The position numbers and the translations under genes are program-made. Source: Streptomyces sp. S.PB5 (GTDB lineage Bacteria > Actinomycetota > Actinomycetes > Streptomycetales > Streptomycetaceae). From it: a stretch of 64,000 nt of DNA. How positions within the stretch are numbered: the stretch's first letter is position 1; every line of letters starts with the position of its first letter. A model generated the notes under the pieces. The model was given only the letters and a program-made list of their open reading frames with translations, was not told where the DNA came from and did no database searches. This document shows, in pieces, positions 1 to 64,000 of this stretch. The stretch lies in assembly GCF_030403745.1 (NCBI RefSeq), contig NZ_JAQMWP010000013.1, positions 62,001-126,000 on the forward strand, written 5' to 3'.

Positions 1-1224
1 CGTACCGAAGAAGTCGAAGCCGCCCTCGACGGCCGGGCGCCGCACGGGCGTGGCCGGTGCGACGGCGACCGCGGTCGGCGCGACGAAGTGGCCGGAGGGC
101 TGCTGCGCGGGCTTGGCCGACTGGGCCGGCATGGGGAGGGCGGCCGCGCGCGTGTGCCCGTCGACCGCCACGGGCTGCCCCTGCGCCTCGTCCTCCTGAA
201 CGGCCTCGGCCCCGGAGTGACCTGAGCCGGATTCGGGACCGGAGGAGACGACCTCGGCGGTGACCGGACCGGCCTGCGCCGGCACGTTCTTCGCGGGACC
301 GTCGCCCTTGGGGCCGCCGTCGCCGTCCGGGGAGCCGTCCTTCTTGGGAGAACCGCCGTCCTTGGGCGCCGCCTCGGCCTTGCCGTCCTTGTCCGGGTCC
401 TCCGCGACCTCACCCTTCGAGGACTCGCTCTTCGAGGACTCCCCTGCAGACGCCTCGTCCTTGGGTATGGCGTCCCCCGGAGCCTCGCCCTTGGGCGCCA
501 CCGCGCCGTTCTCGTCGAACCGCGACAGCGCCGCCTTCGCGCGCAGGAACAGCTTGGAGCCCTCCGGCGAGAAGATCGCGGGCGTCTCGGACTCGTCGTC
601 GGCGGACTCGTCATCGACGGCCTCGTCGACCTCGCCGCCCTCGTCGGTCTCCGCCGCTTCGTCCTCGGCCGGGGCAGCCACAGCCACGGCCTCCTCGACG
701 GTCTCCTCCGCGGCGGCGTCCTCGGCGACGGCCGCCTCCGGAACGGGCGGCAGCGCGCGTGCGGGCGCCGTGGCCTCTATCTCCAGCAGCCGACGGCCCT
801 CCAGGGCGCTCGCCCGCTCGGTCTCCGCGGTGGCGTACCGGCGCAGCAGGGCCGCGTGTTCGTTGCGCAGTCCCGCCAGCTCCGTGCGCTTCGCACGCAG
901 CCGCTGCTCCAGCTTGGCGCGCAGTTCGCGCGACTCCTCGAGGTCGGTCTCCAGTTCGGCGACGCGTTCCTCGTGCCGCCACTCGTCGCTCGCACGCGCG
1001 CGTACGAGGTCGGCGACCTGCTTGCCGGCCTGCGCGTCCCAGCGGCGCATGACGACCGCGCCGACGATCGCCGTCGCCGCGGCGGCCGCGGCCAGCGCGC
1101 GCAACACCATCGCCTGCGAGAACACCCATGGCGCCAGGGCGCAGACGGTGGAGACGCCTGCGATCGCCGAGGGGGGCAGCAGCCTGTGCAAGGGCGGGGA
1201 ATGGCGGTGACGTCCACGTGGCAT
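1..1224 (-). CDS. Membrane-anchored coiled-coil protein with acidic low-complexity tail (partial)
   Basis: The reading frame is open from an ATG at 1224 to the left edge (408 codons), so the C-terminus lies outside the window. Seen: a basic His/Arg-rich start (MPRGRHRHS), two hydrophobic stretches at about residues 18-35 and 38-58, then a charged heptad-like segment at about 62-145 rich in Glu, Arg and Leu that should form a coiled coil. After that comes a long acidic Ala/Glu/Asp/Pro/Gly region with repeated SSKSE / KDGGSPKKDG patterns, ending in a short hydrophobic stretch (GGFDFFGT) at the edge. I recognise no enzymatic domain. The architecture suggests a bitopic or hairpin-anchored cytoplasmic scaffold; function unknown. 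It lies upstream of, and on the same strand as, genes beyond the left edge. Confidence 0.75.
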   Translation of the reverse strand, partial: MPRGRHRHSPPLHRLLPPSAIAGVSTVCALAPWVFSQAMVLRALAAAAAATAIVGAVVMRRWDAQAGKQVADLVRARASDEWRHEERVAELETDLEESRELRAKLEQRLRAKRTELAGLRNEHAALLRRYATAETERASALEGRRLLEIEATAPARALPPVPEAAVAEDAAAEETVEEAVAVAAPAEDEAAETDEGGEVDEAVDDESADDESETPAIFSPEGSKLFLRAKAALSRFDENGAVAPKGEAPGDAIPKDEASAGESSKSESSKGEVAEDPDKDGKAEAAPKDGGSPKKDGSPDGDGGPKGDGPAKNVPAQAGPVTAEVVSSGPESGSGHSGAEAVQEDEAQGQPVAVDGHTRAAALPMPAQSAKPAQQPSGHFVAPTAVAVAPATPVRRPAVEGGFDFFGT

Positions 1225-1425
1225 GGCCAGAAACTTACCGCGCGTAGCCCAATCGTGGTGCCCCGGCCCGTAAAAACACAGCCATCCCGCAGCCTTCACA
1301 CGACATCAGGAATCAGACCCGCCACCGAATTCGACAACGAACACCCGATCCGCAAGATCATTTCCCGCCGGAGGAACACGCTCGACCGTCACGGGAACGC
1401 GGCGGGAACGCGGCGTCAGCCCTTC

Positions 1426-2556
1426 TCACCGGTCGCTCAACCGCCCGCTGATCCACTGCAGCGTCGCCGGAATCTCCCGCCGCCAGGTGTTGAAGTTGTG
1501 ACCGCCGCTTTCGAGGATGATCGACGAGATGCGCGTCGTCTTCGTCGCCTTCACCCGGTCTATGAACTTCAGTGTGTTCTTGTAGTTCGACTCACCGATC
1601 TTGCTGCTGCTGACGAGCAGTGAAGTGTCGGGCGCGGGCTTGTGCTTGAGGTACCAGAACAGGTTCGCGCGATTGCGCAGTTCCTTGTCACCCTGGAAGA
1701 GATCGCCGGTGGTGGGGTCGATCGGCGCGTTGTAGTACGGCGAGAGACCGGCGCCCGCCGCGTACACCTCGGGGTGGTGCATCGCGAGCTTCAGCGCGCA
1801 ATAGCCGCCCGTCGAGTCGCCGATGATCCCCCAGCTGCCCGGCTTCCTGCCCACCCTGTAGTGCGCGAGAACGGCGTCGGGCAGGTCCTTGGCGAAGAAC
1901 GACTCCGTCTGGGGTCCGTTCGGAATGTCGACGCACTCGGTGTCCCGCGGCGGCGCGACCGTCGGCCGCATCATCACCAGGATCATCGGTTGCATACGGC
2001 CGTCCTTGGCGAGGTCCAGTGCCGTGCTCGGGTAGTGCAGTTTGTCGACCAGTGCCTGCGCGGTGCCCGGATATCCGGTGAGGACGACGGCCGCGGGAAA
2101 CGTGCGCGTGCGGTACTGCGGCTGGAAGTACTCCGGCGGGAGATAGACGAAGGCGGAGGTCGCGATGTGCGTCGTACGGCCGACTATGGCGACCTTCTGG
2201 ATCTGCCCGCCGTGCTGCGGACGCGCCGCACTGCCCGCGTCCTTCACCCGCCGGATGTCCGTCACCTGGAGCGGTCCGCCCGAACCGCCGCTCGCCGTGT
2301 GGTCGACGACCACCCCCTGCTCGTCCTCCTGCCCGAACAGGTCGGCCCAGCTGGCGTAGAACCCGAAGGCCTGGTTGGCGGCGAGCCCGACCGCCGCGAA
2401 CAGCGCCAGCTGGGTCGCGAGCAACAGCCCCACCCGCCCGCTGACCGCCCGCCAGGTGCGCCGCGACAGCCGTGGCCACAGCCACACCGTGCCGACGAAC
2501 AGCAGCACCCCCGCCGCGATCGCCAGCACCAGCACGTTGTTGCTCGTGAGACCCAT
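1426..2556 (-). CDS. Membrane-anchored esterase D-like alpha/beta hydrolase
   Basis: 376 residues. Two transmembrane segments lie at about residues 7-25 and 40-62, followed by an extracytoplasmic alpha/beta-hydrolase domain of the esterase D / antigen 85-like family. The nucleophile elbow is GDSTGG (in GIIGDSTGGYCAL) and the C-terminal catalytic His sits in ESGGHNF, close to the end as the family expects. The ATG at 2556 was chosen because AGGAAG lies 8-9 bases upstream; the frame runs open much further upstream but that stretch has no membrane segment or signal. In the family such proteins are carboxylesterases or mycolyl-type acyltransferases. Streptomycetes lack mycolic acids, so the substrate is unknown. 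It is divergent from the lipid lysyltransferase gene, which suggests an envelope role. Confidence 0.85.
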   Translation of the reverse strand: MGLTSNNVLVLAIAAGVLLFVGTVWLWPRLSRRTWRAVSGRVGLLLATQLALFAAVGLAANQAFGFYASWADLFGQEDEQGVVVDHTASGGSGGPLQVTDIRRVKDAGSAARPQHGGQIQKVAIVGRTTHIATSAFVYLPPEYFQPQYRTRTFPAAVVLTGYPGTAQALVDKLHYPSTALDLAKDGRMQPMILVMMRPTVAPPRDTECVDIPNGPQTESFFAKDLPDAVLAHYRVGRKPGSWGIIGDSTGGYCALKLAMHHPEVYAAGAGLSPYYNAPIDPTTGDLFQGDKELRNRANLFWYLKHKPAPDTSLLVSSSKIGESNYKNTLKFIDRVKATKTTRISSIILESGGHNFNTWRREIPATLQWISGRLSDR

Positions 2557-2766
2557 GGTTAGCTTCCTGCCTGCACTTTCTCCCCGTGGCGGCGCACCTC
2601 CCGCGGATCTTCGCGAGGGCTTGTCCGGCCCTTTTCCCGGCCTTTGAACCGGCTTTGAGGAAGCGAGTGAACCTCTCCCCCTGAGACACCGTCCTAGAGG
2701 GCGCAATGTCGCCGGACGCCCGATTCGGGCCCGGATCCAAGGTCTCTCGCAGAACAACAGGATGCG

Positions 2767-4605
2767 ATGTCTGTCAGGACAGATGAGGAAATGTCGGGCG
2801 GGGTTCCGAACCGACCGCGGTGGGCACGGCCCGCGCTGCTGCGTGGCCCGCGCCCCGAGGCCGTACCCGTCCTGGTCGCCAGAGCCTGCGCGGTCGTGGG
2901 CGTTCTGGACATCGCCGCGGGCGTCTTCCCACGCTTCCGGCACAGCCGTATGCACACCATCGCCGAGGTGCTGCCCGGCGCGCTCGGCCCGTTCGCCGCG
3001 GCTCTCTCGCTGAGCGCGGGCGTCCTGCTGCTTCTGCTCGCGCACGGCCTCAGGCGCCGCAAGCGCCGGGCCTGGCGGGCGGCCGTGGTGCTGCTGCCGG
3101 TCGGCGCCGTCGCCCAGTTCACGTACCGGCACTCCCCGGTGGGCGTGCTCATCTCGCTCGCGCTGCTCGCGCCACTGCTGATCCACCGCGACCAGTTCGC
3201 GGCCCTGCCCGACCCGCGCAGCCGCTGGCGCGCGCTCGCCAACTTCGTCCTCATGGGCGCCGGTTCGCTCGTCCTCGGCCTGGTCATCGTCAGCGCCCAC
3301 CCGAAGACGCTGGTCGGCGACCCGAGCCTGGCCGACCGCATCGCGCACGTCCTGTACGGCCTGTTCGGCTTCGAGGGCCCGGTCGACTACCAGGGCAACA
3401 CCTCCTGGACGGTCGCCTTCTCCCTCGGCGCCCTGGGCCTGCTCACCGCCATCACGACGATCTACCTGGCCTTTCGCCCGGAACACCCCGCCGCACGCCT
3501 CACCGAGGACGACGAGGCCCGCCTCAGGGCTCTGCTGGAGAAGCACGGCGGCCGCGACTCCCTCGGCCACTTCGCGCTCCGCCGCGACAAGGCCGTCGTC
3601 TTCTCCCCCAGCGGCAAGGCGGCGGTGACCTACCGCGTCGTCTCCGGCGTCATGCTCGCCAGCGGCGACCCCATCGGCGACGTCGAGGCCTGGCCCGGCG
3701 CCATCGAGCGCTTCATGGACGAGGCCAAGGCGCACTCCTGGACGCCCGCCGTCATGGGCTGCTCGGAGACCGGCGGCGAGGTGTGGACCCGCGAGACCGG
3801 CCTGGACGCCCTCGAACTGGGTGACGAGGCGGTGGTGGACGTCGCGGATTTCTCCCTCGCCGGGCGCGCGATGCGCAACGTGCGCCAGATGGTCAAGCGC
3901 ATCGAGCGCGCGGGTTACGAGACCCGCGTACGGCGCGTCCGTGACCTCGGCGGCGCCGAGCTGGAGCGCATCCGCCGCGCCGCCGACGACTGGCGCGGCA
4001 CCGACACCGAGCGCGGCTTCTCGATGGCGCTGGGCCGCATCGGCGACCTCGCCGACGGCGACTGCCTGATCGCGACGGCCCACAAGGCGGACGAGGTACC
4101 GGGCGAGTACGGCGACCTCAAGGCGATCCTGCACTTCGTGCCCTGGGGCCGCGACGGCGTCTCCCTGGACCTGATGCGCCGCGACCGCTCCGCCGACCCC
4201 GGCATGAACGAACTGCTCATCGTGGCCGCCCTCCAGGCCGCTCCGAAGTTCGGCATCACGCGCGTGTCGCTGAACTTCGCCATGTTCCGCGCCGCCCTCG
4301 CGCGCGGCGAGAAGATCGGCGCGGGCCCGGTGCTGCGCGCCTGGCGCGGCCTGCTGGTCTTCCTCTCCCGCTGGTTCCAGATCGAGTCCCTGTACAAGTT
4401 CAACGCGAAGTTCCAGCCCCGCTGGGAGCCCCGCTTCGTCGTCTACCGCGCCTCCGCCGACCTGCCCCGCATCGGCTTCGCCGCCATGCAGGCCGAGGGC
4501 TTCGTCAACCTCGCCCTCCCCCTGCCGCGCTTCCTGCGCCGCCGTACGAACGCCCCACACGCGTGTGCCCATGCGGTCGCCGAAAGGGACGTCCGCGCGG
4601 CGTGA
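2767..4605 (+). CDS. Phosphatidylglycerol lysyltransferase-like membrane protein (MprF/DUF2156 family)
   Basis: 612 residues. The N-terminal third holds about six hydrophobic segments between residues 30 and 235. The C-terminal half (about 250-600) is the cytoplasmic DUF2156 / GNAT-fold domain of MprF-type enzymes, with a clear GDPIGD segment and the family-type sequence LIVAALQAAPKFG. MprF proteins transfer lysine from lysyl-tRNA to phosphatidylglycerol and flip the product, lowering surface negative charge. Unlike mycobacterial LysX there is no lysyl-tRNA synthetase domain. ATG codons occur at 2767 and 2791; GAGG sits only 3 bases before the second, so 2767 is preferred but not certain. A perfect 18-bp hairpin follows the stop. 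Confidence 0.85.
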   Translation: MSVRTDEEMSGGVPNRPRWARPALLRGPRPEAVPVLVARACAVVGVLDIAAGVFPRFRHSRMHTIAEVLPGALGPFAAALSLSAGVLLLLLAHGLRRRKRRAWRAAVVLLPVGAVAQFTYRHSPVGVLISLALLAPLLIHRDQFAALPDPRSRWRALANFVLMGAGSLVLGLVIVSAHPKTLVGDPSLADRIAHVLYGLFGFEGPVDYQGNTSWTVAFSLGALGLLTAITTIYLAFRPEHPAARLTEDDEARLRALLEKHGGRDSLGHFALRRDKAVVFSPSGKAAVTYRVVSGVMLASGDPIGDVEAWPGAIERFMDEAKAHSWTPAVMGCSETGGEVWTRETGLDALELGDEAVVDVADFSLAGRAMRNVRQMVKRIERAGYETRVRRVRDLGGAELERIRRAADDWRGTDTERGFSMALGRIGDLADGDCLIATAHKADEVPGEYGDLKAILHFVPWGRDGVSLDLMRRDRSADPGMNELLIVAALQAAPKFGITRVSLNFAMFRAALARGEKIGAGPVLRAWRGLLVFLSRWFQIESLYKFNAKFQPRWEPRFVVYRASADLPRIGFAAMQAEGFVNLALPLPRFLRRRTNAPHACAHAVAERDVRAA

Positions 4606-4630
4606 CGCGGGGCCTGGGCGCACCGAGACA

Positions 4631-4681
4631 GGCCCGAGCGGAAGCCCCGCCCCTCCAGCCCCGGGGGCTTCCGCTCGGGCC
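4631..4681 (+). terminator. Long perfect hairpin after the MprF-like gene
   Basis: An 18-bp perfect inverted repeat (4631-4648 with 4664-4681) with a 15-base loop, 26 bases after the stop codon of the lysyltransferase gene and before the folP promoter region. There is no U-tract on the plus strand, which is common for streptomycete terminators. It probably insulates folP from upstream reading. Confidence 0.75.
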
Positions 4682-4717
4682 GCACCCGGCTTCCGCCCGC
4701 TCTCCGGGCCGGACGGT

Positions 4718-4744
4718 CTGACGTCTCCCCCCTGGGCCTACGCT
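4718..4744 (+). promoter_or_regulatory. Candidate leaderless folP promoter
   Basis: A TACGCT hexamer (4739-4744) lies exactly 6 bases before the folP ATG, with CTGACG at 4718-4723 as a possible -35 element. The spacer is short (15 bases). No Shine-Dalgarno sequence precedes the ATG, so transcription starting at or next to the A of ATG would explain the layout. Confidence 0.4.
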
Positions 4745-4750
4745 GAACGT

Positions 4751-5782
4751 ATGAGCAAGCAGAGCGGACGCGGGCGCGTCGCCGGCCTTCCGGAGTGGGA
4801 CCGCTGCGCGGTCATGGGAGTCGTCAACGTCACCCCGGACTCCTTCTCCGACGGCGGCCGCTGGTTCGACACGACGGCCGCCGTCAAGCACGGCCTCGCC
4901 CTGGTCAGCGAAGGCGCCGACCTGGTGGACGTCGGCGGCGAGTCCACCCGCCCCGGCGCCACCCGGGTCGACGAGGCCGAGGAGCTCAGGCGCGTCATCC
5001 CCGTCGTCCGCGACCTCGCCTCCGAGGGCGTCACCGTCTCCGTGGACACCATGCGCGCCTCCGTCGCCGAGCAGGCCCTCGCCGCCGGAGCCGCCCTCGT
5101 CAACGACGTCAGCGGCGGCCTCGCCGACCCCGCGATGATCCCTGTCGTCGCCGCCTCCGGCGCCCCCTTCGTCGTCATGCACTGGCGCGGCTTCCTGGAG
5201 GGCGGCAACGTCAAGGGCGTCTACGCCGACGTCGTCGCCGAAGTCGTCGACGAACTCCACGCGCGCGTGGACGCCGTCCTCGCCGGCGGCATCGCCCCCG
5301 ACCGCATCGTCGTCGACCCGGGCCTGGGCTTCTCCAAGGACGCCGAGCACGACCTCGTCCTCCTCGCCCACCTCGACCGTCTGCTCACCCTCGGCCACCC
5401 GCTCCTCGTCGCCGCCTCCCGCAAGCGCTTCCTCGGCCGCGTCCTCGCCGCCGACCCGCAGGCCGCGCCCCCGCCGGCCCGCGAGCGGGACGCTGCCACA
5501 GCCGCCGTCTCCGCGCTCGCGGCGCACGCCGGCGCATGGGCGGTGCGCGTGCACGAGGTGCGCGCGACAGCCGACGCGGTACGGGTCGCGCGCGCCGTGG
5601 AGGGGGCGCGCGAGTCGGGCAACGCGCCGGGGACGGACCTGGCGAGCGGGGCGCGCACGACCGAGAACGCGCCGGGCGCGATCACCACAAGCGGGGCGCA
5701 CGCCCCCACCCACACTCCCCGCACTCCCGGCACTCCCGGCCCCAGCACCCCCCACCCCACCTCCCCCGAAGGCGCCCAGTGA
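4751..5782 (+). CDS. folP: Dihydropteroate synthase
   Basis: 343 residues. Catalyses condensation of p-aminobenzoate with 6-hydroxymethyl-7,8-dihydropterin diphosphate in cytoplasmic folate synthesis. Seen: the pterin signature MGVVNVTPDSFSDGG near residue 22, DVGGESTRPGA, VSVDTM, NDVSGG and the C-terminal phosphate-binding region AASRKRF. The core ends at about residue 285. It is followed by a low-complexity Thr/Pro/Gly/Ser tail of about 50 residues (RTPGTPGPSTPHP), which is unusual for FolP. The ATG at 4751 lacks an RBS and may be leaderless. It is first gene of the operon folP - NTF2-like - folB - folK - DUF3180 and overlaps the next gene by 4 bases (GTGA). Confidence 0.97.
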   Translation: MSKQSGRGRVAGLPEWDRCAVMGVVNVTPDSFSDGGRWFDTTAAVKHGLALVSEGADLVDVGGESTRPGATRVDEAEELRRVIPVVRDLASEGVTVSVDTMRASVAEQALAAGAALVNDVSGGLADPAMIPVVAASGAPFVVMHWRGFLEGGNVKGVYADVVAEVVDELHARVDAVLAGGIAPDRIVVDPGLGFSKDAEHDLVLLAHLDRLLTLGHPLLVAASRKRFLGRVLAADPQAAPPPARERDAATAAVSALAAHAGAWAVRVHEVRATADAVRVARAVEGARESGNAPGTDLASGARTTENAPGAITTSGAHAPTHTPRTPGTPGPSTPHPTSPEGAQ

Positions 5783-6282
5783 GCGCCCCCCACACCGACG
5801 TGGAGCAGGTGGAGGCCGCCAACACCGGCTTCTACGAGGCACTGGAGCGCGGCGACTTCGAGGAGCTGTCCTCGCTCTGGCTCACCCCGTCCGACCTCGG
5901 CGTCGACGAGGAGTACCACGACCCGGCCGATGCCGGCGTGGTCTCCTGCGTGCACCCCGGCTGGCCCGTGCTGACCGGTCGCGGCGAGGTCCTGCGGTCG
6001 TACGCGCTGATCATGGCGAACACCGACTACATCCAGTTCTTCCTGACCGACGTGCATGTCTCCGTCACCGGCGACACCGCCCTCGTGACCTGCACGGAGA
6101 ACATCCTCAGCGGCGGCCCGGCCCCCGAGGGCGGCGAGGAGCTCGGCCCGCTCGTCGGCCAGCTGGTGGTCGCAACGAACGTGTTCCGCCGCACTCCGTC
6201 CGGCTGGAAACTCTGGTCCCACCACGCCTCTCCCGTTCTGGCCGAAAACGCCGAGGACGAAGGGGACGAGTCACCCTCCTGA
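5779..6282 (+). CDS. NTF2-like (SnoaL-type) family protein
   Basis: 167 residues; GTG start overlapping the folP stop in a GTGA junction, implying translational coupling. It shows the nuclear-transport-factor-2-like fold pattern: an N-terminal helix (VEAANTGFYEALERGDFEEL), a loop with WLTPSD, a GRGEVLRSYALIM helix, and strands ending in FRRTPSGWKLWSHHASP. Proteins of this type are common inside streptomycete folate operons. The family includes enzymes and binding proteins and no activity can be read from the sequence. A dihydroneopterin-phosphate-related role is only a guess from context. Confidence 0.85.
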   Translation: MSAPHTDVEQVEAANTGFYEALERGDFEELSSLWLTPSDLGVDEEYHDPADAGVVSCVHPGWPVLTGRGEVLRSYALIMANTDYIQFFLTDVHVSVTGDTALVTCTENILSGGPAPEGGEELGPLVGQLVVATNVFRRTPSGWKLWSHHASPVLAENAEDEGDESPS

Positions 6283-6554
6283 GTGGGTAGGCGCCCCACC
6301 GGGACCAAGAAGTGGTTGGAATCACTGACCCCGGGGTAGGGGCGGCTACCGACCCGTGAGCTACCGGGTTCCCCAGGGGAAACACACGATGAAACCTCCT
6401 GGCCCCCGGCCCGGAGCCACGCCCTGTGGCCCGGCGCTGTCAGTGCTCGCAGGTAGATTCGGTTGAGGCTGGTGTGCCGCCCGCACACGGTACGGACCGG
6501 CTGGGGTCCGGGGTGTCCCCGGAATACAGCCCGACGATTGCAGGAGTGATTCGC

Positions 6555-6914
6555 GTGGATCGTGTCGCGCTGCGCGGCCTGAAGGCCCGCGGGCACCACG
6601 GTGTGTTCCCCGAGGAACGCGAGGAGGGCCAGACCTTCGTCGTGGACCTCGTCCTCGGGCTGGACACCCGGCCGGCCGCCGCCGACGACGACCTGTCGAA
6701 GACCGTGCACTACGGCATCGTGGCGGAGGAGGTCGTGGCCGTCGTCGAGGGCGAGCCCGTCAATCTCATCGAGACCCTCGCCGAGCGCATCGCCCAGGCC
6801 TGTCTGAAGCACGAGGGGGTCCAGGAGGTCGAGGTCTGCGTCCACAAACCGAACGCACCGATCACGGTCCCCTTCGACGACGTGACCGTCACGATCACCC
6901 GGAGCCGAGTATGA
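6555..6914 (+). CDS. folB: Dihydroneopterin aldolase
   Basis: 119 residues, the normal size for FolB. Converts 7,8-dihydroneopterin to 6-hydroxymethyl-7,8-dihydropterin plus glycolaldehyde. Seen: the start LRGLKARGHHGVFPEEREEGQTF, with the conserved GxHGxxxxE region, DLSKTVHYG, NLIETLAERIA and the catalytic Lys in VHKPNAPI. The GTG at 6555 was chosen because AGGAG (6542-6546) lies 8 bases upstream; a second GTG at 6546 overlaps that RBS. The stop overlaps the folK start in ATGA. The 272 bases before it hold no gene; a TAGATT hexamer at 6453 could be a -10 box but I see no convincing -35. Confidence 0.95.
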   Translation: MDRVALRGLKARGHHGVFPEEREEGQTFVVDLVLGLDTRPAAADDDLSKTVHYGIVAEEVVAVVEGEPVNLIETLAERIAQACLKHEGVQEVEVCVHKPNAPITVPFDDVTVTITRSRV

Positions 6915-7522
6915 CCGCGTCCTTCGCCGCGGGTCCGAGCGACCCGACCGTACAGCCGGTGCCCGCCTCCGTCGTGCAGCAGGTCGACGCCGCCGACACC
7001 ACCCTCCACAACCCCAAACGCGCCGTCATCGCCCTGGGCTCCAACCTCGGCAACCGCCTGGAGACCCTCCAGGGCGCCATCGACGCCCTGGAGGACACCC
7101 CGGGCGTCCGGGTGAAGGCCGTCTCCCCCGTCTACGAGACGGAGCCGTGGGGCGTCGAGCCGGGCAGCCAGCCCTCGTACTTCAACGCGGTGGTCGTGGT
7201 GAAGACGACTCTCCCCCCGTCCTCCCTCCTGGAGCGGGCGCACGCCGTCGAGGAGGCCTTCCACCGCGTCCGGGAGGAGCACTGGGGCGCCCGCACGCTC
7301 GACGTCGACATCGTGGCGTACGCCGACGTCGTCTCCGACGACCCGACGCTGACCCTGCCCCACCCGCGCGCCCACGAACGCGCCTTCGTCCTCGCACCGT
7401 GGCACGACGTGGAGCCGCAGGCACAGCTCCCCGGCCACGGCCCGGTCTCCGGCCTGCTGGCCGCCGTCACCCGAAACGGCGTCGAACCCCGCACGGACCT
7501 GGAACTCCGGCTGCCCGAATAG
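6911..7522 (+). CDS. folK: 2-amino-4-hydroxy-6-hydroxymethyldihydropteridine diphosphokinase
   Basis: 203 residues. Transfers pyrophosphate from ATP to hydroxymethyl-dihydropterin, producing the FolP substrate. After a 35-residue extension the HPPK domain starts at ALGSNLGNR, followed by SPVYETEPWG, YFNAVVVV, and the signature EEHWGARTLDVDIVAY with the two Mg-binding aspartates, then HPRAHERAFVL. The N-terminal extension (roughly residues 2-33) is not part of the usual fold. ATG overlaps the folB stop by 4 bases, so folB and folK are probably co-translated. Confidence 0.96.
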   Translation: MTASFAAGPSDPTVQPVPASVVQQVDAADTTLHNPKRAVIALGSNLGNRLETLQGAIDALEDTPGVRVKAVSPVYETEPWGVEPGSQPSYFNAVVVVKTTLPPSSLLERAHAVEEAFHRVREEHWGARTLDVDIVAYADVVSDDPTLTLPHPRAHERAFVLAPWHDVEPQAQLPGHGPVSGLLAAVTRNGVEPRTDLELRLPE

Positions 7523-7578
7523 TCGTTAAGGTCAAGGCAACCACTGTCCGTGGGATCCGGGGGAGCTGAAGGGGCACT

Positions 7579-8064
7579 GTGAGAGAGCTGCGCATCAGGC
7601 TGCTGGCCGGCGTGTTCGTCGTCGCCGGAGTCCTGTCCTGGGCGGGCGCCCGCCTGTGGGCCTCCATCGGGACCCTTCCCAGCGTCCCCCTGGCCGCCCC
7701 GATCGTCCTCGCGTTGATCGCGGTGGTCCTGCTGTCCACGGCGCTCTCGATCCGAGCCCGCCTCAAGGCCCAGCGCGAGCGCCGCCCCGAGGCCAAGGGC
7801 GTGGACCCCCTGATGGCCGCCCGCGCGGTCGTCTTCGGTCAGGCGAGCGCCCTCGTGGCCGCCCTGGTCGCCGGCATGTACGGCGGCACCGGCGCCTACC
7901 TCCTGGAATCCCTCGACGTCCCCGCCCGCCGCGACCAGGCCATCTACGCCGGCTTCTCCGTCGTGGCGGGCCTCGCGGTCATAGCGGCAGCCATCTTCCT
8001 GGAGCGGGTGTGCAAGCTCCCGGAGGACGACGACAGGAACACGGGGGCGGCGTCGGCGGCGTAA
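7579..8064 (+). CDS. DUF3180 family membrane protein
   Basis: 161 residues with four hydrophobic segments at about 7-25, 35-55, 78-98 and 118-138, and a charged C-terminus (PEDDDRNTG). GTG start preceded by GAAGGGG. It is the last gene of the folate operon and DUF3180 proteins are consistently found at this position in actinomycetes, hinting at a folate- or pterin-linked membrane role, but no function is established. It converges with folE with about 40 bases between stops. Confidence 0.85.
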   Translation: MRELRIRLLAGVFVVAGVLSWAGARLWASIGTLPSVPLAAPIVLALIAVVLLSTALSIRARLKAQRERRPEAKGVDPLMAARAVVFGQASALVAALVAGMYGGTGAYLLESLDVPARRDQAIYAGFSVVAGLAVIAAAIFLERVCKLPEDDDRNTGAASAA

Positions 8065-8105
8065 CGCCGCACAACGTCCGACAAGCCCTGCGGCACCACG
8101 CCGTC

Positions 8106-8711
8106 TCAGCGGGCCATGATGAGGCTCATCGCCTCGTTGCGCGTCGCCGCGTCCCGCAGCTGCCCCCGTACCGCCGACGTTAGGGTCTTCGCCCCCGGCT
8201 TGCGGATACCGCGCATGGACATGCACATGTGCTCGCACTCGACGACCACGATGACACCGCGCGGCTCCAGGATTTCCATCAGGGAGTCCGCGATCTGTGT
8301 GGTGAGGCGCTCCTGCACCTGCGGCCGCCGGGCGTAGACGTCCACCAGGCGCGCCAGCTTGGACAGTCCCGTGATCTTGCCGGTGGTGGCCGGAATGTAT
8401 CCGACGTGGGCAACTCCCCTGAAGGGGACCAGATGATGCTCACAGGTGCTGTACACCTCGATGTCCTTCACGAGCACCATCTCGTCGTGCCCCAGGTCGA
8501 ACGTCGTCGTCAGCACATCCTCGGGCTTCTGCCAGAGCCCCGCGAATATCTCACGGTACGCCCGAGCCACCCGCCCAGGTGTCTCCCTGAGCCCCTCCCG
8601 GTCAGGGTCCTCCCCCACCGCGATCAGCAGCTCGCGCACGGCGTTCTCGGCGCGCTTCTCGTCGAATTCGCCGATCGAGCCCTCGCCGTCCAGCGTCACG
8701 GGGTCGGTCAT
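8106..8711 (-). CDS. folE: GTP cyclohydrolase I
   Basis: 201 residues, the family's usual size. Converts GTP to 7,8-dihydroneopterin triphosphate, the first step of folate synthesis. Seen: [10 protein letters not shown] with zinc-binding Cys and His, [20 protein letters not shown] and the second zinc Cys in [14 protein letters not shown] at 8711 has GAGG about 8 bases upstream. It lies downstream of ftsH on the same strand but is separated by a strong intrinsic terminator whose U-tract ends 40 bases before this ATG, so expression needs either a promoter inside that short stretch or read-through. Confidence 0.97.
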
Positions 8712-8750
8712 GTGGGTGCCTCGTTCCTGGGTGTCCCTGCAACAACGGCT

Positions 8751-8793
8751 GAAAAACGCCGCGTCCCCCAGGCTAAAACCTGGGGGACGCGGC
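8751..8793 (-). terminator. Intrinsic terminator or attenuator between ftsH and folE
   Basis: A perfect 15-bp stem (8758-8772 with 8779-8793) with a 6-base loop. On the minus strand it is followed directly by GTTTTTC, a U-tract, at 8757-8751. It is the most canonical rho-independent terminator seen in the window. It closes the ftsH transcript 40 bases before folE. Confidence 0.85.
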
Positions 8794-8833
8794 ATCCATT
8801 CCGGGCCTGATGGGGTCACCGGGGCCGGGTGGG

Positions 8834-10873
8834 TCAGCTCTCGGGACGGTCCTCGGGGGTCGGCTCGGCCACCGGGGCCGATTCCGTCGCCGTGGACTTG
8901 GCCGTCGTGATCGCCGGGGTCGCGCCGTTGGCGCCGTTCGTCAGTGCGAGCTCCTTGGGAGAGAGCACCGGCGGACGGGTGGAGGGGGTACGGCGGGAGG
9001 AGCCGGTCCAGGCGGGCCGCGGGGGCCGCTTGACGATCGGCGCGAAGATCTCGGCGATCTCCTCCTTGCCCAGCGTCTCCTTCTCCAGGAGCTGGAGGAC
9101 GAGGTTGTCGAGGACGTCGCGGTTCTCGACCAGGATCTCCCAGGCCTCGTTGTGCGCGTTCTCGATGAGCTTCTTGACCTCTTCGTCCACCAGGGCCGCG
9201 ACCTCTTCCGAGTAGTCGCGCTGGTGAGCCATCTCACGTCCGAGGAACGGCTCGGTGTTGTCACCGCCGAACTTGATGGCACCGAGACGCTCGGTCATGC
9301 CGTACTGCGTGACCATCGCGCGGGCCGTCGCCGTGGCCTTCTCGATGTCGTTCGCGGCACCCGTGGTCGGGTCGTGGAAGACCAGCTCCTCCGCAGCGCG
9401 GCCGCCCAGCATGTAGGCCAGCTGGTCGAGCATCTCGTTGCGGGTGGTGGAGTACTTGTCCTCGTCCGGGAGCACCATCGTGTAGCCGAGGGCCCGGCCG
9501 CGGGACAGGATCGTGATCTTGTGGACCGGGTCGGAGTTCGGGGAAGCCGCCGCGACCAGGGCGTGGCCGCCCTCGTGGTACGCGGTGATCTTCTTCTCCT
9601 TGTCCGACATGATCCGGGTCCGCTTCTGCGGGCCCGCCACGACGCGGTCGATGGCCTCGTCGAGCATGTGGTTGTCGATCAGCTTCTTGTCCGAGCGGGC
9701 GGTGAGCAGCGCGGCCTCGTTGAGGACGTTGCTCAGGTCCGCGCCGGTGAAGCCCGGCGTACGGCGGGCGACCGCCGACAGGTCGACGTCCGGGGCGACC
9801 GGCTTGCCCTTCTGGTGGACCTTGAGGATCTCCAGACGGCCCTGCATATCCGGGCGGTCGACCGCGATCTGGCGGTCGAAGCGGCCGGGGCGCAGGAGGG
9901 CCGGGTCGAGGATGTCGGGCCGGTTGGTGGCGGCGATCAGGATGACGCCGCCCTTCACGTCGAAGCCGTCCATCTCGACGAGCAGCTGGTTGAGGGTCTG
10001 CTCGCGCTCGTCGTGACCGCCGCCGAGGCCGGCGCCGCGGTGGCGGCCGACCGCGTCGATCTCGTCGACGAAGACGATCGCCGGGGCGTTCGCCTTGGCC
10101 TGCTCGAAGAGGTCACGGACTCGGGAGGCACCGACACCGACGAACATCTCGACGAAGTCGGAACCGGAGATCGAGTAGAACGGCACGCCCGCCTCGCCCG
10201 CGACGGCACGCGCGAGCAGGGTCTTGCCGGTGCCGGGAGGGCCGTACAGCAGTACGCCCTTGGGGATCTTGGCGCCGACGGCCTGGAACTTCGCCGGCTC
10301 CTGGAGGAACTCCTTGATCTCGTGGAGCTCCTCGACGGCCTCGTCCGATCCCGCGACGTCGGCGAACGTCGTCTTGGGGGTGTCCTTGGTGATGAGCTTC
10401 GCCTTGGACTTCCCGAAGTTCATGACCCGGGAGCCGCCGCCCTGCATCTGGTTCATCAGGAACAGGAAGACGACCACGATGAGGACGAAGGGGAGCAGGG
10501 AGAGCAGGATCCCGACGAACGGGTTCTGCTTCGACGGCGAGACGGTGTAGCCGTCCGGAATCTGCTTGTCCTGGAACTTCTGCTGCAGCGTGCCGGCGAT
10601 GGTCACGCCCTGGTCGCCGATGTAGCTCGCCTGGATCTTGGAGCTGCCCTCGACCTCTTCGCCGTCCTTGAGCTGGACCTTGATGGTCTGCTCGTCGCCG
10701 GTGGTCAGCTTGGCTGATTCGACCTTGTTGTCATTGATCGCCTGGACGACCTGGCCGGTGTCCACCGTCTTGTAGCCGCCGGACGAGCCGACGACCTGCA
10801 TCAACACGACCACGGCAAGGACGGCCAGCACGATCCACATGACCGGCCCACGGAAGTATCGCTTCACGTCCAT
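8834..10873 (-). CDS. ftsH: ATP-dependent zinc metalloprotease FtsH
   Basis: 679 residues. Membrane-bound AAA+ protease that degrades misassembled membrane proteins and selected regulators. Order: transmembrane segment near 10-30, extracytoplasmic domain to about 110, second transmembrane segment ([17 protein letters not shown]), Walker A GPPGTGKT, Walker B VFVDEID, second region of homology [20 protein letters not shown], zinc motif HEGGH, and a Pro/Thr/Ala-rich actinobacterial tail (ending TPEDRPES). The ATG at 10873 ([10 protein letters not shown]) matches the family start. An ATG at 10909 would add 12 residues; AGGAGG lies just inside that extension, so the start is not fully settled. Downstream of hpt and tilS, a widely conserved arrangement. 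Confidence 0.97.
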
Positions 10874-11039
10874 CCATACGGAGCGGTGTCGCCCCGTCCC
10901 TCCTGCCATAGTGAGTTTGATAAGACAGTTCTTCTGACGGTACCCCAGCTTTGTCGCCCGAAGCCGCACGGGACGGCTGACGAACCCGTCTGCATGCTCC
11001 AACGGCGCGGTGTCCGCCGGGGTTCCCGATCTTCTTACG

Positions 11040-11063
11040 GGGCTGGGCCCTTCGGGTCAGCCC
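11040..11063 (-). terminator. Possible hairpin between hpt and ftsH
   Basis: GGGCTG (11040-11045) pairs with CAGCCC (11058-11063) with a partly paired interior and a CTTC loop. There is no U-tract. It lies 17 bases after the hpt stop on the minus strand, so it may end the tilS-hpt transcript or just attenuate it. Confidence 0.4.
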
Positions 11064-11080
11064 GAGGCCGACCCGACGGT

Positions 11081-11641
11081 TCAGCCGCCGTAGACGTGGG
11101 GCGCGAGCGTACCGACGAACGGCAGGTTGCGGTACTTCTCGGCGTAGTCGAGGCCGTAGCCGACGACGAACTCGTTGGGGATGTCGAAGCCGACCCACTC
11201 GACGTCGATGGCGACCTTGGCGGCGTCCGGCTTGCGCAGCAGGGTGCACACCTTGAGGGACTCCGGCTCGCGCGAGCCGAGGTTGGACAGCAGCCAGGAC
11301 AGGGTCAGGCCGGAGTCGATGATGTCCTCGACGATCAGGACGTGCTTGCCCTTGATGTCGGTGTCCAGGTCCTTGAGGATCCGGACGACACCGGAGGACT
11401 GGGTGCCCGCGCCGTACGACGACACGGCCATCCAGTCCATGGTGACGGGGGTGGACAGCGCCCGCGCGAGGTCGGCCATGACCATCACCGCGCCCTTGAG
11501 GACGCCGACGATGAGCAGGTCCTTGCCCGCGTACTCCGCGTCGATCTTCGCGGCCAGCTCGACGAGCTTGGCGTCGATCTCTTCCTTGGTGATGAGCACC
11601 TCTTTGAGGTCGGTGCCCATGTCTTTCGCGTCCACCCGCAT
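11081..11641 (-). CDS. hpt: Hypoxanthine(-guanine) phosphoribosyltransferase
   Basis: 186 residues. Purine salvage enzyme joining hypoxanthine or guanine to PRPP. Seen: [17 protein letters not shown] near the N-terminus, the PRPP-binding signature [15 protein letters not shown], the purine-binding region [18 protein letters not shown] and the conserved RNLPFVG end. Candidate starts are GTG 11659, ATG 11641 and ATG 11620, none with a strong RBS. 11641 (MRVDAKDMG) gives the family's usual N-terminus. Next to tilS and ftsH, as in many bacteria. Confidence 0.95.
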
Positions 11642-11712
11642 CACTTTCGGTCGTCCCACCGGCTGTCCGCCCCCGCGAGGGGGCGGCGTAAGGATTCAGC
11701 CCTGCCGAATCT

Positions 11713-12768
11713 TCAGCCTTGCCGAATCACCAGTCTGCCACCCTGCCGCTGGGCGACGACTTTGCCGGGGAGATTGATGGCCCCCTGGCCGCGCCAGCCG
11801 GTGATCAGCCGGTCGATCTCCTCGATGTGGCGGGCGAACAGCGAGCCTGCGGGGGCGCCGGCCTCGATGGCGGCGCGGCGCAGGATGCGGCGGCGCACGG
11901 CGGGCGGCAGGGCGTAGAGCTTGGCGCACTCCAGGAGGCCGGCCGCGTCGCGTACGGCGGTGGCGGCCTGGCTCGCCCAGGCGTCGAGGGCGTCGGCGTC
12001 GTCGCGGGAGAGCTGGGCCGTGCGGGCGAGGGCCTCCACGACGCCCTTGCCGAGGGCCTTCTCCAGGGCGGGCAGGCCTTCGTGGCGCAGGCGGGAGCGC
12101 GTGTAGGCCGGGTCCGCGTTGTGCGGGTCGTCCCAGACGGGCAGCGACTGGACCATGCAGGCCTTGCGGGCGGTCTGCCGGTCGAGTTGGAGGAAGGGGC
12201 GGCGGTAACGGCCGTCGGCCCCCGAGACCGCGGCCATCCCGGACAGGGAGCGGATCCCGGAGCCGCGGGCGAGGCCGAGCAGGACGGTCTCGGCCTGGTC
12301 GTCGCGGGTGTGGCCGAGCAGGACGGCGGTGGCGCCGTGGCGAACGGCTGCGGCGTCGAGGGCGGCGTAGCGGGCGTCGCGGGCGGCCGCTTCGGGGCCG
12401 CCTTCGCGGCCTACGGTGACGGCGACGGACTCGACGGGGTCGAGGCCGAGTTCGCGCAGGCGCAGGGCGACTTCGTCGGCGCGCAGATCGGAGCCGGGCT
12501 GGAGGCCGTGGTCGACGGTGATGCCGCCGGCGCGGATGCCGAGTTTGGGGGCCTCGAAGGCGAGGGCGGAGGCGAGCGCCATGGAGTCGGCGCCGCCGGA
12601 ACATGCGACGAGCACGAGCGGCGACGGCGGTCGCTCGTGCGGGTTCTGCGCCACAGAGGTCTGTTCAGCGGAGATCTGTTCAGCAGAGATCTGGTGTTCG
12701 TTGAGGAGGTCGTGAAGGACGCGGCGGACCGCCAGGCGTATCGCCGCGACCGCAGGATGGGGACCCAT
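11713..12768 (-). CDS. tilS: tRNA(Ile)-lysidine synthase
   Basis: 351 residues. Adds lysine to C34 of the CAU anticodon of tRNA-Ile2 so that it reads AUA. The ATP-pyrophosphatase PP-loop SGGADSM is at about residue 56, followed by [25 protein letters not shown] and the RRPFLQLDR region; the C-terminal part is a helical extension. GAAGGGAA lies 6 bases before the ATG. The linker at residues 25-38 carries a small in-frame duplication (ISAEQ twice) encoded by a 15-bp direct repeat. It lies 72 bases upstream of hpt on the same strand. Confidence 0.95.
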
Positions 12769-12960
12769 GTCCGGTTCCCTTCATGAAGTTTTCGGGGGGT
12801 GAGCCCGAGGTCGGTCACTCAGAGTGTGTAGATGGTGACAGAACCGGGCCGTTCCCCGAGCATTGCACGCCTACCCAGGCCTCACGGTCCCTCGGACGGG
12901 TGATTGAAGGGGCGTTCGCCTGCCGGCGGCCGGTTTTCTTTCACGACCTTTCCGCCGGGC

Positions 12961-14085
12961 TCACGAATCGGCCTTGCGATGCACCCGCGCGATCCAGTCC
13001 GCCGGTTTGGCGATCTCCGTCTTCGTCGGGAGCGTGTTGGGGGAGGTCCACACACGGTTGAAGCCGTCCATACCGACCTCGTTGACGACGGCGCGCACAA
13101 AGCGTTCGCCGTCGCGGTACTGCCTGAGCTTGGCATCCAGACCAAGGAGCTTGCGCAGGGCCATGTCCAGCCGGGAGGCGCCCTTGGCGCGGCGCTGCTG
13201 GAACTTCTCGCGGATCTCCTGGACGGTCGGTACGACTTCCGGACCCACTCCGTCCATCACGAAGTCGGCGTGGCCCTCCAGGAGGGACATCACGGCGGTG
13301 AGGCGCCCGAGGATCTCCCGCTGGGCCGGGGTCTGCACGATCTCGACCAACGACCGCCCCCCGTCGTCCTCCTCGCCCTCGGGCCGGCCGCCCGCGAGCG
13401 ACTGGGCGGCCTCCCGGATGCGCTCCAGGACGGTCATGGGATCGACCTCGGTCTCCCCCAAGAACGACTGGATCTCGCCCTCCAGGTGGTCCCGCAGCCA
13501 GGGCACCGCGGTGAACTGCGTGCGGTGGGTCTCCTCGTGCAGGGTCACCCACAGGCGGAAGTCATGGGGCTGGACGTCGAGTTCGCGCTCCACGTGCACG
13601 ATGTTCGGCGCGACCAGCAGGAGCCTGCCGCCGCCGTTGTCCCCGGCCGGGAGCTCGCGGGTCGCCGGGGCGAAGGTCTCGTACTGGCCGAGGACGCGGG
13701 AGGCCAGGAAGGACAGCAGCATCCCGAGTTCGACACCGGTCACCTTGCCGCCGACCGCGCCGAGGACCGCGCCGCCGGGGGTGTTGCCGCGCCGCTCCTG
13801 CATCTTGTCGAGCAGCGGCTTGAGGATCTCCCGGAAGCCGGCGACGTTCGCCTTGACCCAGCCGGGCCGGTCGACCACCAGGACGGGGGTGTTGTGGGTT
13901 TCCTCGGTACCCATTCGGGTGAAGCCGCGGACATGTTCCTCCGAGGCCTTGGCGTGCCGGCGCAGCTCGCTGACGACGGCCCGGGCCTCGTCGCGGCTCA
14001 CCTCGGGGCCCGGCCGCACGAGCCGGGTCGCGGTCGCCACCGCGAGATTCCAGTCGACCATCTCGGCACCACCGATGCTCGTCAT
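12961..14085 (-). CDS. Zinc-dependent metalloprotease, DUF2342 family
   Basis: 374 residues. Belongs to the actinobacterial family annotated as zinc-dependent metalloprotease or coenzyme-F420-biosynthesis-associated protein. The key motif is HEETHRTQF (HExxH) in the middle, preceded by LWVTL, with LEGHADFVMDG further on as the probable third-ligand region. Its substrate is unknown. ATG at 14085 has no Shine-Dalgarno sequence; TACGGT (14092-14097 on this strand) lies exactly 6 bases before it, suggesting a leaderless message. It lies between dacB and tilS on the same strand, a conserved neighbourhood. Confidence 0.88.
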   Translation of the reverse strand: MTSIGGAEMVDWNLAVATATRLVRPGPEVSRDEARAVVSELRRHAKASEEHVRGFTRMGTEETHNTPVLVVDRPGWVKANVAGFREILKPLLDKMQERRGNTPGGAVLGAVGGKVTGVELGMLLSFLASRVLGQYETFAPATRELPAGDNGGGRLLLVAPNIVHVERELDVQPHDFRLWVTLHEETHRTQFTAVPWLRDHLEGEIQSFLGETEVDPMTVLERIREAAQSLAGGRPEGEEDDGGRSLVEIVQTPAQREILGRLTAVMSLLEGHADFVMDGVGPEVVPTVQEIREKFQQRRAKGASRLDMALRKLLGLDAKLRQYRDGERFVRAVVNEVGMDGFNRVWTSPNTLPTKTEIAKPADWIARVHRKADS

Positions 14086-14240
14086 GCGTCAACCGTACGT
14101 GAGCGTTCCCACTTGGGGCAGGCCGCGGAGGCCGGCTTGACCGACGGTTCGTCGCGAACGTGCCCGACGTTGACGGTGAAGCGCGCGGGGCCGAAGAGGT
14201 GGCCGCGCGTCGGGCGGGCGCCCGGCGTCTGCGGCCGCCA

Positions 14241-15821
14241 TCACCTGCAGCCGCACGCCGCCAGCGCCGTCGCCGTACGGTCCAGCGCCGCCTGTGCCGC
14301 CTCCTTGCCCGGGGTGTCCGAGGCGAGGAAGGCGAACGCCAGCAGCCGGCCGTCCCGGTCGACCACCGTGCCCGCCAGGGTGTTCACGCCGGTCAGCGTG
14401 CCCGTCTTGGCTCGTACGAGGCCGGCGGCACCGTCCGCGTAACGGGTGCTCAGCGTGCCGGTGAAGCCGGCGACGGGGAGGCCAGTGAGGGCGGGGCGGA
14501 GTTCGGGGTGGGCCGGGTCGCCCGCCTTCACCAGCAGGGCCGTCAGCAGGTTCGCCGTCAGTCTGTCCTCGCGGTTCAGCCCGCTGCCGTCCTTGAAGGA
14601 GGCGCCGGAGACCGGGAGTCGGAGCTTCTTCAGCTGGGCCAGGATCGCCTTGCCGCCGCCGTCGAAGTCGGCGCGTGCCTTCGTGGCCACGGCGGTCTGG
14701 CGGGCGAGGGCCTCGGCGATGTCGTTGTCGCTGTTGGTCAGCATGCGTTCGACCAGGGCGGACAGCGACGGGGAGGAGACCTCGGCAAGGGTCTTCGCAC
14801 GCGTGGTCGCCTTGGACGGGCCGGGGGACGTGGCCTTGATCCCGGCCTCCTCCAGGAAGCCCGCGAACTTGCGGGCCGCGTCCTGGGCCGGATCCGGCGC
14901 CCGGTCCGCCGTACCGCTGACGGAGTCGTCCAGACGGCCCTCGTCGGCCATGAGGGCGCTGACCGGGGCGAGGTTGTCGTTGCCGGCGCCGATGGGGTGG
15001 ATCCCGGAGCCCGCGTACAGGGTCGTGTCGTACGACAGGGTGACCTTGCGTACGTCGTCCTTCTTCAGGGTCTCGGCGGTCTCGGTGGCGAGGGTGCGCA
15101 GGCTCGCGTTGCCGTCGGCGCCCTTGCGGGCGGTCAGGGTGGGGTCGCCGCCGCCGACGAGGACGAGTTCGTCGGTGCCGGGTTCCAGGGCGGTGCGCGT
15201 GGTGAGGCGGTGGTCGGCGCCCATCGAGGACAGGGCGGCGACCGCGGTGGCGATCTTCGTGGTGGAGGCGGGGGTGAGGGCCGTGCCGGCGCCGGTGCCG
15301 TAGAGCCGCTTGCCGGTGGCCACGTCGACGACGACGGCCGCACGGCTGGTGCCGAGCGCCGCCTCCTTCAGGAGCGGGTCAAGCACGTCGGCGAAGGCCG
15401 GTCCGTTCGGCTCCGCCTTCGCGGTGGAGCCCGGGCCGCCGAGGCCGGTGAGGACGGAGGCGGCGCTGGGGGCGGGCTTGGGTGCCACTCCCGTCGTACT
15501 CGAATCGCGACCGTGATCTGCGCCACCCGTGTGGTCCTGGGCGGCGGCCCGGTCCCGCTCGGCCGTACGCTGACCGGTGGAGTCCCACGGGCCGGCGGCG
15601 GTCGTCACGACGGCGGTCAGTGCGAGTCCGGCGGTGGCGGCCCCGGCCGTGTAGTGCCAGGTCTTGACCCTTGTGACCTGCACGGACATGGTCCGGCCGA
15701 GTCGCACGACCCGTGGCTTCGCCGCTGTCGCGGCCCGTGCCAGACGGGGTCGTACGGCGTTCGCGACCCGCGTCACATGCGGTCTCGCGGCCTGCCAAGG
15801 CCTCAGCTCAGGCACGACCAC
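14241..15821 (-). CDS. dacB: D-alanyl-D-alanine carboxypeptidase / PBP4-type (DacB)
   Basis: 526 residues, GTG start with AAAGGGG upstream. Class C penicillin-binding protein that trims or cleaves peptidoglycan peptides outside the membrane. A basic N-terminal cytoplasmic stretch precedes one transmembrane segment (about 57-76) and a Pro/Asp/Gly-rich linker. The catalytic domain shows the three active-site motifs: SxxK as ASTTKIA, SxN as SDN in MLTNSDNDIAEAL, and KTG in VRAKTGTLTG. FKDGSGLNRED is also typical. Divergent from ppa with only 79 bases between starts. Confidence 0.95.
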   Translation of the reverse strand: MVVPELRPWQAARPHVTRVANAVRPRLARAATAAKPRVVRLGRTMSVQVTRVKTWHYTAGAATAGLALTAVVTTAAGPWDSTGQRTAERDRAAAQDHTGGADHGRDSSTTGVAPKPAPSAASVLTGLGGPGSTAKAEPNGPAFADVLDPLLKEAALGTSRAAVVVDVATGKRLYGTGAGTALTPASTTKIATAVAALSSMGADHRLTTRTALEPGTDELVLVGGGDPTLTARKGADGNASLRTLATETAETLKKDDVRKVTLSYDTTLYAGSGIHPIGAGNDNLAPVSALMADEGRLDDSVSGTADRAPDPAQDAARKFAGFLEEAGIKATSPGPSKATTRAKTLAEVSSPSLSALVERMLTNSDNDIAEALARQTAVATKARADFDGGGKAILAQLKKLRLPVSGASFKDGSGLNREDRLTANLLTALLVKAGDPAHPELRPALTGLPVAGFTGTLSTRYADGAAGLVRAKTGTLTGVNTLAGTVVDRDGRLLAFAFLASDTPGKEAAQAALDRTATALAACGCR

Positions 15822-15900
15822 CAGCCCCTTTCGCGATCACACACCTGCGTGAGGGACACTTAACCACCAGAACTATGTGCTGATCATGGAGGAGCCACCG

Positions 15901-16392
15901 GTGGAGTTCGACGTCACGATCGAGATTCCGAAGGGTTCGCGGAACAAGTACGAGGTGGACCACGAGACCGGTCGGATCCGCCTGGACCGTCGACTCTTCA
16001 CCTCGACCGCCTACCCGACCGACTACGGCTTCGTCGAGAACACCCTCGGCGAGGACGGCGACCCGCTGGACGCGCTGGTCATTCTTGACGAGCCGACCTT
16101 CCCGGGCTGCCTCATCAAGTGCCGTGCGATCGGCATGTTCCGGATGACGGACGAGGCCGGCGGCGACGACAAGCTGCTGTGCGTCCCGGCGACGGACCCG
16201 CGTGTGGAGCACCTGCGTGACATCCACCACGTCTCGGAGTTCGACCGCCTGGAGATCCAGCACTTCTTCGAGGTCTACAAGGACCTGGAGCCCGGCAAGT
16301 CCGTCGAGGGCGCCAACTGGGTCGGCCGTGTGGACGCCGAGGTCGAGATCGAGCGTTCGTACAAGCGCTTCAAGGAGTCCGGCGGCCACTGA
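15901..16392 (+). CDS. ppa: Inorganic pyrophosphatase (family I)
   Basis: 163 residues, the standard family I size. Hydrolyses pyrophosphate from biosynthetic reactions in the cytoplasm. Seen: [11 protein letters not shown], the substrate loop [14 protein letters not shown] and the metal-binding signature [12 protein letters not shown] at 15901 was chosen because GGAGGAG (15888-15894) lies 6 bases upstream; the ATGs before it overlap this RBS. A perfect 14-bp hairpin terminator follows. Confidence 0.97.
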
Positions 16393-16416
16393 GCAGGCTG
16401 ACGACTTCTGTTTTCC

Positions 16417-16448
16417 AGCGGGCCGCACGCACACGCGTGCGGCCCGCT
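16417..16448 (+). terminator. Terminator after ppa
   Basis: Perfect 14-bp stem (16417-16430 with 16435-16448) with a 4-base ACAC loop, 24 bases after the ppa stop and followed by GTGTGTCTG. A run TTTT lies on its upstream side. Confidence 0.8.
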
Positions 16449-16502
16449 GTGTGTCTGTGCGCATACTGGTGCGAACCGCCAGGTGCGACACGGGAGCTGT
16501 GA

Positions 16503-18176
16503 GTGACGGAGGCGGAGGACCGCAAGCCGCAGTCGGACGAGGCGAGGAGTGCCTACGACCCCGAGATCACGTCCGAGTTCGCGATCCCGCAAGGGCTCGC
16601 CGTACCCAGAGGCGGTGCCGGCGAGGCGGAGACGACGTCCGAGTTCTCGGTACCGGACGGCCTGGAGGTGCCGCCGGCGGCGACCGCCGATTCGGAGGGG
16701 TCGGCGTTCAACCCGCCACGCACCTACAGCGCCAAGCAGGCGCCCCCGGCGTTCACCCCCGCGACCGGCATACCGGTGGTCAGTCTGACCAAGGACGTGC
16801 CCTGGCAGGACCGGATGCGCACGATGCTGCGGATGCCGGTGGCCGAGCGGCCCGCGCCGGAGCCGGTGCACAAGGTCGAGGACGAGGGTCCCGCCGTCCC
16901 GCGCGTGCTCGACCTGACCCTGCGTATCGGTGAGCTGCTGCTCGCGGGCGGGGAGGGCGCGGAGGACGTGGAGGCCGCGATGTTCGCGGTCTGCCGCTCC
17001 TACGGCCTCGACCGCTGCGAGCCGAACGTCACCTTCACCCTGCTGTCGATCTCGTACCAGCCGTCGCTCGTCGACGACCCGGTCACGGCCTCGCGGACGG
17101 TACGGCGGCGCGGCACCGACTACACGCGGCTCGCGGCCGTGTTCCAGCTCGTGGACGACCTCAGCGACCCCGAGACGTCGATCTCCCTGGAGGACGCGTA
17201 CCGGCGGCTCGCCGAGATCCGCCGTAACCGGCATCCGTACCCCACCTGGGTCCTCACCGCGGCGAGCGGGCTGCTCGCGGGGGCGGCCTCCGTGCTGGTC
17301 GGCGGTGACGCGATCGTGTTCGTCGCGGCCGCGCTGGGGGCGATGCTCGGGGACCGGCTGGCGTGGCTGTGCGCGGGGCGCGGGCTGCCGGAGTTCTACC
17401 AGTTCACGGTCGCCGCGATGCCCCCCGCCGCGATAGGGGTCGCGCTGACCGTGGCCCATGTGGACGTCAAGGCGTCCGCGGTCATCACCGGTGGGCTGTT
17501 CGCACTGCTGCCCGGGCGGGCGCTGGTGGCGGGCGTCCAGGACGGACTGACCGGCTTCTACATCACCGCGTCGGCCCGGTTGCTGGAGGTCATGTACTTC
17601 TTCGTCGGGATCGTGACGGGTGTGCTGCTGGTCCTGTACTTCGGGGTGCAGGTGGGCGCCGAGCTCAATCCCGAGGTCGCGGTGGTCATCCCCGAGCGGC
17701 CGTTGTGGCAGATCGCCGCGTCGATGATGCTGTCGCTGACGTTCGCGGTGCTGCTGCAGCAGGAGCGGTCGACGGTGCTGGCGGTCACCCTGAACGGCGG
17801 GGTCGCGTGGTCGGTGTACGGCGCGATGCGCTACGCCGGGGACATCTCGCCGGTTGCCTCCACGGCGGTGGCGGCGGGACTTGTCGGGCTGTTCGGGCAG
17901 ATGATGTCGCGGTATCGGTTCGCCTCCGCGCTGCCCTACACGACCGCGGCGATCGGTCCCCTGCTGCCGGGTTCCGCCACGTACTTCGGACTGCTGGCGA
18001 TCGCGCAGAACGATGTGGACAAGGGCCTGGTGTCCCTGGCCACGGCCGCCTCCTTGGCCATGGCCATCGCGATCGGGGTGAACCTGGGGTCCGAGATCTC
18101 CCGGCTGTTCCTGCGGGTCCCGGGCGGGTCGTCCGCCGCGGGGCGCAGGGCGGCGAAGCGGACGCGCGGCTTCTAG
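16503..18176 (+). CDS. Threonine/serine exporter family membrane protein (ThrE-like)
   Basis: 557 residues, GTG start. The N-terminal 115 residues are a hydrophilic, probably disordered extension with two similar segments (ITSEFAIPQGLAVP and TTSEFSVPDGLEVP). Then comes the ThrE / DUF1212 domain with its conserved soluble part (LRIGELLLAGGEGAEDVEAAM, CEPNVTFTLLSISY), and about ten transmembrane segments from residue 250 on, including the DUF3815-like second half. In Corynebacterium ThrE exports threonine and serine; here the substrate is inferred. It converges with the DedA gene and their stop codons overlap. Confidence 0.88.
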   Translation: MTEAEDRKPQSDEARSAYDPEITSEFAIPQGLAVPRGGAGEAETTSEFSVPDGLEVPPAATADSEGSAFNPPRTYSAKQAPPAFTPATGIPVVSLTKDVPWQDRMRTMLRMPVAERPAPEPVHKVEDEGPAVPRVLDLTLRIGELLLAGGEGAEDVEAAMFAVCRSYGLDRCEPNVTFTLLSISYQPSLVDDPVTASRTVRRRGTDYTRLAAVFQLVDDLSDPETSISLEDAYRRLAEIRRNRHPYPTWVLTAASGLLAGAASVLVGGDAIVFVAAALGAMLGDRLAWLCAGRGLPEFYQFTVAAMPPAAIGVALTVAHVDVKASAVITGGLFALLPGRALVAGVQDGLTGFYITASARLLEVMYFFVGIVTGVLLVLYFGVQVGAELNPEVAVVIPERPLWQIAASMMLSLTFAVLLQQERSTVLAVTLNGGVAWSVYGAMRYAGDISPVASTAVAAGLVGLFGQMMSRYRFASALPYTTAAIGPLLPGSATYFGLLAIAQNDVDKGLVSLATAASLAMAIAIGVNLGSEISRLFLRVPGGSSAAGRRAAKRTRGF

Positions 18177-19072
18177 TAACCCTGGTTCTGGCCCTGGTTG
18201 TTGCCCTGGTTCTGGCTGTACGGGTACTGCTGCTGGTTCTGCTGCCCGTACCCCTGCGGGTACTGCTGGCCCTGCGGTGCGTAGTACTGGTCGTAGCCGT
18301 ACTGCTGCTGCCCCTGCCCCCCGTTGTTCTGGTTGCCGTACGGCTGCTGGGGCTGGTCGTGGGACGGGATGCGGCGGAGCTGGGTCGTCGCGTCGTCCAT
18401 GACCTGGTGCTGCTGGTGGGGCTGGGGGGCCGCCGGGGTCTGCGCCGCCGCCTTCTTCTTCTTGGAGCGCTCTCGCAGGTACTCGATGATGATCGGGACG
18501 ACCGAGACGAAGACGATGAGGACGAGGATCGCCTCGACGTTCTTGTGGATGATGTCGATCTGGCCGAGCCAGTAACCCGCGAGGGTGACGCCGGTGCCCC
18601 AGGCGACGCCACCGATGATGTTGTACGTCAGGAAGGTGCGGTACTTCATCCGGCCGGCGCCCGCCACGATGGGGGCGAAGGTGCGGACGATCGGCACGAA
18701 GCGGGCCAGGACGATCGCCTTGGGACCGTACTTCTCCATGAACTCATGGGCCTTGTCCAGGTTCTCCTGCTTGAAGAGCTTGGAGTTGGGCCGGTTGAAG
18801 ATCTTGGGGCCGAAGAACTTGCCGATCATGTAACCGACTTGGTCGCCGATGACGGCGGCCAGCACGATCAGGAGGCAGACCAGCCACAGGGGCTGGGTGA
18901 TGTACTCGCCCTGGGCCACGAAGAGACCCGCCGTGAACAGCAGTGAGTCGCCGGGCAGGAACGCGAACAGACCGGACTCGGCGAAGACGATCAGCAGGAT
19001 TCCGGGAAGGCTGAACGTCTCGATCAGATAGTCGGGACTGAGCCACTCGGGGGCGAGCGCGAGCGTGGTCAC
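18173..19072 (-). CDS. DedA family membrane protein with Gln/Asn/Tyr-rich tail
   Basis: 299 residues; GTG at 19072 with AGGAG 11 bases upstream. Residues 1-205 are a DedA / SNARE-associated domain: about five membrane segments, the conserved GxxxGDxxLFTAG (here LPGDSLLFTAG) and the ARFVPIVRTFAPIVAGAG motif with its functional arginines. DedA proteins are proton-dependent transporters, several acting as lipid scramblases or undecaprenyl-phosphate flippases. After a basic KKKK patch, residues 230-299 are extremely rich in Q, N, G and Y (for example QGQQYPQGYGQQNQQQ), a prion-like low-complexity tail. The stop shares the palindrome CTAG at 18173-18176 with the convergent exporter gene. Confidence 0.92.
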   Translation of the reverse strand: MTTLALAPEWLSPDYLIETFSLPGILLIVFAESGLFAFLPGDSLLFTAGLFVAQGEYITQPLWLVCLLIVLAAVIGDQVGYMIGKFFGPKIFNRPNSKLFKQENLDKAHEFMEKYGPKAIVLARFVPIVRTFAPIVAGAGRMKYRTFLTYNIIGGVAWGTGVTLAGYWLGQIDIIHKNVEAILVLIVFVSVVPIIIEYLRERSKKKKAAAQTPAAPQPHQQHQVMDDATTQLRRIPSHDQPQQPYGNQNNGGQGQQQYGYDQYYAPQGQQYPQGYGQQNQQQYPYSQNQGNNQGQNQGY

Positions 19073-19208
19073 GGGTCTGTGGCTCCTGGTGTGGGGGTCG
19101 GGCTGGGACTGGCTGCCCAAAAGTATCAACGCAGCGGCCGGGACCCAGGTTCCATGAGTCTCCCAGGATGCCCTGTGCGGTCCCGGGGAGAACGCTGTGA
19201 GCCACCCG

Positions 19209-19248
19209 CAACCCGGTGCTGACGGCCCCCTCGGACAGCACCGGGTTG
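19209..19248 (-). terminator. Terminator after tipA
   Basis: Perfect 13-bp inverted repeat (19209-19221 with 19236-19248), 14-base loop, 17 bases after the tipA-like stop and before the DedA gene on the minus strand. Confidence 0.75.
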
Positions 19249-19264
19249 TGCGCGTACGGGACGG

Positions 19265-20026
19265 TCAGGCGGCGTGCCGGGCCGCGTTCGCCCTGATGGC
19301 ATCCCTCAGGTGCTCGGCCAGACCCTCGCGCATGGAGTCGTAGAACACCTTGAAGCGCTCGTCGGAGACATACATCTCGCCGAAGGACAGGTGCATCTCG
19401 TAGGACACCTCGAAGTAGTACCTGCCGATGTGCTGCCGGTGCTCCTCGGCGAGGTCCATGGCCGCCTCGCCGGACGGCTCCTCGCCGGCCGCGACGAGCG
19501 CCGCGTACCGCTCGCCCCAGTCGTCGACCTCGGCCTGGATGCGCTTCCAGTCCTCCTTGGTGTACGTCGCCGCGCGGCGCTGCGACTCGGCGTACGCCTC
19601 CGTGCCGCCCCAGCGCTGTTCCGCCTCCTCGGCGTACTGCTCCGGGTCCTTGTCGCCGAAGACCTCGAACCGCTCCTCGGGGGTGAGATCGATGCCCATC
19701 TTGCGTGCCTCCATGGCCTGCTCCACGGCCGCCGCCATCTTCTGCAGTTTCTCGATCCGGGCGGTCAGCAGTTCGTGCTGGCGGCGCAGGTGGGCGCGCG
19801 GGTCCGTGACCGGATCGTCGAGGAGGGCGGCTACCTCGTCGAGCGGGAAGCCGAGCTCCCGGTAGAACAGGATCTGCTGCAGCCGGTCGAGGTCGGCGTC
19901 GGTGTAGCGCCGGTGGCCCGCATGGCTGCGCTCGCCTGGTACGAGCAGGCCGATGTCGTCGTAGTGGTGCAGTGTGCGCACCGTCACCCCGGCGAAACCG
20001 GCGACCTGTCCCACGGAGTAGCTCAC
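19265..20026 (-). CDS. tipA: TipA-like MerR-family regulator lacking the thiostrepton cysteines
   Basis: 253 residues, exactly TipAL length. Residues 1-75 are a MerR winged helix (VGQVAGFAGVTVRTLHHYDDIGLL), then a coiled-coil dimerisation helix (75-109), then the TipAS antibiotic-recognition domain (110-253). GTG at 20026 has GGAG about 10 bases upstream. An internal ATG at 19699 (residue 110, MGIDLTPEE) has GGAGG (19708-19712) 8 bases upstream, so a separate TipAS product is probably made, as known for tipA. Odd: in S. lividans TipA, Cys207 and Cys214 bind thiostrepton; here they are Val207 and Ser214 (YFEVSYEMHLSFGEM). The tipA-type operator is conserved upstream, so autoregulation is likely kept while covalent thiopeptide capture is not. 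Confidence 0.93.
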   Translation of the reverse strand: MSYSVGQVAGFAGVTVRTLHHYDDIGLLVPGERSHAGHRRYTDADLDRLQQILFYRELGFPLDEVAALLDDPVTDPRAHLRRQHELLTARIEKLQKMAAAVEQAMEARKMGIDLTPEERFEVFGDKDPEQYAEEAEQRWGGTEAYAESQRRAATYTKEDWKRIQAEVDDWGERYAALVAAGEEPSGEAAMDLAEEHRQHIGRYYFEVSYEMHLSFGEMYVSDERFKVFYDSMREGLAEHLRDAIRANAARHAA

Positions 20027-20056
20027 TTCGTCCGCTCCCTTCTCGGTACGCGCTCC

Positions 20057-20087
20057 ACGGTGCGTCCTCACGCGACGTGAGGTGCAA
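20057..20087 (-). promoter_or_regulatory. tipA-type promoter with MerR dyad
   Basis: On the minus strand TTGCAC (20087-20082) and CACCGT (20062-20057) are separated by 19 bases, the long spacer typical of MerR-activated promoters. The spacer region carries the perfect dyad CCTCACGTCGCGTGAGG (20066-20082). Both the dyad and the leader after it closely resemble the S. lividans tipA promoter as I remember it (comparison from memory, not aligned). Confidence 0.75.
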
Positions 20088-20169
20088 GCCCGTTTCCCGG
20101 TTTCCCCGTTTCCCCGAGTCCCGGGATCCTCCGGATGTAGCGCCCGTTTTGTCCGTTTATCGTGAGCCC

Positions 20170-21093
20170 GTGGCCCAGGACTCCGTGCAGCAGGCGCCCG
20201 CCGCCCCGGCGACCCCGGCCCGGGCGCTGCTGCCGTTGGTCCTCCCCGCTCTGGCCGTGGGTGTGGGCGCGAGCCTGCTCTTTCTCGGGGTGAGCGCGGC
20301 GGCCGAGGCCCTGCAGGACGTGCTGTGGCAAAACCTGCCCGATGCCCTGGGGGTCGGCCGGTACTCCGCCCTCTGGATCATCGTCATGCTCACCGCCACC
20401 GGGGCCGCGGTCGGTCTGGTGGTCTGGAAGGTGCCGGGACACGCCGGGCCCGACCCCGCCACCACCGGCCTGGACGCACCCGTGCTGCCGCCCGCCGTGC
20501 TGCCCGGCCTGCTGCTGGCGGCCTTCGTGATCGCCTCCGCCGCCGCGCTGCTCGGCATGGGTGCCGTCCGGGCCTTCCCCTACGTCCACGGCGGCTTCTC
20601 CCGGCTGCGGCATCCGATGCTCGCGCTGCCCGTCGGCGGGCTCGTCCTCGGACTGCTGGGCGCGCTGGGCGGTCACCTCACCCTCTTCAAGGGGCTGGAC
20701 GAGGTCGGGGAGATCGCGGCCGACCCCGACGGCTGGTCGGCCGGGGAGTTCGCGACGATGACGGTGGTGAAGCTGGCCGCGCTGCTGGTCGCCGCGTCCT
20801 GCGGCTTCCGGGGCGGGCGGATCTTCCCGGCCGTGTTCGTCGGCGCCGCCTTCGGGCTGTGCGCCCATGCGCTGGTGCCCGCCGTGCATCCCGCGCTCGG
20901 TGTCGCCGCCGGGGTGCTGGGCATGCTTCTCGCCATCACCCGGCAGGGCTGGGTGAGCCTGTTCACCGCCGCCGTACTGGTCTCCTCGCCGGCGATCCTC
21001 GCCCTGCTGTGCATCGCCTCGCTGCCCGCCTGGCTGCTCGTGACCGGCCGCCCCCAGATGCAACTGCGCGAAGACGGCACCGCGGTCCGCTGA
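20170..21093 (+). CDS. CLC-like ion channel protein, apparently shortened in its centre
   Basis: 307 residues, GTG at 20170 assumed (no clear RBS). Hydrophobic throughout. CLC-type features present are VPGHAGPDP near residue 90 (position of the first anion-site loop) and CGFRGGRIFPAVFVGAAFG near residue 215 (GxFxP region). The segment carrying the second signature loop (GKEGP-like; in streptomycete homologues I remember it as LGPENP) is absent: GLLLA at about residue 117 runs straight into AFVIASAAALLGM. Homologues in this genus are, from memory, around 430 residues, so an in-frame deletion of roughly 120 residues is likely. Placed 30 bases before glutamate decarboxylase, where CLC proton/chloride exchange would suit acid resistance. 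It may be non-functional. Confidence 0.65.
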   Translation: MAQDSVQQAPAAPATPARALLPLVLPALAVGVGASLLFLGVSAAAEALQDVLWQNLPDALGVGRYSALWIIVMLTATGAAVGLVVWKVPGHAGPDPATTGLDAPVLPPAVLPGLLLAAFVIASAAALLGMGAVRAFPYVHGGFSRLRHPMLALPVGGLVLGLLGALGGHLTLFKGLDEVGEIAADPDGWSAGEFATMTVVKLAALLVAASCGFRGGRIFPAVFVGAAFGLCAHALVPAVHPALGVAAGVLGMLLAITRQGWVSLFTAAVLVSSPAILALLCIASLPAWLLVTGRPQMQLREDGTAVR

Positions 21094-21123
21094 CCCCGCC
21101 TCAGGAGACTCAGGAGAACTCTC

Positions 21124-22524
21124 ATGCCGCTCCACAAAGGTCCCGACAAGCCCGACGAACGCCCGCTGTCCGTCAACCCCTTCTTCGGGGAGGCGAATCC
21201 GGTCGCCGGCATGATCGAGGCACCGCCCAAGCACCGGCTCCCCGACGCTCCGCTGCCGCCCTCCACGGCGTACCAGCTGGTCCACGACGAGTTGATGCTG
21301 GACGGCAATTCCCGGCTCAACCTCGCCACCTTCGTCACCACCTGGATGGAGCCGCAGGCCGGGATCCTGATGGGCGAGTGCCGGGACAAGAACATGATCG
21401 ACAAGGACGAGTACCCGCGCACCGCCGAACTGGAGCGGCGCTGTGTGGCGATGCTCGCCGACCTGTGGAACGCCCCCGACTCCTCGGCCGCCGTGGGCTG
21501 TTCGACCACCGGCTCCAGCGAGGCCTGCATGCTCGCCGGGATGGCGCTCAAGCGGCGCTGGAGCAAGCGGAACCGGACTGCGGGGGCCCGCCCCAATCTC
21601 GTCATGGGGATCAACGTCCAGGTCTGCTGGGACAAGTTCTGCAACTTCTGGGAGGTCGAGCCCCGTCTCGTCCCCATGGAGGGCGACCGCTTCCATCTCG
21701 ACCCGCAAGCCGCCGCAGCGCTCTGCGACGAGAACACCATCGGGGTCGTCGGCATCCTCGGCTCCACCTTCGACGGCTCCTACGAACCGATCGCCGAACT
21801 CTGCGCCGCCCTCGACGAACTCCAGGAGCGCACCGGCTTCGACATCCCCGTGCATGTCGACGGCGCGTCCGGCGCCATGGTCGCCCCCTTCCTGGACGAG
21901 GACCTGGCCTGGGACTTCCGGCTGCCGAGGGTCGCCTCCATCAACACCTCCGGGCACAAGTACGGTCTGGTCTACCCGGGCGTCGGCTGGGCGCTGTGGC
22001 GCGACCACGAGGCCCTGCCCGAGGAACTCGTCTTTCGCGTCAACTACCTGGGCGGCGACATGCCGACCTTCGCCCTCAACTTCTCCCGGCCCGGCGCCCA
22101 GGTCGTCGCGCAGTACTACACCTTCCTCCGGCTGGGCCGCGAGGGCTACCGGGCCGTGCAGCAGTGCACCCGGGACGTCGCCCTGCGCCTTGCCGAACGG
22201 GTGGAGGCGCTCGGCGACTTCCGGCTGCTGACCCGGGGCGACCAGCTGCCGGTGTTCGCCTTCACCACCGCCCATGACGTGACGGCGTACGACGTCTTCG
22301 ATGTGTCGCGGCGACTGCGGGAGAGCGGCTGGCTGGTGCCCGCGTACACCTTCCCGCCGAACCGGGAGGATCTCTCCGTGCTGCGGGTGGTGTGCCGCAA
22401 CGGGTTCTCGGCGGATCTCGCCGAGCTGTTCGTGGAGGATCTGCGCCGGCTGCTGCCGGAGCTGCGCCGCCAGCCGCATCCGCTGACCCGGGACAAGGAG
22501 GCGGCGACGGGGTTCCACCACTGA
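21124..22524 (+). CDS. gad: Glutamate decarboxylase
   Basis: 466 residues, matching bacterial GadA/B. PLP enzyme converting glutamate to GABA while consuming a proton, in the cytoplasm. Seen: NPFFGEANP, GCSTTGSSEACML, NVQVCWDKFCNFWEVE, HVDGASGAMVAPF and the PLP-lysine motif INTSGHKYGLVYPGVGW. AGGAG precedes the ATG. The upstream CLC-like gene is 30 bases away and likely co-transcribed; no antiporter GadC is in the window. It converges with the Asp-box lipoprotein gene. Confidence 0.96.
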   Translation: MPLHKGPDKPDERPLSVNPFFGEANPVAGMIEAPPKHRLPDAPLPPSTAYQLVHDELMLDGNSRLNLATFVTTWMEPQAGILMGECRDKNMIDKDEYPRTAELERRCVAMLADLWNAPDSSAAVGCSTTGSSEACMLAGMALKRRWSKRNRTAGARPNLVMGINVQVCWDKFCNFWEVEPRLVPMEGDRFHLDPQAAAALCDENTIGVVGILGSTFDGSYEPIAELCAALDELQERTGFDIPVHVDGASGAMVAPFLDEDLAWDFRLPRVASINTSGHKYGLVYPGVGWALWRDHEALPEELVFRVNYLGGDMPTFALNFSRPGAQVVAQYYTFLRLGREGYRAVQQCTRDVALRLAERVEALGDFRLLTRGDQLPVFAFTTAHDVTAYDVFDVSRRLRESGWLVPAYTFPPNREDLSVLRVVCRNGFSADLAELFVEDLRRLLPELRRQPHPLTRDKEAATGFHH

Positions 22525-22571
22525 ACCTGTCTCGGGTCCCGCTGCCGAAGGCGCTGGCCGGTCCGGGTCCG

Positions 22572-23759
22572 TCAGCTGTCGGCGCCCAGGTCGAAGGTGG
22601 TCCAGCGGACCCCGTCGGCGGATATGCGGTACCTCCCGGCGCCGAAGCTGTCGCCCCACAGATAGCCGAGCGGGGTCGTGGTCACCCAGCCCTGCGGTCC
22701 CCGGCCGCCGAGGCGGGTCAAGGAGCGGCCGCTGTCGGTGCTGCGCCAGACGCCGTCCTCGCCGTGGATGGTGAGGCTGCCGTCGGTGGCGGCGATCGGG
22801 GCGCCGAGGATCGAGCGGGGTTCGACGCCCTTGCGGTGTTTCCAGACCTGCTCCCAGGTGTGGCCGCCGTCGGTGCTGCGGTGGATGGCGAGCAGGCCGT
22901 TCTTCACGTCGTCCTCGTCGAGCAGCTGGCCGCGGTGGGCGGCGTAGAGCGCTGAGCCGTCGGAGACCACGCTCATGTTCCAGCCCTTCGGTCCGCCGGG
23001 CAGCTCGGACTTCCGCCAGCTGCCGCCCCCGTCCTCGCTCACCGCGAGTGCGGGGTGGCCGGAGCTCGGGTCGAGGCCGGCGGCGTAGAGCCGTGCGCCG
23101 ATCCGGCCCGCCGGGGTGACGACGCCCTTCAGCGGGGGCTGGTTGGCCAGCACCCGGTACTCCCCCGTGTCGGGCAGCACTGCGAGCAGGCGGGTGCGGG
23201 CGCAGTCGTCGCCGTCCTCGTCCGACGTGGTGCAGTCCTGGACCAGGGCACCCCCCTCGGGCACCGTCGGTGTGGTGCCCCGGGCCCTGTCGGTCGACTG
23301 CCGCCAACTGGCGCCCCCGTCTCCGGTGAACCAAGTGCGACCCGGCGGCGGCCATTCGCCCTCGGTGATCAGCGCGCGTCCGGGCCCGAGCGCCACCAGG
23401 CCCGCGGTGATCCCGAGGTCCCCTGTCACATCTGGAAGCGGTGAGGTCCCCAGCCGCCAGGCGGCCGCGCCCTTGTCGAGCACGGCGACCCGCTGCACAC
23501 AGCGCGTCTTGCTGCAGTCCGCGAGCAACGCGAACCCGCTGCCGTCCGCGGCGAAGCCGACCCCGACCGCGTGCCCCGGCAGACCGGTCGCCGACGGGAT
23601 GCGGGGAGGGCCGACCTCCGCCGAAGCGACGGCCCGCTCACCCGCGCCCCGGCTCCTGCCCTGCTCCGCGCCGGCGCACCCCGCCACCGAGGCCGACACG
23701 GCCAGCAGCCCCATCACGACGGCCACCACGACCGCCACCCTCTCCTTGACCCACCCCAT
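22572..23759 (-). CDS. Exported Asp-box (BNR) repeat lipoprotein
   Basis: 395 residues. Signal peptide with lipobox SVAGC at residues 25-29 (cleavage before Cys29), so probably anchored to the outer face of the membrane. The mature part carries several Asp-box type repeats (GDGGASW, SEDGGGSW, STDGGHTW, STDSGRS) as in sialidase-like and photosystem-stability-factor-like beta-propellers. It also has several Cys pairs (DCSKTRC, DCTTSDEDGDDC) suited to disulfides. No sialidase catalytic arginines are evident, so a binding or scaffolding role is more likely than glycosidase activity. ATG 23759 has GGGGG 6 bases upstream. Confidence 0.8.
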   Translation of the reverse strand: MGWVKERVAVVVAVVMGLLAVSASVAGCAGAEQGRSRGAGERAVASAEVGPPRIPSATGLPGHAVGVGFAADGSGFALLADCSKTRCVQRVAVLDKGAAAWRLGTSPLPDVTGDLGITAGLVALGPGRALITEGEWPPPGRTWFTGDGGASWRQSTDRARGTTPTVPEGGALVQDCTTSDEDGDDCARTRLLAVLPDTGEYRVLANQPPLKGVVTPAGRIGARLYAAGLDPSSGHPALAVSEDGGGSWRKSELPGGPKGWNMSVVSDGSALYAAHRGQLLDEDDVKNGLLAIHRSTDGGHTWEQVWKHRKGVEPRSILGAPIAATDGSLTIHGEDGVWRSTDSGRSLTRLGGRGPQGWVTTTPLGYLWGDSFGAGRYRISADGVRWTTFDLGADS

Positions 23760-23875
23760 GACAACCCCCGCTCCACCCGGTCCGCGATGCGCCGACATTT
23801 CTGGTACACCGCTCGCCGCGCCGGGGTTCCCACTTGGCCACGACGACTTTCCCGACGGCTCACCGACCGCCCGGG

Positions 23876-24637
23876 CTACTTGCTCAACGCCCCGAACCTC
23901 CGCACGGCGAGCGGGAAGAACACCGCGACCAGTCCCACCGGCCACGCCACCGCCGCCCACACATGTCCGGCCTCGCCGCCCGGACCGCCGAGCAGGTCCC
24001 GTACCGCCGTGGCGGTCTGGGACATCGGGTTCCACTCGACGACCGTGCCCAGCCAGCCCGGCATGGACTGCGGGGTCGCGAAGGCGTTGGACAGGAAGCC
24101 CACCGGCCAGACCAGGATCTGGACGGCCTGCACCATCTCCGGTTTCCCGGCGACCATCGCCAGATGGATGCCGATCCAGAGCATGGCGAAGCGGAACAGC
24201 AGCAGGAGGCCGAAGGCGCCGAGGAAGCCGGACGCTCCGCCGTGCGCCCGCCAGCCGAGCGCACAGGCGACGCCGGTCATCACGGCGAGGGCCAGCGCCG
24301 ACTGGAGCATGTCGGCCGCCGAACGGCCCACCAGCACCGCCCCGTTGGCCATGGGCATCGAGCGGAACCGGTCGATGACACCCTTGTTCAGGTCCTGGGT
24401 GACGGCGAGCATCGTGCCCTCCAGGCCGAAGGCCATGGTGAGCGCGAGCATGCCGGGGACCAGGTAGTCGACGTAGTCGCCGGAGACGCCCCGGCCGCCG
24501 CCGACCAGGTACGCGAACATCAGCAGGAGCATCACGGGAAAGACCAGGTTGACCACCACCTGCACCGGCTGCCGCGCCCAGTGGGCGAGTTCACGCCGGG
24601 TCATGGTCCAGGAATCGGTCAGCGCGTACGTACTCAC
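23876..24637 (-). CDS. ABC-2 type transporter permease (DrrB-like)
   Basis: 253 residues, GTG at 24637 preceded by GGAGG and overlapping the stop of the ATPase gene (GTGA). Six membrane segments with the ABC-2 pattern, including the cytoplasmic loop [14 protein letters not shown] characteristic of DrrB-type drug permeases. Partners with the ATPase encoded just upstream to form an exporter; the substrate is unknown. Confidence 0.9.
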
Positions 24638-25599
24638 GCGGCCTCCTTCGCTCGTCGGTTCCCGTCCGTGAGGTGCAGGAACACCTCGTCCAGCGTCGGC
24701 CGCCGCAGCGCCACGTCCTCCGCCGCGATCCCGGCCTCCTCCAGCGCCCGTACGACGCCGGAGAGCGCCGCCATCCGGTCGGTGACCGGGGCGCTGAGCA
24801 GCCGGCGGTCGGTGTCGACCGAGACGCCTGCCCGGCCGACCGGCAACAGGGCGACCGCCGCGCCCAGTTGGCCCGCGTCGCGCAGGACGACGTCGATGCG
24901 GTCGCCGCCGGTCAGGGCCTTCAGTTCGTCGGCCGTGCCGTCGGCGATCACCCGGCCGGCGTCCACGACGGAGATGCGGTCGGCGAGCTGGTCGGCCTCC
25001 TCCAGGTACTGCGTGGTCAGCAGCACGGTCGTACCGCCGCCGACCAGGGAGCGGACCGCGGACCACACCTCGGTGCGACCGCGCGGATCGAGGCCGGTGG
25101 TGGGTTCGTCGAGGAAGAGCACCTCCGGGTCGGTGATGAGGGAGGCCGCCAGGTCCAGGCGGCGGCGCATGCCTCCGCTGTAGGCGCGGACCGGTTTGCG
25201 GCCGGTGTCGGCCAGGTCGAAGCGGGCGAGGAGTTCGTCCGCACGCGCGCGTGCCCTGCGTGCACCCAGGTGGTAGAGGCGGCCGAACATCTCCAGGTTC
25301 TGCCGGCCGCCCAACTCCTCGTCGAGCGCCGCGTGCTGGCCGAGCAGACCGATGCGGAAGCGGACGTCGTGGGCCTGCCGTACGACGTCGTGGCCCGCCA
25401 CCTCGACACGGCCCGCGTCGGGTCGCAGCAGGGTGGACAGGATCCGGACCAGGGTCGTCTTGCCCGCCCCGTTGGGCCCGAGCACGGCGTGCACCGTGCC
25501 GCGTCCGACCAGGAGGTCGAGGCCGTCCAGTGCGTTCCTTCCCGCCTTGCCGCCGTACCTCTTGCGTGCCCCTTCGACGGTGATCGCCGTGTCCGCCAC
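24634..25599 (-). CDS. ABC transporter ATP-binding protein (DrrA-like)
   Basis: 321 residues, GTG start. Walker [11 protein letters not shown]-loop GLLGQHAAL, signature [10 protein letters not shown], Walker [14 protein letters not shown]-loop position [13 protein letters not shown] (His replaced by Gln, which is usual in DrrA-type proteins), and the C-terminal DrrA domain ending [14 protein letters not shown]. Drives daunorubicin-resistance-type export. Two copies of a TAGTCAAACTTGACTA-like palindrome lie between this gene and the PadR gene upstream. Confidence 0.94.
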
Positions 25600-25615
25600 T
25601 GAGAACCCCCTTCGC

Positions 25616-25677
25616 TAGTCAAACTTGACTACCAGCTCGAAGCTAATACCCCGAGCCCGATTGGTCAAACTTGATTA
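25616..25677 (-). promoter_or_regulatory. Promoter and twin PadR-type operators of the ABC transporter operon
   Basis: Site 1 (25616-25631) is the perfect palindrome TAGTCAA-AC-TTGACTA. Site 2 (25662-25677) is TGGTCAA-AC-TTGATTA, two mismatches from site 1. On the minus strand, TTGACC (25668-25663, inside site 2) and TAGCTT (25645-25640) form a -35/-10 pair with a 17-base spacer. Repressor bound to site 2 would block -35 and to site 1 the start region. Site 2 also overlaps the stop codon of the PadR gene. Confidence 0.7.
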
Positions 25678-26316
25678 GTGGGCGTCCTCCGGATGCCGCT
25701 CCCCCGTCGCGTACGGGTTCTCCTGGCCTTCGGTGAGGACGCCGACGAACGGCTCGCCCTCCCCCGCGAAGGTGTAGGCACCGCCCTCGATACGGGCGAT
25801 CAGCCCCTCGGTCCACTCGGCCTCCGCGTCGGCCGTGTGGATCCAGAGGTTCATGATCTCGCCGATGTGACCGAGCTGCTCCGGGCCGTCCTCGGGCACG
25901 TAGTGCTCGGTGACGGCGGAGCGCCACCGCTCGATCCCCCGGATCCGCTCCTTCAGCAGCGCCACCGCCTCGGCCCGCGGCAGTTCGACCATGAAGCCGA
26001 TGGCCGCGGACTTCATGTCCATCTTCTGGTCGTAGGAGACCAGCGCCTCGCGCACCAGCCGGAAGCACTCCTCGACACCGGCCTCGGTGATCTCGTACTC
26101 CGTGCGCGGCGGCCCGCCGGCCGTGGAGGGCGCGACCTCGTGCGCGATCAGCAGGCCTTGCTTCGCCATCTGCTTCAGGGCGTGGTAGATCGAGCCGGGC
26201 TTGGCGTTGGACCACTCGTGCGCGCCCCAGTACTCGAGGTCGTTGCGCACCTGGTAGCCGTGGGCCCGCCCGTGCTGGCGCACCGCGCCCAGCACCAGGA
26301 GACGGATGGTTGACAT
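25675..26316 (-). CDS. PadR family transcriptional regulator
   Basis: 213 residues. N-terminal PadR winged helix (TIRLLVLGAVRQHGRAHGYQV, GSIYHALKQMAKQGLL, TEYEITEAG) and a C-terminal helical dimerisation region (about 95-175) with a Trp-containing effector-site area. PadR proteins typically repress a neighbouring transporter until a drug-like ligand binds. Lies directly upstream of the ABC genes on the same strand, with operator copies in between, which is good contextual support for local control. Confidence 0.93.
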   Translation of the reverse strand: MSTIRLLVLGAVRQHGRAHGYQVRNDLEYWGAHEWSNAKPGSIYHALKQMAKQGLLIAHEVAPSTAGGPPRTEYEITEAGVEECFRLVREALVSYDQKMDMKSAAIGFMVELPRAEAVALLKERIRGIERWRSAVTEHYVPEDGPEQLGHIGEIMNLWIHTADAEAEWTEGLIARIEGGAYTFAGEGEPFVGVLTEGQENPYATGERHPEDAH

Positions 26317-26334
26317 GCGGTCCAGGTTATGGCC

Positions 26335-26871
26335 TCAGCTCTCGGCCAGTCCCACCAGCTCGAAGGCGGTCCTGCCGTCGAGCGACTCGCGGATGATGTC
26401 GGCGTGGCCCGCGTGCCGGGCGGTCTCGCGGATCAGGTGCAGGACCAGCCAGCGCATGGAGACCATCTCGTCCGGCGGGAACCAGGGGTCGTTCGGGAGC
26501 GGGAAGGTGTCGTCGAGGCTGGGCACGGACCGGATGAACGCCTCCGTCTCGGCGGCGACCTCCTCCCAGTACGCCAGCTGCTGCGCGACGGTCTCGCCGT
26601 CGCCGAGGGCGAAACACTCGTGCCAGTTCGACTCGTCCCGCTTCACCGCCGGCGGCTCGCCCTTGGCCCGTGCGACCCAGCCCTGCTCGGTCTCGGCGAC
26701 ATGCTTGACCAGGCCGGCGAGGGACAGCTCGCTCGCGCTGGGCCGGGTGGACGCCTGCTCGTCGGTCAGCCCGAGCACCGACCGGCGGATGCCGCCGCGC
26801 TGCTCGGCCAGGAAAGAGAGCAGTGCGCCGCGCTCGTCGCCGTACGCCTCGGGTCGCACATGAGTGACCAT
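26335..26871 (-). CDS. DinB family (DUF664) protein
   Basis: 178 residues, AAAGG upstream of ATG 26871. Four-helix DinB-like protein: GLTDEQASTRPSASELSLAGLVKHVAE with the first metal His, then LVLHLIRETARHAGHADIIRE carrying the HxxxH-like pair. DinB/DUF664 proteins are often mycothiol-dependent metal enzymes in actinomycetes. It ends 18 bases upstream of the padR start, so it may head that transcription unit. Confidence 0.88.
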   Translation of the reverse strand: MVTHVRPEAYGDERGALLSFLAEQRGGIRRSVLGLTDEQASTRPSASELSLAGLVKHVAETEQGWVARAKGEPPAVKRDESNWHECFALGDGETVAQQLAYWEEVAAETEAFIRSVPSLDDTFPLPNDPWFPPDEMVSMRWLVLHLIRETARHAGHADIIRESLDGRTAFELVGLAES

Positions 26872-26934
26872 GACCGCTGCCTTTCGTCGGGATCGGGGGC
26901 CTGGAGGCCTCCTGACACAGACGAAGTTACGGGG

Positions 26935-26961
26935 GCTTGCGGTCAGGTTCTGTCCGCAAGC
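26935..26961. other. Perfect 8-bp hairpin in a gene-free stretch
   Basis: GCTTGCGG (26935-26942) pairs with CCGCAAGC (26954-26961). It lies in the 224-base gap between the aldehyde dehydrogenase stop and the DinB start and could be a weak terminator for the dehydrogenase or an operator. The rest of the gap shows no gene. Confidence 0.4.
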
Positions 26962-27095
26962 GGACGGGGCGTCGATGGTGTCCGGTGAGAACCTGCCGAG
27001 AGCTCCGCCGGGCCCGCCCCCTGCAACGACGAGGTCGGCGGCCCGGCCCCGCAGGACCCGGTCGCCGACCCGGTGTTCGTCTCCGTGCGCGCCCG

Positions 27096-28556
27096 TCAGA
27101 ACGGGAACCCGCTCCGCCCGTGCTGCACCGAGATCCACTTCAGCGTGGTGAACGAGTCGAGCATCGTGTCGCCGTTGAGGCGGCCGACGCCGGAGCTCTT
27201 CTCGCCGCCGAAGGGCACGATCGGCTCGTCGTGGACGGTGCCGTCGTTGACGTGAAACATGCCGGTGTCGATGCGCTTGGCGAAGTTGACGCCGCGCTCG
27301 ATGTCCGCGGTGTGGACGGCGCCGCTGAGGCCGTACGGGGTGTCGTTGACGATGCGGACCGCCTCCTCCTCGCCGTCGACCGGGATGAGGAAGGCGACCG
27401 GGCCGAAGACCTCCTGCCGGAGCAGCGGGGAGTCGGCCCGGAGGCCGGTCAGGACCGACGGGGAGACCAGGTTGTCCGTCGCCTCGCCGCGCACCAGGGC
27501 CGTCGCGCCGTCGGCGACCGCCTGCGCGACGGTGGCCGAAAGGGCGTCCGCCTGGGAGGAGTTGATGACCGGGCCGATCACGGTCTGCGGGTCGCGCGGG
27601 TCGCCGACCTTCAGCGACTTGACCTTGGCGACGAACTTCTCGGTGAACTCGTCCGCGACGGAACGGTCGACCAGCACCCGGTTCGCGGCCATGCAGACCT
27701 GGCCCTGATGGACGTACCGGCTGAAGACCGCGGCGTCGACGGCGTAGTCGATGTCGGCGTCGTCGAGGACCACGATGGCGCTGTTGCCGCCGAGTTCGAG
27801 GACCGAGCGCTTGAAGTGCGAGGCGGTGACGGTGGCGACATGGCGGCCGACCTTGTCGGAGCCGGTGAAGGAGATGACCTTCGGGATGGGGTGCTCGAGG
27901 AAGGCGTCGCCGACCTCCGCGATGTCGGTGACGACGACGTTGAGGAGGCCCTTGGGCAGGCCCGCGTCCTCGAAGATCTTCGCGACCAGGGTGCCGCCGG
28001 TGACCGGGGTGTTCTGGTGGGGCTTGAGAACCACGCCGTTGCCGAGCGCCAGCGCCGGGGCCACCGACTTGATCGAGAGGAGGAGCGGGAAGTTGAAGGG
28101 GCTGATCACGCCGACCACGCCCACCGGCACGCGGTAGACGCGGTTCTCCTTGCCGTCGATCGGCGACGGGATGATCCGGCCCTCGGGGCGCAGCGACAGA
28201 TGGATCGCCTCGCGCAGGAACTCCTTGGCGAGGTGCAGTTCGAAGCCGGCCTTGACGAGGGTGCCGCCGATCTCGGCGGTGATCACCTCGGTGATCTCCT
28301 GCTGGCGCTCCTCGATGAGCCGCAGCGCCTTCTCGAAGACCGCGCGACGGGCGTACGGGTTGGTCGCGGCCCACTCCATCTGGGCGCGGGCGGCCGCCTG
28401 GTAGGCCTCGTCGATCTCGTCGACCGTGGCTATGGTGATCGACGCCAGCTTCTCGCCGTCGTACGGGTTGAAGTCGATGATGTCCCAGGAGCCCGTGCCC
28501 GGGCGCCACTCACCGTCGATGTACTGCTGGGCCAGATCCGTGAAGTACGACGACAT
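27096..28556 (-). CDS. NAD(P)-dependent aldehyde dehydrogenase (aromatic-type)
   Basis: 486 residues. Oxidises an aldehyde to the acid. Seen: the NAD-binding SPFNFPL motif, HQNTPVTGG, SFTGSDKVGRHV, the general base in LELGGNSAIVVLDDAD, and the catalytic Cys in HQGQVCMAANR; a normal C-terminal PFGGEKSSGVGR follows. The pattern resembles vanillin/benzaldehyde dehydrogenases, but substrate preference is inferred only. No partner enzyme for aromatic breakdown is adjacent. Confidence 0.93.
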   Translation of the reverse strand: MSSYFTDLAQQYIDGEWRPGTGSWDIIDFNPYDGEKLASITIATVDEIDEAYQAAARAQMEWAATNPYARRAVFEKALRLIEERQQEITEVITAEIGGTLVKAGFELHLAKEFLREAIHLSLRPEGRIIPSPIDGKENRVYRVPVGVVGVISPFNFPLLLSIKSVAPALALGNGVVLKPHQNTPVTGGTLVAKIFEDAGLPKGLLNVVVTDIAEVGDAFLEHPIPKVISFTGSDKVGRHVATVTASHFKRSVLELGGNSAIVVLDDADIDYAVDAAVFSRYVHQGQVCMAANRVLVDRSVADEFTEKFVAKVKSLKVGDPRDPQTVIGPVINSSQADALSATVAQAVADGATALVRGEATDNLVSPSVLTGLRADSPLLRQEVFGPVAFLIPVDGEEEAVRIVNDTPYGLSGAVHTADIERGVNFAKRIDTGMFHVNDGTVHDEPIVPFGGEKSSGVGRLNGDTMLDSFTTLKWISVQHGRSGFPF

Positions 28557-28709
28557 GTGATCCCCAAATCGCTAGCAGAAGCACGCGACGCGCGATCGAC
28601 GTCACGGTCTGATCACGCGTCATCGTACTTCTGCCGTCTGCCAGTTGGGGACACAGAGCGAGGTTCTGGGGAAAACCCTAGGAGAGTTCGCGAAGATCCG
28701 ACGGCGTCA

Positions 28710-29570
28710 TCAGGAGAGCTGGAGGAGACCTCGTAGAAGATCCCGGCTCTCGTCCGGCCCCGGACTGTCCTGCTGGAGTTCCTTGAGAGCCTTCTCGTAC
28801 TGGGCCACGTCCTCGCGCTTGTCCAGGTACAGGGCGCTGGTGAGCTGTTCGAGATAGACGACGTCCAAGAGGTCGGCGTCGGGGAAGCTGAGGATGGTGA
28901 AGGCGCCGGACTCACCGGAGTGGCCGCCGAAGCCGAACGGCATGACCTGCAGCCGTACGTTGGGCCGCTGGGAGACCTCGATGAGGTGCTGGAGCTGGCC
29001 GCGCATGACCTCGCGGTCACCGTATGGCCGGCGCAGGGCCGCTTCGTCGAGGACGATGTGGAGTTCGGGGCCGTCCTCATCGGCGAGGTACTTCTGGCGC
29101 TCCAGGCGCAGGGCGACGCGCTTTTCGATGTCGGCCTCGCTCGCGCCCTTCATACCGCGCTCGACGACCGCGCGGGCGTACGCCTCGGTCTGCAGCAGGC
29201 CGTGCACGAACTGCACCTCGTAGACGCGGATCAGGGTGGCCGCGCCCTCCAGGCCCACATAGGTGGGGAACCAGCTCGGCAGGACGTCGGAGTAACTGTG
29301 CCACCAGCCCGCCACGTTGGCCTCGCGGGCGAGGGAGAGGAGGGAGGCCCGCTCCTGCTCGTCCGTGATGCCGTACAGCGTCAGGAGGTCCTCGACGTCC
29401 CTCGTCTTGAAGCTCACCCGGCCCAACTCCATCCGGCTGATCTTCGACTCCGAGGCACGGATCGAGTACCCCGCCGCCTCGCGGGTGATTCCTCGTGCCT
29501 CACGCAGTCGCCTGAGTTGCGAGCCGAGCAGCATCCGCCGCACCACCGATCCGGGCTCTCCCGCGCTCAC
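28710..29570 (-). CDS. XRE-family regulator with DUF5753 (WhiJ/Scr1-like)
   Basis: 286 residues. N-terminal helix-turn-helix (LRRLREARGITREAAGY, RASESKISRMELGR) followed by the DUF5753 domain (about 95-280; VGLEGAATLIRVYEVQFVHGLLQTEAYARAV). In streptomycetes this type pairs with small DUF397 proteins and HATPase proteins in WhiJ-like modules that influence development. All three components are here within 2 kb. A repeated operator-like element occurs upstream of the other two members. Confidence 0.93.
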   Translation of the reverse strand: MSAGEPGSVVRRMLLGSQLRRLREARGITREAAGYSIRASESKISRMELGRVSFKTRDVEDLLTLYGITDEQERASLLSLAREANVAGWWHSYSDVLPSWFPTYVGLEGAATLIRVYEVQFVHGLLQTEAYARAVVERGMKGASEADIEKRVALRLERQKYLADEDGPELHIVLDEAALRRPYGDREVMRGQLQHLIEVSQRPNVRLQVMPFGFGGHSGESGAFTILSFPDADLLDVVYLEQLTSALYLDKREDVAQYEKALKELQQDSPGPDESRDLLRGLLQLS

Positions 29571-29762
29571 GTTCGCCAGCCTCCCCAGCCGTCTTCAGGA
29601 GCCGAAGTCTGCCACTAAAACACTTCGAGCTGTACTCGTCCGATTACAGAGATGGAAAGAAGCCAAAGATTCCACACCGCATGAGGGGAGGAGAAGGCAA
29701 GAGAGGTAAGGAAGTTGGCGGAAAAAATGACCAACAAGCGGTACGGGAGCGTCCAATTCGGT

Positions 29763-29796
29763 CACGTGCACGTGCATCTGCACCTTGCATCTGCAC
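29763..29796 (+). promoter_or_regulatory. Operator-like repeat upstream of the HATPase gene
   Basis: The sequence contains TGCATCTGCAC twice (29773-29783 and 29786-29796), preceded by CACGTGCACG. A nearly identical element lies, inverted, upstream of the DUF397 gene at 30802-30834. This 297-base gap between the XRE and HATPase genes holds no other recognisable feature. Confidence 0.6.
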
Positions 29797-29867
29797 TCCT
29801 CATCCGAAACCATGGTCCCGCGCAACCGCTGCATCGCAACGACCGCGAACCTCCGGGAGTGCCTCGC

Positions 29868-30374
29868 ATGGGGACGAATGGATCGACCATGCTCGAGCCG
29901 TTACGGCAGGGCCTTCCGCCACTGGATCCCTCGGCCGTGTCCAACGCCGCCTCCTGCGCCCTGCCCGCCCGCTACGAAGCGGTGCGCGAGGCACGGCAGT
30001 TCACCCGTCGCACGCTGGACCAGTGGGACATCGGCGACCGCTTCGACGACGTCTGCCTGGTCGTCTCCGAACTGGTCACCAACGCCCTGCGGCACGGACT
30101 GCCGACCAGCAACGGGGTCGCGCCCGATCAGATTCCGCCCGTGCGGCTGCATCTGATGCGGTGGACCGAGCGACTGGTGTGCGCGGTGCGCGATCCCAGC
30201 CATGACAGCCCGGTCGCGCGCGATTCGGACGACTTCTCGGCGGAATCCGGCCGGGGCCTGTTCCTCGTCGACTCCTTCGCCGACAGCTGGGGCTGGCACC
30301 CGCTCGCGGGCACGCTCAACGGCAAGGTCGTCTGGGCGCTGTTCCGGCTGCAGCTGCAGCAGTCCGCCGAGTGA
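29868..30374 (+). CDS. ATP-binding protein, anti-sigma-factor kinase type (HATPase_c)
   Basis: 168 residues. RsbW/SpoIIAB-like GHKL ATPase: N-box VSELVTNALRHG, G1-like AVRDPSHDSP, and G2 SGRGLFLVDSFADSWGW. ATG 29868 was chosen because GGGAG lies 9 bases before; the frame is open further upstream but across the repeat element. These single-domain proteins are very numerous in streptomycetes; some act on anti-sigma or DUF397/XRE pathways. Genes either side encode the XRE and DUF397 partners. Confidence 0.9.
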   Translation: MGTNGSTMLEPLRQGLPPLDPSAVSNAASCALPARYEAVREARQFTRRTLDQWDIGDRFDDVCLVVSELVTNALRHGLPTSNGVAPDQIPPVRLHLMRWTERLVCAVRDPSHDSPVARDSDDFSAESGRGLFLVDSFADSWGWHPLAGTLNGKVVWALFRLQLQQSAE

Positions 30375-30466
30375 GGCACCGCGGCGTTTTTCGGCGCCGC
30401 GGTTCTACGCGCGTCACCGTGTGTGGCGTACCGATCGCCCTGGGTTCCAGGGTGATTGAGGGGCTG

Positions 30467-30715
30467 TCAGCTCGCTATCAGGTGGTCGAACTCGCCGTCC
30501 TTGACACCGAGGAGCATCGCCTCGATCTCTGCGCGGGTGTAGACGAGGGCCGGGCCGTCCGGGAAGCGCGAGTTGCGCATGGCCACGCCTCCGTCGGGGA
30601 GACGTGCGAACTCGACGCAGGATCCCTGCGAATTGCTGTGCCGGCTCTTCTGCCAGGCCACCCCGTTCAGTTCCGTGGCCGCCATGCCGTTGTACACGTC
30701 GTGGTCCAGGTCCAC
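30467..30715 (-). CDS. DUF397 protein (WhiJ-partner type)
   Basis: 82 residues; GTG at 30715 with GGGGAG 6 bases upstream. Contains the DUF397 core: WQKSRHSNSQGSCVEFA, GGVAMRNSRFPDGPALVYT and the C-terminal FDHLI. DUF397 proteins are believed to bind or antagonise the cognate XRE-DUF5753 regulator. Upstream are two exact copies of TCAGTTGACC (minus strand, 30763-30782) and the shared operator-like element. Confidence 0.92.
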   Translation of the reverse strand: MDLDHDVYNGMAATELNGVAWQKSRHSNSQGSCVEFARLPDGGVAMRNSRFPDGPALVYTRAEIEAMLLGVKDGEFDHLIAS

Positions 30716-30801
30716 AGGTCGCTCCCCGGTGGTGCGGTGGCCTTGGGGGCCATTGATGCAAAGGTCAACTGAGGTCAACTGATCCGGATCATAGCTCTGT
30801 T

Positions 30802-30834
30802 CACGTGCAGATGCATGAGCAGATGCACGTGCAC
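30802..30834 (-). promoter_or_regulatory. Operator-like repeat upstream of the DUF397 gene
   Basis: On the minus strand it carries TGCATCTGC twice (30815-30807 and 30827-30819) in a CACGTGCATCTGC context that matches the element at 29763-29796 almost base for base, differing by a one-base spacing change. It lies about 90-120 bases upstream of the DUF397 start. Confidence 0.6.
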
Positions 30835-30988
30835 GCGGGGTGTTCCCGTGGTTACAGATGTGACGTACGGGGCGCTGCATCCGTTCCCGGGTCTCGTACT
30901 AGAGACAGACGCGTTCCACGCCCTTCCTGTTCCAAGCAAGGGCCACCGCATGAGAAACCCGCATGAAAAACCCGCACGGGAAAGCAGG

Positions 30989-31018
30989 AGGCTCCCCACG
31001 CGCCGGCGTGGGGAGCCT
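30989..31018 (-). terminator. Terminator of the alternative ribosomal protein operon
   Basis: Perfect 13-bp stem (30989-31001 with 31006-31018) and a GCCG loop, 18 bases after the rpsR stop on the minus strand. A T-run (TTTTTC, minus strand) occurs about 20 bases further on. Confidence 0.8.
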
Positions 31019-31036
31019 GGTGGCCTGCGGGTGTCC

Positions 31037-31270
31037 TCACCTGCTGGAGTACGGCAGCAGCGCCATCTCCCGGGCGTTCTTGATGGCGCGGGCGAGCTGT
31101 CGCTGCTGCTGGGCGGTCACACGGGTGACGCGGCGGCTGCGGATCTTGCCGCGGTCGGAGATGAACTTCCGCAACAGGTCGGTGTCCTTGTAGTCGACGT
31201 AGGTGATCCCGGCCTGGTCCAGCGGGTTGGGACGGTTCTTGGCGGGCTTGCGCTCGGGCTTGCGGGGCAT
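31037..31270 (-). CDS. rpsR: 30S ribosomal protein S18, Cys-free paralogue
   Basis: 77 residues. Binds the platform of the small subunit next to S6. Seen: [22 protein letters not shown] and the basic [37 protein letters not shown] end. There are no cysteines, so this is the zinc-independent form. Last gene of the rpmG-rpmE-CobW-rpsR run, 5 bases after the CobW-like stop. Likely derepressed by zinc starvation through Zur. Confidence 0.95.
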
Positions 31271-31275
31271 GCGGG

Positions 31276-32511
31276 TCAGACCTCCAGGAGGGTGTCGAAG
31301 GCGGGCGGCAACTGCTTCCAGGCGTCGCGCCCGGCGGCGTACTCGGCGTCGGTGAGCAGACAGTGCTCCAGCAGCCGTTCGAGCCCGTCGCGGTCGAGCG
31401 CGGGCGAGGTGAACACCAGGTGCTGGCAGCAGTCGCCGTGTTCCGGGTGCCAGTCCATGGCCGCGGCGGCCCGGCGCACCGGCGGGACCATCTCCCAGGC
31501 CGCGTCGGGCAGGGAGGCGAGCCAGGGGCCCGCGCTCTCCACGCACAGGGCGCCGCCGGCCGCGTCCCAGTGCAGCAGCACATCGGGCTTGTCGGCGAGC
31601 CAGAACCGGCCCCGGCTGCGGGCCGCAGCGCAGGTGATGTCCTCCAGCGCCTCGTACAGCCGCTCCGGGTGGAAGGGGCGGCGGCGGTGCCAGACCAGGG
31701 TGGAGACCCCGTGGGCGTCGGCCTCGGCGGGGAGCAGGGCGCAGGCCGGGTGCTGCGCGGCGGCCGCGGCCTCCACGTCGAAGCCGGCGAGGGCGGCCGC
31801 CGCCAGCGGTGACCGTGCGGACGCCTGTGCATCCGGGCGTGCCGTACCCGCCGCCCGCTCATCCGGCCGCGCGGTCGGCTGTACGCCCACCGGGCCACCG
31901 TGGCCGATCGGGACCTGGCGGGCCGTCGGGTGCAGCTGGGCCAGCAGCTCGCGGTCCTCGTCGTCGGCCTCCTCCGAGTCGGCCACGGCGAGGACGGGGG
32001 CGTACTCCAGCTGTCGGGCGAAGGTGTCGGCGATCGTGCGCTGGTCGGTGGCGGCCGCGGCGAGGCCGCGGTCGGCGAGGTCGTCGCCGTTGCCGAGGTA
32101 CGGCAGGACCAGGGCCGGGTCCACGGCGGTGATGACGCCGGTGACGGTCAGGCCGCCCGCGGTCACCACCTCGGCCATCGCCTTGGGCTCGACGGAGTCC
32201 CAGAGTTCGACGATCGCGAGCCTGGTCAGGCCGTCGTCGGCGAGGCGGCGGAGCTCGGGGACCAGGTCCTCGCGCAGGGCGCAGCACGCACAGTCGTTGA
32301 CCAGGGGGGCCTCGTCCGCGGAGAGGAGGCCGGTGGCGTCGCGGACGGTTCGTACGACCGTGCCCGCCGCGGCCGTCGCGAGGTCGTGGTGGAGGACGAC
32401 ACTGCCGGGTACGTCGGTGAGCAGCCGCTCGACGGCCGCCTTGCGGGCGTCGGCGTGCAGCCCGCCGACGATCGCGACGGCGAGCGGCACCCCTTCCTTC
32501 GGCCCTTCCAT
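31276..32511 (-). CDS. CobW/COG0523-like protein with degenerate P-loop
   Basis: 411 residues. COG0523 proteins are GTP-driven metal chaperones, often Zur-controlled. The family's metal motif CxCC is present as [11 protein letters not shown], as are [19 protein letters not shown], the [14 protein letters not shown] region and the C-terminal CobW_C-like part ([23 protein letters not shown]). The expected Walker A (GxxGxGKT) is replaced by [11 protein letters not shown], so normal nucleotide binding is doubtful. The middle has a variable Ala/Pro/Asp-rich insertion (about 215-245). ATG overlaps the rpmE stop. Probably aids zinc redistribution during zinc limitation, but by a mechanism that may not need GTP. 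Confidence 0.88.
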
Positions 32512-32759
32512 CAGCCCTTCTTCCCGTACCGGCGCTCGAAGCGCTCCACGCGTCCGGCGGTGTCCAGGACACGGGCGGTGCCGGTGTAGAAGGGGTGGCT
32601 GACGTCGGAGATCTCGACGTCGACGACCGGGTAGGTGTTGCCGTCCTCCCAGTCGATCGTCTTCTCGCTCGTCATCGTCGAGCGGGTCAGGAAGGCGTAG
32701 TTCGCGGCGCGGTCGCGGAAGACGACCGGGCCGTAGGAGGGGTGGATTCCCTTGCGCAT
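32511..32759 (-). CDS. rpmE2: 50S ribosomal protein L31 type B
   Basis: 82 residues. Long type B L31: [38 protein letters not shown](R)F. The CxxC zinc motif of type A L31 is missing, so it can replace the zinc form when zinc is scarce. Overlaps the CobW-like start by one base (TGATG) and follows rpmG by 8 bases. Confidence 0.97.
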
Positions 32760-32767
32760 GGCGGTGG

Positions 32768-32932
32768 TCAGCGCTCCTCTCGGAAGTCGACGTGGCGGCC
32801 GACGACCGGGTCGTACTTGCGGAGCGTCAGACGGTCCGGGTCGTTGCGGCGGTTCTTGCGGGTGACATAGGTGAAACCGGTCCCCGCCGTGGAGCGGAGC
32901 TTGATGACCGGGCGGAGTTCGTTGCGAGCCAT
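32768..32932 (-). CDS. rpmG: 50S ribosomal protein L33, Cys-free paralogue
   Basis: 54 residues. Start [20 protein letters not shown], then [14 protein letters not shown] and [10 protein letters not shown]; no cysteines. ATG at 32932; an in-frame extension upstream runs into the Zur-like site and is not used. First gene of the minus-strand zinc-sparing operon, 14 bases from the palindromic operator. Confidence 0.96.
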
Positions 32933-32946
32933 GCCGTGTATCTTAC

Positions 32947-32965
32947 TGAAAATGAATTCCATTTA
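32947..32965. promoter_or_regulatory. Zur-box-like operator between divergent ribosomal protein genes
   Basis: TGAAAATGAATTCCATTTA contains the arms AAATG (32950-32954) and CATTT (32960-32964), close to the streptomycete Zur consensus of the TGAAAATGATTTTCA type. It lies in the 63-base gap between rpmG and rpmB, so one bound Zur dimer pair could silence both directions in zinc-replete cells. The AT-rich base composition stands out in this GC-rich DNA. Confidence 0.8.
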
Positions 32966-32995
32966 CGACAGCGATCCAGGAGAGGTGCATCACCC

Positions 32996-33232
32996 GTGTC
33001 CGCCCACTGCATGCTGACCGGCGCCCAGCCGGGCTTCGGCAACCGCATCTCGCACTCCCACCGGCGCACTTCGCGCCGCTTCGACCCCAACATCCAGAGC
33101 AAGCGGTACTGGCTGCCGAGCGAAGGCCGGTACGTCCGGCTGCGGTTGAGCGCGAAGGGGATCAAGACCGTCGACACGATCGGTGTCGAGGCCGCCGTGG
33201 CGCGCATCCGCGCGCGGGGAGTGAGGATCTGA
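32996..33232 (+). CDS. rpmB: 50S ribosomal protein L28
   Basis: 78 residues; GTG at 32996 with AGGAGAGG (32978-32985) upstream. Seen: [28 protein letters not shown] and [12 protein letters not shown]. It has only one cysteine, so it lacks the zinc-binding set of the C+ form. Overlaps rpsN (TGATG). Confidence 0.96.
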
Positions 33233-33537
33233 TGGCCAAGAAGAGCAAGATCGCGAAGAACGAGAAGCGGCAGGAGATCGTCGCCCGGTACGCCGAGCGG
33301 CGGGCCGAGCTGAAGGAGATCATCCGGCGCCCGTCGTCGACCGACGCCGAACGGATCGCGGCACAGCGGGAGTTGGGGCGCCAGCCGCGGGACGCCAGCG
33401 CCACGCGCGTACGCAACCGGGATCAGGTGGACGGGCGGCCGCGCGGGTACTTCCGGGCGTTCGGGCTGTCGCGGGTGAGTCTGCGTGAGCAGGCCCACGC
33501 CGGGTACCTGCCTGGGGTGCGCAAGTCGTCCTGGTAG
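33232..33537 (+). CDS. rpsN: 30S ribosomal protein S14, zinc-free form
   Basis: 101 residues, the long Cys-free S14 type. Seen: [31 protein letters not shown]-type sequence (here [14 protein letters not shown]), [21 protein letters not shown]. It binds the 3' major domain of 16S rRNA and can substitute for the zinc-containing S14. Co-translated with rpmB. Confidence 0.97.
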
Positions 33538-33540
33538 CTT

Positions 33541-33560
33541 GCGGTCGTTCCGTCGACCGC
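33541..33560 (+). terminator. Short hairpin after rpsN
   Basis: GCGGTCG (33541-33547) pairs with CGACCGC (33554-33560). It begins 4 bases after the rpsN stop and precedes the RBS of the next gene by about 12 bases. Confidence 0.5.
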
Positions 33561-33579
33561 TACAGCTAGGGAGCCATCG

Positions 33580-34119
33580 GTGACTACGGCGATCTTCTCG
33601 CGCGGCACGTCACGCCGACCGGTGCGGGTCGCGGCGGCGGCCGCGTCCCTGGCGGGCGCGCTCGCGCTGACCGCATGCAGCGGGGACGGCGGCTCCGACG
33701 ACTCCGCGTCGCCGAGCGGCGGTACGTCGTCGGCGGCGACCTCGGACACGGGCGGCGGGACCGGCGGCTCGGCCTCCGCGTCCGCCTCCGCACCGGCTTC
33801 CGCCTCGACCGGGCTGACGGGCAGCTGGCTCGCCACCAAGGGCGGCAAGCAGGTGATCCTGATGGTCAACGGCACCGAGGCCGGCCTGTTCTCGACCGGC
33901 GGGACCGTGTGCAGCGGGACCGCGGGCGAGGAGGACGGCATGCAGATGATCCGTCTCAAGTGCACCGACGGCAACAAGGACCGGACGACCGGAATGGTCG
34001 ACTCCGTCGGCGCGAACAGCCTCAAGGTGACCTGGGAGGGCGGGGTCGGCGCGGAGACGTACACCAAGGGCGACGGCGCCGAACTGCCCTCGGGGCTGCC
34101 GACGGCGAGCCTGGGCTGA
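33580..34119 (+). CDS. Putative lipoprotein
   Basis: 179 residues, GTG start with GGGAG upstream. Signal peptide with basic N-region, Ala-rich hydrophobic core and lipobox LTAC (Cys at about residue 33), followed by a Ser/Gly/Ala/Thr-rich linker of about 45 residues (GGSASASASAPASAS). The mature domain (LTGSWLATKGGKQVILMVNG to the end) has two Cys (TVCSG, LKCTD) and looks like a small beta-sheet domain. No function recognised. Confidence 0.82.
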   Translation: MTTAIFSRGTSRRPVRVAAAAASLAGALALTACSGDGGSDDSASPSGGTSSAATSDTGGGTGGSASASASAPASASTGLTGSWLATKGGKQVILMVNGTEAGLFSTGGTVCSGTAGEEDGMQMIRLKCTDGNKDRTTGMVDSVGANSLKVTWEGGVGAETYTKGDGAELPSGLPTASLG

Positions 34120-34156
34120 GCTCCCCTCCCTCGTAACCCCTGCCCTTTGCCTGCCG

Positions 34157-34191
34157 ACGGGCCGCGGAGTCCTCGGACACCCGCGGCCCGT
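34157..34191 (+). terminator. Terminator after the lipoprotein gene
   Basis: Perfect 11-bp stem ACGGGCCGCGG (34157-34167) with its complement at 34181-34191, 38 bases after the stop codon. Confidence 0.7.
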
Positions 34192-34198
34192 TCGGCGC

Positions 34199-34234
34199 GT
34201 ACGAGCCGTGCGGGCCGTACGAGCCGTGCAGGCC
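34199..34234. repeat. Tandem 18-bp direct repeat
   Basis: GTACGAGCCGTGCGGGCC (34199-34216) is repeated with one mismatch at 34217-34234, in the gene-free stretch between the two lipoprotein genes. Confidence 0.8.
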
Positions 34235-34370
34235 CTGCGGGCTCGCCCGGTCGCCGCGTCGACGTACGCGGAGGGGGCTGGGCAACCGCTCCCCGGCCTC
34301 ATGCGTGATGATCCATGCACGCGTTCACGCAGCACCTGACACGCAGCACCTGAGCTTCCAAGGAACCCAC

Positions 34371-34898
34371 ATGCGCGCCCTCCCCCTCGCCACGACCGCC
34401 CTCGCCGCGGCCCTTCTGCTGACCGCCTGCTCCGACGACGACGGAGGGGACACCACCGGCGCCGAGAAGAAGAAGGGCGGCTCCGCCTGCGCCATCGGTG
34501 AGATGACCGTGACCGCCGGGCCCGCCAACGCCGCCCCGGCCGCCGGGGACACCGGCAACGTGCCCGTCACGATCACCAACAAGAGCGGCGCCGCGTGCAC
34601 CCTGGACGGGCTGCCCGGCGTCCGGTTCGAGACGGGTGACGCCACGATCGAGGTCGCCGCCGACCAGGCCGCGTCGGCGGCGAAGTCGACCCTCGCGAAG
34701 GACGCGGACACGTCCTTCACCATCACCTACGTCCGTGGCGAGGCGGGCGCCGACGACAGCCTCGCGGTGAAGTCGGTGAAGTTCGGCCTGCCGGGATCCA
34801 GCGAGACGGACGGCTTCGAGTGGTCGTACGGCGATGTCGCGCTGAAGGACGGCAAGCCGGACGCGTCGTTCAGCGGTTTCCAGCGGACCGGCGACTGA
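34371..34898 (+). CDS. DUF4232-type lipoprotein
   Basis: 175 residues. ATG 34371 preceded by AAGGAA. Lipoprotein signal LLLTAC (Cys at residue 20), acidic/Gly/Lys linker, then a DUF4232-like immunoglobulin-fold domain: CAIGEMTVTAGPANAAPAAGDTG, VPVTITNKSGAACTLDGLPGV, with a Cys pair. DUF4232 lipoproteins are abundant in streptomycetes with unknown roles. It converges with the DUF2786 gene 31 bases away. Confidence 0.88.
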   Translation: MRALPLATTALAAALLLTACSDDDGGDTTGAEKKKGGSACAIGEMTVTAGPANAAPAAGDTGNVPVTITNKSGAACTLDGLPGVRFETGDATIEVAADQAASAAKSTLAKDADTSFTITYVRGEAGADDSLAVKSVKFGLPGSSETDGFEWSYGDVALKDGKPDASFSGFQRTGD

Positions 34899-34929
34899 GC
34901 ACTGCCCCCTTCGCTCCGGCCCCGCCCCG

Positions 34930-36030
34930 TCAGTCGAGCGGGCGGCGGGACTTCACCTGCGCCCGGTCCGCCGCCTCCGAACCCTCGATCCAGCCCGCCT
35001 CGTCGCTGACACCGCGCAGGCGGGTCGTGGTGGTCTGCGGGAACAGGTGGTCGAGGCGGTCGGTGACCGCGACCTCCCGGGTGGCGAGGACCGGGAGCAG
35101 ATCGTCGCCGACCTGGGTCTCGGCGGCGGCACGCAGCCGGGTGCCGAGGCGGTGGGCGTAGGCCGCGAGGAAGGACTGCCGGAAGGTCTTGGTCCGCTTG
35201 CGGCCGCCGGCGCGCTGGGCCGCCTCCGCCTTCGTCATCGCCGTCGTGGCCTGGACGAGGAGCGAGGTGTAGAGGAGTTCCACGGCCTCCAGGTCGGGTT
35301 CGAAGCCGACGACCGTGGAGAAGGCGAACGCCTCGTTCCACACCGCCCGGCAGTGGTTCGCCGTCGCCACCGCGTCCAGCAGCACCGCCTTGGCCTGCTC
35401 GTAGGGCGGTTCGACCCCGATCCGGCAGGCGCTCGGGGTGTCGTGCGTGGGCGCCTGGGCGTCGAGCAGCGCCTCGTCGACGCTGTGCCGGGCCATCAGC
35501 TCCTGCGCCTTGGCGCTGAGCGCCTCGGCCTCCTCCGGGTAGCCGGTCGCCTCCGCCTTCGCGAGCAGAGCGCGGATACGGGTGAGCATGCGGGACTCGG
35601 GGTGCGTCCTGCGGGTGGCCGGCTCGTCGAGGGGCTCCAGCGCCGGGAGCCGCAGCAGCAGGCGGTACAGCTCCAGCTGCGCCGTGGCACGGGAGAAACG
35701 GTCCATCCGCGCGGGCTCCTCGGCCGTCAGCTCTTCGAGCTGCGCCCGCCAGCGAGGACCACGCGCACGGTCGTCGGCCGCCTGCGCCCGGACGAGCGCC
35801 GCCACCAGCCGTACATGGACGTCGTCCAGTTCCCGCCGCACGAGTCGTACGACGTCGGCGGGCTGCCAGCCGCGCCGCCAGGCCGTCGCGAGGAACTCCC
35901 GGCCCCGCCGGTCGAGTTCGGGGTCGCTCGACCTGTCCGCGGCGAGCAGGGAGGCCGCCGTGTCGAGGGCGGCGTCGGTGTCTGCGTAGAGAGCGGCCTC
36001 GAAGGCACGGTCGACGGTGTCGCTGGTCAC
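34930..36030 (-). CDS. DUF2786 domain protein
   Basis: 366 residues, GTG start. The DUF2786 motif is in the middle (about 147-190): LTRIRALLAKAEATGYPEEAE followed by LSAKAQELMARHSVDEALL. The region after it (AVLLDAVATANHCRAVWNEAF, TAMTKAEAAQRAG, FRQSFLAAYAHRLGTRL) resembles the DUF7168 part of such proteins. The first 130 residues are helical and Arg/Asp/Ala-rich. Some DUF2786 proteins occur on mobile elements and phages, but the function is unknown. No Shine-Dalgarno sequence precedes the GTG. Confidence 0.85.
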   Translation of the reverse strand: MTSDTVDRAFEAALYADTDAALDTAASLLAADRSSDPELDRRGREFLATAWRRGWQPADVVRLVRRELDDVHVRLVAALVRAQAADDRARGPRWRAQLEELTAEEPARMDRFSRATAQLELYRLLLRLPALEPLDEPATRRTHPESRMLTRIRALLAKAEATGYPEEAEALSAKAQELMARHSVDEALLDAQAPTHDTPSACRIGVEPPYEQAKAVLLDAVATANHCRAVWNEAFAFSTVVGFEPDLEAVELLYTSLLVQATTAMTKAEAAQRAGGRKRTKTFRQSFLAAYAHRLGTRLRAAAETQVGDDLLPVLATREVAVTDRLDHLFPQTTTTRLRGVSDEAGWIEGSEAADRAQVKSRRPLD

Positions 36031-36105
36031 GGGGCGATCGTCTCATTCCCCGAAAATCGGGTGCCGTGGCCCATGGCGGCTTCGAGCATGGCCCGCATGA
36101 TGGAC

Positions 36106-36723
36106 ATGTCTCTCTACGCGGCCTTCCTCGTGGCCGCTTTCGCGCTCTGTCTGACTCCGGGTCCCGACATGATGTTCATCGTGGCGATGGGCGGCCGGGG
36201 CGGCCCCGCGGCGGGGGTGATGGCGGCGTTCGGGGTGGCCTGCGCGATGTTCGTGCACACGGTCGCCGCGGCGCTCGGGCTCTCGGCGCTGTTCCTGGCG
36301 CTGCCGACGCTGTACCACGTGCTGCGCTGGGCGGGGGCGGCGTATCTGCTGTATCTCGCGGTGAAGGCGTTCCGGGACCGTTCGCCGGTGGGCGAGGGGA
36401 CGGTGACCGGGCCCGGGATGCGGCGGGCCTTCTGGCAGGGGGCGGTCACCAATCTGCTGAACCCCAAGGTGATCCTCTTCAACGTGGCGTTCCTGCCGCA
36501 GTTCGTGGCGCCCGAGAAGGGGCACGTGTGGGAGCAGTTCCTGGTCCTCGGGCTGACGATCACGGTCATGGGGTTCGCGGTGGACGGCTCGATCGGACTG
36601 CTCTCCGGAAAGCTGTCGGCGCTGCTGCGGCGGAGCCGGCGGGTGGCACGGGGGCTGAACATCTTCAGCGGGACGGTGTTCACGGGGCTGGCGGTGCGGT
36701 TGGCGGTGTCGTCGCCGGAGTAG
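36106..36723 (+). CDS. LysE/RhtB family amino acid exporter
   Basis: 205 residues from ATG 36106. Six membrane segments with the family start LTPGPDMMFIVAMGGRGGPAAG and the WQGAVTNLLNPKVILFNVAFLPQFV motif. Exports amino acids or analogues; substrate unknown. In-frame ATGs at 36073, 36088, 36097 and 36100 are possible starts and none has a clear RBS, so the N-terminus is uncertain by up to 11 residues. Confidence 0.9.
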   Translation: MSLYAAFLVAAFALCLTPGPDMMFIVAMGGRGGPAAGVMAAFGVACAMFVHTVAAALGLSALFLALPTLYHVLRWAGAAYLLYLAVKAFRDRSPVGEGTVTGPGMRRAFWQGAVTNLLNPKVILFNVAFLPQFVAPEKGHVWEQFLVLGLTITVMGFAVDGSIGLLSGKLSALLRRSRRVARGLNIFSGTVFTGLAVRLAVSSPE

Positions 36724-36796
36724 GGGCGGTGGGTGGGGGTGGGACCGGGGAGGCCGGGGGACGCTCCGGCACGCGTGCGCGTGGAGGCCTTTTGAT

Positions 36797-36841
36797 GTCA
36801 ACCGAGGGTTGACGCGGCTCGGGTGTCAACCTACGGTTGAC
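36797..36841 (+). promoter_or_regulatory. Double-palindrome leaderless promoter of the ClpN-HTH gene
   Basis: Two palindromes GTCAACC-N3-GGTTGAC with perfect arms, apart from A/G variation in the N3 centre: 36797-36813 and 36825-36841, centres 28 bases apart. TTGACG (36809-36814, straddling the end of palindrome 1) and TACGGT (36832-36837, inside palindrome 2) form a -35/-10 pair with a 17-base spacer. The ATG at 36844 lies 6 bases after the -10, so the message is expected to be leaderless. The operators cover the whole promoter, pointing to autorepression. Confidence 0.8.
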
Positions 36842-36843
36842 AC

Positions 36844-37578
36844 ATGACGACGAATCCCAGCATCACGTCATCCGTACGCCTCGACGACCTCATCGCGGCC
36901 ATCAAGAAGGTGCACGACCAGCCGCTCGACCAGCTCCAGGACGCGGTGATCGCCGCCGATCACCTCGGCGAGGTGGCCGACCATCTGATCGGCCACTTCG
37001 TGGACCAGGCCCGGCGTTCGGGCGCCTCCTGGACGGACATCGGCAGGAGCATGGGGGTCACGCGGCAGGCCGCGCAGAAGCGGTTCGTGCCGAAGGAGGG
37101 CTCGGACCTCTCCGCGAACCAGGACTTCAGCCGGTTCACGCCGCGTGCCCGCAACACGGTGATGGCCGCCCACAACGAGGCCGTCGCCGGTCGTCACACC
37201 GAGGGCCGGCCCGAGCACCTCGTCCTCGGCCTGCTGGCCGAACCGGAGGCCCTGGCCGCCAAGGCGATCACCGCGCAGGGGGTCCTCCTGGACGCCGTAC
37301 GCCAGGCCGCCACCGCCGCGCTGCCCCCGGCCGCCGAGGACGCCCCCGAGCTCGTCCCCTACGGCTCCGACGCCAAGAAGATCCTGGAACTCACCTTCCG
37401 CGAGGCCCTCCGCCTCGGCCACAACTACGTCGGCACCGAGCACATCCTGCTGGCCCTGCTGGAGTTCGAGAACGGCCAGGGCGTACTGACCGACCTCGGC
37501 ATCAGCAAGCCTGCGGCGGAGGAGTACGTCATGACGACCCTCGCCAAGATCCAGGTGAGGCCGGCCGGGGAGGGGTGA
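36844..37578 (+). CDS. Clp N-domain protein with helix-turn-helix, probable autoregulator
   Basis: 244 residues. Residues 1-90 include a helix-turn-helix (SGASWTDIGRSMGVTRQAAQKRF). Residues 95-235 hold two Clp N-terminal repeats of the type found in ClpC/ClpA (RFTPRARNTVMAAHNEAV, EHLVLGLLAEPEALA; LTFREALRLGHNYVGTEHILLALLE). There is no AAA+ module. A DNA-binding part joined to a substrate/adaptor-binding Clp N-domain suggests a regulator that senses Clp substrates or phospho-arginine marks; that is inference. Two palindromes overlap its promoter immediately upstream. Confidence 0.88.
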   Translation: MTTNPSITSSVRLDDLIAAIKKVHDQPLDQLQDAVIAADHLGEVADHLIGHFVDQARRSGASWTDIGRSMGVTRQAAQKRFVPKEGSDLSANQDFSRFTPRARNTVMAAHNEAVAGRHTEGRPEHLVLGLLAEPEALAAKAITAQGVLLDAVRQAATAALPPAAEDAPELVPYGSDAKKILELTFREALRLGHNYVGTEHILLALLEFENGQGVLTDLGISKPAAEEYVMTTLAKIQVRPAGEG

Positions 37579-37591
37579 GGGCGCGGGGCGG

Positions 37592-37650
37592 GGGGTGACG
37601 TGGTCGAGCACGGGCGACGCCGCCGGGCAGGGGTGACGTGGTCGAGCACG
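37592..37650. repeat. 21-bp direct repeat
   Basis: A 21-base sequence beginning GGGGTGACGTGGTCGAGCAC occurs at 37592-37612 and again at 37630-37650, in the 231-base gap between the ClpN-HTH and DNA polymerase genes. I see no gene here. Confidence 0.75.
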
Positions 37651-37809
37651 ACGGAACCCGTCGAACCCGCTGACCAGGGCTGACGCCCCCGAGCAGGCCG
37701 ACGCAGCCAGCAACGCCGACGCGGCCGGACGCGCAGCTCGCGTGGCTGGGCAAGGGCGGCGTGGTCCGGTTGAGGGGCGTTGTCAGACCCTCCTGCGACA
37801 CTCGCAATC

Positions 37810-39498
37810 ATGACCGACCGCTGGGCTCTCGCCGCGGCCGAGGACGGTGGCGTGGAGATCGCCCCCCTCGGTCCGGACGGGCTGCCCGTGGGGCCGGTGC
37901 GGCGGGAGGGGGATCTCGCGGAGGCCGTGCGGGGGCGGCCGGAGGTCGCTCGGTGGGTGTGGCGGTCCACGGCCGAGGTGTATCCGCGGCTGCTCGCCGC
38001 GGGGGTGCGGGTCGAGCGGTGCTACGACGTGGAGGACGCCGAGACACTGCTGCTGGGGCATGCGGGCAGATACGGGGAGCCCCGGTCGGCCGCCGCCGCC
38101 CTGGCCCGGCTGCGGGGTGGCCCCGTACCGCCGGATCCGCCGCTGCGGTCGGCCGAACCCGGTCTGCAGTCGTCCCTGTTCGAGCCGCAGGCCGTACGGC
38201 TGCCGCTCGCCGACCTGGTCGAGGTCTACGCGGACCAGCAGCGCCGCCAGGACGCCACCGCGCACCCCGACCGGATGCGGCTGCTGATCACCGCCGAGTC
38301 GGCCGGGATGCTGGTGGCCGCCGAGATGAACCGCGCGGGGCTGCCGTGGAGCGCCGACATCCATAGGCGGGTGCTGCACGAGATGCTCGGCGAGCGGTAC
38401 GCCGGCGGCGGTGAGCCGCGGCGGCTCGCCGAGCTCGCGGACGAGGTGTCCGCCGCCTTCGGGCGCCGGGTCCGGCCCGATCTGCCGGCCGATGTCATCA
38501 AGGCGTTCGCGCAGGCAGGCATCAAGGTGAGCTCGACGCGCCGCTGGGAGATCGAGTCCGTCGACCATCCGGCAGTGAAGCCGCTGATCGAGTACAAGAA
38601 GCTGTACCGCATCTGGGTCGCCCACGGCTGGTCCTGGCTGCAGGACTGGGTGCGCGAGGGGCGGTTCCGGCCGGAGTTCCTCTGCCACGGGACCGTCACC
38701 GGGCGGTGGGTCACCAACGGCGGGGGCGCCCTGCAGATCCCCAAGGTGATACGGCGTGCCGTCGTCGCCGACCCCGGCTGGCGGCTGGTCGTCGCCGACG
38801 CCGACCAGATGGAGCCACGGGTGCTCGCGGCCATCTCCCGGGACCCCGGGCTCATGGAGGTGGCCGGCCGGGAGACCGACCTCTACCAGTCCGTCTCCGA
38901 CCGCGCCTTCTCCGGCGACCGCGACCAGGCCAAGATCGCCGTGCTGGGCGCGGTGTACGGCCAGACCTCCGGCGACGGCCTCAAGAACCTCGCCGCGCTC
39001 CGGCGCCGCTTCCCCAAGGCGGTGGCGTACGTCGACGAGGCGGCCCGCGCGGGCGAGGAGGGGCGCCTCGTACGGACCTGGCTGGGGCGCACCTGTCCCC
39101 CGGCGGCGGGCTCGGGCGATGCCGCCGAGGAGGCCGGTATCCCGCAGGAGGACGGGGCCGAGACACCCTCCGACGACGGCTGGGTACCGGGGTACGCCTC
39201 CCGCAACGCCCGTGCCCGGGGCCGCTTCGCCCGTAACTTCGTCGTGCAGGGCAGCGCCGCCGACTGGACGCTGCTGCTGCTCGCCGGACTGCGGCAGAGA
39301 TGCGCGGACATGGCGGCCGAGCTGGTCTTCTTCCAGCACGACGAGGTGATCGTGCACTGTCCGCAGGAGGAGGCGGAGACGGTCGTGGCGGCGATCCGGG
39401 AGGCGGCGGAGCTGGCGGCACGGCTGACGTTCGGGGAGACGCCGGTGCGGTTTCCGTTCTCCACGTCGGTGGTGGAGTGCTATGCGGACGCCAAGTGA
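37810..39498 (+). CDS. Family A DNA polymerase (PolA-like, exonuclease domain degenerate)
   Basis: 562 residues. The C-terminal polymerase domain is clear: TGRW in GTVTGRWVTNGG, motif A LVVADADQMEPRVLA, motif B KIAVLGAVYGQTSGDGLKNL with the O-helix Lys/Tyr-Gly, and motif C QHDEVIVHC. The N-terminal 170 residues occupy the place of the 3'-5' exonuclease domain but show no DxE or YxxxD motifs, so proofreading is doubtful. It is smaller than the housekeeping Pol I and lacks a 5' nuclease. Its role in repair or mutagenesis is not established. The 3' end lies inside a 16-bp tandem repeat tract. Confidence 0.9.
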   Translation: MTDRWALAAAEDGGVEIAPLGPDGLPVGPVRREGDLAEAVRGRPEVARWVWRSTAEVYPRLLAAGVRVERCYDVEDAETLLLGHAGRYGEPRSAAAALARLRGGPVPPDPPLRSAEPGLQSSLFEPQAVRLPLADLVEVYADQQRRQDATAHPDRMRLLITAESAGMLVAAEMNRAGLPWSADIHRRVLHEMLGERYAGGGEPRRLAELADEVSAAFGRRVRPDLPADVIKAFAQAGIKVSSTRRWEIESVDHPAVKPLIEYKKLYRIWVAHGWSWLQDWVREGRFRPEFLCHGTVTGRWVTNGGGALQIPKVIRRAVVADPGWRLVVADADQMEPRVLAAISRDPGLMEVAGRETDLYQSVSDRAFSGDRDQAKIAVLGAVYGQTSGDGLKNLAALRRRFPKAVAYVDEAARAGEEGRLVRTWLGRTCPPAAGSGDAAEEAGIPQEDGAETPSDDGWVPGYASRNARARGRFARNFVVQGSAADWTLLLLAGLRQRCADMAAELVFFQHDEVIVHCPQEEAETVVAAIREAAELAARLTFGETPVRFPFSTSVVECYADAK

Positions 39499-39589
39499 TG
39501 TGGATGCCGAGTGGTGCGGACGCCCTGTGATGCGGACGCCCTGTGATGCCGATGCCGAGTGATCAGTCGCCTGGTGATCAGTCGCCGAG
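39484..39589. repeat. 16-bp tandem repeat tract spanning two convergent gene ends
   Basis: Units of 16 bases: 39484-39499 (GCGGACGCCAAGTGAT), 39500-39515, 39516-39531 and 39532-39547 (these two identical, GCGGACGCCCTGTGAT), 39548-39563, then a 15-base variant CAGTCGCCTGGTGAT at 39564-39578 and a partial copy CAGTCGCCGAG at 39579-39589. The tract begins in the last codons of the polymerase gene and ends in the last codons of the SARP gene. Confidence 0.85.
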
Positions 39590-42500
39590 CAGGGTGTGGA
39601 GCTCGGCCAGGACCTCTTTCCGGTCCGTCCCGTCCAGCGCGACGAGCGCCGCCCGCCACTGGTCGTACGCCGCCTCGGCGCGCCCCGACTCCTGGAGCAG
39701 CAGCCCGTACTGGTGGCGGGCGAGACCGGCCGTGTAGCGATCGGCCCGGGCGTCCGCGCGGCGCAGCAGTTCGGCGCACTCGCTCTCGGCCCGTTCGGTG
39801 CGGCCGAGCAGACGCAGCGCCCGCACCAGACCGAGCCGGGACTGGGACTCGCCGTGCCAGTCCCCGTGGCCGCCGAGAATGCGCCGGCTCTCCTCGAAGT
39901 GCGGTACGGCGGCGGCCGGTTCGCCGAGGGTGAGATGGGCGTAGCCGATGTTGCAGTGCGCGGAGTGCTGCACGATGACGTTGCCGATCTCGGCGCCGAT
40001 GGCAAGGGAGCGGCGGTGCTGCTCGATGGCGGCGCGGGGGTCGGTGTGCTCGTACAGGTTGCCGAGGTGGCCGTAGGTGACGGCTTCGCCCCAGGGGTCG
40101 TCCAACTGCCGCGACAGCTCCAGGCTCTGCCGCAGGGCGGCCCCGGACTCCTCGTACCGGCCGAGGTTCTCCAGGAGCAGGCCCCGGTTGCCGAGGCAGC
40201 GGCGGATCCGGGAGAGCACGCCGAGCCGTCGCCACAGGGCGAGGGAGTCGTCGGTCAGAGCGAGCGACTCGCTGTGGCGGCCGGTGAGGAAGCGGAGGCC
40301 GGCCAGGTCGACCAGGGCGTACGCCTCGGCGACCTCGTCCCCGAACCGCCGTGCCAGCCGGAGGGCGGCCTGGCCGAGGACCTCCATCTCGGAGACGCGG
40401 CCGCCGCGTTGGAGGTAGGGGAAGAACAGCCGGAGGAGGGTGGCGACGTGCGCGGCGGTGCGGTCGTCGGGGGCGTCCGCGTACCGCTCGACCAGGGCGA
40501 CGATGTTCTCCAGCTCCGAACTGGCCCAGGCGAAGGCGTCCTCGGAGGAGGCGAAGGCCGGTACGGACAGGACGTGCGCCGCGTGCTCGGGCGGCTGCGC
40601 GGCGGTCGGGCGGCGGCGGTCGTCCTGGTCGAGGTCGGGTTCGACGATCGCGGTGAGGGTGCGTTCGGCGAGGGCCGTGTACCAGCGGACGGCGGTGCGG
40701 GCGACGTCGGGGGCGTGCCCGGCGTCCGTCAGTCCGCGGGCGAAGTCGCGGACCAGGTCGTGCGGGGCATAGCGGCCGTACGCCGTCTCCTCCAGCAGCG
40801 CCACGTCGACCAGCCGGTCCAGCGCGGCCTCGGCGCGGCCGGTCTCGGTGCCGAGGAGCCGGGCGATCAGCGGAGCGCCGTACGTCGGCAGGTCGAGGGC
40901 GCCGAGCCTGCGCAGGGCGAGGGCGGCGTCGCGGTCGGTACGGCGGCCGGAGGCGGCGAGCGCGTCGTGGGCGACGGCGAGGGAACGGCGTACGGACAGG
41001 TCGTCGTACTCCAGATGCCCCAACCTGTCGTCCGTCGCGGCCAGTTGGTCGGCCAGCACGTCGGGGGTGAGGGCCCGGCGGGCGGCGAGACGGGCGGCGA
41101 CGATACGGAGGGCGAGGGGGAGGCGGCCGGTCAGTTCCACGAGGGGGTGGGTGGCGTCGATGCGGTTGGGGTCTGCGGCGGGGGTGCGGGTTCCGGTGCC
41201 GGTGCCGGTGCCGGGGCCAGGGCCGCTGTGGGCCTCGCCGGGGCCGGGACCCGGGCCGCCGTGGGCCTCGCGGTCTGCTGGGCCCTCGCGGCCCGACACC
41301 GCCCGCAGCAGGGCCGCGCTGTCCTCCGCCGACAGCGGGGCGAGCGGGAAGCGGCGGGCGCCGTCGAGGGCGGTCAGCGGGGAGCGGCTGGTGACGATCA
41401 CCGCGCAGCCGGGGCCGGCGGGCAGCAACTGCCGTACCTGCGCGGCGCTCGCGGCGTCGTCCAGCACCAGCAACGTACGGCTCGGGGCGAGCGTCGAGCG
41501 CAGCAACGCGGCCGACGCGTCCGGGTGTTCGGGGATGGCACAGGGGTCGGCGCCCAGGTCGCGCAGGAGAGCGGTGAGAGCCTGGGCGGGGGTGAGGGGA
41601 GTCATGCCGGGGGTCGCGCCATGCAGGTTGACGTACAGCTGGCCGTCGGGGAAACGGTCCCGGAGACCGTGGGCCGCGTGGAGCGCGAGCGCGCTCTTTC
41701 CGACTCCGGCCATGCCGCTGACCACGGCGACCGGGGTGTGGCCGTCGGTGGCGGTGAGGGTGCGACGGAGGTCGTCGAGGGTGGCGGCGCGACCGGTGAA
41801 GTGGAGTGGGGGTGGGGGGAGTTGGGCGGGTCTGGGAGGCGTGGAGGGGGGTGTGGTGGAGGGCGCGGCGGGGGGCGCGGTGGGTGGGTTCTCGGTCTCG
41901 GCGGGGGTGACGTCGGGGGTGGGGTCGGCCGAGGCGGGGCGGGTGTTCGCGTCCGTGAGCGGGGCGTTGCCGGCTCCGGCAACCATGCCCTCGCCCAGGG
42001 GGCCTGTGCCGGCGCCCAGGGGAGCCGTGCCCTCGTCCAGGGGATCTGTGCCGGCGCCCGGGGGAGCTGTGCCGGCGCCCAGGGCATCGGCGTTCCCGGC
42101 CACCGCGCCCGTACCCTCGCCCGTACCCGCACCCTCACCCTCACCCTCACCGGAATCCGCACCCAAACCCGAGTCCGCCGCGCCGCTCGCCTCCGCCGCT
42201 CCCCGCAGCACCTCGACATGCGCCCCGCGCACCCCGGCCCCCGGTTCCACGCCCAGCTCCTCCACCAGACGTGTCCGTAGATCCCGGTGAACGGCAAGTG
42301 CCTCCGCCTGTCGGCCCGTTCGGTGCAGGGCCAGCATCAGCTGGCGGTGGAAGGACTCGCGCAGTGGGTGTTCGGCGGCCAGGGCCGTCAACTCCGGTAC
42401 GAGGGTGTCGAGTCGGCCCGTGCCGACGGCGAGCTCGGCGTCGTACCGCCATTCCAGAAGGAGCAGCCGGGCCTCCCGCAGCCGCTGGCCGAAGGCGTAT

Positions 42501-42946
42501 CCGCCCAGCTCGGCCGGGAGCCCGCTGAGCGGGGCGCCGCGCCACAGTCCGAGCCCGTCAGTGCAGGCGCGCAGCGTCCGCTCCCAGTCCCGCCCCGCGT
42601 GCGCGGCCCGGGCCTCGGAGACGTGGGCGTCGAAGACGTGGACGTCCAGTTCGCCCTGCTCGACGCGGAGCCGATAGCCGGGCGGTACGGCACGCAGGCG
42701 TTCGGGGGCGTCGAGGAGCCGTCGGAGCCGGGTGACGTGGTTGTGCAGCGAGGCCTGTGCGGAGGCGGGCGGCGCCCCGCCCCACAGCGCGTCCTTGAGC
42801 TCCTCGACCGGGACGGTACGGTCGGCCTCCAGGAGCAGCGCCGCGAGCAGGGCCCGTACCTTGGGGCTGTTCACCACGCGGGCGGTTCCGGCGTCGTAGA
42901 GCACCGGCGTCCCCAGCAGTCCGAACCGCAGCTCGCACCGCTTCAC
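39578..42946 (-). CDS. AfsR/SARP family regulator with NB-ARC and TPR domains
   Basis: 1122 residues from GTG 42946 (GGGAAGG about 12 bases upstream). Domains: OmpR-type winged helix (about 1-95; LGTPVLYDAGTARVVNSPKVRALLAALLLE), bacterial transcriptional activation domain (about 95-245), a Gly/Ala/Glu then Thr/Pro linker (about 250-382), an NB-ARC ATPase with P-loop GMAGVGKS (411-418), LLVLDDA and GLPLAL-like RLPLALRIV, and a TPR-rich C-terminus (GDEVAEAYALVDLAGL, GNRGLLLENLGRYEESGAAL). AfsR-type SARPs activate antibiotic or morphological genes in an ATP-modulated way. No biosynthetic cluster is adjacent, so its target is unknown. Confidence 0.93.
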   Translation of the reverse strand: MKRCELRFGLLGTPVLYDAGTARVVNSPKVRALLAALLLEADRTVPVEELKDALWGGAPPASAQASLHNHVTRLRRLLDAPERLRAVPPGYRLRVEQGELDVHVFDAHVSEARAAHAGRDWERTLRACTDGLGLWRGAPLSGLPAELGGYAFGQRLREARLLLLEWRYDAELAVGTGRLDTLVPELTALAAEHPLRESFHRQLMLALHRTGRQAEALAVHRDLRTRLVEELGVEPGAGVRGAHVEVLRGAAEASGAADSGLGADSGEGEGEGAGTGEGTGAVAGNADALGAGTAPPGAGTDPLDEGTAPLGAGTGPLGEGMVAGAGNAPLTDANTRPASADPTPDVTPAETENPPTAPPAAPSTTPPSTPPRPAQLPPPPLHFTGRAATLDDLRRTLTATDGHTPVAVVSGMAGVGKSALALHAAHGLRDRFPDGQLYVNLHGATPGMTPLTPAQALTALLRDLGADPCAIPEHPDASAALLRSTLAPSRTLLVLDDAASAAQVRQLLPAGPGCAVIVTSRSPLTALDGARRFPLAPLSAEDSAALLRAVSGREGPADREAHGGPGPGPGEAHSGPGPGTGTGTGTRTPAADPNRIDATHPLVELTGRLPLALRIVAARLAARRALTPDVLADQLAATDDRLGHLEYDDLSVRRSLAVAHDALAASGRRTDRDAALALRRLGALDLPTYGAPLIARLLGTETGRAEAALDRLVDVALLEETAYGRYAPHDLVRDFARGLTDAGHAPDVARTAVRWYTALAERTLTAIVEPDLDQDDRRRPTAAQPPEHAAHVLSVPAFASSEDAFAWASSELENIVALVERYADAPDDRTAAHVATLLRLFFPYLQRGGRVSEMEVLGQAALRLARRFGDEVAEAYALVDLAGLRFLTGRHSESLALTDDSLALWRRLGVLSRIRRCLGNRGLLLENLGRYEESGAALRQSLELSRQLDDPWGEAVTYGHLGNLYEHTDPRAAIEQHRRSLAIGAEIGNVIVQHSAHCNIGYAHLTLGEPAAAVPHFEESRRILGGHGDWHGESQSRLGLVRALRLLGRTERAESECAELLRRADARADRYTAGLARHQYGLLLQESGRAEAAYDQWRAALVALDGTDRKEVLAELHTLLGD

Positions 42947-43594
42947 GCCGAACCACTGCCTTCCCACACGCCGAACCGGCCGCGCTCCCTGACGCAAGCC
43001 CACCGCTCCTGGCGGGATTCCGCACTCCCTACGGCGGTTTCCCGCCACCGACTTTCGACCGGCACTCCGGCCGGAATCCGCTACCGTACCGGCCGTCCGG
43101 CGACTTCGCCCGTCGACTTCGCGCCACTCCGGCGATGGCCTCACGGATAACCGTTGGCCACATGTTAGCGATCTGTTGGCGCCGCCTGATGTGATCACTT
43201 CATCGGATCTGGCCCGAGGGTGCGCGCGTACAACGCGTTGCTCGGGGGAGTGTCGCCGTCGCGGCCGGATCCGGGGACGTATGAGGGTCCCGCTCGGTGG
43301 AGGTGACCGGCCGGGACCCTCGTCCCCACCCTCACCTGCGAAGACGGCCGAACCGCGGCGGATGCCGGGCGGCTCGCGCCGGACAGCGAAACGTCAGTCG
43401 GTCCGCTCCGGAACACAGACCGGCCGCCGCAGACCCCGGACCGACCGTCCCAGGCTTGCCCAGACCGACCGCCCCAGACTTACAGACCGACCGCCTCCGG
43501 CCCCAGCCACTCCCGGTCACCCTCGCCCCGGATCCCAGCCGTCCCCGTCCCGGATCCCAGCCGTCCCTGCCCCGGATCCCGGCCGCCCCCCGCC
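42947..43594. other. Gene-free stretch of about 650 bases
   Basis: Between the SARP start and the glycosyltransferase stop I find no frame with credible composition, motif or RBS. It must hold the SARP promoter. The right end carries a 22-bp tandem repeat. Confidence 0.6.
43527..43592. repeat. Three tandem 22-bp repeats
   Basis: Units at 43527-43548, 43549-43570 and 43571-43592 share CCCGGATCCC(A/G)GCCG followed by a C-rich end. They end 2 bases before the stop codon of the glycosyltransferase gene. Confidence 0.8.
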
Positions 43595-44497
43595 TCAGAT
43601 GACCGGCGGACGCCCCAGCCTCGTCAACCGCCACACCGTGCGCCAGCGCATCGGCCGTCGCTCCCCCGCCGGCTCCCGCACCCCTTCCGCGAACCCGGCG
43701 AACCAGGCCCGCAGCCCGGCCCCCGCCGATCGGTTGCGTACGAGCGTCAGCAGCATCCACACCCCGAGATGCACCGGGATCAGCGGCAACGGCAGTCGGC
43801 GCCGGGCCAGCCACACCCGGTTGCGGGCGTTCACGCGGAAGTAGACGGCATGCCGGGCGGGCGAGGTCTTCGGGTGCTGGAGAAGCAGTTCGGGGGCGTA
43901 GAGGATCCGCCAGCCCGCGTCGGCGGCCCGCCAGGCGAGGTCGGTCTCCTCGTGCGCGAAGAAGAACCGGGCCGGCCAGTCGCCGATCTCGTCGAGCATC
44001 GCCATACGGAGCGCGTGCCCGCCGCCGAGGAAGCCGGTGACGTATCCGCCCCGCAGCGGATCGGAGGCGCCGACCCGGGGCACGTGCCGCCGCTGGGTCT
44101 CGCCGTGCTCGTCGGCGATGCGGAACCCGACGATGCCGAGCCGGTCGTCGGCGGCGAACAGCTCCCCCACCCGGCGCAGCACATCCGCGTCGACCAGCAG
44201 CCCGTCGTCGTCCAGCTCGACGACGACATCGACGTCCCCGAACTCCCGCAGCCGGGCGAGCCCGACGTTGCGGCCACCGGGACACCCGAGGTTCTCGTCG
44301 AGCTCCAGGACGGTGACCTCACCGGGCAGGGAGAGCCGCTGGGCGAACTCCGGCAGCCGGCAGCCGTTCCCGACGACCACGATCCGTACGGGCGGCGCGT
44401 CCTGCTTGGCGACGGAGCGCAGCAGTGCGTCCACCTCGTCGGGCCGGTTCCCCATGGTCACGACGGCGACCGCGACGCGCGGCGCCCGCTCCCCCAT
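43595..44497 (-). CDS. Family 2 glycosyltransferase
   Basis: 300 residues. GT-A fold: VAVAVVTMGNRPDEVDALL, the first acidic site LELDENLGCPGGRNVGL, the DxD-like ELDDDGLLV, GFLGGGHALRMAMLDEIG and EETDLAWRAADAGWRI with the catalytic-base region. A C-terminal basic and hydrophobic end (about 235-260) may contact the membrane. Such enzymes transfer sugars from nucleotide sugars to lipids or surface glycans. Acceptor and donor unknown; no other sugar genes nearby. Confidence 0.92.
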   Translation of the reverse strand: MGERAPRVAVAVVTMGNRPDEVDALLRSVAKQDAPPVRIVVVGNGCRLPEFAQRLSLPGEVTVLELDENLGCPGGRNVGLARLREFGDVDVVVELDDDGLLVDADVLRRVGELFAADDRLGIVGFRIADEHGETQRRHVPRVGASDPLRGGYVTGFLGGGHALRMAMLDEIGDWPARFFFAHEETDLAWRAADAGWRILYAPELLLQHPKTSPARHAVYFRVNARNRVWLARRRLPLPLIPVHLGVWMLLTLVRNRSAGAGLRAWFAGFAEGVREPAGERRPMRWRTVWRLTRLGRPPVI

Positions 44498-44621
44498 GTC
44501 CTCACCTCATCCCGACTCGCAACTACCGCCGCGATGCTAGTCGTTCACGGTGAGGACTTCTCAAGTACGCGGATCCGCAGCTTGATCCGAACGCCGGTTC
44601 CCGCGCACGCCGGTTCCCAGT

Positions 44622-45092
44622 TCACCCCTTGCGCCGGTTCTCCCTCCGACGTACGAACTTCAGCCCCGACCAGTCGTCCCCCAACGCCGCGACCTTCACA
44701 TCGACCACCCCGAGCGGGAGGAAGATCTCACGGAGGTCGTTCTCGCCGATGTCGCTGACATGTCCGGCGGCCTTCCGCGGCCACGCGATCCACAGCATGG
44801 AGTCGTCGGCGAGCTCCGCCACGAGCCCGGCCGCCTCCGCCGCCAACTCCCCGCGCTCCCGATAGAAGGCGAGGGCGACATCCACCCCGTCCGGGCCACC
44901 GTCGACCACCTCGCACCCCTGCGGCAGCCCCGGAATCCCCCACCCCTCGGGGGCATGCCTCAGCCCCACCCTCTCCCCACCTTTGATCCCGACCTTCCGG
45001 GCAAGAGGCGTACCCGAGTAGCCGGAGTCACGGGAGTGGCCGGAGCCACCGGAGTCACCGGAGTCACCGGAGTCACCGGAGTAGCGGGACAT
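44622..45092 (-). CDS. DUF3052 family protein with repeat-expanded N-terminus
   Basis: 156 residues. ATG 45092 with GGAGG 6 bases upstream. The DUF3052 domain begins at GYSGTPLARKVGIKGGERV and includes DVALAFYRERGELAAEA, DDSMLWIAWPRK and VKVAALGDDWSGLKFVRRRENR. Homologues usually start near the YSGTPLA segment; here some 22 residues of repeated Ser-Gly-Asp (SGDSGDSGDSGG) precede it, encoded by 9-bp repeats. Function of the family is unknown. Confidence 0.88.
   Translation of the reverse strand: MSRYSGDSGDSGDSGGSGHSRDSGYSGTPLARKVGIKGGERVGLRHAPEGWGIPGLPQGCEVVDGGPDGVDVALAFYRERGELAAEAAGLVAELADDSMLWIAWPRKAAGHVSDIGENDLREIFLPLGVVDVKVAALGDDWSGLKFVRRRENRRKG
45018..45083. repeat. 9-bp microsatellite coding for Ser-Gly-Asp repeats
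   Basis: Plus-strand units of GGAGTCACC and variants (GGAGTGGCC, GGAGCCACC) repeat head to tail through about 45018-45083, inside the 5' end of the DUF3052 gene. The last three units before the start codon are identical. Confidence 0.85.
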
Positions 45093-45147
45093 CACACACC
45101 TCCTCCCCCATCGTGACGGCCCGGACGGGGTATGTCCGCCCGAGGAT

Positions 45148-45315
45148 GTGGATCATGAGCGATCCGTGGGCGGGAGTGGACTGTGGATCAGCGCCCGCGA
45201 CCTGGCCCGCATCCGTCAGCTGTGTCTGCAGAACAGGGTCTGGCACGAGCGCCGGGTGATCTCCGCCGACTGGATCGCCGCCCTGTGGACCCCATGCCCC
45301 GTCAATCCGTCGTAA
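45148..45315 (+). pseudogene. Remnant of a serine beta-lactamase-family hydrolase
   Basis: A frame ending in TAA at 45313-45315 encodes a segment with SGLWISARDLARIRQL, RRVISADWIAALW and TPCPVNP. This matches the C-terminal third of class C beta-lactamase-like / penicillin-binding esterases, where the usual continuation is a YGYLWW motif. Here the frame stops right after VNPS, and neither the SxxK nor YxN parts are found upstream. It is therefore a short relic. The 337-base gap between the DUF3052 and lipoprotein genes holds nothing else recognisable besides a likely promoter area. Confidence 0.6.
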
Positions 45316-45429
45316 CCGTGCGGCGCCGCTGGTCAGATTTCGTAGACACTCCCCATACCGCACATCCGCCTGGATAAAATTCGCAGCTGTCGCACAGCCG
45401 ATCGGCGCCATTCAGACACAGGGAGTTCC

Positions 45430-46128
45430 ATGCCTCCCAGCATTTTCCAGCATTTACGTCGGCATCTCCTGCGGTGCACACCCGGCTCGCCGAGCTTGCG
45501 GATCGCGGCGCTGGCTTCAGCTCTGGCCGTGGGGTTCATCTGCGGGTGCACAGGCAGTACGAGTACACACCAGGCGAATGGATCTACACCCTCGGCAGCA
45601 CCCTCGCCCGTCTCATTTCCGTCCCGTCCGCCAGACGCCGCGCAATGCCCGGGAACGATTCTTGATCATCGAGATATCAAGCATCCTGACCTTGGAGCGG
45701 TTCGCGTCTTCCTGATCCGGCGGACCGATACCGACACCCTCACCGGGTGCATCGCATCGGTCACCGGCAGCGGTCGGGTACTGAAATCCATCGGCGTGGA
45801 AATCTACGAAAACGAACTGAAATTCGCCGATCCCGTATCCGACGCCACCAAGAACACCTTCGTGATCTACAACCCAGGACGCTATGACGGGGTGGTGGTG
45901 CTCGTACCCAACGAGACCGGGTACGAGGACATCGCTTGGACCGACCCGGAGGCCCATTACCGCGGCGGACGGCTCGCCCACTACAACGCGCGGCTCGTCG
46001 GCCCCGGCGAAGACGGTCGCTACACCGTCGTCAAATCCGAGAACTCGTGCAACCCCAGCTGTGCCGACGGCTCCATCTCGCAGGTCGTGCTGCATTGGAA
46101 CGGCCATGACTACCTGCCGGCCCAATGA
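45430..46128 (+). CDS. Putative lipoprotein coupled to the TIR-WD40 gene; contains a TTA codon
   Basis: 232 residues; ATG 45430 with GGGAG upstream. The N-terminus has a basic region, a hydrophobic core (IAALASALAVGFICGC) with a lipobox-like FICGC and then a Ser/Thr/Pro linker. The mature domain contains several Cys (AQCPG, TGCIAS, NSCNPSCADGS) and a beta-rich pattern (GAVRVFLIRRTDTDTL, NTFVIYNPGRYDGVVVLVP). No family recognised. Codon 9 (45454-45456) is TTA, the rare leucine codon read only by the bldA tRNA in Streptomyces. The stop overlaps the next start by 4 bases (ATGA), so the two products are probably made together. Codon choice includes many A/T-ending codons. Confidence 0.82.
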   Translation: MPPSIFQHLRRHLLRCTPGSPSLRIAALASALAVGFICGCTGSTSTHQANGSTPSAAPSPVSFPSRPPDAAQCPGTILDHRDIKHPDLGAVRVFLIRRTDTDTLTGCIASVTGSGRVLKSIGVEIYENELKFADPVSDATKNTFVIYNPGRYDGVVVLVPNETGYEDIAWTDPEAHYRGGRLAHYNARLVGPGEDGRYTVVKSENSCNPSCADGSISQVVLHWNGHDYLPAQ

Positions 46129-48935
46129 CGGCGAGACGCTTCTCTTTTAAACCCCTTCGGACAGGTCTGACATTCGCTTGGCTGCGCTCACGCATAATCC
46201 AGCGCAGGCGAATAAGGACCGATCTCGGACACGGCGCCTTCCTCTCCTACAGCGGGGACCGCGATCGAAAATGGCTGCCGCACCTGCAGCGGGCTATCGA
46301 AAAGCAGTCCCGCCCCTGGTACAAGCCGCCTCGGATCAGAGTCTTCCTCGATGACAGCGGTGTATCGATCGGTCCGCATCTCTGGGGAAAAATCGAAGCC
46401 GGCCTCGCCCGCTCCGACTGGCTCGTGGTCATGGCATCGCCGGAGGCAAAGGCATCGCCGTGGGTCGACCGGGAGATCGAGTGGTGGCTGGGGAACAGGA
46501 CGGTCGACACCATCCTGCTCGTCGTGACCGCGGGACAGCTGGTTTGGGACGAGCAACGGAGCGACTGGGATCCGGAACGCTCGACTGCCCTGCCCGCCCG
46601 CCTGTCGGGGCGGTTCAGGCAGCAGCCGGTCTGGAAGACCACGGTCCTCAGCCACCCCGACGACGGTGTCGCTCCCGTGCCGGACATCGACAGTGTCGCG
46701 CTGGGCATCGCCTCCGTCGTACGCGGCCTTCCAGAGGACGACCTGAAGTCGGAGGGCATACGCGACACCAAGCGCAACCTGCGGATAGCCCGAATCGCCG
46801 TAGCCGCACTGACCTTGCTCCTTCTGATCGCGAGCACGGTGTCCGTGATCGCACTCTTCGCACGCGCCGAAGCCACCCGCCAGCGCGACCACGCCGTCGC
46901 ACAGCAGTTGATCAGCCAGAGTTCCTCCCTTGCGACACGTGACCCCTTCGGCGCCCGATTGAAAGCCCTGGCCGCATGGCGGATCGACCCCACGCCGGAA
47001 TCCCGCCTCGCCGTTCTCAACGCCGCCGTCAACCCCGAATCCGGCCTGCTCGCTCATTCCGCTCCCGTGGGAACGGTTGCATTCAGCCCGGACGGCAAGA
47101 CCATTGCCACCGGCAGCGACGACGGCACCGTGCGGCTCTGGAACGCGGCGACGCAGCGGCAGATCGGCACTCCGTTCGTCGGGCACACTCGGGGCGTCAC
47201 GTCGGTTGTCTTCGGCCCGGGCGGCAGGACCCTGGCCACCTCGAGTCTCGACGGCACTGCGCGGCTCTGGAACGTCGCCGACCACACACAGATCGGTGCC
47301 GCATTCAATGCGCGTGCCGGGATGATCGATTCGGTCGCCCTCAGCCCTGACGGCGGGACACTCCTCACCGGTGGCGCGGACGGCTCCGGGGCCCTACGGA
47401 GATGGGACGTGGCGACACGCCGTCAGATCGGCGCGCCGCTCGGAGGCCAGGCCTATGGCAGTTCCGCCCTGTCCTTCAGCCCTGACGGCACAATCTTCGC
47501 CGCCGCAGCCGACGACCACCTCCAACTCTGGAATGCCGCCTCCTACAGACCCATCGGCAAGGCGCTGAAGACAGCCGGCTACGGAATCTCGTCGGTCTCC
47601 TTCAGCCAGGACGGCGAGACCATTGCTGCCGCCGATGCCGACGGCAGCGTCCAGCTCTGGGACACCACCACCCTCGCCCCGGTCGGAAAGCCGTTCACCT
47701 CCGGTGCCGCAGGGGCTCAGTCCGTGGCCTTCAGCCCGGACGACACGCTGCTCGCCACCGCGTACGGCGACGGCAGCGTGCAGCTCTGGGACATCGTGCG
47801 CCACGTCCGTCTGGGAGCGCCGTTCACCGGCCATACAAGCAGTGCCTCGGCCGTGGCCTTCAGCCCGGACGGATCGACCCTGGTCAGTGCGAGCGATGAC
47901 ACCACGGTTCGACTGTGGGACGTCCGCACACAGCGACAGACCGGAACGGCAGTCGACGCCGGGGAGTTGTGGGCGCCGACGCTGAGCTCTCATGGCCGGA
48001 TCCTGGCCGTTTCGGGATCCGACGCCGCCGTGCACTTCTGGGACATCGCCGCAGGCCGTCAGAGCCGTGATCCGCTGGTCATCGGCGACTTGGCGGTGGA
48101 CTCCCCCCTCGCCTTCAACCCTGACAGCACTGTGCTCGCGACGACGTCCTATCAGACAAATCACGCTGTGAAACTCTGGGACATCACAGCCCGCCGCCAG
48201 ATCGGCATGGAGCTGCCCCACCACACCAGCGCTGTTCTCGCCATGACCTTCAGTCCCGACGGCAGAAGACTCGCCGTTTCCGACGATGAATCCGTGCGGA
48301 TATGGAATCTGGCAACGCGACGCCAGATCGGCACAGCACTCGATGTCCAGGCAGCACACGTCGAATTCAGCCCCGACGGCCGCACCATCGCCACCAGCAA
48401 CGAGGTCTCCACGGTGACGCTCTGGGACGCTGCCACTCATCGCCGCATCGGCGAGACGCCCTCCCGTCACACCGCACAGATCTACGCGGTGAAATTCAGT
48501 CCCGACGGCACAATGCTCGCCACCGCAAGCCGCGACAACACCGTCCGGCTCTGGAGCGTGGCCACACGTGAACAGATCGGAGCACTGACGGGCCATCGCG
48601 ACGGCGTGACATCCCTTGCCTTCAGTCCCGACGGGAAAACGCTGGTCACCGGCAGCATGGACCAGACGCTCAGACTCTGGGACGTCGCCACCCGACAGCA
48701 AATCGGCGCGCCCCTCGAAGGGCACAGCGATCGCATCATCGGCGTGGGTTTCGGTCCCGCCGGCAAGACGGTTGTGAGCTGGGGCAAAGACAACACGGCG
48801 CGCCTGTGGGACGTCGACCCGACAGTGGACCCGGTGCACTCGCTGTGCGCGTGGGCAAGAGGCACGTTCGACGCCGACCAGTGGCGCGCCTACGTACCTT
48901 CGGGGCCCGAGGTCCGGCCGCTCTGCCCGGAGTAG
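46125..48935 (+). CDS. TIR-like domain, transmembrane, 14 WD40-repeat protein
   Basis: 936 residues. Residues 37-125 form a TIR_2-like domain: AFLSYSGDRDRKWLPHLQRAIE, RVFLDDSGVSIGPHLWGKI, ARSDWLVVMAS, and SPWVDREIEWW where Glu117 sits at the place of the NADase glutamate. A single transmembrane segment lies at about 224-246, followed by a helical linker (EATRQRDHAVAQQLISQS). From about 308 to 915 are 14 WD40 repeats (HSAPVGTVAFSPDGKTIATGS ... RLWNAAT), enough for two seven-bladed propellers. The predicted arrangement puts the TIR domain inside; whether the WD40 part is also cytoplasmic or outside cannot be fixed, since a single segment with an inside N-terminus would export it. Coupled to the lipoprotein upstream. 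Function unknown; signalling or defence is inferred. Confidence 0.88.
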   Translation: MTARRFSFKPLRTGLTFAWLRSRIIQRRRIRTDLGHGAFLSYSGDRDRKWLPHLQRAIEKQSRPWYKPPRIRVFLDDSGVSIGPHLWGKIEAGLARSDWLVVMASPEAKASPWVDREIEWWLGNRTVDTILLVVTAGQLVWDEQRSDWDPERSTALPARLSGRFRQQPVWKTTVLSHPDDGVAPVPDIDSVALGIASVVRGLPEDDLKSEGIRDTKRNLRIARIAVAALTLLLLIASTVSVIALFARAEATRQRDHAVAQQLISQSSSLATRDPFGARLKALAAWRIDPTPESRLAVLNAAVNPESGLLAHSAPVGTVAFSPDGKTIATGSDDGTVRLWNAATQRQIGTPFVGHTRGVTSVVFGPGGRTLATSSLDGTARLWNVADHTQIGAAFNARAGMIDSVALSPDGGTLLTGGADGSGALRRWDVATRRQIGAPLGGQAYGSSALSFSPDGTIFAAAADDHLQLWNAASYRPIGKALKTAGYGISSVSFSQDGETIAAADADGSVQLWDTTTLAPVGKPFTSGAAGAQSVAFSPDDTLLATAYGDGSVQLWDIVRHVRLGAPFTGHTSSASAVAFSPDGSTLVSASDDTTVRLWDVRTQRQTGTAVDAGELWAPTLSSHGRILAVSGSDAAVHFWDIAAGRQSRDPLVIGDLAVDSPLAFNPDSTVLATTSYQTNHAVKLWDITARRQIGMELPHHTSAVLAMTFSPDGRRLAVSDDESVRIWNLATRRQIGTALDVQAAHVEFSPDGRTIATSNEVSTVTLWDAATHRRIGETPSRHTAQIYAVKFSPDGTMLATASRDNTVRLWSVATREQIGALTGHRDGVTSLAFSPDGKTLVTGSMDQTLRLWDVATRQQIGAPLEGHSDRIIGVGFGPAGKTVVSWGKDNTARLWDVDPTVDPVHSLCAWARGTFDADQWRAYVPSGPEVRPLCPE

Positions 48936-49060
48936 GCAGCAAATTGACCGGATGGACCGGGAGCCGGAAGCTCGAAGAGCAGGCCCCAGGCCACTCCGCT
49001 CACGCAAGCCACCCCACGGCGCCCCGACCGTGTGACGCGTCATGCCCTGAGCAACACATA

Positions 49061-49091
49061 AGGCCAGGTCACGAGGTACGTGACCTGGCCT
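49061..49091. terminator. Bidirectional-looking terminator between TIR-WD40 and tRNA-Thr
   Basis: Perfect 13-bp stem (49061-49073 with 49079-49091), loop AGGTA, followed on the plus strand by TTGTCTG and on the minus strand by TTATGTG. It lies 8 bases beyond the 3' end of the tRNA and can also close the plus-strand TIR-WD40 transcript. Confidence 0.8.
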
Positions 49092-49098
49092 TTGTCTG

Positions 49099-49172
49099 AG
49101 CCGCCTTCGGGATTCGAACCCGAGACCTACGCATTACGAGTGCGTTGCTCTGGCCATCTGAGCTAAGGCGGC
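49099..49172 (-). tRNA. tRNA-Thr (anticodon CGT)
   Basis: Read on the minus strand, it has acceptor stem GCCGCCT paired with AGGCGGC, D-arm TAGCTCAGATGGCCAGAG, anticodon stem ACGCA/TGCGT with loop CTCGTAA (anticodon CGT, codon ACG), and T-arm TCGGG-TTCGAAT-CCCGA. The discriminator base is U and no CCA is encoded. No disrupted copy of its 3' end is seen in the window. Confidence 0.97.
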
Positions 49173-49280
49173 GCGCCGTCCACACCATGGTGCGATCAGC
49201 AACGTCGGTAAGTCTACACAGTTTCCGAGGGTGCTCCGCACCAGCCCCGGAGGGGGTCCCTCCGGGGCCATCGATGCCTG

Positions 49281-50882
49281 CTACGAGCAGCGCTTTCCTG
49301 CCGTGGGAGGCGTCCCGCGCAGCAGATACGCGTCGATCGTGGAGTCGACGCAGGCACTCCCCCGCCCGTACGCGGTGTGGCCGTCGCCCTCGTAGGTGAG
49401 GAGGCGGGAGGAGGAGAGCTGGGCGGCCAGGGCGCGGGCCCAGCGGTACGGGGTCGCCGGGTCCCGGGTTGTGCCGACGACGACGATCGGGTCAGCACCC
49501 TTCGCGGTGATGCGGTGCGGTTCGCCCGTGGGCCGCACCGGCCAGTACGCGCAGTTCAGGGAGGCCCAGGCGAGGCCCTCACCGAAGACCGGGGACGCCC
49601 TCTTGAACTCGGGCAGAGCGGCCCGCACCTCGTCCGGGGAGTCGAAGGCCGCGGGGAGGTCGAGGCAGTTCACGGCGGCGTTGGCGAACATCAGGTTGGA
49701 GTAGCGGGCGTCGGCGTCCCGCTCGTAGTAGCTGTCGGCCAGGAAGAGCAGGCCCGCGCCGTCGTTCTCCTGCATCGCCGAGGTCAGCGCCTCCCGCAGC
49801 TGCGCCCACGCGCCCTCGTCGTACATCGCCGCGATCACCCCGGTCGTGGCCAGCGCCTCACCGAGCTTGCGGCCGTCCACGTCGCCGGTGGGGATCGGCG
49901 TCACGTCGAGCTTCCTGAAGAACGCCTTGAGGTTCCCGCCCACCTCGTTGGCCTTCTTGCCGAGCGGGCAGTCCGGCTGCTGCACACAGTCCCGCGCGAA
50001 CGACTGGAACGCCGTCTCGAAGCCCGCCGTCTGGTCCAGGTTCATCCGACGGGCCGGGAGCGACGGATCCATCGCGCCGTCCAGCACCAGCCGGCCCGCC
50101 CGGTCCGGGAAGAGCCCCGCGTACGTCGCCCCCAGGAACGTCCCGTACGACGCCCCCACGTACGTCAGTTTCGTGTCGCCCAGCGCCGCCCGCAGGATGT
50201 CCATGTCCCGTGCCGCCTCGACGGTGGACACATGGCGCAGCAGCTCGGGCGAGTGGGCGCCGCAGCCCTCCGCGAAGTCCTTGTACGCGGCGACGAGTTC
50301 GTCGGTCTCCTCCGCGTCGTCGGGCGTGGTGTCGGTCTGCGTGTACGCGTCCATGGCCCGCCCGTCGAGACACTCCACGGGCTCACTGCGGGCGACACCG
50401 CGCGGATCGACCGCGACGATGTCGTACCGGGCGCGCACCTCGGCGGGGTAGCCGATCCCGGCGTACGCCTGCAGATAGCCGATCGCCGAACCGCCCGGCC
50501 CACCCGGGTTCACCAGCAGCGAGCCGAGCGCCTTGCCGGAACCGGTCGCCTTCTTGCGGGCCACGGCGAGACGGACGTCGCCGTCGCCCGGCTTGTCGTA
50601 GTCCATCGGCGCCTTCATCGTGGCGCACTCGAAACCGGGCACCCCGCAGCTGCGCCAGTTCAGCTTCTGCCCGTAGTACGGGGAGAGGGCGGCCGGCGTG
50701 GCCTTCGGCAGCGCGGCCAGCGCCGCCGCCTCCACGGTCGAACCGCTCCCCGCGGAACAGGCGGAACAGGCGGACACGACCAGCGCGGCGACGGCGAGAA
50801 GGGCACCGCCGGTGGTGCGGGAACGCCGGTGACGGGGCTGACCGGGTGGGGACGCCGAGCGGGGACTGCGCCTGAAGTACAT
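49281..50882 (-). CDS. Secreted tripeptidyl-aminopeptidase-like alpha/beta hydrolase
   Basis: 533 residues from ATG 50882 (an ATG at 50930 would add 16). Signal region with hydrophobic core and lipobox-like VVSAC, so probably exported and possibly lipidated. Alpha/beta-hydrolase with oxyanion stretch VNPGGPGGSA, nucleophile GASYGTFLG, acid in the GTTRDPATPYRWA region and catalytic His in GDGHTAYGRGS, plus the TAP-like C-terminal domain. Matches Streptomyces tripeptidyl aminopeptidases (clan SC, S33) that trim peptides outside the cell. TACGCT lies exactly 6 bases before ATG 50882 and there is no RBS, consistent with a leaderless message. Confidence 0.9.
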   Translation of the reverse strand: MYFRRSPRSASPPGQPRHRRSRTTGGALLAVAALVVSACSACSAGSGSTVEAAALAALPKATPAALSPYYGQKLNWRSCGVPGFECATMKAPMDYDKPGDGDVRLAVARKKATGSGKALGSLLVNPGGPGGSAIGYLQAYAGIGYPAEVRARYDIVAVDPRGVARSEPVECLDGRAMDAYTQTDTTPDDAEETDELVAAYKDFAEGCGAHSPELLRHVSTVEAARDMDILRAALGDTKLTYVGASYGTFLGATYAGLFPDRAGRLVLDGAMDPSLPARRMNLDQTAGFETAFQSFARDCVQQPDCPLGKKANEVGGNLKAFFRKLDVTPIPTGDVDGRKLGEALATTGVIAAMYDEGAWAQLREALTSAMQENDGAGLLFLADSYYERDADARYSNLMFANAAVNCLDLPAAFDSPDEVRAALPEFKRASPVFGEGLAWASLNCAYWPVRPTGEPHRITAKGADPIVVVGTTRDPATPYRWARALAAQLSSSRLLTYEGDGHTAYGRGSACVDSTIDAYLLRGTPPTAGKRCS

Positions 50883-51019
50883 CCAGCGAGCGTAACCCTG
50901 CGCAGTCGCACGATTGCCTTCCGTACGCATTGCGGCTCGTACGAGTTACCTGGTCAACCTCCTGTTGATCGTGCCCGGCCGGCTCTCCTCAACCTGCTCT
51001 GAGCGCCGTCGCCATCGCC

Positions 51020-52225
51020 TCACCCCGCTCTGAGCGCCATCGTCATCGCCTCCACCGCAAGCAGCGGCGCAACATTGCGGTCCAGCGCGTCCCGACATGC
51101 GGCGATCGCCTCGATACGGCGGAGCGTGGACTCCGGGGAGCTGCCGCGGGCGAGCCGCTCCAAGGTGTCCTCCGCGTCCGCGTTGGCGATGGCCACGCGG
51201 GAACCGAGCTGGAGGGCGAGGACGTCGCGGTAGAACCCGGTGAGGTCGGTCAGCGCGAGGTCGAGGCTGTCGCGTTGCGTACGGGTCCGGCGCCGCTTCT
51301 GCTTGTCCTCCAGGTCCTTCATCACCCCCGCCGTACCGCGTGGCATCCGCCCGCCCTGGGCCGCGCCCAGTGCCGCCTTCAGCTCCTCGGTCTCCTTGGC
51401 GTCCATCTCCTCGGCGAGCAGCTTGGCGTCCTCGGCGGCCGCGTCCACGAGCTCCTGCGCGGCCTTGAGGCACCCGCCGATGTCCTCGACGCGCAGGGGC
51501 AGTTTCAACACCGCCGCCCTGCGCTCTCGCGCGGCCGGGTCGGTGGCCAGCCGCCGGGCCCGGTCGACATGCCCCTGCGTGGCCCGCGCGACGGCCGCGG
51601 CGACATCGGGCTCGATGCCTTCCCGCCGTACGAGCAGGTCGGCGACGGCGTCCACGGAGGGCGTCCGCAGATTGAGGTGGCGGCAGCGGGAGCGGATGGT
51701 GGGCAGGACGTCCTCGATGGAGGGGGCGCAGAGCAGCCAGACAGTACGGGGGGCGGGCTCCTCCACGGCCTTCAGCACCGCGTTGGCCGACTTCTCGTTG
51801 AGCCGCTCGGCGTCCTCGACGAGGATCACCTGCCAGCGCCCGGTCGCCGGCGACGTGAACGACTTCCGTACGGTGTCCCTCATGTCGTCGGCGAGGATCT
51901 GCGTGCCGACGGCGGCGACGGTGGTGACGTCCGCGTGCGTCCCGATGAGCGCCGTATGGCACCCGTCGCAGAACCCGCACCCGGGCACCCCGCCGAGCGC
52001 CCGATCCGGACTCACGCACTGCAGCGCGGCGGCGAAGGCCCGCGCGGCCTGCGTACGCCCGGCCCCGGGCGGCCCGGTGAACAGCCACGCATGCGTCATC
52101 TTCGACGCCTCGGGCGGCGGAGCGTCGACAGCAGCCGCGGTGACGAGCGCATCGGCATCCCGAGCGGCAGCGGTCAGCTGCTCACTCACCTTCTCCTGGC
52201 CGACAAGGTCGTCCCAGACGGTCAT
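51020..52225 (-). CDS. holB: DNA polymerase III subunit delta prime
   Basis: 401 residues. Clamp-loader subunit at the replication fork. Seen: MTVWDDLVGQEKV, Walker A-like GPPGAGRT, zinc module CGFCDGCHTALIGTHADV, ILVEDAERLNEKSANAVLKAVEEP (sensor and Walker B equivalent), RSRCRHLNLR. The first zinc-ligand set reads GCGFCDGC. The Arg in the P-loop in place of Lys is normal for actinobacterial delta prime. Directly downstream of tmk on the same strand, a conserved order. Confidence 0.95.
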   Translation of the reverse strand: MTVWDDLVGQEKVSEQLTAAARDADALVTAAAVDAPPPEASKMTHAWLFTGPPGAGRTQAARAFAAALQCVSPDRALGGVPGCGFCDGCHTALIGTHADVTTVAAVGTQILADDMRDTVRKSFTSPATGRWQVILVEDAERLNEKSANAVLKAVEEPAPRTVWLLCAPSIEDVLPTIRSRCRHLNLRTPSVDAVADLLVRREGIEPDVAAAVARATQGHVDRARRLATDPAARERRAAVLKLPLRVEDIGGCLKAAQELVDAAAEDAKLLAEEMDAKETEELKAALGAAQGGRMPRGTAGVMKDLEDKQKRRRTRTQRDSLDLALTDLTGFYRDVLALQLGSRVAIANADAEDTLERLARGSSPESTLRRIEAIAACRDALDRNVAPLLAVEAMTMALRAG

Positions 52226-52446
52226 GCGCGGTGCCGCCCTTTCGTCATGGTCGCGGGTACGAAGTCCATTGTGGGGCCCACCACTGACAACGCCCCCTGC
52301 CGCTCCCCAGCTCACGGGCAGTCGTGCCGCTTGGGGCGGCACGGGTGGGCGCTGGGGGTCCCCCCTCTGGGGGAGGCACCCCGCCGGCGCGGGCGAGCGA
52401 ACCCACCCGACAGCGCACCCGCCCCGGCCGCCCCGTCGAACCGGCC

Positions 52447-55400
52447 TCAGCCCCGACGCCCCCGACCACGCCTGCCCCGCTCGTCCCCGAACTCCTCGCC
52501 CTCCCGCGGACCGAGCAACTCGTCCGCCAGGGAAGGCAGGTCGTCCAACGGAGTCTCCTCGGCCCAGTCCGACCGGGCCCGCCTCCGGGGCGCCCCCGAC
52601 TCATCGACCTGAGGCATCTCCCGCGTACGGTCCTCCGCCCCGTCGGGCGACGCCTGCTCCTCCCGGAAGAACCCCGGCGGCACCCGGTCCGCAGGAGCCT
52701 CCCCCGGCACCGGAGGCAGCACGGCGGTCTCGTCCGCCGCACCCGGCACGGGCGGCAGCACCGCGGTCTCATCCGCCGCACCCGGCGCCACAGGAGGCAG
52801 CACAGCCGTCTCGTCCGAGGCCCCAGCGCCGGCGCCGGCGCCGGCCGGAGGCTTCGGCAGCTCCGCCGTCACCTCGTTGTCGCCGCCCCCCGCGGCCTTC
52901 TCGTCCCGCACCGGCCGCAACACGGCCGTCTCCTCCACCGGCCCGCCCGACGCGTTCGTCGGAGTCACCACCGGCGTGGGCACAGTCGCCGCCTCCGGAG
53001 GAGCGGCCACCGGAGGCGTACCCTTCTTCGGGCCCGCCTCCGCGACCGCCGCCGCCTGCTCGGCGAGCCGCCGCGCCTCCTCGGCCCGCAGCAGCGCCTC
53101 CTCGGCCTTCCGCTGCTTCTCCACCCGCCGGGCCTCGGCTTCGGCCCGCAGCCGCGCCTCCTCCTCGGCCTGCTTGCGACGCCGGTCCTCCTCAGCCTTG
53201 CGCCGCGCTTCCTCCTCGGCCCGCGCCTTCTCCTCGGCAAGGAGCCGGGCCCGCTCCTCCTCGGCACGCTTGCGCGCTTCCTCGGCCCGCAGCCGGGCCT
53301 CTTCCGCCTGCCGTTCGGCCTCGCGCCGCTGCGCCTCCTCCAGCTCGCGCCGCTTGCGCTCCTCCTCCTCGGCGCGCAGCCGCTCCAGCTGCTCCTGGCG
53401 CTCGCGCTCCAGACGCTCTTCCTCGGCCTTGCGCGCGGCCTCTTCCTCGGCCTTGCGGCGCGCTTCCTCCTCGGCCTTGCGCCGGGCCTCCTCCTGCTCC
53501 CGGATCTCCTGCTCGGAGAGCGGCAGCAGCTGGTCGAGCCGGTGGCGTACGACGGTGGTGACCGCCTCGGGCTCCTGCCCCGCGTCCACCACCAGGTACC
53601 GCCCCGGATCGGCCGCGGCCAGCGTGAGGAACCCGGACCGCACGCGCGCGTGGAACTCCGCCGGCTCCGACTCCAGCCGGTCCGGCGCCTCGGTGAACCG
53701 CTCACGGGCGATCTCCGGCGAGACGTCCAGCAGGACCGTCAGGTTCGGCACGAGCCCGTTCGTGGCCCACCGGTTGATGCGGGCGATCTCCGTCGGCGAC
53801 AGGTCACGCCCCGCCCCCTGGTACGCCACGGACGAGTCGATGTACCGGTCCGAGATCACGACCGCACCCCGCTCCAGCGCGGGCCGCACGACCGTGTCCA
53901 CATGCTCCGCGCGGTCCGCCGCGTACAGCAGCGCCTCCGCCCGATGCGACAGCCCGGCGCTGGACACGTCCAGCAGGATCGACCGCAGCCGCTTGCCCAC
54001 CGGAGTCGCCCCCGGCTCGCGCGTCACCACGACCTCGTGTCCCTTGGCCCTTATCCACTCGGCGAGCGCCTCGGCCTGGGTGGACTTCCCGGCCCCGTCG
54101 CCGCCCTCGAGCGCGATGAAGAAACCGGAGGACGCGGGCGCGGTCACCGGGTCGTCCCCGCCGAGCAGCGCGTCCCGCAGGTCCTGCCGCAGCGGCACCC
54201 CGGACCGGTCGTCGACCTTGGCCAGCACCAGCGCGGCGACGGGCAGCAGCAGCGCACCCACCAGCATCAGCGTGAACGCCGCGCCCCCGTGCGCGAACAC
54301 GAACTTGCCGTTCTCCAGCCGGTGCGGCCCGATCAGCGCGGCCACCAGCGGTGCGATCACCGCGCCGAGCGCCACGAGGACCCGTACGACCGCGTGCAGA
54401 TGCTCGGTCGTGCGTCCGCGCCGGTAGTCCTCGGTCTCCTGGTCCAGCAGGGTGTGTCCGGTGTTGGCGGCGACGCCCGCGCCGACTCCGGCCAGCGCGA
54501 CGATCAGGATGACGGTGGTGACGTCCGGGACGAGCCCGGCCGCCAGCAGCGCGACGCCGGTGAAGGCGATCGCCAGCGCGAGCAGCCGCCGCCGCGACAG
54601 CGTGACGAGCACCTTGGGCGCCGTACGGATGCCGACGACGACCCCGCCGGTCAGCCCCAGCACCAGCAGGCCGTACGTCACCGGGCCGCCGCCCAGGTCC
54701 TTGGCGTGCAGCACGGACACCGCGACGGCCGCCGCGATCGCCCCGGCGACGGCCGCGGAGGCCAGCACCAACAGGGGCAGCGCGCCCGTGCGGCCCGTGT
54801 CGACGCCGGAGCCCGTCTTGGGGCGGCGCATGCCCTCCAGCGGGGAACGCGCGCGTGGCGTACGCGTGTCGGGCAGTTCGAGGAAGGTCAGGACGGACAG
54901 GGACGCGGCGAACAGGCCCGCCGCGACATATGAGGCGAGGGCCGCCTGGTGCTGGGCGAACCAGTCGATCCCGGCACCCAGCAGGTTGTTGAACAGCGAG
55001 GCGGTGACGAGCGCGGCGGCGGCGAGGGGGATCGCCACGAAGCTCGTACGCAGCGACAGGCGGCGCAGCGCGTCCATGTGGTCCGGCAGCGGTCGCACCG
55101 TCGCGCCCTCCGGCGGCGGCGCCGGCAGCAGGGCTGGCGCCGCGCTCTCCCGGCACACCGTCCAGAAGCGCTCGGCGACACCCGTCACGAAGGCGGTCAC
55201 CAGAAGGACGGCCAGGGCGTCCTGCGGCGTCCAGTCGATCCACAGGGGGGCGACGATCAGCGCCAGCGCCCGTACGGCGTCCGCGCCGACCATGGTCCAG
55301 CGGCGGTCGAGCGGTCCCTCCTGGGAAGTGAGGGACGTCAACGGGCCAAGGAGCACCGCCCCGAACAGCAAGGTGGCCAGAATCCGCACTCCGAAGACGG

Positions 55401-55650
55401 TCGCCACTGCGAACGCCACACCGCGGTAGCCGCCGCCGAAGGAGCCCTCGGCGATCGCCGCCTGGAGGGCCAGGACGACCAGCACCAGCAGGGCGAGGGC
55501 GTCGCCGACACCCCCCACCAGCTGCGCGCTCCACAGCCTCCTGAGCTGCGGTCGCCGCAGCAGAGCGCGGACGGCACGCTCGCGGGAGTCCGCTGCAAGG
55601 GCGTCGTCGGGGGCCTGGTGGTGGGCCGTTGGCTGCTCGGCTCGCGTCAT
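52447..55650 (-). CDS. tmk: Membrane transporter-like / thymidylate kinase / coiled-coil fusion
   Basis: 1067 residues. Residues 40-475 are an MFS-like membrane region of about 12 segments. Residues 508-712 are a complete thymidylate kinase: P-loop GGDGAGKST (516-524), DR(E)PG loop TREPGAT, DRYIDSSVAYQGAGRDL, and the lid region. Residues 715-885 are an almost uninterrupted Glu/Ala/Arg/Lys coiled coil. Residues 890-1067 are Pro/Ala/Gly-rich with three DETAVLPPV repeats and one EETAVLRPV, then an acidic and Arg-rich end ([10 protein letters not shown]). TMK makes dTDP for DNA synthesis; ordinary TMK is about 210 residues. The fusion is known from streptomycetes, where the membrane part may tether dTDP supply. 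Confidence 0.94.
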   Translation of the reverse strand: MTRAEQPTAHHQAPDDALAADSRERAVRALLRRPQLRRLWSAQLVGGVGDALALLVLVVLALQAAIAEGSFGGGYRGVAFAVATVFGVRILATLLFGAVLLGPLTSLTSQEGPLDRRWTMVGADAVRALALIVAPLWIDWTPQDALAVLLVTAFVTGVAERFWTVCRESAAPALLPAPPPEGATVRPLPDHMDALRRLSLRTSFVAIPLAAAALVTASLFNNLLGAGIDWFAQHQAALASYVAAGLFAASLSVLTFLELPDTRTPRARSPLEGMRRPKTGSGVDTGRTGALPLLVLASAAVAGAIAAAVAVSVLHAKDLGGGPVTYGLLVLGLTGGVVVGIRTAPKVLVTLSRRRLLALAIAFTGVALLAAGLVPDVTTVILIVALAGVGAGVAANTGHTLLDQETEDYRRGRTTEHLHAVVRVLVALGAVIAPLVAALIGPHRLENGKFVFAHGGAAFTLMLVGALLLPVAALVLAKVDDRSGVPLRQDLRDALLGGDDPVTAPASSGFFIALEGGDGAGKSTQAEALAEWIRAKGHEVVVTREPGATPVGKRLRSILLDVSSAGLSHRAEALLYAADRAEHVDTVVRPALERGAVVISDRYIDSSVAYQGAGRDLSPTEIARINRWATNGLVPNLTVLLDVSPEIARERFTEAPDRLESEPAEFHARVRSGFLTLAAADPGRYLVVDAGQEPEAVTTVVRHRLDQLLPLSEQEIREQEEARRKAEEEARRKAEEEAARKAEEERLERERQEQLERLRAEEEERKRRELEEAQRREAERQAEEARLRAEEARKRAEEERARLLAEEKARAEEEARRKAEEDRRRKQAEEEARLRAEAEARRVEKQRKAEEALLRAEEARRLAEQAAAVAEAGPKKGTPPVAAPPEAATVPTPVVTPTNASGGPVEETAVLRPVRDEKAAGGGDNEVTAELPKPPAGAGAGAGASDETAVLPPVAPGAADETAVLPPVPGAADETAVLPPVPGEAPADRVPPGFFREEQASPDGAEDRTREMPQVDESGAPRRRARSDWAEETPLDDLPSLADELLGPREGEEFGDERGRRGRGRRG

Positions 55651-55705
55651 GCTTTCAGCCTATCGGGCAGCACCGACAGACCGCGGCGCCCGTCCGAACG
55701 TGCGC

Positions 55706-55736
55706 ACGCCCCGACACCAAACCGATGCCGGGGCGT
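55706..55736. terminator. Hairpin between topA and tmk
   Basis: ACGCCCCG (55706-55713) pairs with CGGGGCGT (55729-55736), followed on the plus strand by TCGTTTTGCGAA, itself a small hairpin. For the minus-strand topA transcript it lies about 90 bases after the stop. Confidence 0.5.
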
Positions 55737-55827
55737 TCGTTTTGCGAACCGGTGGTGAAGTCCACGGCGCGACTCGGTCACATCAGACGCGGCAAGCCCG
55801 TCCGACACTTCGGTCGCGCCGGGCTCC

Positions 55828-58674
55828 TCAGTCCTCGGAGGCCGCCTTCGAAGCCGCCGCCTTCTTGGCCGTGGCGGTGGTCTTCTTCGCCGCCGTCTTC
55901 TTCGCCGCCGTCTTCTTCGCCGCGGTGGTCGTCTTCTTCGCGGCGGTCTTCTTGGCGGCCGTCGCCTTCTTGGCCGGGGCCTTCTTCGCGGGCGCCTTCT
56001 TCGCCGTCTTCTTGGCGGGGCCCTTGGCGCGCTTCTCGGCGAGCAGCTCGTAGCCGCGCTCCGGGGTGATCTCCTCGACGCTGTCGGCGGAGCGCAGGGT
56101 CGCGTTGGTCTCCCCGTCGGTGACGTACGCCCCGAAGCGGCCGTCCTTGACCACGACCGGCTTGCCGCTGACCGGGTCGGTGCCGAGCTCCTTCAGCGGC
56201 GGCTTGGCGGCGGCCCGGCCACGCTGCTTGGGCTGGGAGTAGATCGCGAGCGCCTCTTCGAGGGTGATCGTGAAGAGCTGGTCCTCGGTCTGGAGCGAGC
56301 GCGAGTCCGTGCCCTTCTTCAGGTACGGCCCGTAGCGCCCGTTCTGCGCGGTGATCTCCTGGCCCTCGGCGTCAGCGCCGACGATGCGCGGCAGCGACAT
56401 CAGCTTGAGCGCGTCCTCAAGGGTCACCGTGTCCAGGGACATCGTCTTGAACAGCGAGGCCGTCCGCGGCTTCACGGCGTTCTTGCCGGTCTTCGGGGTG
56501 CCCTCGGGGAGCACCTCGGTGACGTACGGGCCGTAGCGGCCGGCGCGGGCGATGATCTGGTTGCCGCTGACCGGGTCGGCGCCGAGCTCGAAGTCGCCGC
56601 TCGGCTTGGCGAGCAGTTCCTCCGCGAGTTCGACGGACAGCTCGTCCGGCGCGAGGTCCTCGGGGACGTCCGCGCGCTGGTGGCCCTCGGCGTCCTTCTC
56701 GCCCCGCTCGATGTACGGGCCGTAGCGCCCGACCCGCAGCACGATGCCGTTGCCCACCGGGAACGACGACACCTCGCGCGCGTCGATCGCGCCCAGGTCG
56801 GTCACCAGCTCCTTGAGGCCGCCGAGGTGGTCCCCGTCGCCGTTGCCCGCCTCGGCCGCGCCGCCGCTCTCCGGGGTGCCCTCGCCGAAGTAGAACCGCT
56901 TCAACCACGGCACGGACTGCGCCTCACCGCGGGCGATGCGGTCGAGGTCGTCCTCCATCTTGGCGGTGAAGTCGTAGTCGACGAGCCGCCCGAAGTGCTT
57001 CTCCAGGAGGTTGACCACGGCGAAGGACAGGAAGGACGGGACGAGTGCCGTGCCCTTCTTGAAGACATAGCCGCGGTCGAGGATCGTGCCGATGATCGAC
57101 GCGTACGTCGACGGCCGGCCGATCTCGCGCTCTTCGAGCTCCTTGACCAGCGAGGCCTCGGTGTAGCGGGCCGGGGGCTTGGTGGCGTGCCCGTCGACCG
57201 TGATCTCCTCGGCGGAGAGGCGGTCGCCCTCGCTGACCTGCGGCAGGCGGCGCTCACGGTCGTCCAGCTCGGCGTTCGGGTCGTCCGCGCCCTCGACGTA
57301 GGCCTTCAGGAAGCCGTGGAAGGTGATCGTCTTGCCGGAGGCGCTGAACTCGACGTCCCGGCCGTCGGCGGCGGTGCCACCGATCTTGACCGTGACGGAG
57401 TTGCCGGTCGCGTCCTTCATCTGGGAGGCGACGGTCCGCTTCCAGATCAGCTCGTACAGCTTGAACTGGTCGCCGGTCAGACCGGTCTCGGCGGGCGTGC
57501 GGAAACGATCACCCGAAGGCCTGATCGCCTCGTGCGCCTCCTGCGCGTTCTTGACCTTCCCGGCGTACGTCCGCGGGGCCGACGGCAGGTAGTCGGCGCC
57601 GTACAGCTGCGTGACCTGCGCACGGGCCGCGGCGACAGCGGTGTCGCTGAGCGTCGTGGAGTCCGTACGCATGTAGGTGATGAAGCCGTTCTCGTACAGC
57701 TTCTGCGCGACCTGCATGGTCGCCTTCGCGCCGAAGCCCAGCTTGCGGCTGGCCTCCTGCTGGAGGGTCGTCGTACGGAACGGGGCGTACGGCGAGCGGC
57801 GGTACGGCTTGGACTCGACGGAGCGGACGGCGAAGTCCGTGTTCTCCAGCGCGGCGGCCAGCGCGCGGGCGTTCGCCTCGTCGAGGTGGAGGGTGTTGGC
57901 GCCCTTCAGCTGGCCCAGGGAGTCGAAGTCACGGCCCTGGGCGACGCGCTTGCCGTCGACGCTCTGGAGCCGGGCGACCAGGGTCGACGGGTCGCTCGGG
58001 TCACCGGCGCGGCCGGTGCCGAAGGTGCCCGTCAGGTCCCAGTACTCGGCGGAGCGGAAGGCGATGCGCTCGCGCTCCCGCTCGACGACGAGCCGGGTGG
58101 CGACGGACTGGACACGGCCGGCCGAGAGGCGCGGCATGACCTTCTTCCACAGGACCGGCGAGACCTCGTAGCCGTAGAGGCGGTCGAGGATACGGCGGGT
58201 CTCCTGGGCGTCGACCATGCGCTGGTTGAGATCGCGCGGGTTCGCGACGGCGGCCCGGATCGCGTCCTTGGTGATCTCGTGGAACACCATGCGCTTGACC
58301 GGGACCTTGGGCTTGAGGACCTCCAGGAGGTGCCACGCGATGGCCTCGCCCTCGCGGTCCTCATCGGTGGCGAGGAAGAGCTCGTCGGAGTCCTTCAGCA
58401 GGTCCTTGAGCTTCTTGACCTGGGCCCTCTTGTCGGCGTTGACGACATAGATGGGCTCGAAGTCGTGCTCGACGTCCACGCCGAGGCGGCGCACCTCGCC
58501 GGTGTACTTCTCCGGCACCTCCGCGGCGCCGTTGGGGAGGTCGCGGATGTGCCCGACGCTCGCCTCGACGACGTAACCAGGGCCGAGGTAGCCCTTGATG
58601 GTCTTCGCCTTGGCAGGCGACTCGACGATGACGAGTCGGCGGCCGCCCTTTGCGGTCTCGCTGGTCGGGGACAA
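55828..58674 (-). CDS. topA: DNA topoisomerase I with lysine-rich tail
   Basis: 948 residues. Relaxes negative supercoils by single-strand passage. Seen: TOPRIM domain VIVESPAKAKTIKGYLG with ATDEDREGEAIAWHL, and the active-site Tyr in FITYMRTDSTTLS. The C-terminal domains are repeats of the RFGAYV(T) / RYGPYI(E) kind (for example GNGIVLRVGRYGPYIERG). The last 60 or so residues are Lys/Ala/Thr repeats (AAKKTAAKKT), the basic tail known to raise processivity of actinobacterial TopA. The start codon is TTG at 58674 (LSPTSETAKGG...), with GGAG upstream; no ATG or GTG is available before the conserved N-terminus. Confidence 0.96.
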   Translation of the reverse strand: MSPTSETAKGGRRLVIVESPAKAKTIKGYLGPGYVVEASVGHIRDLPNGAAEVPEKYTGEVRRLGVDVEHDFEPIYVVNADKRAQVKKLKDLLKDSDELFLATDEDREGEAIAWHLLEVLKPKVPVKRMVFHEITKDAIRAAVANPRDLNQRMVDAQETRRILDRLYGYEVSPVLWKKVMPRLSAGRVQSVATRLVVERERERIAFRSAEYWDLTGTFGTGRAGDPSDPSTLVARLQSVDGKRVAQGRDFDSLGQLKGANTLHLDEANARALAAALENTDFAVRSVESKPYRRSPYAPFRTTTLQQEASRKLGFGAKATMQVAQKLYENGFITYMRTDSTTLSDTAVAAARAQVTQLYGADYLPSAPRTYAGKVKNAQEAHEAIRPSGDRFRTPAETGLTGDQFKLYELIWKRTVASQMKDATGNSVTVKIGGTAADGRDVEFSASGKTITFHGFLKAYVEGADDPNAELDDRERRLPQVSEGDRLSAEEITVDGHATKPPARYTEASLVKELEEREIGRPSTYASIIGTILDRGYVFKKGTALVPSFLSFAVVNLLEKHFGRLVDYDFTAKMEDDLDRIARGEAQSVPWLKRFYFGEGTPESGGAAEAGNGDGDHLGGLKELVTDLGAIDAREVSSFPVGNGIVLRVGRYGPYIERGEKDAEGHQRADVPEDLAPDELSVELAEELLAKPSGDFELGADPVSGNQIIARAGRYGPYVTEVLPEGTPKTGKNAVKPRTASLFKTMSLDTVTLEDALKLMSLPRIVGADAEGQEITAQNGRYGPYLKKGTDSRSLQTEDQLFTITLEEALAIYSQPKQRGRAAAKPPLKELGTDPVSGKPVVVKDGRFGAYVTDGETNATLRSADSVEEITPERGYELLAEKRAKGPAKKTAKKAPAKKAPAKKATAAKKTAAKKTTTAAKKTAAKKTAAKKTTATAKKAAASKAASED

Positions 58675-58917
58675 CTTCGCTCTTCTCTCCGGTCGACGCT
58701 GGGGCCTCCCCCGCGTTCCCCCGGGGTCGGGTCATGGTGACGCTGCGGAGTGTGACGGTACATCCCGCCCCCGTGTCAAACGGGAAAAGCCCGCAACGGC
58801 CACTCGAACGGTAACCCGACTACCGCCATTCCTGCCGCCCGGAGTGCCCACCGGCTATTTCGAGCCTTACCGGAGGCGGACCTCCCAATTACTCGGACCT
58901 CGGCTTTTCCATGATCC

Positions 58918-59115
58918 TCAGATACGGGTGAAGCACCATGCGCCGACGGCCAGCGCCGCAACCGCGGCAAGGCTCGCGAGAGCGGCCGATGCGACCGGGT
59001 TCACACCGTGCGCGACCGGTTCGCGCTGTCGCAGCCGGGCCGCGGTCCACACCAGTAGTCCGCTTCCGAACAGGGCGAACACCACACCTGCGAAGATCGC
59101 CGGTCCCGTCTCCAT
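58918..59115 (-). CDS. Small two-pass membrane protein
   Basis: 65 residues; ATG 59115 with AGGGG 6 bases before. Two hydrophobic segments (about 7-24 and 42-60) separated by a basic loop RLRQREPVAHG. No family recognised. It lies in the gap between the kinase gene and topA on the same strand. Confidence 0.7.
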   Translation of the reverse strand: METGPAIFAGVVFALFGSGLLVWTAARLRQREPVAHGVNPVASAALASLAAVAALAVGAWCFTRI

Positions 59116-59281
59116 GACGCCCCTGCCCCCTTTTGTCCCGTCCGCGAGTGTCCAGCCCCGGGAGGCTGTCACGCGCGGGCGGCGGCCAGGCGAACCTCAG
59201 GTGAACGCCGGGCCGACACGGCTGTGGACACTCCCCGGGGGCACCCCTGGACGCCCCCGGGCGGCACTCCCGCGGCCAGGC

Positions 59282-61774
59282 TCAGACGGCGCCGGGCGCG
59301 GGTATCTTTCCGGTCGTCTTCTCGTTGTCGGTCCGGCTCACGGTGCATACGGCCTTCTTGAACCCCAGATTCCAGTCGTCCTCATCCGCCACCCAGCCGT
59401 ACACGGTTCGCTCCGAACCCGGCGCCCAAGTCGACTCGAATTTGTTCCCGCAGAGCTTGGTCGCGTTGTCCGCGCCTTTGTCGTAAGTCATGCTTCCGGG
59501 CGCCGCGACGGCCCCGATCACCTGGTCGGTGTGCGGTTTCGCGCAGTCGGTGAGCGGGGCGTTGTAGCCCTCCTCCTCTTCCTCGTAGACCCAGCAGTCG
59601 CCGACGCTCATCTGACCGACCCACAGATTGGAGCCCTCGTCCCGGAACCGGCCCACTTCACCGCCTATCGCGGCATGGCGGCCCAGTACGAGACATGCCG
59701 TACCGCTGTTGGCCGCGGTGAACCCCTCCTTCGTCGGTACGACGGCGTAGCCGCCCGCGTCCGGCAGGGCGTCGACGACCGCGCGCGTCTGGCTCTCACA
59801 GCGCCCCGCGCCCTCGGCGGCCGCGTCGGCGTGGTCGGTGGCCGTGTCGACCGCCACGACCTGCCCGTCCGGCCAGTCGTCGGTACAGCTCACCACGCCC
59901 AGATTCGGCGCCGACTTGAACGGCGTCCCCGACCACACCGCCTGCACACAGTCCCCGGTCTCCAACGGCTCGCTCAGCCCGACGACATCGCCGTACGGCA
60001 GCACGGGCCCGGACGGCGGCGCCGAGACCTTGGGCGAACTGGAGGTCGACGGCTTCTTCGGCGTGGCCACGTCGTCGTCGCCACCGCCGCCCCCGGTCAG
60101 CGAGACGGCCAGCCAGGTCCCGCCGGCGACGACGAGCACGACGGCCACGACGAGCGCGACGACCGCCAGCCGCTTCCGGGCGGGGTTGGGCGGTGGCATC
60201 GCCGGCCCGCCACCGGGCACCCCCGTCCCACCGGTCCCCCACCCGGCACCGAAGGTGCCACCGGGGTACGGCGCGTTGGAGGAACCGTCCGAGTAGGGCG
60301 GGTTCGGATTTCCCGCGCCGGGGACGCCACCCGCGTACGGCCCGTACGGCGTGGGGCCGCCGCCGCCCGCCGGGGGAGGCTGCGCGTAGGGATTTCCGGG
60401 TACGGCGGGCTGCGGCGGCGGAGCGGCCTGCCGCCACGGGTCGTAGGGCCCGGCACCCGGCGCTCCGGCCGGCGTCGCCGGTCCGCCGGCCCCGCCCGGA
60501 CCGCCGGGACCGTACCCGCCCGCACCAGGACCCGCGGCTCCCGGCGTGGCCGGCCCCGCCGCCCCCTGGGGCGTACCGGCCGGGGTGTGCGGCGTCTGAG
60601 GCGTGCTCGGCGTCGGCGGCGCTCCCGGTGTCTGCGGGGCCCCGGGTGTCTGGGGTGTGCCCGGGGTCTGGGGTGTGCCCGGGGTCTGGGGTGTGCCCGG
60701 TCCCGCCGCCGCGGCCCATCCGGGCGGCGCGCTCGCGGCGTACCCGGGCGGACTCCCCACCGTCGGCAGGGCGTACCCGGGCGGAGGGCCGTCCGGCGGG
60801 GCTCCCCGGCCGCCGGGCGAGCCGCCCGCGACGGCCCCGAACGCCTGAGCGGGCGGCCCGAAGCCGTCCGGTGTGCCGCCCGCCGCCGCGGGCCAGGCCG
60901 GTGACGCCCCCTGCACCACCCGCTCCAGCCCCCGCGCCACCGTCTCCGGCGAGGACCTCCGCACCGGGTCCTTCACCAGCAACCCCTGCAGCACGGGCGC
61001 GAGTTCACCGGCCCGCACCATCGGTGTCGGCTCCTCGCCCAGCAGGGCCGTCAGCGTGGCGTAGTCGCCGTGCCGGTCGAAGGGCCCGCGTCCCTCCACC
61101 GCGGAGTACAGCGTCGCCCCCAGCGAGAACAGATCCGCGGCCGGTGTCGGCGGCTCCCCACGCGCGCGTTCCGGCGCCAGGTAGCCCGGTGTGCCGAGGA
61201 TGCCTGCCGTGGCGGTGAGCCGGGGTTCGCGGGACTCGGGCTGGAGGGCGATGCCGTAGTCGGTGAGCAGCACGCGCGCGTACGGGTCGCCCGAAGCGTC
61301 CGACGCCAGCAGGATGTTGGCCGGTTTCACATCCCGGTGCAGGATGCCGATCCGGTGCCCGGCGGTCAGCGCGTCGAGCACGGCGAGCCCGATGCGGGCC
61401 GCCTGGACGGGCAGCAGCGGCCCTGAACGCCGTACGACCGCCTGGAGGTCCACCGCGTCGGGCACGTACTCCATGACGATCCACGGCAGGCCTTCATGCA
61501 CCACCACGTCATGGACCGTCGCCACGTGCGGGTGGCCGCGCAGCCGCGCCGCGTGCCTGGCCTCGCTGCGGGCCCGGGCGATGCGCTGCGCGGGCTCGGT
61601 GGCGTCCATCGGCACGTCCGGGAGCGCGATCTCCTTCATCGCGACCTCGCAGGCCAACTCCTCGTCGTGCGCGAGCCAGACGCGGCCCATGCCGCCCGCG
61701 CCGAGCGTCCGCAGCAGCCGGTACCGGCCGTTGATGACCCTGCCTTCACCTTGATCCGGCGTATCCCCCGCCAT
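59282..61774 (-). CDS. Transmembrane Ser/Thr protein kinase with septum-formation-like outer domain
   Basis: 830 residues; ATG 61774 with GGGAGG just upstream. Kinase domain about 17-285: glycine loop GAGGMGRVW (25-33), Lys47 in AMK, catalytic HRDVKPANILL (His146-), and DYG (172-174) in place of DFG. Next a 240-residue Pro/Gly/Ala/Thr linker with PQTPGTPQTPG repeats, one transmembrane segment (AVVALVVAVVLVVAGGTWLAV), and an outer domain of about 220 residues with several Cys resembling the septum-formation (Septum_form) type (LETGDCVQAVW, VSCTDDW, VGDCWVYE). Probably senses a wall or surface signal. Neighbours do not identify the target. Confidence 0.92.
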   Translation of the reverse strand: MAGDTPDQGEGRVINGRYRLLRTLGAGGMGRVWLAHDEELACEVAMKEIALPDVPMDATEPAQRIARARSEARHAARLRGHPHVATVHDVVVHEGLPWIVMEYVPDAVDLQAVVRRSGPLLPVQAARIGLAVLDALTAGHRIGILHRDVKPANILLASDASGDPYARVLLTDYGIALQPESREPRLTATAGILGTPGYLAPERARGEPPTPAADLFSLGATLYSAVEGRGPFDRHGDYATLTALLGEEPTPMVRAGELAPVLQGLLVKDPVRRSSPETVARGLERVVQGASPAWPAAAGGTPDGFGPPAQAFGAVAGGSPGGRGAPPDGPPPGYALPTVGSPPGYAASAPPGWAAAAGPGTPQTPGTPQTPGTPQTPGAPQTPGAPPTPSTPQTPHTPAGTPQGAAGPATPGAAGPGAGGYGPGGPGGAGGPATPAGAPGAGPYDPWRQAAPPPQPAVPGNPYAQPPPAGGGGPTPYGPYAGGVPGAGNPNPPYSDGSSNAPYPGGTFGAGWGTGGTGVPGGGPAMPPPNPARKRLAVVALVVAVVLVVAGGTWLAVSLTGGGGGDDDVATPKKPSTSSSPKVSAPPSGPVLPYGDVVGLSEPLETGDCVQAVWSGTPFKSAPNLGVVSCTDDWPDGQVVAVDTATDHADAAAEGAGRCESQTRAVVDALPDAGGYAVVPTKEGFTAANSGTACLVLGRHAAIGGEVGRFRDEGSNLWVGQMSVGDCWVYEEEEEGYNAPLTDCAKPHTDQVIGAVAAPGSMTYDKGADNATKLCGNKFESTWAPGSERTVYGWVADEDDWNLGFKKAVCTVSRTDNEKTTGKIPAPGAV

Positions 61775-61988
61775 CACGCCTCCCCCCGAGACCCGAGACA
61801 GCGCGCCTCCCCCGAGAACGCGTGAACTCTGTCTCTCGAAGGTAGCTTCGCACCTGCCACTGACAGGAGCCCTTTTCAGGAGCAATCCCAACAGATCGGG
61901 CACATGGGCCTCAGGGGTGCGCGCACGCCTCAGCGGTCACGCGGATCAGGCGTCAAGCGGAACCCGTCTCACACCGGATCAACGCGTT

Positions 61989-63515
61989 TCACGCCGGATC
62001 GAGGAACCCCTGCTCCACCAGGAGCCGGATCTGCGCCGGCGTACGGTCCCGCAGCAACACCGGATCCTCGCCGACCAGTTGGGCGATCGCGTCCAGGATC
62101 CGCCCCGCGCTCAGCGTCCCGTCGCACACCCCGGCGAACCCCGCGCCGACCGTGTCCACCTTGGTGGCCCGGCGCATTCCGCGGTTCTGCCGCAGCACCA
62201 CATGCTCGGGATCCTCGGCACCGGGCAGCCCGACCTGCTCCTGGACGATCTCGGGCGCGAGCTTGAAATGCCCCGCCAGCAGCGCCGCGTCGTCATGCGC
62301 CCGCAGATAGTCGAGCCGCGCGAAGTGCGCCCGTACGGTGTCGCCGAGCGGCTGCTCGACGGGGTGCGGCCACTCCTCGGCGACGACGGAGGGCTCGGCG
62401 GCACTCGTCCTGCGCAGGGTGATCCAGCCGAACCCGACGGACCTCACCTTGCGCGCCTCGAACTCGTCCAGCCAGGCGTCGTACAGCGCCTGGTACTCGG
62501 CCGGGTCCCCGCGGTGGTCACCGGCGTCCCTGAGCCACAGCTCGGCGTACTGCGTGACGTCCTGCACCTCGCGCTGGACGATCCACGCGTCGCACCCGCG
62601 CGGCACCCACGACCTGAGCCTGTCCTGCCAGTCCTCCCCCTCCACGTGCTGCCAGTTGGCGAGGAACTGCGCGAACCCGCCCTCGTTCAGCCGCTCCCCC
62701 GCCTGCTGAACGAGCGACCGGCACAGATCGTCCCCGCCCATCCCGCCGTCCCGGTACGTGAGCCGCGCACCGGGCGAGATCACGAACGGCGGGTTCGACA
62801 CGATCAGGTCGTACGTCTCCCCGTCCTTGACCGGCTCGAACAGCGAGCCCTCCCGCAGCTCGGCCGCCGGGACGCCGGACAGCGCCAGCGTGAGCCCGGT
62901 GATGTGCAGCGCGCGCGGGTTGAGATCGGTCGCCGTCACGCGCGTGGCGTGCTGTGCGGCGTGCAGGGCCTGGATGCCGGAGCCGGTCCCGAGGTCGAGG
63001 GCGGACGCCACCGGCGTACGGACCGTGATGCCCGCGAGGGTCGTGGAGGCGCCGCCGACGCCGAGCACGACGCCCTCGTCGCGGCTGCCGATGCCTCCGG
63101 CGCCCCCGACGGCGCATCCGAGGTCGGACACGATGAACCAGTCCTCGCCGGCGGGCCCGCCGTACGGCCGTACGTCCACGGTGGCGGCGACCTCATCGCC
63201 GGAAGGACCGCCGACCCGCGTGAGCCACCCGCTGTCCAGACACGCGTCGACGGGCAGTACGTCCGCCACGCGCGCGTGGAGCACCGGCTGCTGCAGCAGG
63301 AAGAGCCGTACGAGCGTCTCCAGCGGGGTGTCCCCGCGGGTCGCCCGGAGCGCGGGCACGGTCTCGCTGCGGGCGAGCGCCGCGTACGCGGGAGCGCCGA
63401 GCAGGTCGAGGAGCCCGTCGGCGGTGAAGGAGGCGCCCAGAAGGGCCTCCCTCAGGCGCGCGGCGACGTCGGGGCGGTCGGCGGAGGGCAGGGGGGCAAG
63501 GCTGGCGTTACTCAC
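61989..63515 (-). CDS. Class I SAM-dependent methyltransferase (HemK/PrmC-like core)
   Basis: 508 residues, GTG start. An N-terminal helical domain (about 1-160) is followed by the SAM-binding core: LDLGTGSGIQALHAA (motif I), VTATDLNPRALH, and the NPPF motif (VSNPPFVIS) typical of N-methyltransferases of the HemK/PrmC/RsmC group. A C-terminal domain of about 130 residues (GDTVRAHFARLDYLRAHDDAALL, LLRDRTPAQIRLLVEQGFL) is shared by the actinobacterial DUF7059-type methyltransferases. Likely methylates Gln/Asn or a nucleic acid base; substrate unknown. Next to topA in streptomycetes. Confidence 0.9.
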   Translation of the reverse strand: MSNASLAPLPSADRPDVAARLREALLGASFTADGLLDLLGAPAYAALARSETVPALRATRGDTPLETLVRLFLLQQPVLHARVADVLPVDACLDSGWLTRVGGPSGDEVAATVDVRPYGGPAGEDWFIVSDLGCAVGGAGGIGSRDEGVVLGVGGASTTLAGITVRTPVASALDLGTGSGIQALHAAQHATRVTATDLNPRALHITGLTLALSGVPAAELREGSLFEPVKDGETYDLIVSNPPFVISPGARLTYRDGGMGGDDLCRSLVQQAGERLNEGGFAQFLANWQHVEGEDWQDRLRSWVPRGCDAWIVQREVQDVTQYAELWLRDAGDHRGDPAEYQALYDAWLDEFEARKVRSVGFGWITLRRTSAAEPSVVAEEWPHPVEQPLGDTVRAHFARLDYLRAHDDAALLAGHFKLAPEIVQEQVGLPGAEDPEHVVLRQNRGMRRATKVDTVGAGFAGVCDGTLSAGRILDAIAQLVGEDPVLLRDRTPAQIRLLVEQGFLDPA

Positions 63516-63578
63516 CCGTCCATTGTGAACCGGCGCCGCAGGCGATGCCTACGGCGCCGGGACCGCACAGGGGCGGAA

Positions 63579-64000
63579 TCAGCTGGTGGTCGCCGACGCC
63601 GAGGCAGAGGCGCTCTTGCAGCTCTCCTGCTCGGACATCGCCTTGCCGACGTCGCCCTCCTCCAGGGTCTTCAGCGCATCGCTGCCGCTGGTGCTGAGCT
63701 TGTCGAGCTCGGTGGCGATGCCCTTGAGGCCGTCGGCGAACTTGGCCTGGTCCTTGGTGTCGAGCTTCTCGACCTTCTGCTGCAGGGAGGCGTACGACGC
63801 CGAGATGCCGTTGAGCTCCTTGACGGCGTTCTTCTGCTTCGTCTCGCCGTTCTCGACGTCCGGCGCCCCGGCCTTCGTCACCGCGGCCCCGATCGCCTTG
63901 TAGGCGTCGGACATGTCCTGGAAGGCCTGCGCGTCGGTCTTCTGGACGTCCTCCGGCGTGCTGTTGTCCGAGGTCTCCTTCTGGATCGCGGCGTTGGCGG
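63579..64000 (-). CDS. Small secreted protein (partial, N-terminus beyond the window)
   Basis: The frame is open to the right edge: 140 codons are visible. The visible part is mostly helical and hydrophilic (NAAIQKETSDNSTPEDVQKT, AFQDMSDAYKAIGAAV, SYASLQQKVEKLDTKDQAKF, GDVGKAMSEQESCKS) and ends in a Ser/Ala repeat SASASASATTS. A single Cys lies near the end. It resembles streptomycete small secreted lipoproteins of this locus; the expected signal peptide lies outside the window. Confidence 0.8.
   Translation of the reverse strand, partial: ANAAIQKETSDNSTPEDVQKTDAQAFQDMSDAYKAIGAAVTKAGAPDVENGETKQKNAVKELNGISASYASLQQKVEKLDTKDQAKFADGLKGIATELDKLSTSGSDALKTLEEGDVGKAMSEQESCKSASASASATTS

What the first reader, a model, noticed from the sequence alone, without database searches (positions are those of the whole stretch)
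45430..48935. Lipoprotein plus TIR-TM-WD40 pair: candidate uncharacterised signalling or defence module
Seen: a coupled pair (4-base overlap) of an orphan lipoprotein and a 936-residue protein joining a TIR_2-like domain with the NADase-position glutamate (SPWVDREIEWW, Glu117), one membrane segment and 14 WD40 repeats. Known: bacterial TIR domains often cleave NAD or make signal nucleotides in antiviral abortive infection, and WD40 or TPR arrays often serve as sensors. Inference: the lipoprotein senses outside events or regulates the TIR protein. Location beside a tRNA gene and a gene relic, with less GC-biased codons, suggests acquisition. TIR-WD40 proteins exist elsewhere, but I know of no characterised system with this lipoprotein partner.
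Basis: partly seen in the sequence, partly recalled or inferred. Interest (0 to 1): 0.82.

Follow-up and report, generated by a model that had tools for sequence, protein, structure and literature searches.

The report
Lipoprotein-coupled TIR membrane receptor of Streptomyces
Two overlapping Streptomyces genes appear to encode a membrane-spanning alarm protein, with an NAD-cutting type of domain inside the cell and propeller-shaped sensor domains outside, plus a surface lipoprotein that accompanied it in every genome examined; it may be a bacterial counterpart of a Toll-like receptor, but nothing has been tested at the bench.

Summary
In detail: lipoprotein (45430-46128) and TIR-TM-WD40 protein (46125-48935) overlap by four bases. 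All 15 distinct lipoprotein loci found, one of them decayed, adjoin the same TIR-WD40 clade (clade support 100/100). Lipoprotein was not found beside other TIR-WD40 clades; several of those have another partner, a 2-TM/helical protein, which also lies near 10 of the 15 pairs. The WxxxE glutamate (E117) is invariant in 12 of 12 clade members and 19 of 19 wider-family proteins examined. One TM helix, a modest positive-inside bias and an invariant C-terminal cysteine pair place the propellers outside, on the lipoprotein's side; nSTAND1-TM-WD40 paralogues share these features. The lipoprotein domain is absent from Pfam, recurs on two plasmids without a TIR gene, and remotely resembles LppP/LprE. 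Best reading: a TIR receptor with an outward sensor and a lipoprotein co-receptor, triggering NAD+ cleavage. Against: no defence-island signal, no activity data, poor models of TIR and lipoprotein, and one genome with a broken lipoprotein beside an intact TIR gene, so it is probably not an obligatory inhibitor. New variant of a known kind.

The parts
45430..46128 (+). Lipoprotein gene, 232 aa (signal + lipobox Cys40; mature domain residues 73-230)
   Evidence: no Pfam, NCBIfam or PADLOC match at E up to 1
45430..45549 (+). Signal segment up to lipobox cysteine C40
   Evidence: Read from the alignments; the lipobox pattern is recalled, no signal-peptide predictor was on hand
45646..46119 (+). 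Mature lipoprotein domain (residues 73-230), four invariant Cys (C73, C107, C207, C211); distant LppP/LprE-like similarity
   Evidence: Four Cys invariant in 13 of 13 aligned sequences incl. two plasmid copies
46125..48935 (+). TIR-TM-WD40 gene, 936 aa, start overlaps the lipoprotein stop by 4 bases
46239..46526 (+). TIR domain (residues 39-134), predicted cytoplasmic
   Evidence: PF13676 E 1.5e-9, PF08937 E 4e-5
46473..46475 (+). Glu117 of W113-xxx-E117, position of the NADase glutamate
   Evidence: 12 of 12, 19 of 19 wider-family proteins examined; aligns with WxxRE of solved TIRs in weak matches, E 0.33-0.42
46794..46850 (+). Single transmembrane helix, residues 224-242
46860..47039 (+). 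Conserved helical linker, residues 246-305; TM-linker shared with nSTAND1-TM-WD40 paralogues
47046..48815 (+). WD40 propellers, residues 308-897 (about 14 blades), predicted extracytoplasmic
48846..48926 (+). C-terminal segment from invariant Cys908 to Cys934 (likely disulfide)
49098..49172 (-). tRNA-Thr(cgt); its 3' side is the variable interval that holds the pair

Best explanation
The pair encodes a two-component membrane receptor. The 936-residue protein crosses the membrane once, with its N-terminal TIR domain in the cytoplasm and its WD40 propellers outside. The co-translated lipoprotein is anchored on the outer face of the same membrane and acts as a co-receptor or ligand-presenting subunit. 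When the propeller/lipoprotein ectodomain binds a cue in the cell envelope (phage, competitor, neighbour or envelope damage), receptors cluster, the TIR domains assemble, and Glu117 cleaves NAD+ (depletion or a signal nucleotide), shutting down or killing the hyphal compartment. Shown here: gene unit, motif, coupling, relative conservation, sequence features that predict the topology. Inferred: enzymatic activity, physical interaction, trigger and outcome.
For: Coupling: 15 of 15 distinct lipoprotein loci (G000, G284, G274, G119, G246, G118, G070, G066, L072, L073, L074, L076, L078, G356, G495) have the TIR-WD40 directly downstream on the same strand; the 12 clade rows treed form one side of a branch, 100/100. 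E117 invariant in those examined. Topology: K/R in the 15 residues before the TM exceed those after it in 12 of 12 clade proteins, 4-5 against 3-4, and in 18 of 22 other TM-WD40 proteins. C-terminal Cys pair, 26 apart, in 12 of 12 clade proteins, 11 of which have no other Cys after the TM; a C-terminal pair 24-26 apart in 19 of 19 wider TIR-WD40 and 3 of 3 nSTAND1-TM-WD40 paralogues, whose N-terminal STAND NTPase (3 of 3) and HTH (1 of 3) should be cytoplasmic. The lipoprotein domain has four invariant cysteines, fitting an oxidising outside. TIR is the most conserved part (mean pairwise identity 0.83), propellers the least (0.60); dN/dS of the propellers is 1.6 to 3.7 times that of the TIR in four pairs, as for effector and sensor.
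Against: No enzymatic, binding or phage data. AlphaFold2 confidence was poor for TIR and lipoprotein, so neither active site nor interface could be tested. Charge bias is modest, and in the wider set 2 of 22 are tied and 2 of 22 reversed. Some ectodomains have an odd number of cysteines (L055, L053|7, L116, L064). No defence-island signal. In G495 the lipoprotein is broken while the TIR frame is open with E117, so the lipoprotein may be dispensable. The lipoprotein domain occurs without a TIR gene on two plasmids.
Confidence: 0.5

Rival explanations
1. Cytosolic sensor: the hydrophobic helix merely tethers the protein and the WD40 propellers face the cytoplasm, sensing invader proteins as cytosolic WD40/TPR arrays of STAND proteins do; the lipoprotein is an accessory in another compartment.
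For: WD40 arrays as intracellular sensors are the usual model (APAF-1, passage of PMC7159879; APAF-1 is among the top Foldseek matches). Gene coupling does not prove a shared compartment. Charge bias is weak or reversed in 4 of 22 relatives.
Against: A single TM with the TIR inside puts the propellers outside; C-terminal cysteine pair in all 34 proteins examined; the partner is a predicted lipoprotein with conserved Cys.
Confidence: 0.15
2. Developmental, envelope-stress or kin-recognition receptor rather than defence: the module senses envelope or neighbour signals and uses NAD+ cleavage to regulate differentiation or compartment death.
For: No defence-island signal around 13 loci. WD40 proteins of S. 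coelicolor have been linked to differentiation (only the title of that reference was seen, in PMC5587647). Faster propeller change also fits recognition of self variants.
Against: Sporadic distribution (8 of 295 Streptomyces genomes), different chromosomal sites, low GC3 and tRNA-side location fit a mobile conflict gene better than a developmental one.
Confidence: 0.25
3. Lipoprotein as antitoxin-like restraint: it holds the receptor inactive, and its loss triggers the TIR.
For: Gene order, overlap and strict coupling resemble two-gene toxin-antitoxin units.
Against: In G495 the lipoprotein gene is disrupted while the TIR-WD40 frame is open and keeps E117; such a strain argues against an essential restraint unless the TIR is silent or the break is a sequencing error. 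Lipoprotein and TIR lie on opposite faces of the membrane in the topology above.
Confidence: 0.1

Closest known systems
Bacterial TIR_2 (PF13676) proteins, including Thoeris ThsB-like TIRs
   Same: TIR family match and WxxxE glutamate
   Different: Built into a transmembrane protein with propellers; no ThsA-like gene among the window neighbours scanned
nSTAND1-TM-WD40 and HTH-nSTAND1-TM-WD40 proteins of Streptomyces
   Same: Same TM-linker, WD40 and C-terminal Cys pair; three such paralogues in this genome
   Different: TIR in place of HTH/STAND; no NTPase; dedicated lipoprotein partner
Other Streptomyces TIR-TM-WD40 clades, some with a 2-TM/helical partner ('cl1', name made here)
   Same: Same architecture, E117, TM and Cys pair; in two cases a 4-base overlap with the partner gene
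   Different: 31-42% identical; partner is an unrelated membrane protein, not the lipoprotein
Animal Toll-like receptors
   Same: Single-span receptor, repeat ectodomain outside and TIR inside (works like; passage of PMC7075850)
   Different: Reversed order, propellers instead of LRRs; no evidence of common descent of the architecture
Cyanobacterial metacaspase-TM-CHASE2 protein (one sequence, passage of PMC3501461)
   Same: Predicted outside receptor domain coupled through the membrane to an inside death-type effector
   Different: Caspase homologue instead of TIR, CHASE2 instead of WD40, four predicted TMs, no lipoprotein mentioned in the passage
LppP/LprE lipoproteins (PF14041)
   Same: Lipoprotein domain; hhalign 63-65% probability over 70-72 columns, none of 60 column shuffles above 2.9%
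   Different: No direct Pfam match; I recall no TIR link for LppP/LprE

Membership tests
Bacterial TIR NADase effectors | TIR domain by profile | tested here: met
   PF13676 38.8 bits, cut-off 28
Bacterial TIR NADase effectors | Catalytic glutamate in WxxxE | tested here: met
   12 of 12 and 19 of 19 examined of the 29 wider matches; alignment with solved TIRs weak, E 0.33-0.42; no structural check, TIR model poor
Bacterial TIR NADase effectors | NAD+ cleavage | not testable with these tools
   Needs an assay
Thoeris | ThsB-like TIR | tested here: inconclusive
   PF08937 24.4 bits, cut-off 21.2; PADLOC ThsB E 0.0026
Thoeris | Adjacent effector gene answering the TIR product (ThsA) | tested here: not met
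   None among the window neighbours scanned; for the other loci only the 25 commonest of 142 Pfam families and 25 of 60 PADLOC families were shown, with no ThsA among them
STAND (effector-NTPase-repeat) conflict proteins | NTPase between effector and repeats | tested here: not met
   TM and a 60-residue linker lead from the TIR part (to about 220) straight into WD40 at 308; no NTPase in residues 1-222
Toll-like receptors | LRR ectodomain, TM, C-terminal TIR | tested here: not met
   Order and ectodomain differ
LppP/LprE lipoproteins PF14041 | Pfam profile match | tested here: not met
   No match at E up to 1; profile-profile similarity only
Bacterial lipoproteins | Signal segment plus lipobox Cys | tested here: met
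   Conserved G-C in 13 of 13 distinct copies, by inspection; no signal-peptide predictor on hand; lipidation untested
Known anti-phage systems (PADLOC) | Match to a system's core genes | tested here: not met
   Only a repeat-driven match (HEAT-ARM_XIII in the WD40 part) and two weak TIR-part ones; none for the lipoprotein
EACC1 two-gene membrane conflict systems (Kaur et al. 2020) | EACC1 constant component | not tested
   A passage on the system was seen; no profile compared

The most novel reading that the evidence does not exclude
A bacterial functional analogue of Toll-like receptors: a TIR receptor that listens outside the cell through extracytoplasmic propellers plus a surface lipoprotein and executes NAD+ destruction inside. 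It exists in co-localised versions (lipoprotein type and 2-TM/helical type) that may form one composite surveillance system in multicellular Streptomyces.
Probability: 0.35. Interest if true: 0.85.

Novelty: new variant of a known kind. Interest (0 to 1): 0.62.

Why it matters
As I recall, the characterised bacterial TIR defence proteins respond to events inside the cell. A TIR whose sensor faces outward, with a dedicated lipoprotein partner, would mean that bacteria also use Toll-like outside-in signalling, and would offer a small, directly testable system (one glutamate, one lipidated cysteine, one topology). It would also suggest a topology for other actinobacterial TM-WD40 proteins: propellers outside, with a C-terminal disulfide.

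Tried and rejected
Defence-island test. 106 neighbour genes of 13 pair loci (of 115 listed; the 9 left out are from L056, a near-copy of L055) against PADLOC at 1e-10 matched 60 families, 25 shown: mad3 in 4 members, TAP-like hydrolase 2, PDC-M51B 2, the other 22 in one member each, many being PD-T4-6 models that probably hit one and the same protein. 103 control genes (of 130; left out: 14 of L153 and 13 others) from the same tRNA site in other species matched 8 families, TAP-like 3 and mad3 1 among them. Families are not genes, the output gives no per-gene list, and I claim no enrichment. Pfam on the 106: the 25 commonest of 142 families are mostly ordinary transport and metabolism.

Island ends: no second copy of the tRNA 3' end in the window (20 bases, up to 3 mismatches); 3 of 11 relatives have an exact 16-base copy 2.6-6 kb away. 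An integrated element is possible but not shown here.

Gene relic: a fragment at 45184-45309, read by eye as a serine-hydrolase remnant, was not supported.

Structure: lipoprotein model mean pLDDT 49.9; TIR part mostly 40-55; neither was interpreted. Only the TIR-WD40 model was searched, and its matches are propellers. Solved-structure search with the lipoprotein profile: best E 0.035 and 0.2. The folding alignments held only the window and the search for related loci sequences, as the tool asks.

Dropped rows: 5 of the 13 lipoprotein-matching genomes (E 1.8e-5 to 9e-4), 6 of 14 and 3 of 4 were short weak matches, all but one (G242, residues 111-194) in the N-terminal signal/linker part. 10 of the 29 wider matches were not examined further.

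Phages: no lipoprotein match. Literature: eight searches of the held open library listed no paper that I could see to treat a lipoprotein-coupled TIR-WD40; subscription papers are mostly missing.
Full report
What is there. The window lies in an unnamed 10.85 Mb genome, by its kin a Streptomyces (records of the same genus sample are named Streptomyces). The two genes are as described: a 232-aa lipoprotein at 45430-46128 and a 936-aa protein at 46125-48935, overlapping in ATGA. The larger protein has a TIR_2 domain (39-134), one transmembrane helix (224-242), a helical linker of about 60 residues and a WD40 region of 589 residues, about 14 blades. The lipoprotein has no Pfam, NCBIfam or PADLOC match.

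Is it a unit? Of 295 Streptomyces genomes searched with the lipoprotein, 13 matched, 8 strongly; the other 5 are short and weak and were dropped. The same 295 searched with the TIR-TM-linker part gave 24 genomes: the same 8 hold a 70-100% identical TIR (the window's own copy included) beside the lipoprotein; 14 others hold only distant TIR relatives; 2 (G201, G220) match in the TM-linker alone. In 15 of 15 distinct loci the TIR gene follows on the same strand, overlapping or with its first aligned codon within about 90 bases. 12 clade TIRs (without the frameshifted G119 copy, G356 and G495) form one group at 100/100 in a tree of 31 rows. In 246 genomes sampled over the phylum only the window's own copy was strong.

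Outside Streptomyces the mature domain occurs at the C terminus of a 624-aa lipoprotein-like protein on a Rhodococcus plasmid (42% identity) and of a 331-aa protein on a Gordonia plasmid (37%), with no TIR gene listed within 9 kb (that gene table is incomplete) and no match of the TIR query in either record. Its four cysteines are invariant in 13 of 13 aligned sequences, plasmid copies included. The domain shows profile similarity to LppP/LprE (PF14041): probability 63-65%, against at most 2.9% for 60 column shuffles, 0.1% for an unrelated alignment and 0.2% for the reversed one. I take it as an unlisted, LppP/LprE-like extracytoplasmic domain recruited by the TIR gene; this is a resemblance, not a membership.

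A second module. Near many pairs lies a gene for a roughly 260-aa protein with two predicted TM segments and a helical domain ('cl1', no significant Pfam match). It is near 10 of the 15 pairs (9 of 13, three of them partial: L054, L074, L078; G356 yes, G495 no). A second, distant TIR-WD40 is near 6 of 13 pairs (L052, L053, L057, L058, L073, L074), in L073 in broken frames. In L061 and L062 cl1 overlaps the start of a lipoprotein-free TIR-WD40 by four bases. Among 13 fetched lipoprotein-free TIR-WD40 loci (L059-L071), 5 have cl1 and none the lipoprotein domain. Of the 295 genomes, 39 matched cl1, 12 with the full-length type (E below 1e-90, one with an internal stop), and in 11 of these 12 a TIR-WD40 lies close by. 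6 of the 8 lipoprotein genomes have such a cl1 against 6 of the other 287 (Fisher p 3e-8; not corrected for kinship). In G246 and G118 the two modules lie about 47 kb apart. The window has no cl1; G000 has only a helical-part relative on another contig. The neighbouring second TIRs belong to different subclades, so the two kinds of module seem to have come together more than once.

How it probably works. E117 in W-V-x-x-E is invariant in 12 of 12 clade proteins and 19 of 19 wider-family proteins examined (19 of the 29 wider matches). Topology: the 15 residues before the TM carry more K/R than those after in 12 of 12 clade proteins (4-5 against 3-4), and in 18 of 22 others (19 TIR-WD40, 3 nSTAND1-WD40), with 2 ties (L115, L067) and 2 reversed (L063|4, L068). 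So the TIR is probably inside. After the TM, 11 of 12 clade proteins have only two cysteines, both invariant and near the C terminus; a C-terminal pair 24-26 apart is found in 19 of 19 other TIR-WD40 and 3 of 3 nSTAND1-TM-WD40 paralogues of this genome. Further cysteines mostly come in pairs; L055, L053|7, L116 and L064 have an odd number. This is what disulfides in an extracytoplasmic propeller would give. The paralogues' STAND NTPase (3 of 3) and HTH (1 of 3) domains should be cytoplasmic. TIR is the most conserved part and the propellers the least; dN/dS is 0.37-0.57 in the propellers against 0.15-0.26 in the TIR over four pairs, and 0.25-0.35 in the lipoprotein over three. Together: effector inside, faster-changing sensor outside, lipoprotein on the sensor side. 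NAD+ cleavage, physical contact, trigger and outcome are inferred.

Acquisition. GC3 is 0.73 and 0.80 against a median of 0.929 over 48 called genes. The pair lies on the 3' side of tRNA-Thr; beside the same tRNA and hydrolase gene, 11 of 11 fetched relatives lack it within the 13-15 kb fetched on that side, while L072 has it there with other genes upstream; 3 of 11 show an exact second copy of the tRNA 3' end. None is in the window. Of the 12 other pair loci scanned for tRNAs, 11 have none in the fetched stretch, so the module sits at various sites.

Against a defence reading. PADLOC shows no convincing enrichment among neighbours and no phage record carries the lipoprotein. In G495 the lipoprotein gene is broken but the TIR-WD40 frame is open over 939 residues with E117; in G119 the TIR gene is frameshifted and the lipoprotein whole. 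The first speaks against an essential inhibitor; both are single genomes and may be sequencing errors.

Literature. I saw passages of PMC7159879, PMC5587647, PMC3501461, PMC10907252, PMC7075850 and PMC8195603, no whole paper. They cover TIR, STAND and propeller conflict proteins and TLRs; the nearest precedent seen is a predicted metacaspase-TM-CHASE2 receptor (PMC3501461). None of the passages describes a TIR-TM-WD40 with an outward propeller or a lipoprotein partner, nor did the listings of eight searches; most subscription papers are not held.

Verdict. A real, strictly coupled two-gene module; most likely a transmembrane TIR receptor with an extracytoplasmic lipoprotein partner. New variant of a known kind (TIR effectors), with a topology that would be surprising if proved.

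Noticed in passing
L052, L053, L057, L058, L073, L076, L061, L062, L158 and others: Family 'cl1': a roughly 260-aa protein with two predicted TM segments and a helical domain, no significant Pfam match, close to TIR-TM-WD40 genes in 11 of 12 genomes with the full-length type.
   Followed up: partly
L098:7606-9480 and L099:8473-9468: Rhodococcus and Gordonia plasmids carry the lipoprotein domain at the C terminus of larger proteins without Pfam match; the Rhodococcus one seems to have its own lipobox.
   Followed up: partly
window 49098-49172; L148, L151, L153: The 3' side of tRNA-Thr(cgt) looks like an integration hot spot in Streptomyces: an exact second copy of the tRNA 3' end 2.6-6 kb away in 3 of 11 relatives.
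   Followed up: partly
L114, L115, L116 (G000): Three nSTAND1-TM-WD40 paralogues share the TM-linker and C-terminal Cys pair, suggesting that their propellers too are outside the cell.
   Followed up: partly
L159 (G495) and L054 (G119): Natural decay: lipoprotein broken with an open TIR frame, and the reverse.
   Followed up: partly
G000 contigs C1, C3, C5: This genome has 14 TIR_2 matches, several clustered (C1 about 937-940 kb, C3 222-225 kb, C5 224-227 kb), possibly other TIR systems.
   Followed up: no
window 44622-45095: DUF3052-like gene matched only over the C-terminal two thirds of the profile, possibly truncated.
   Followed up: no
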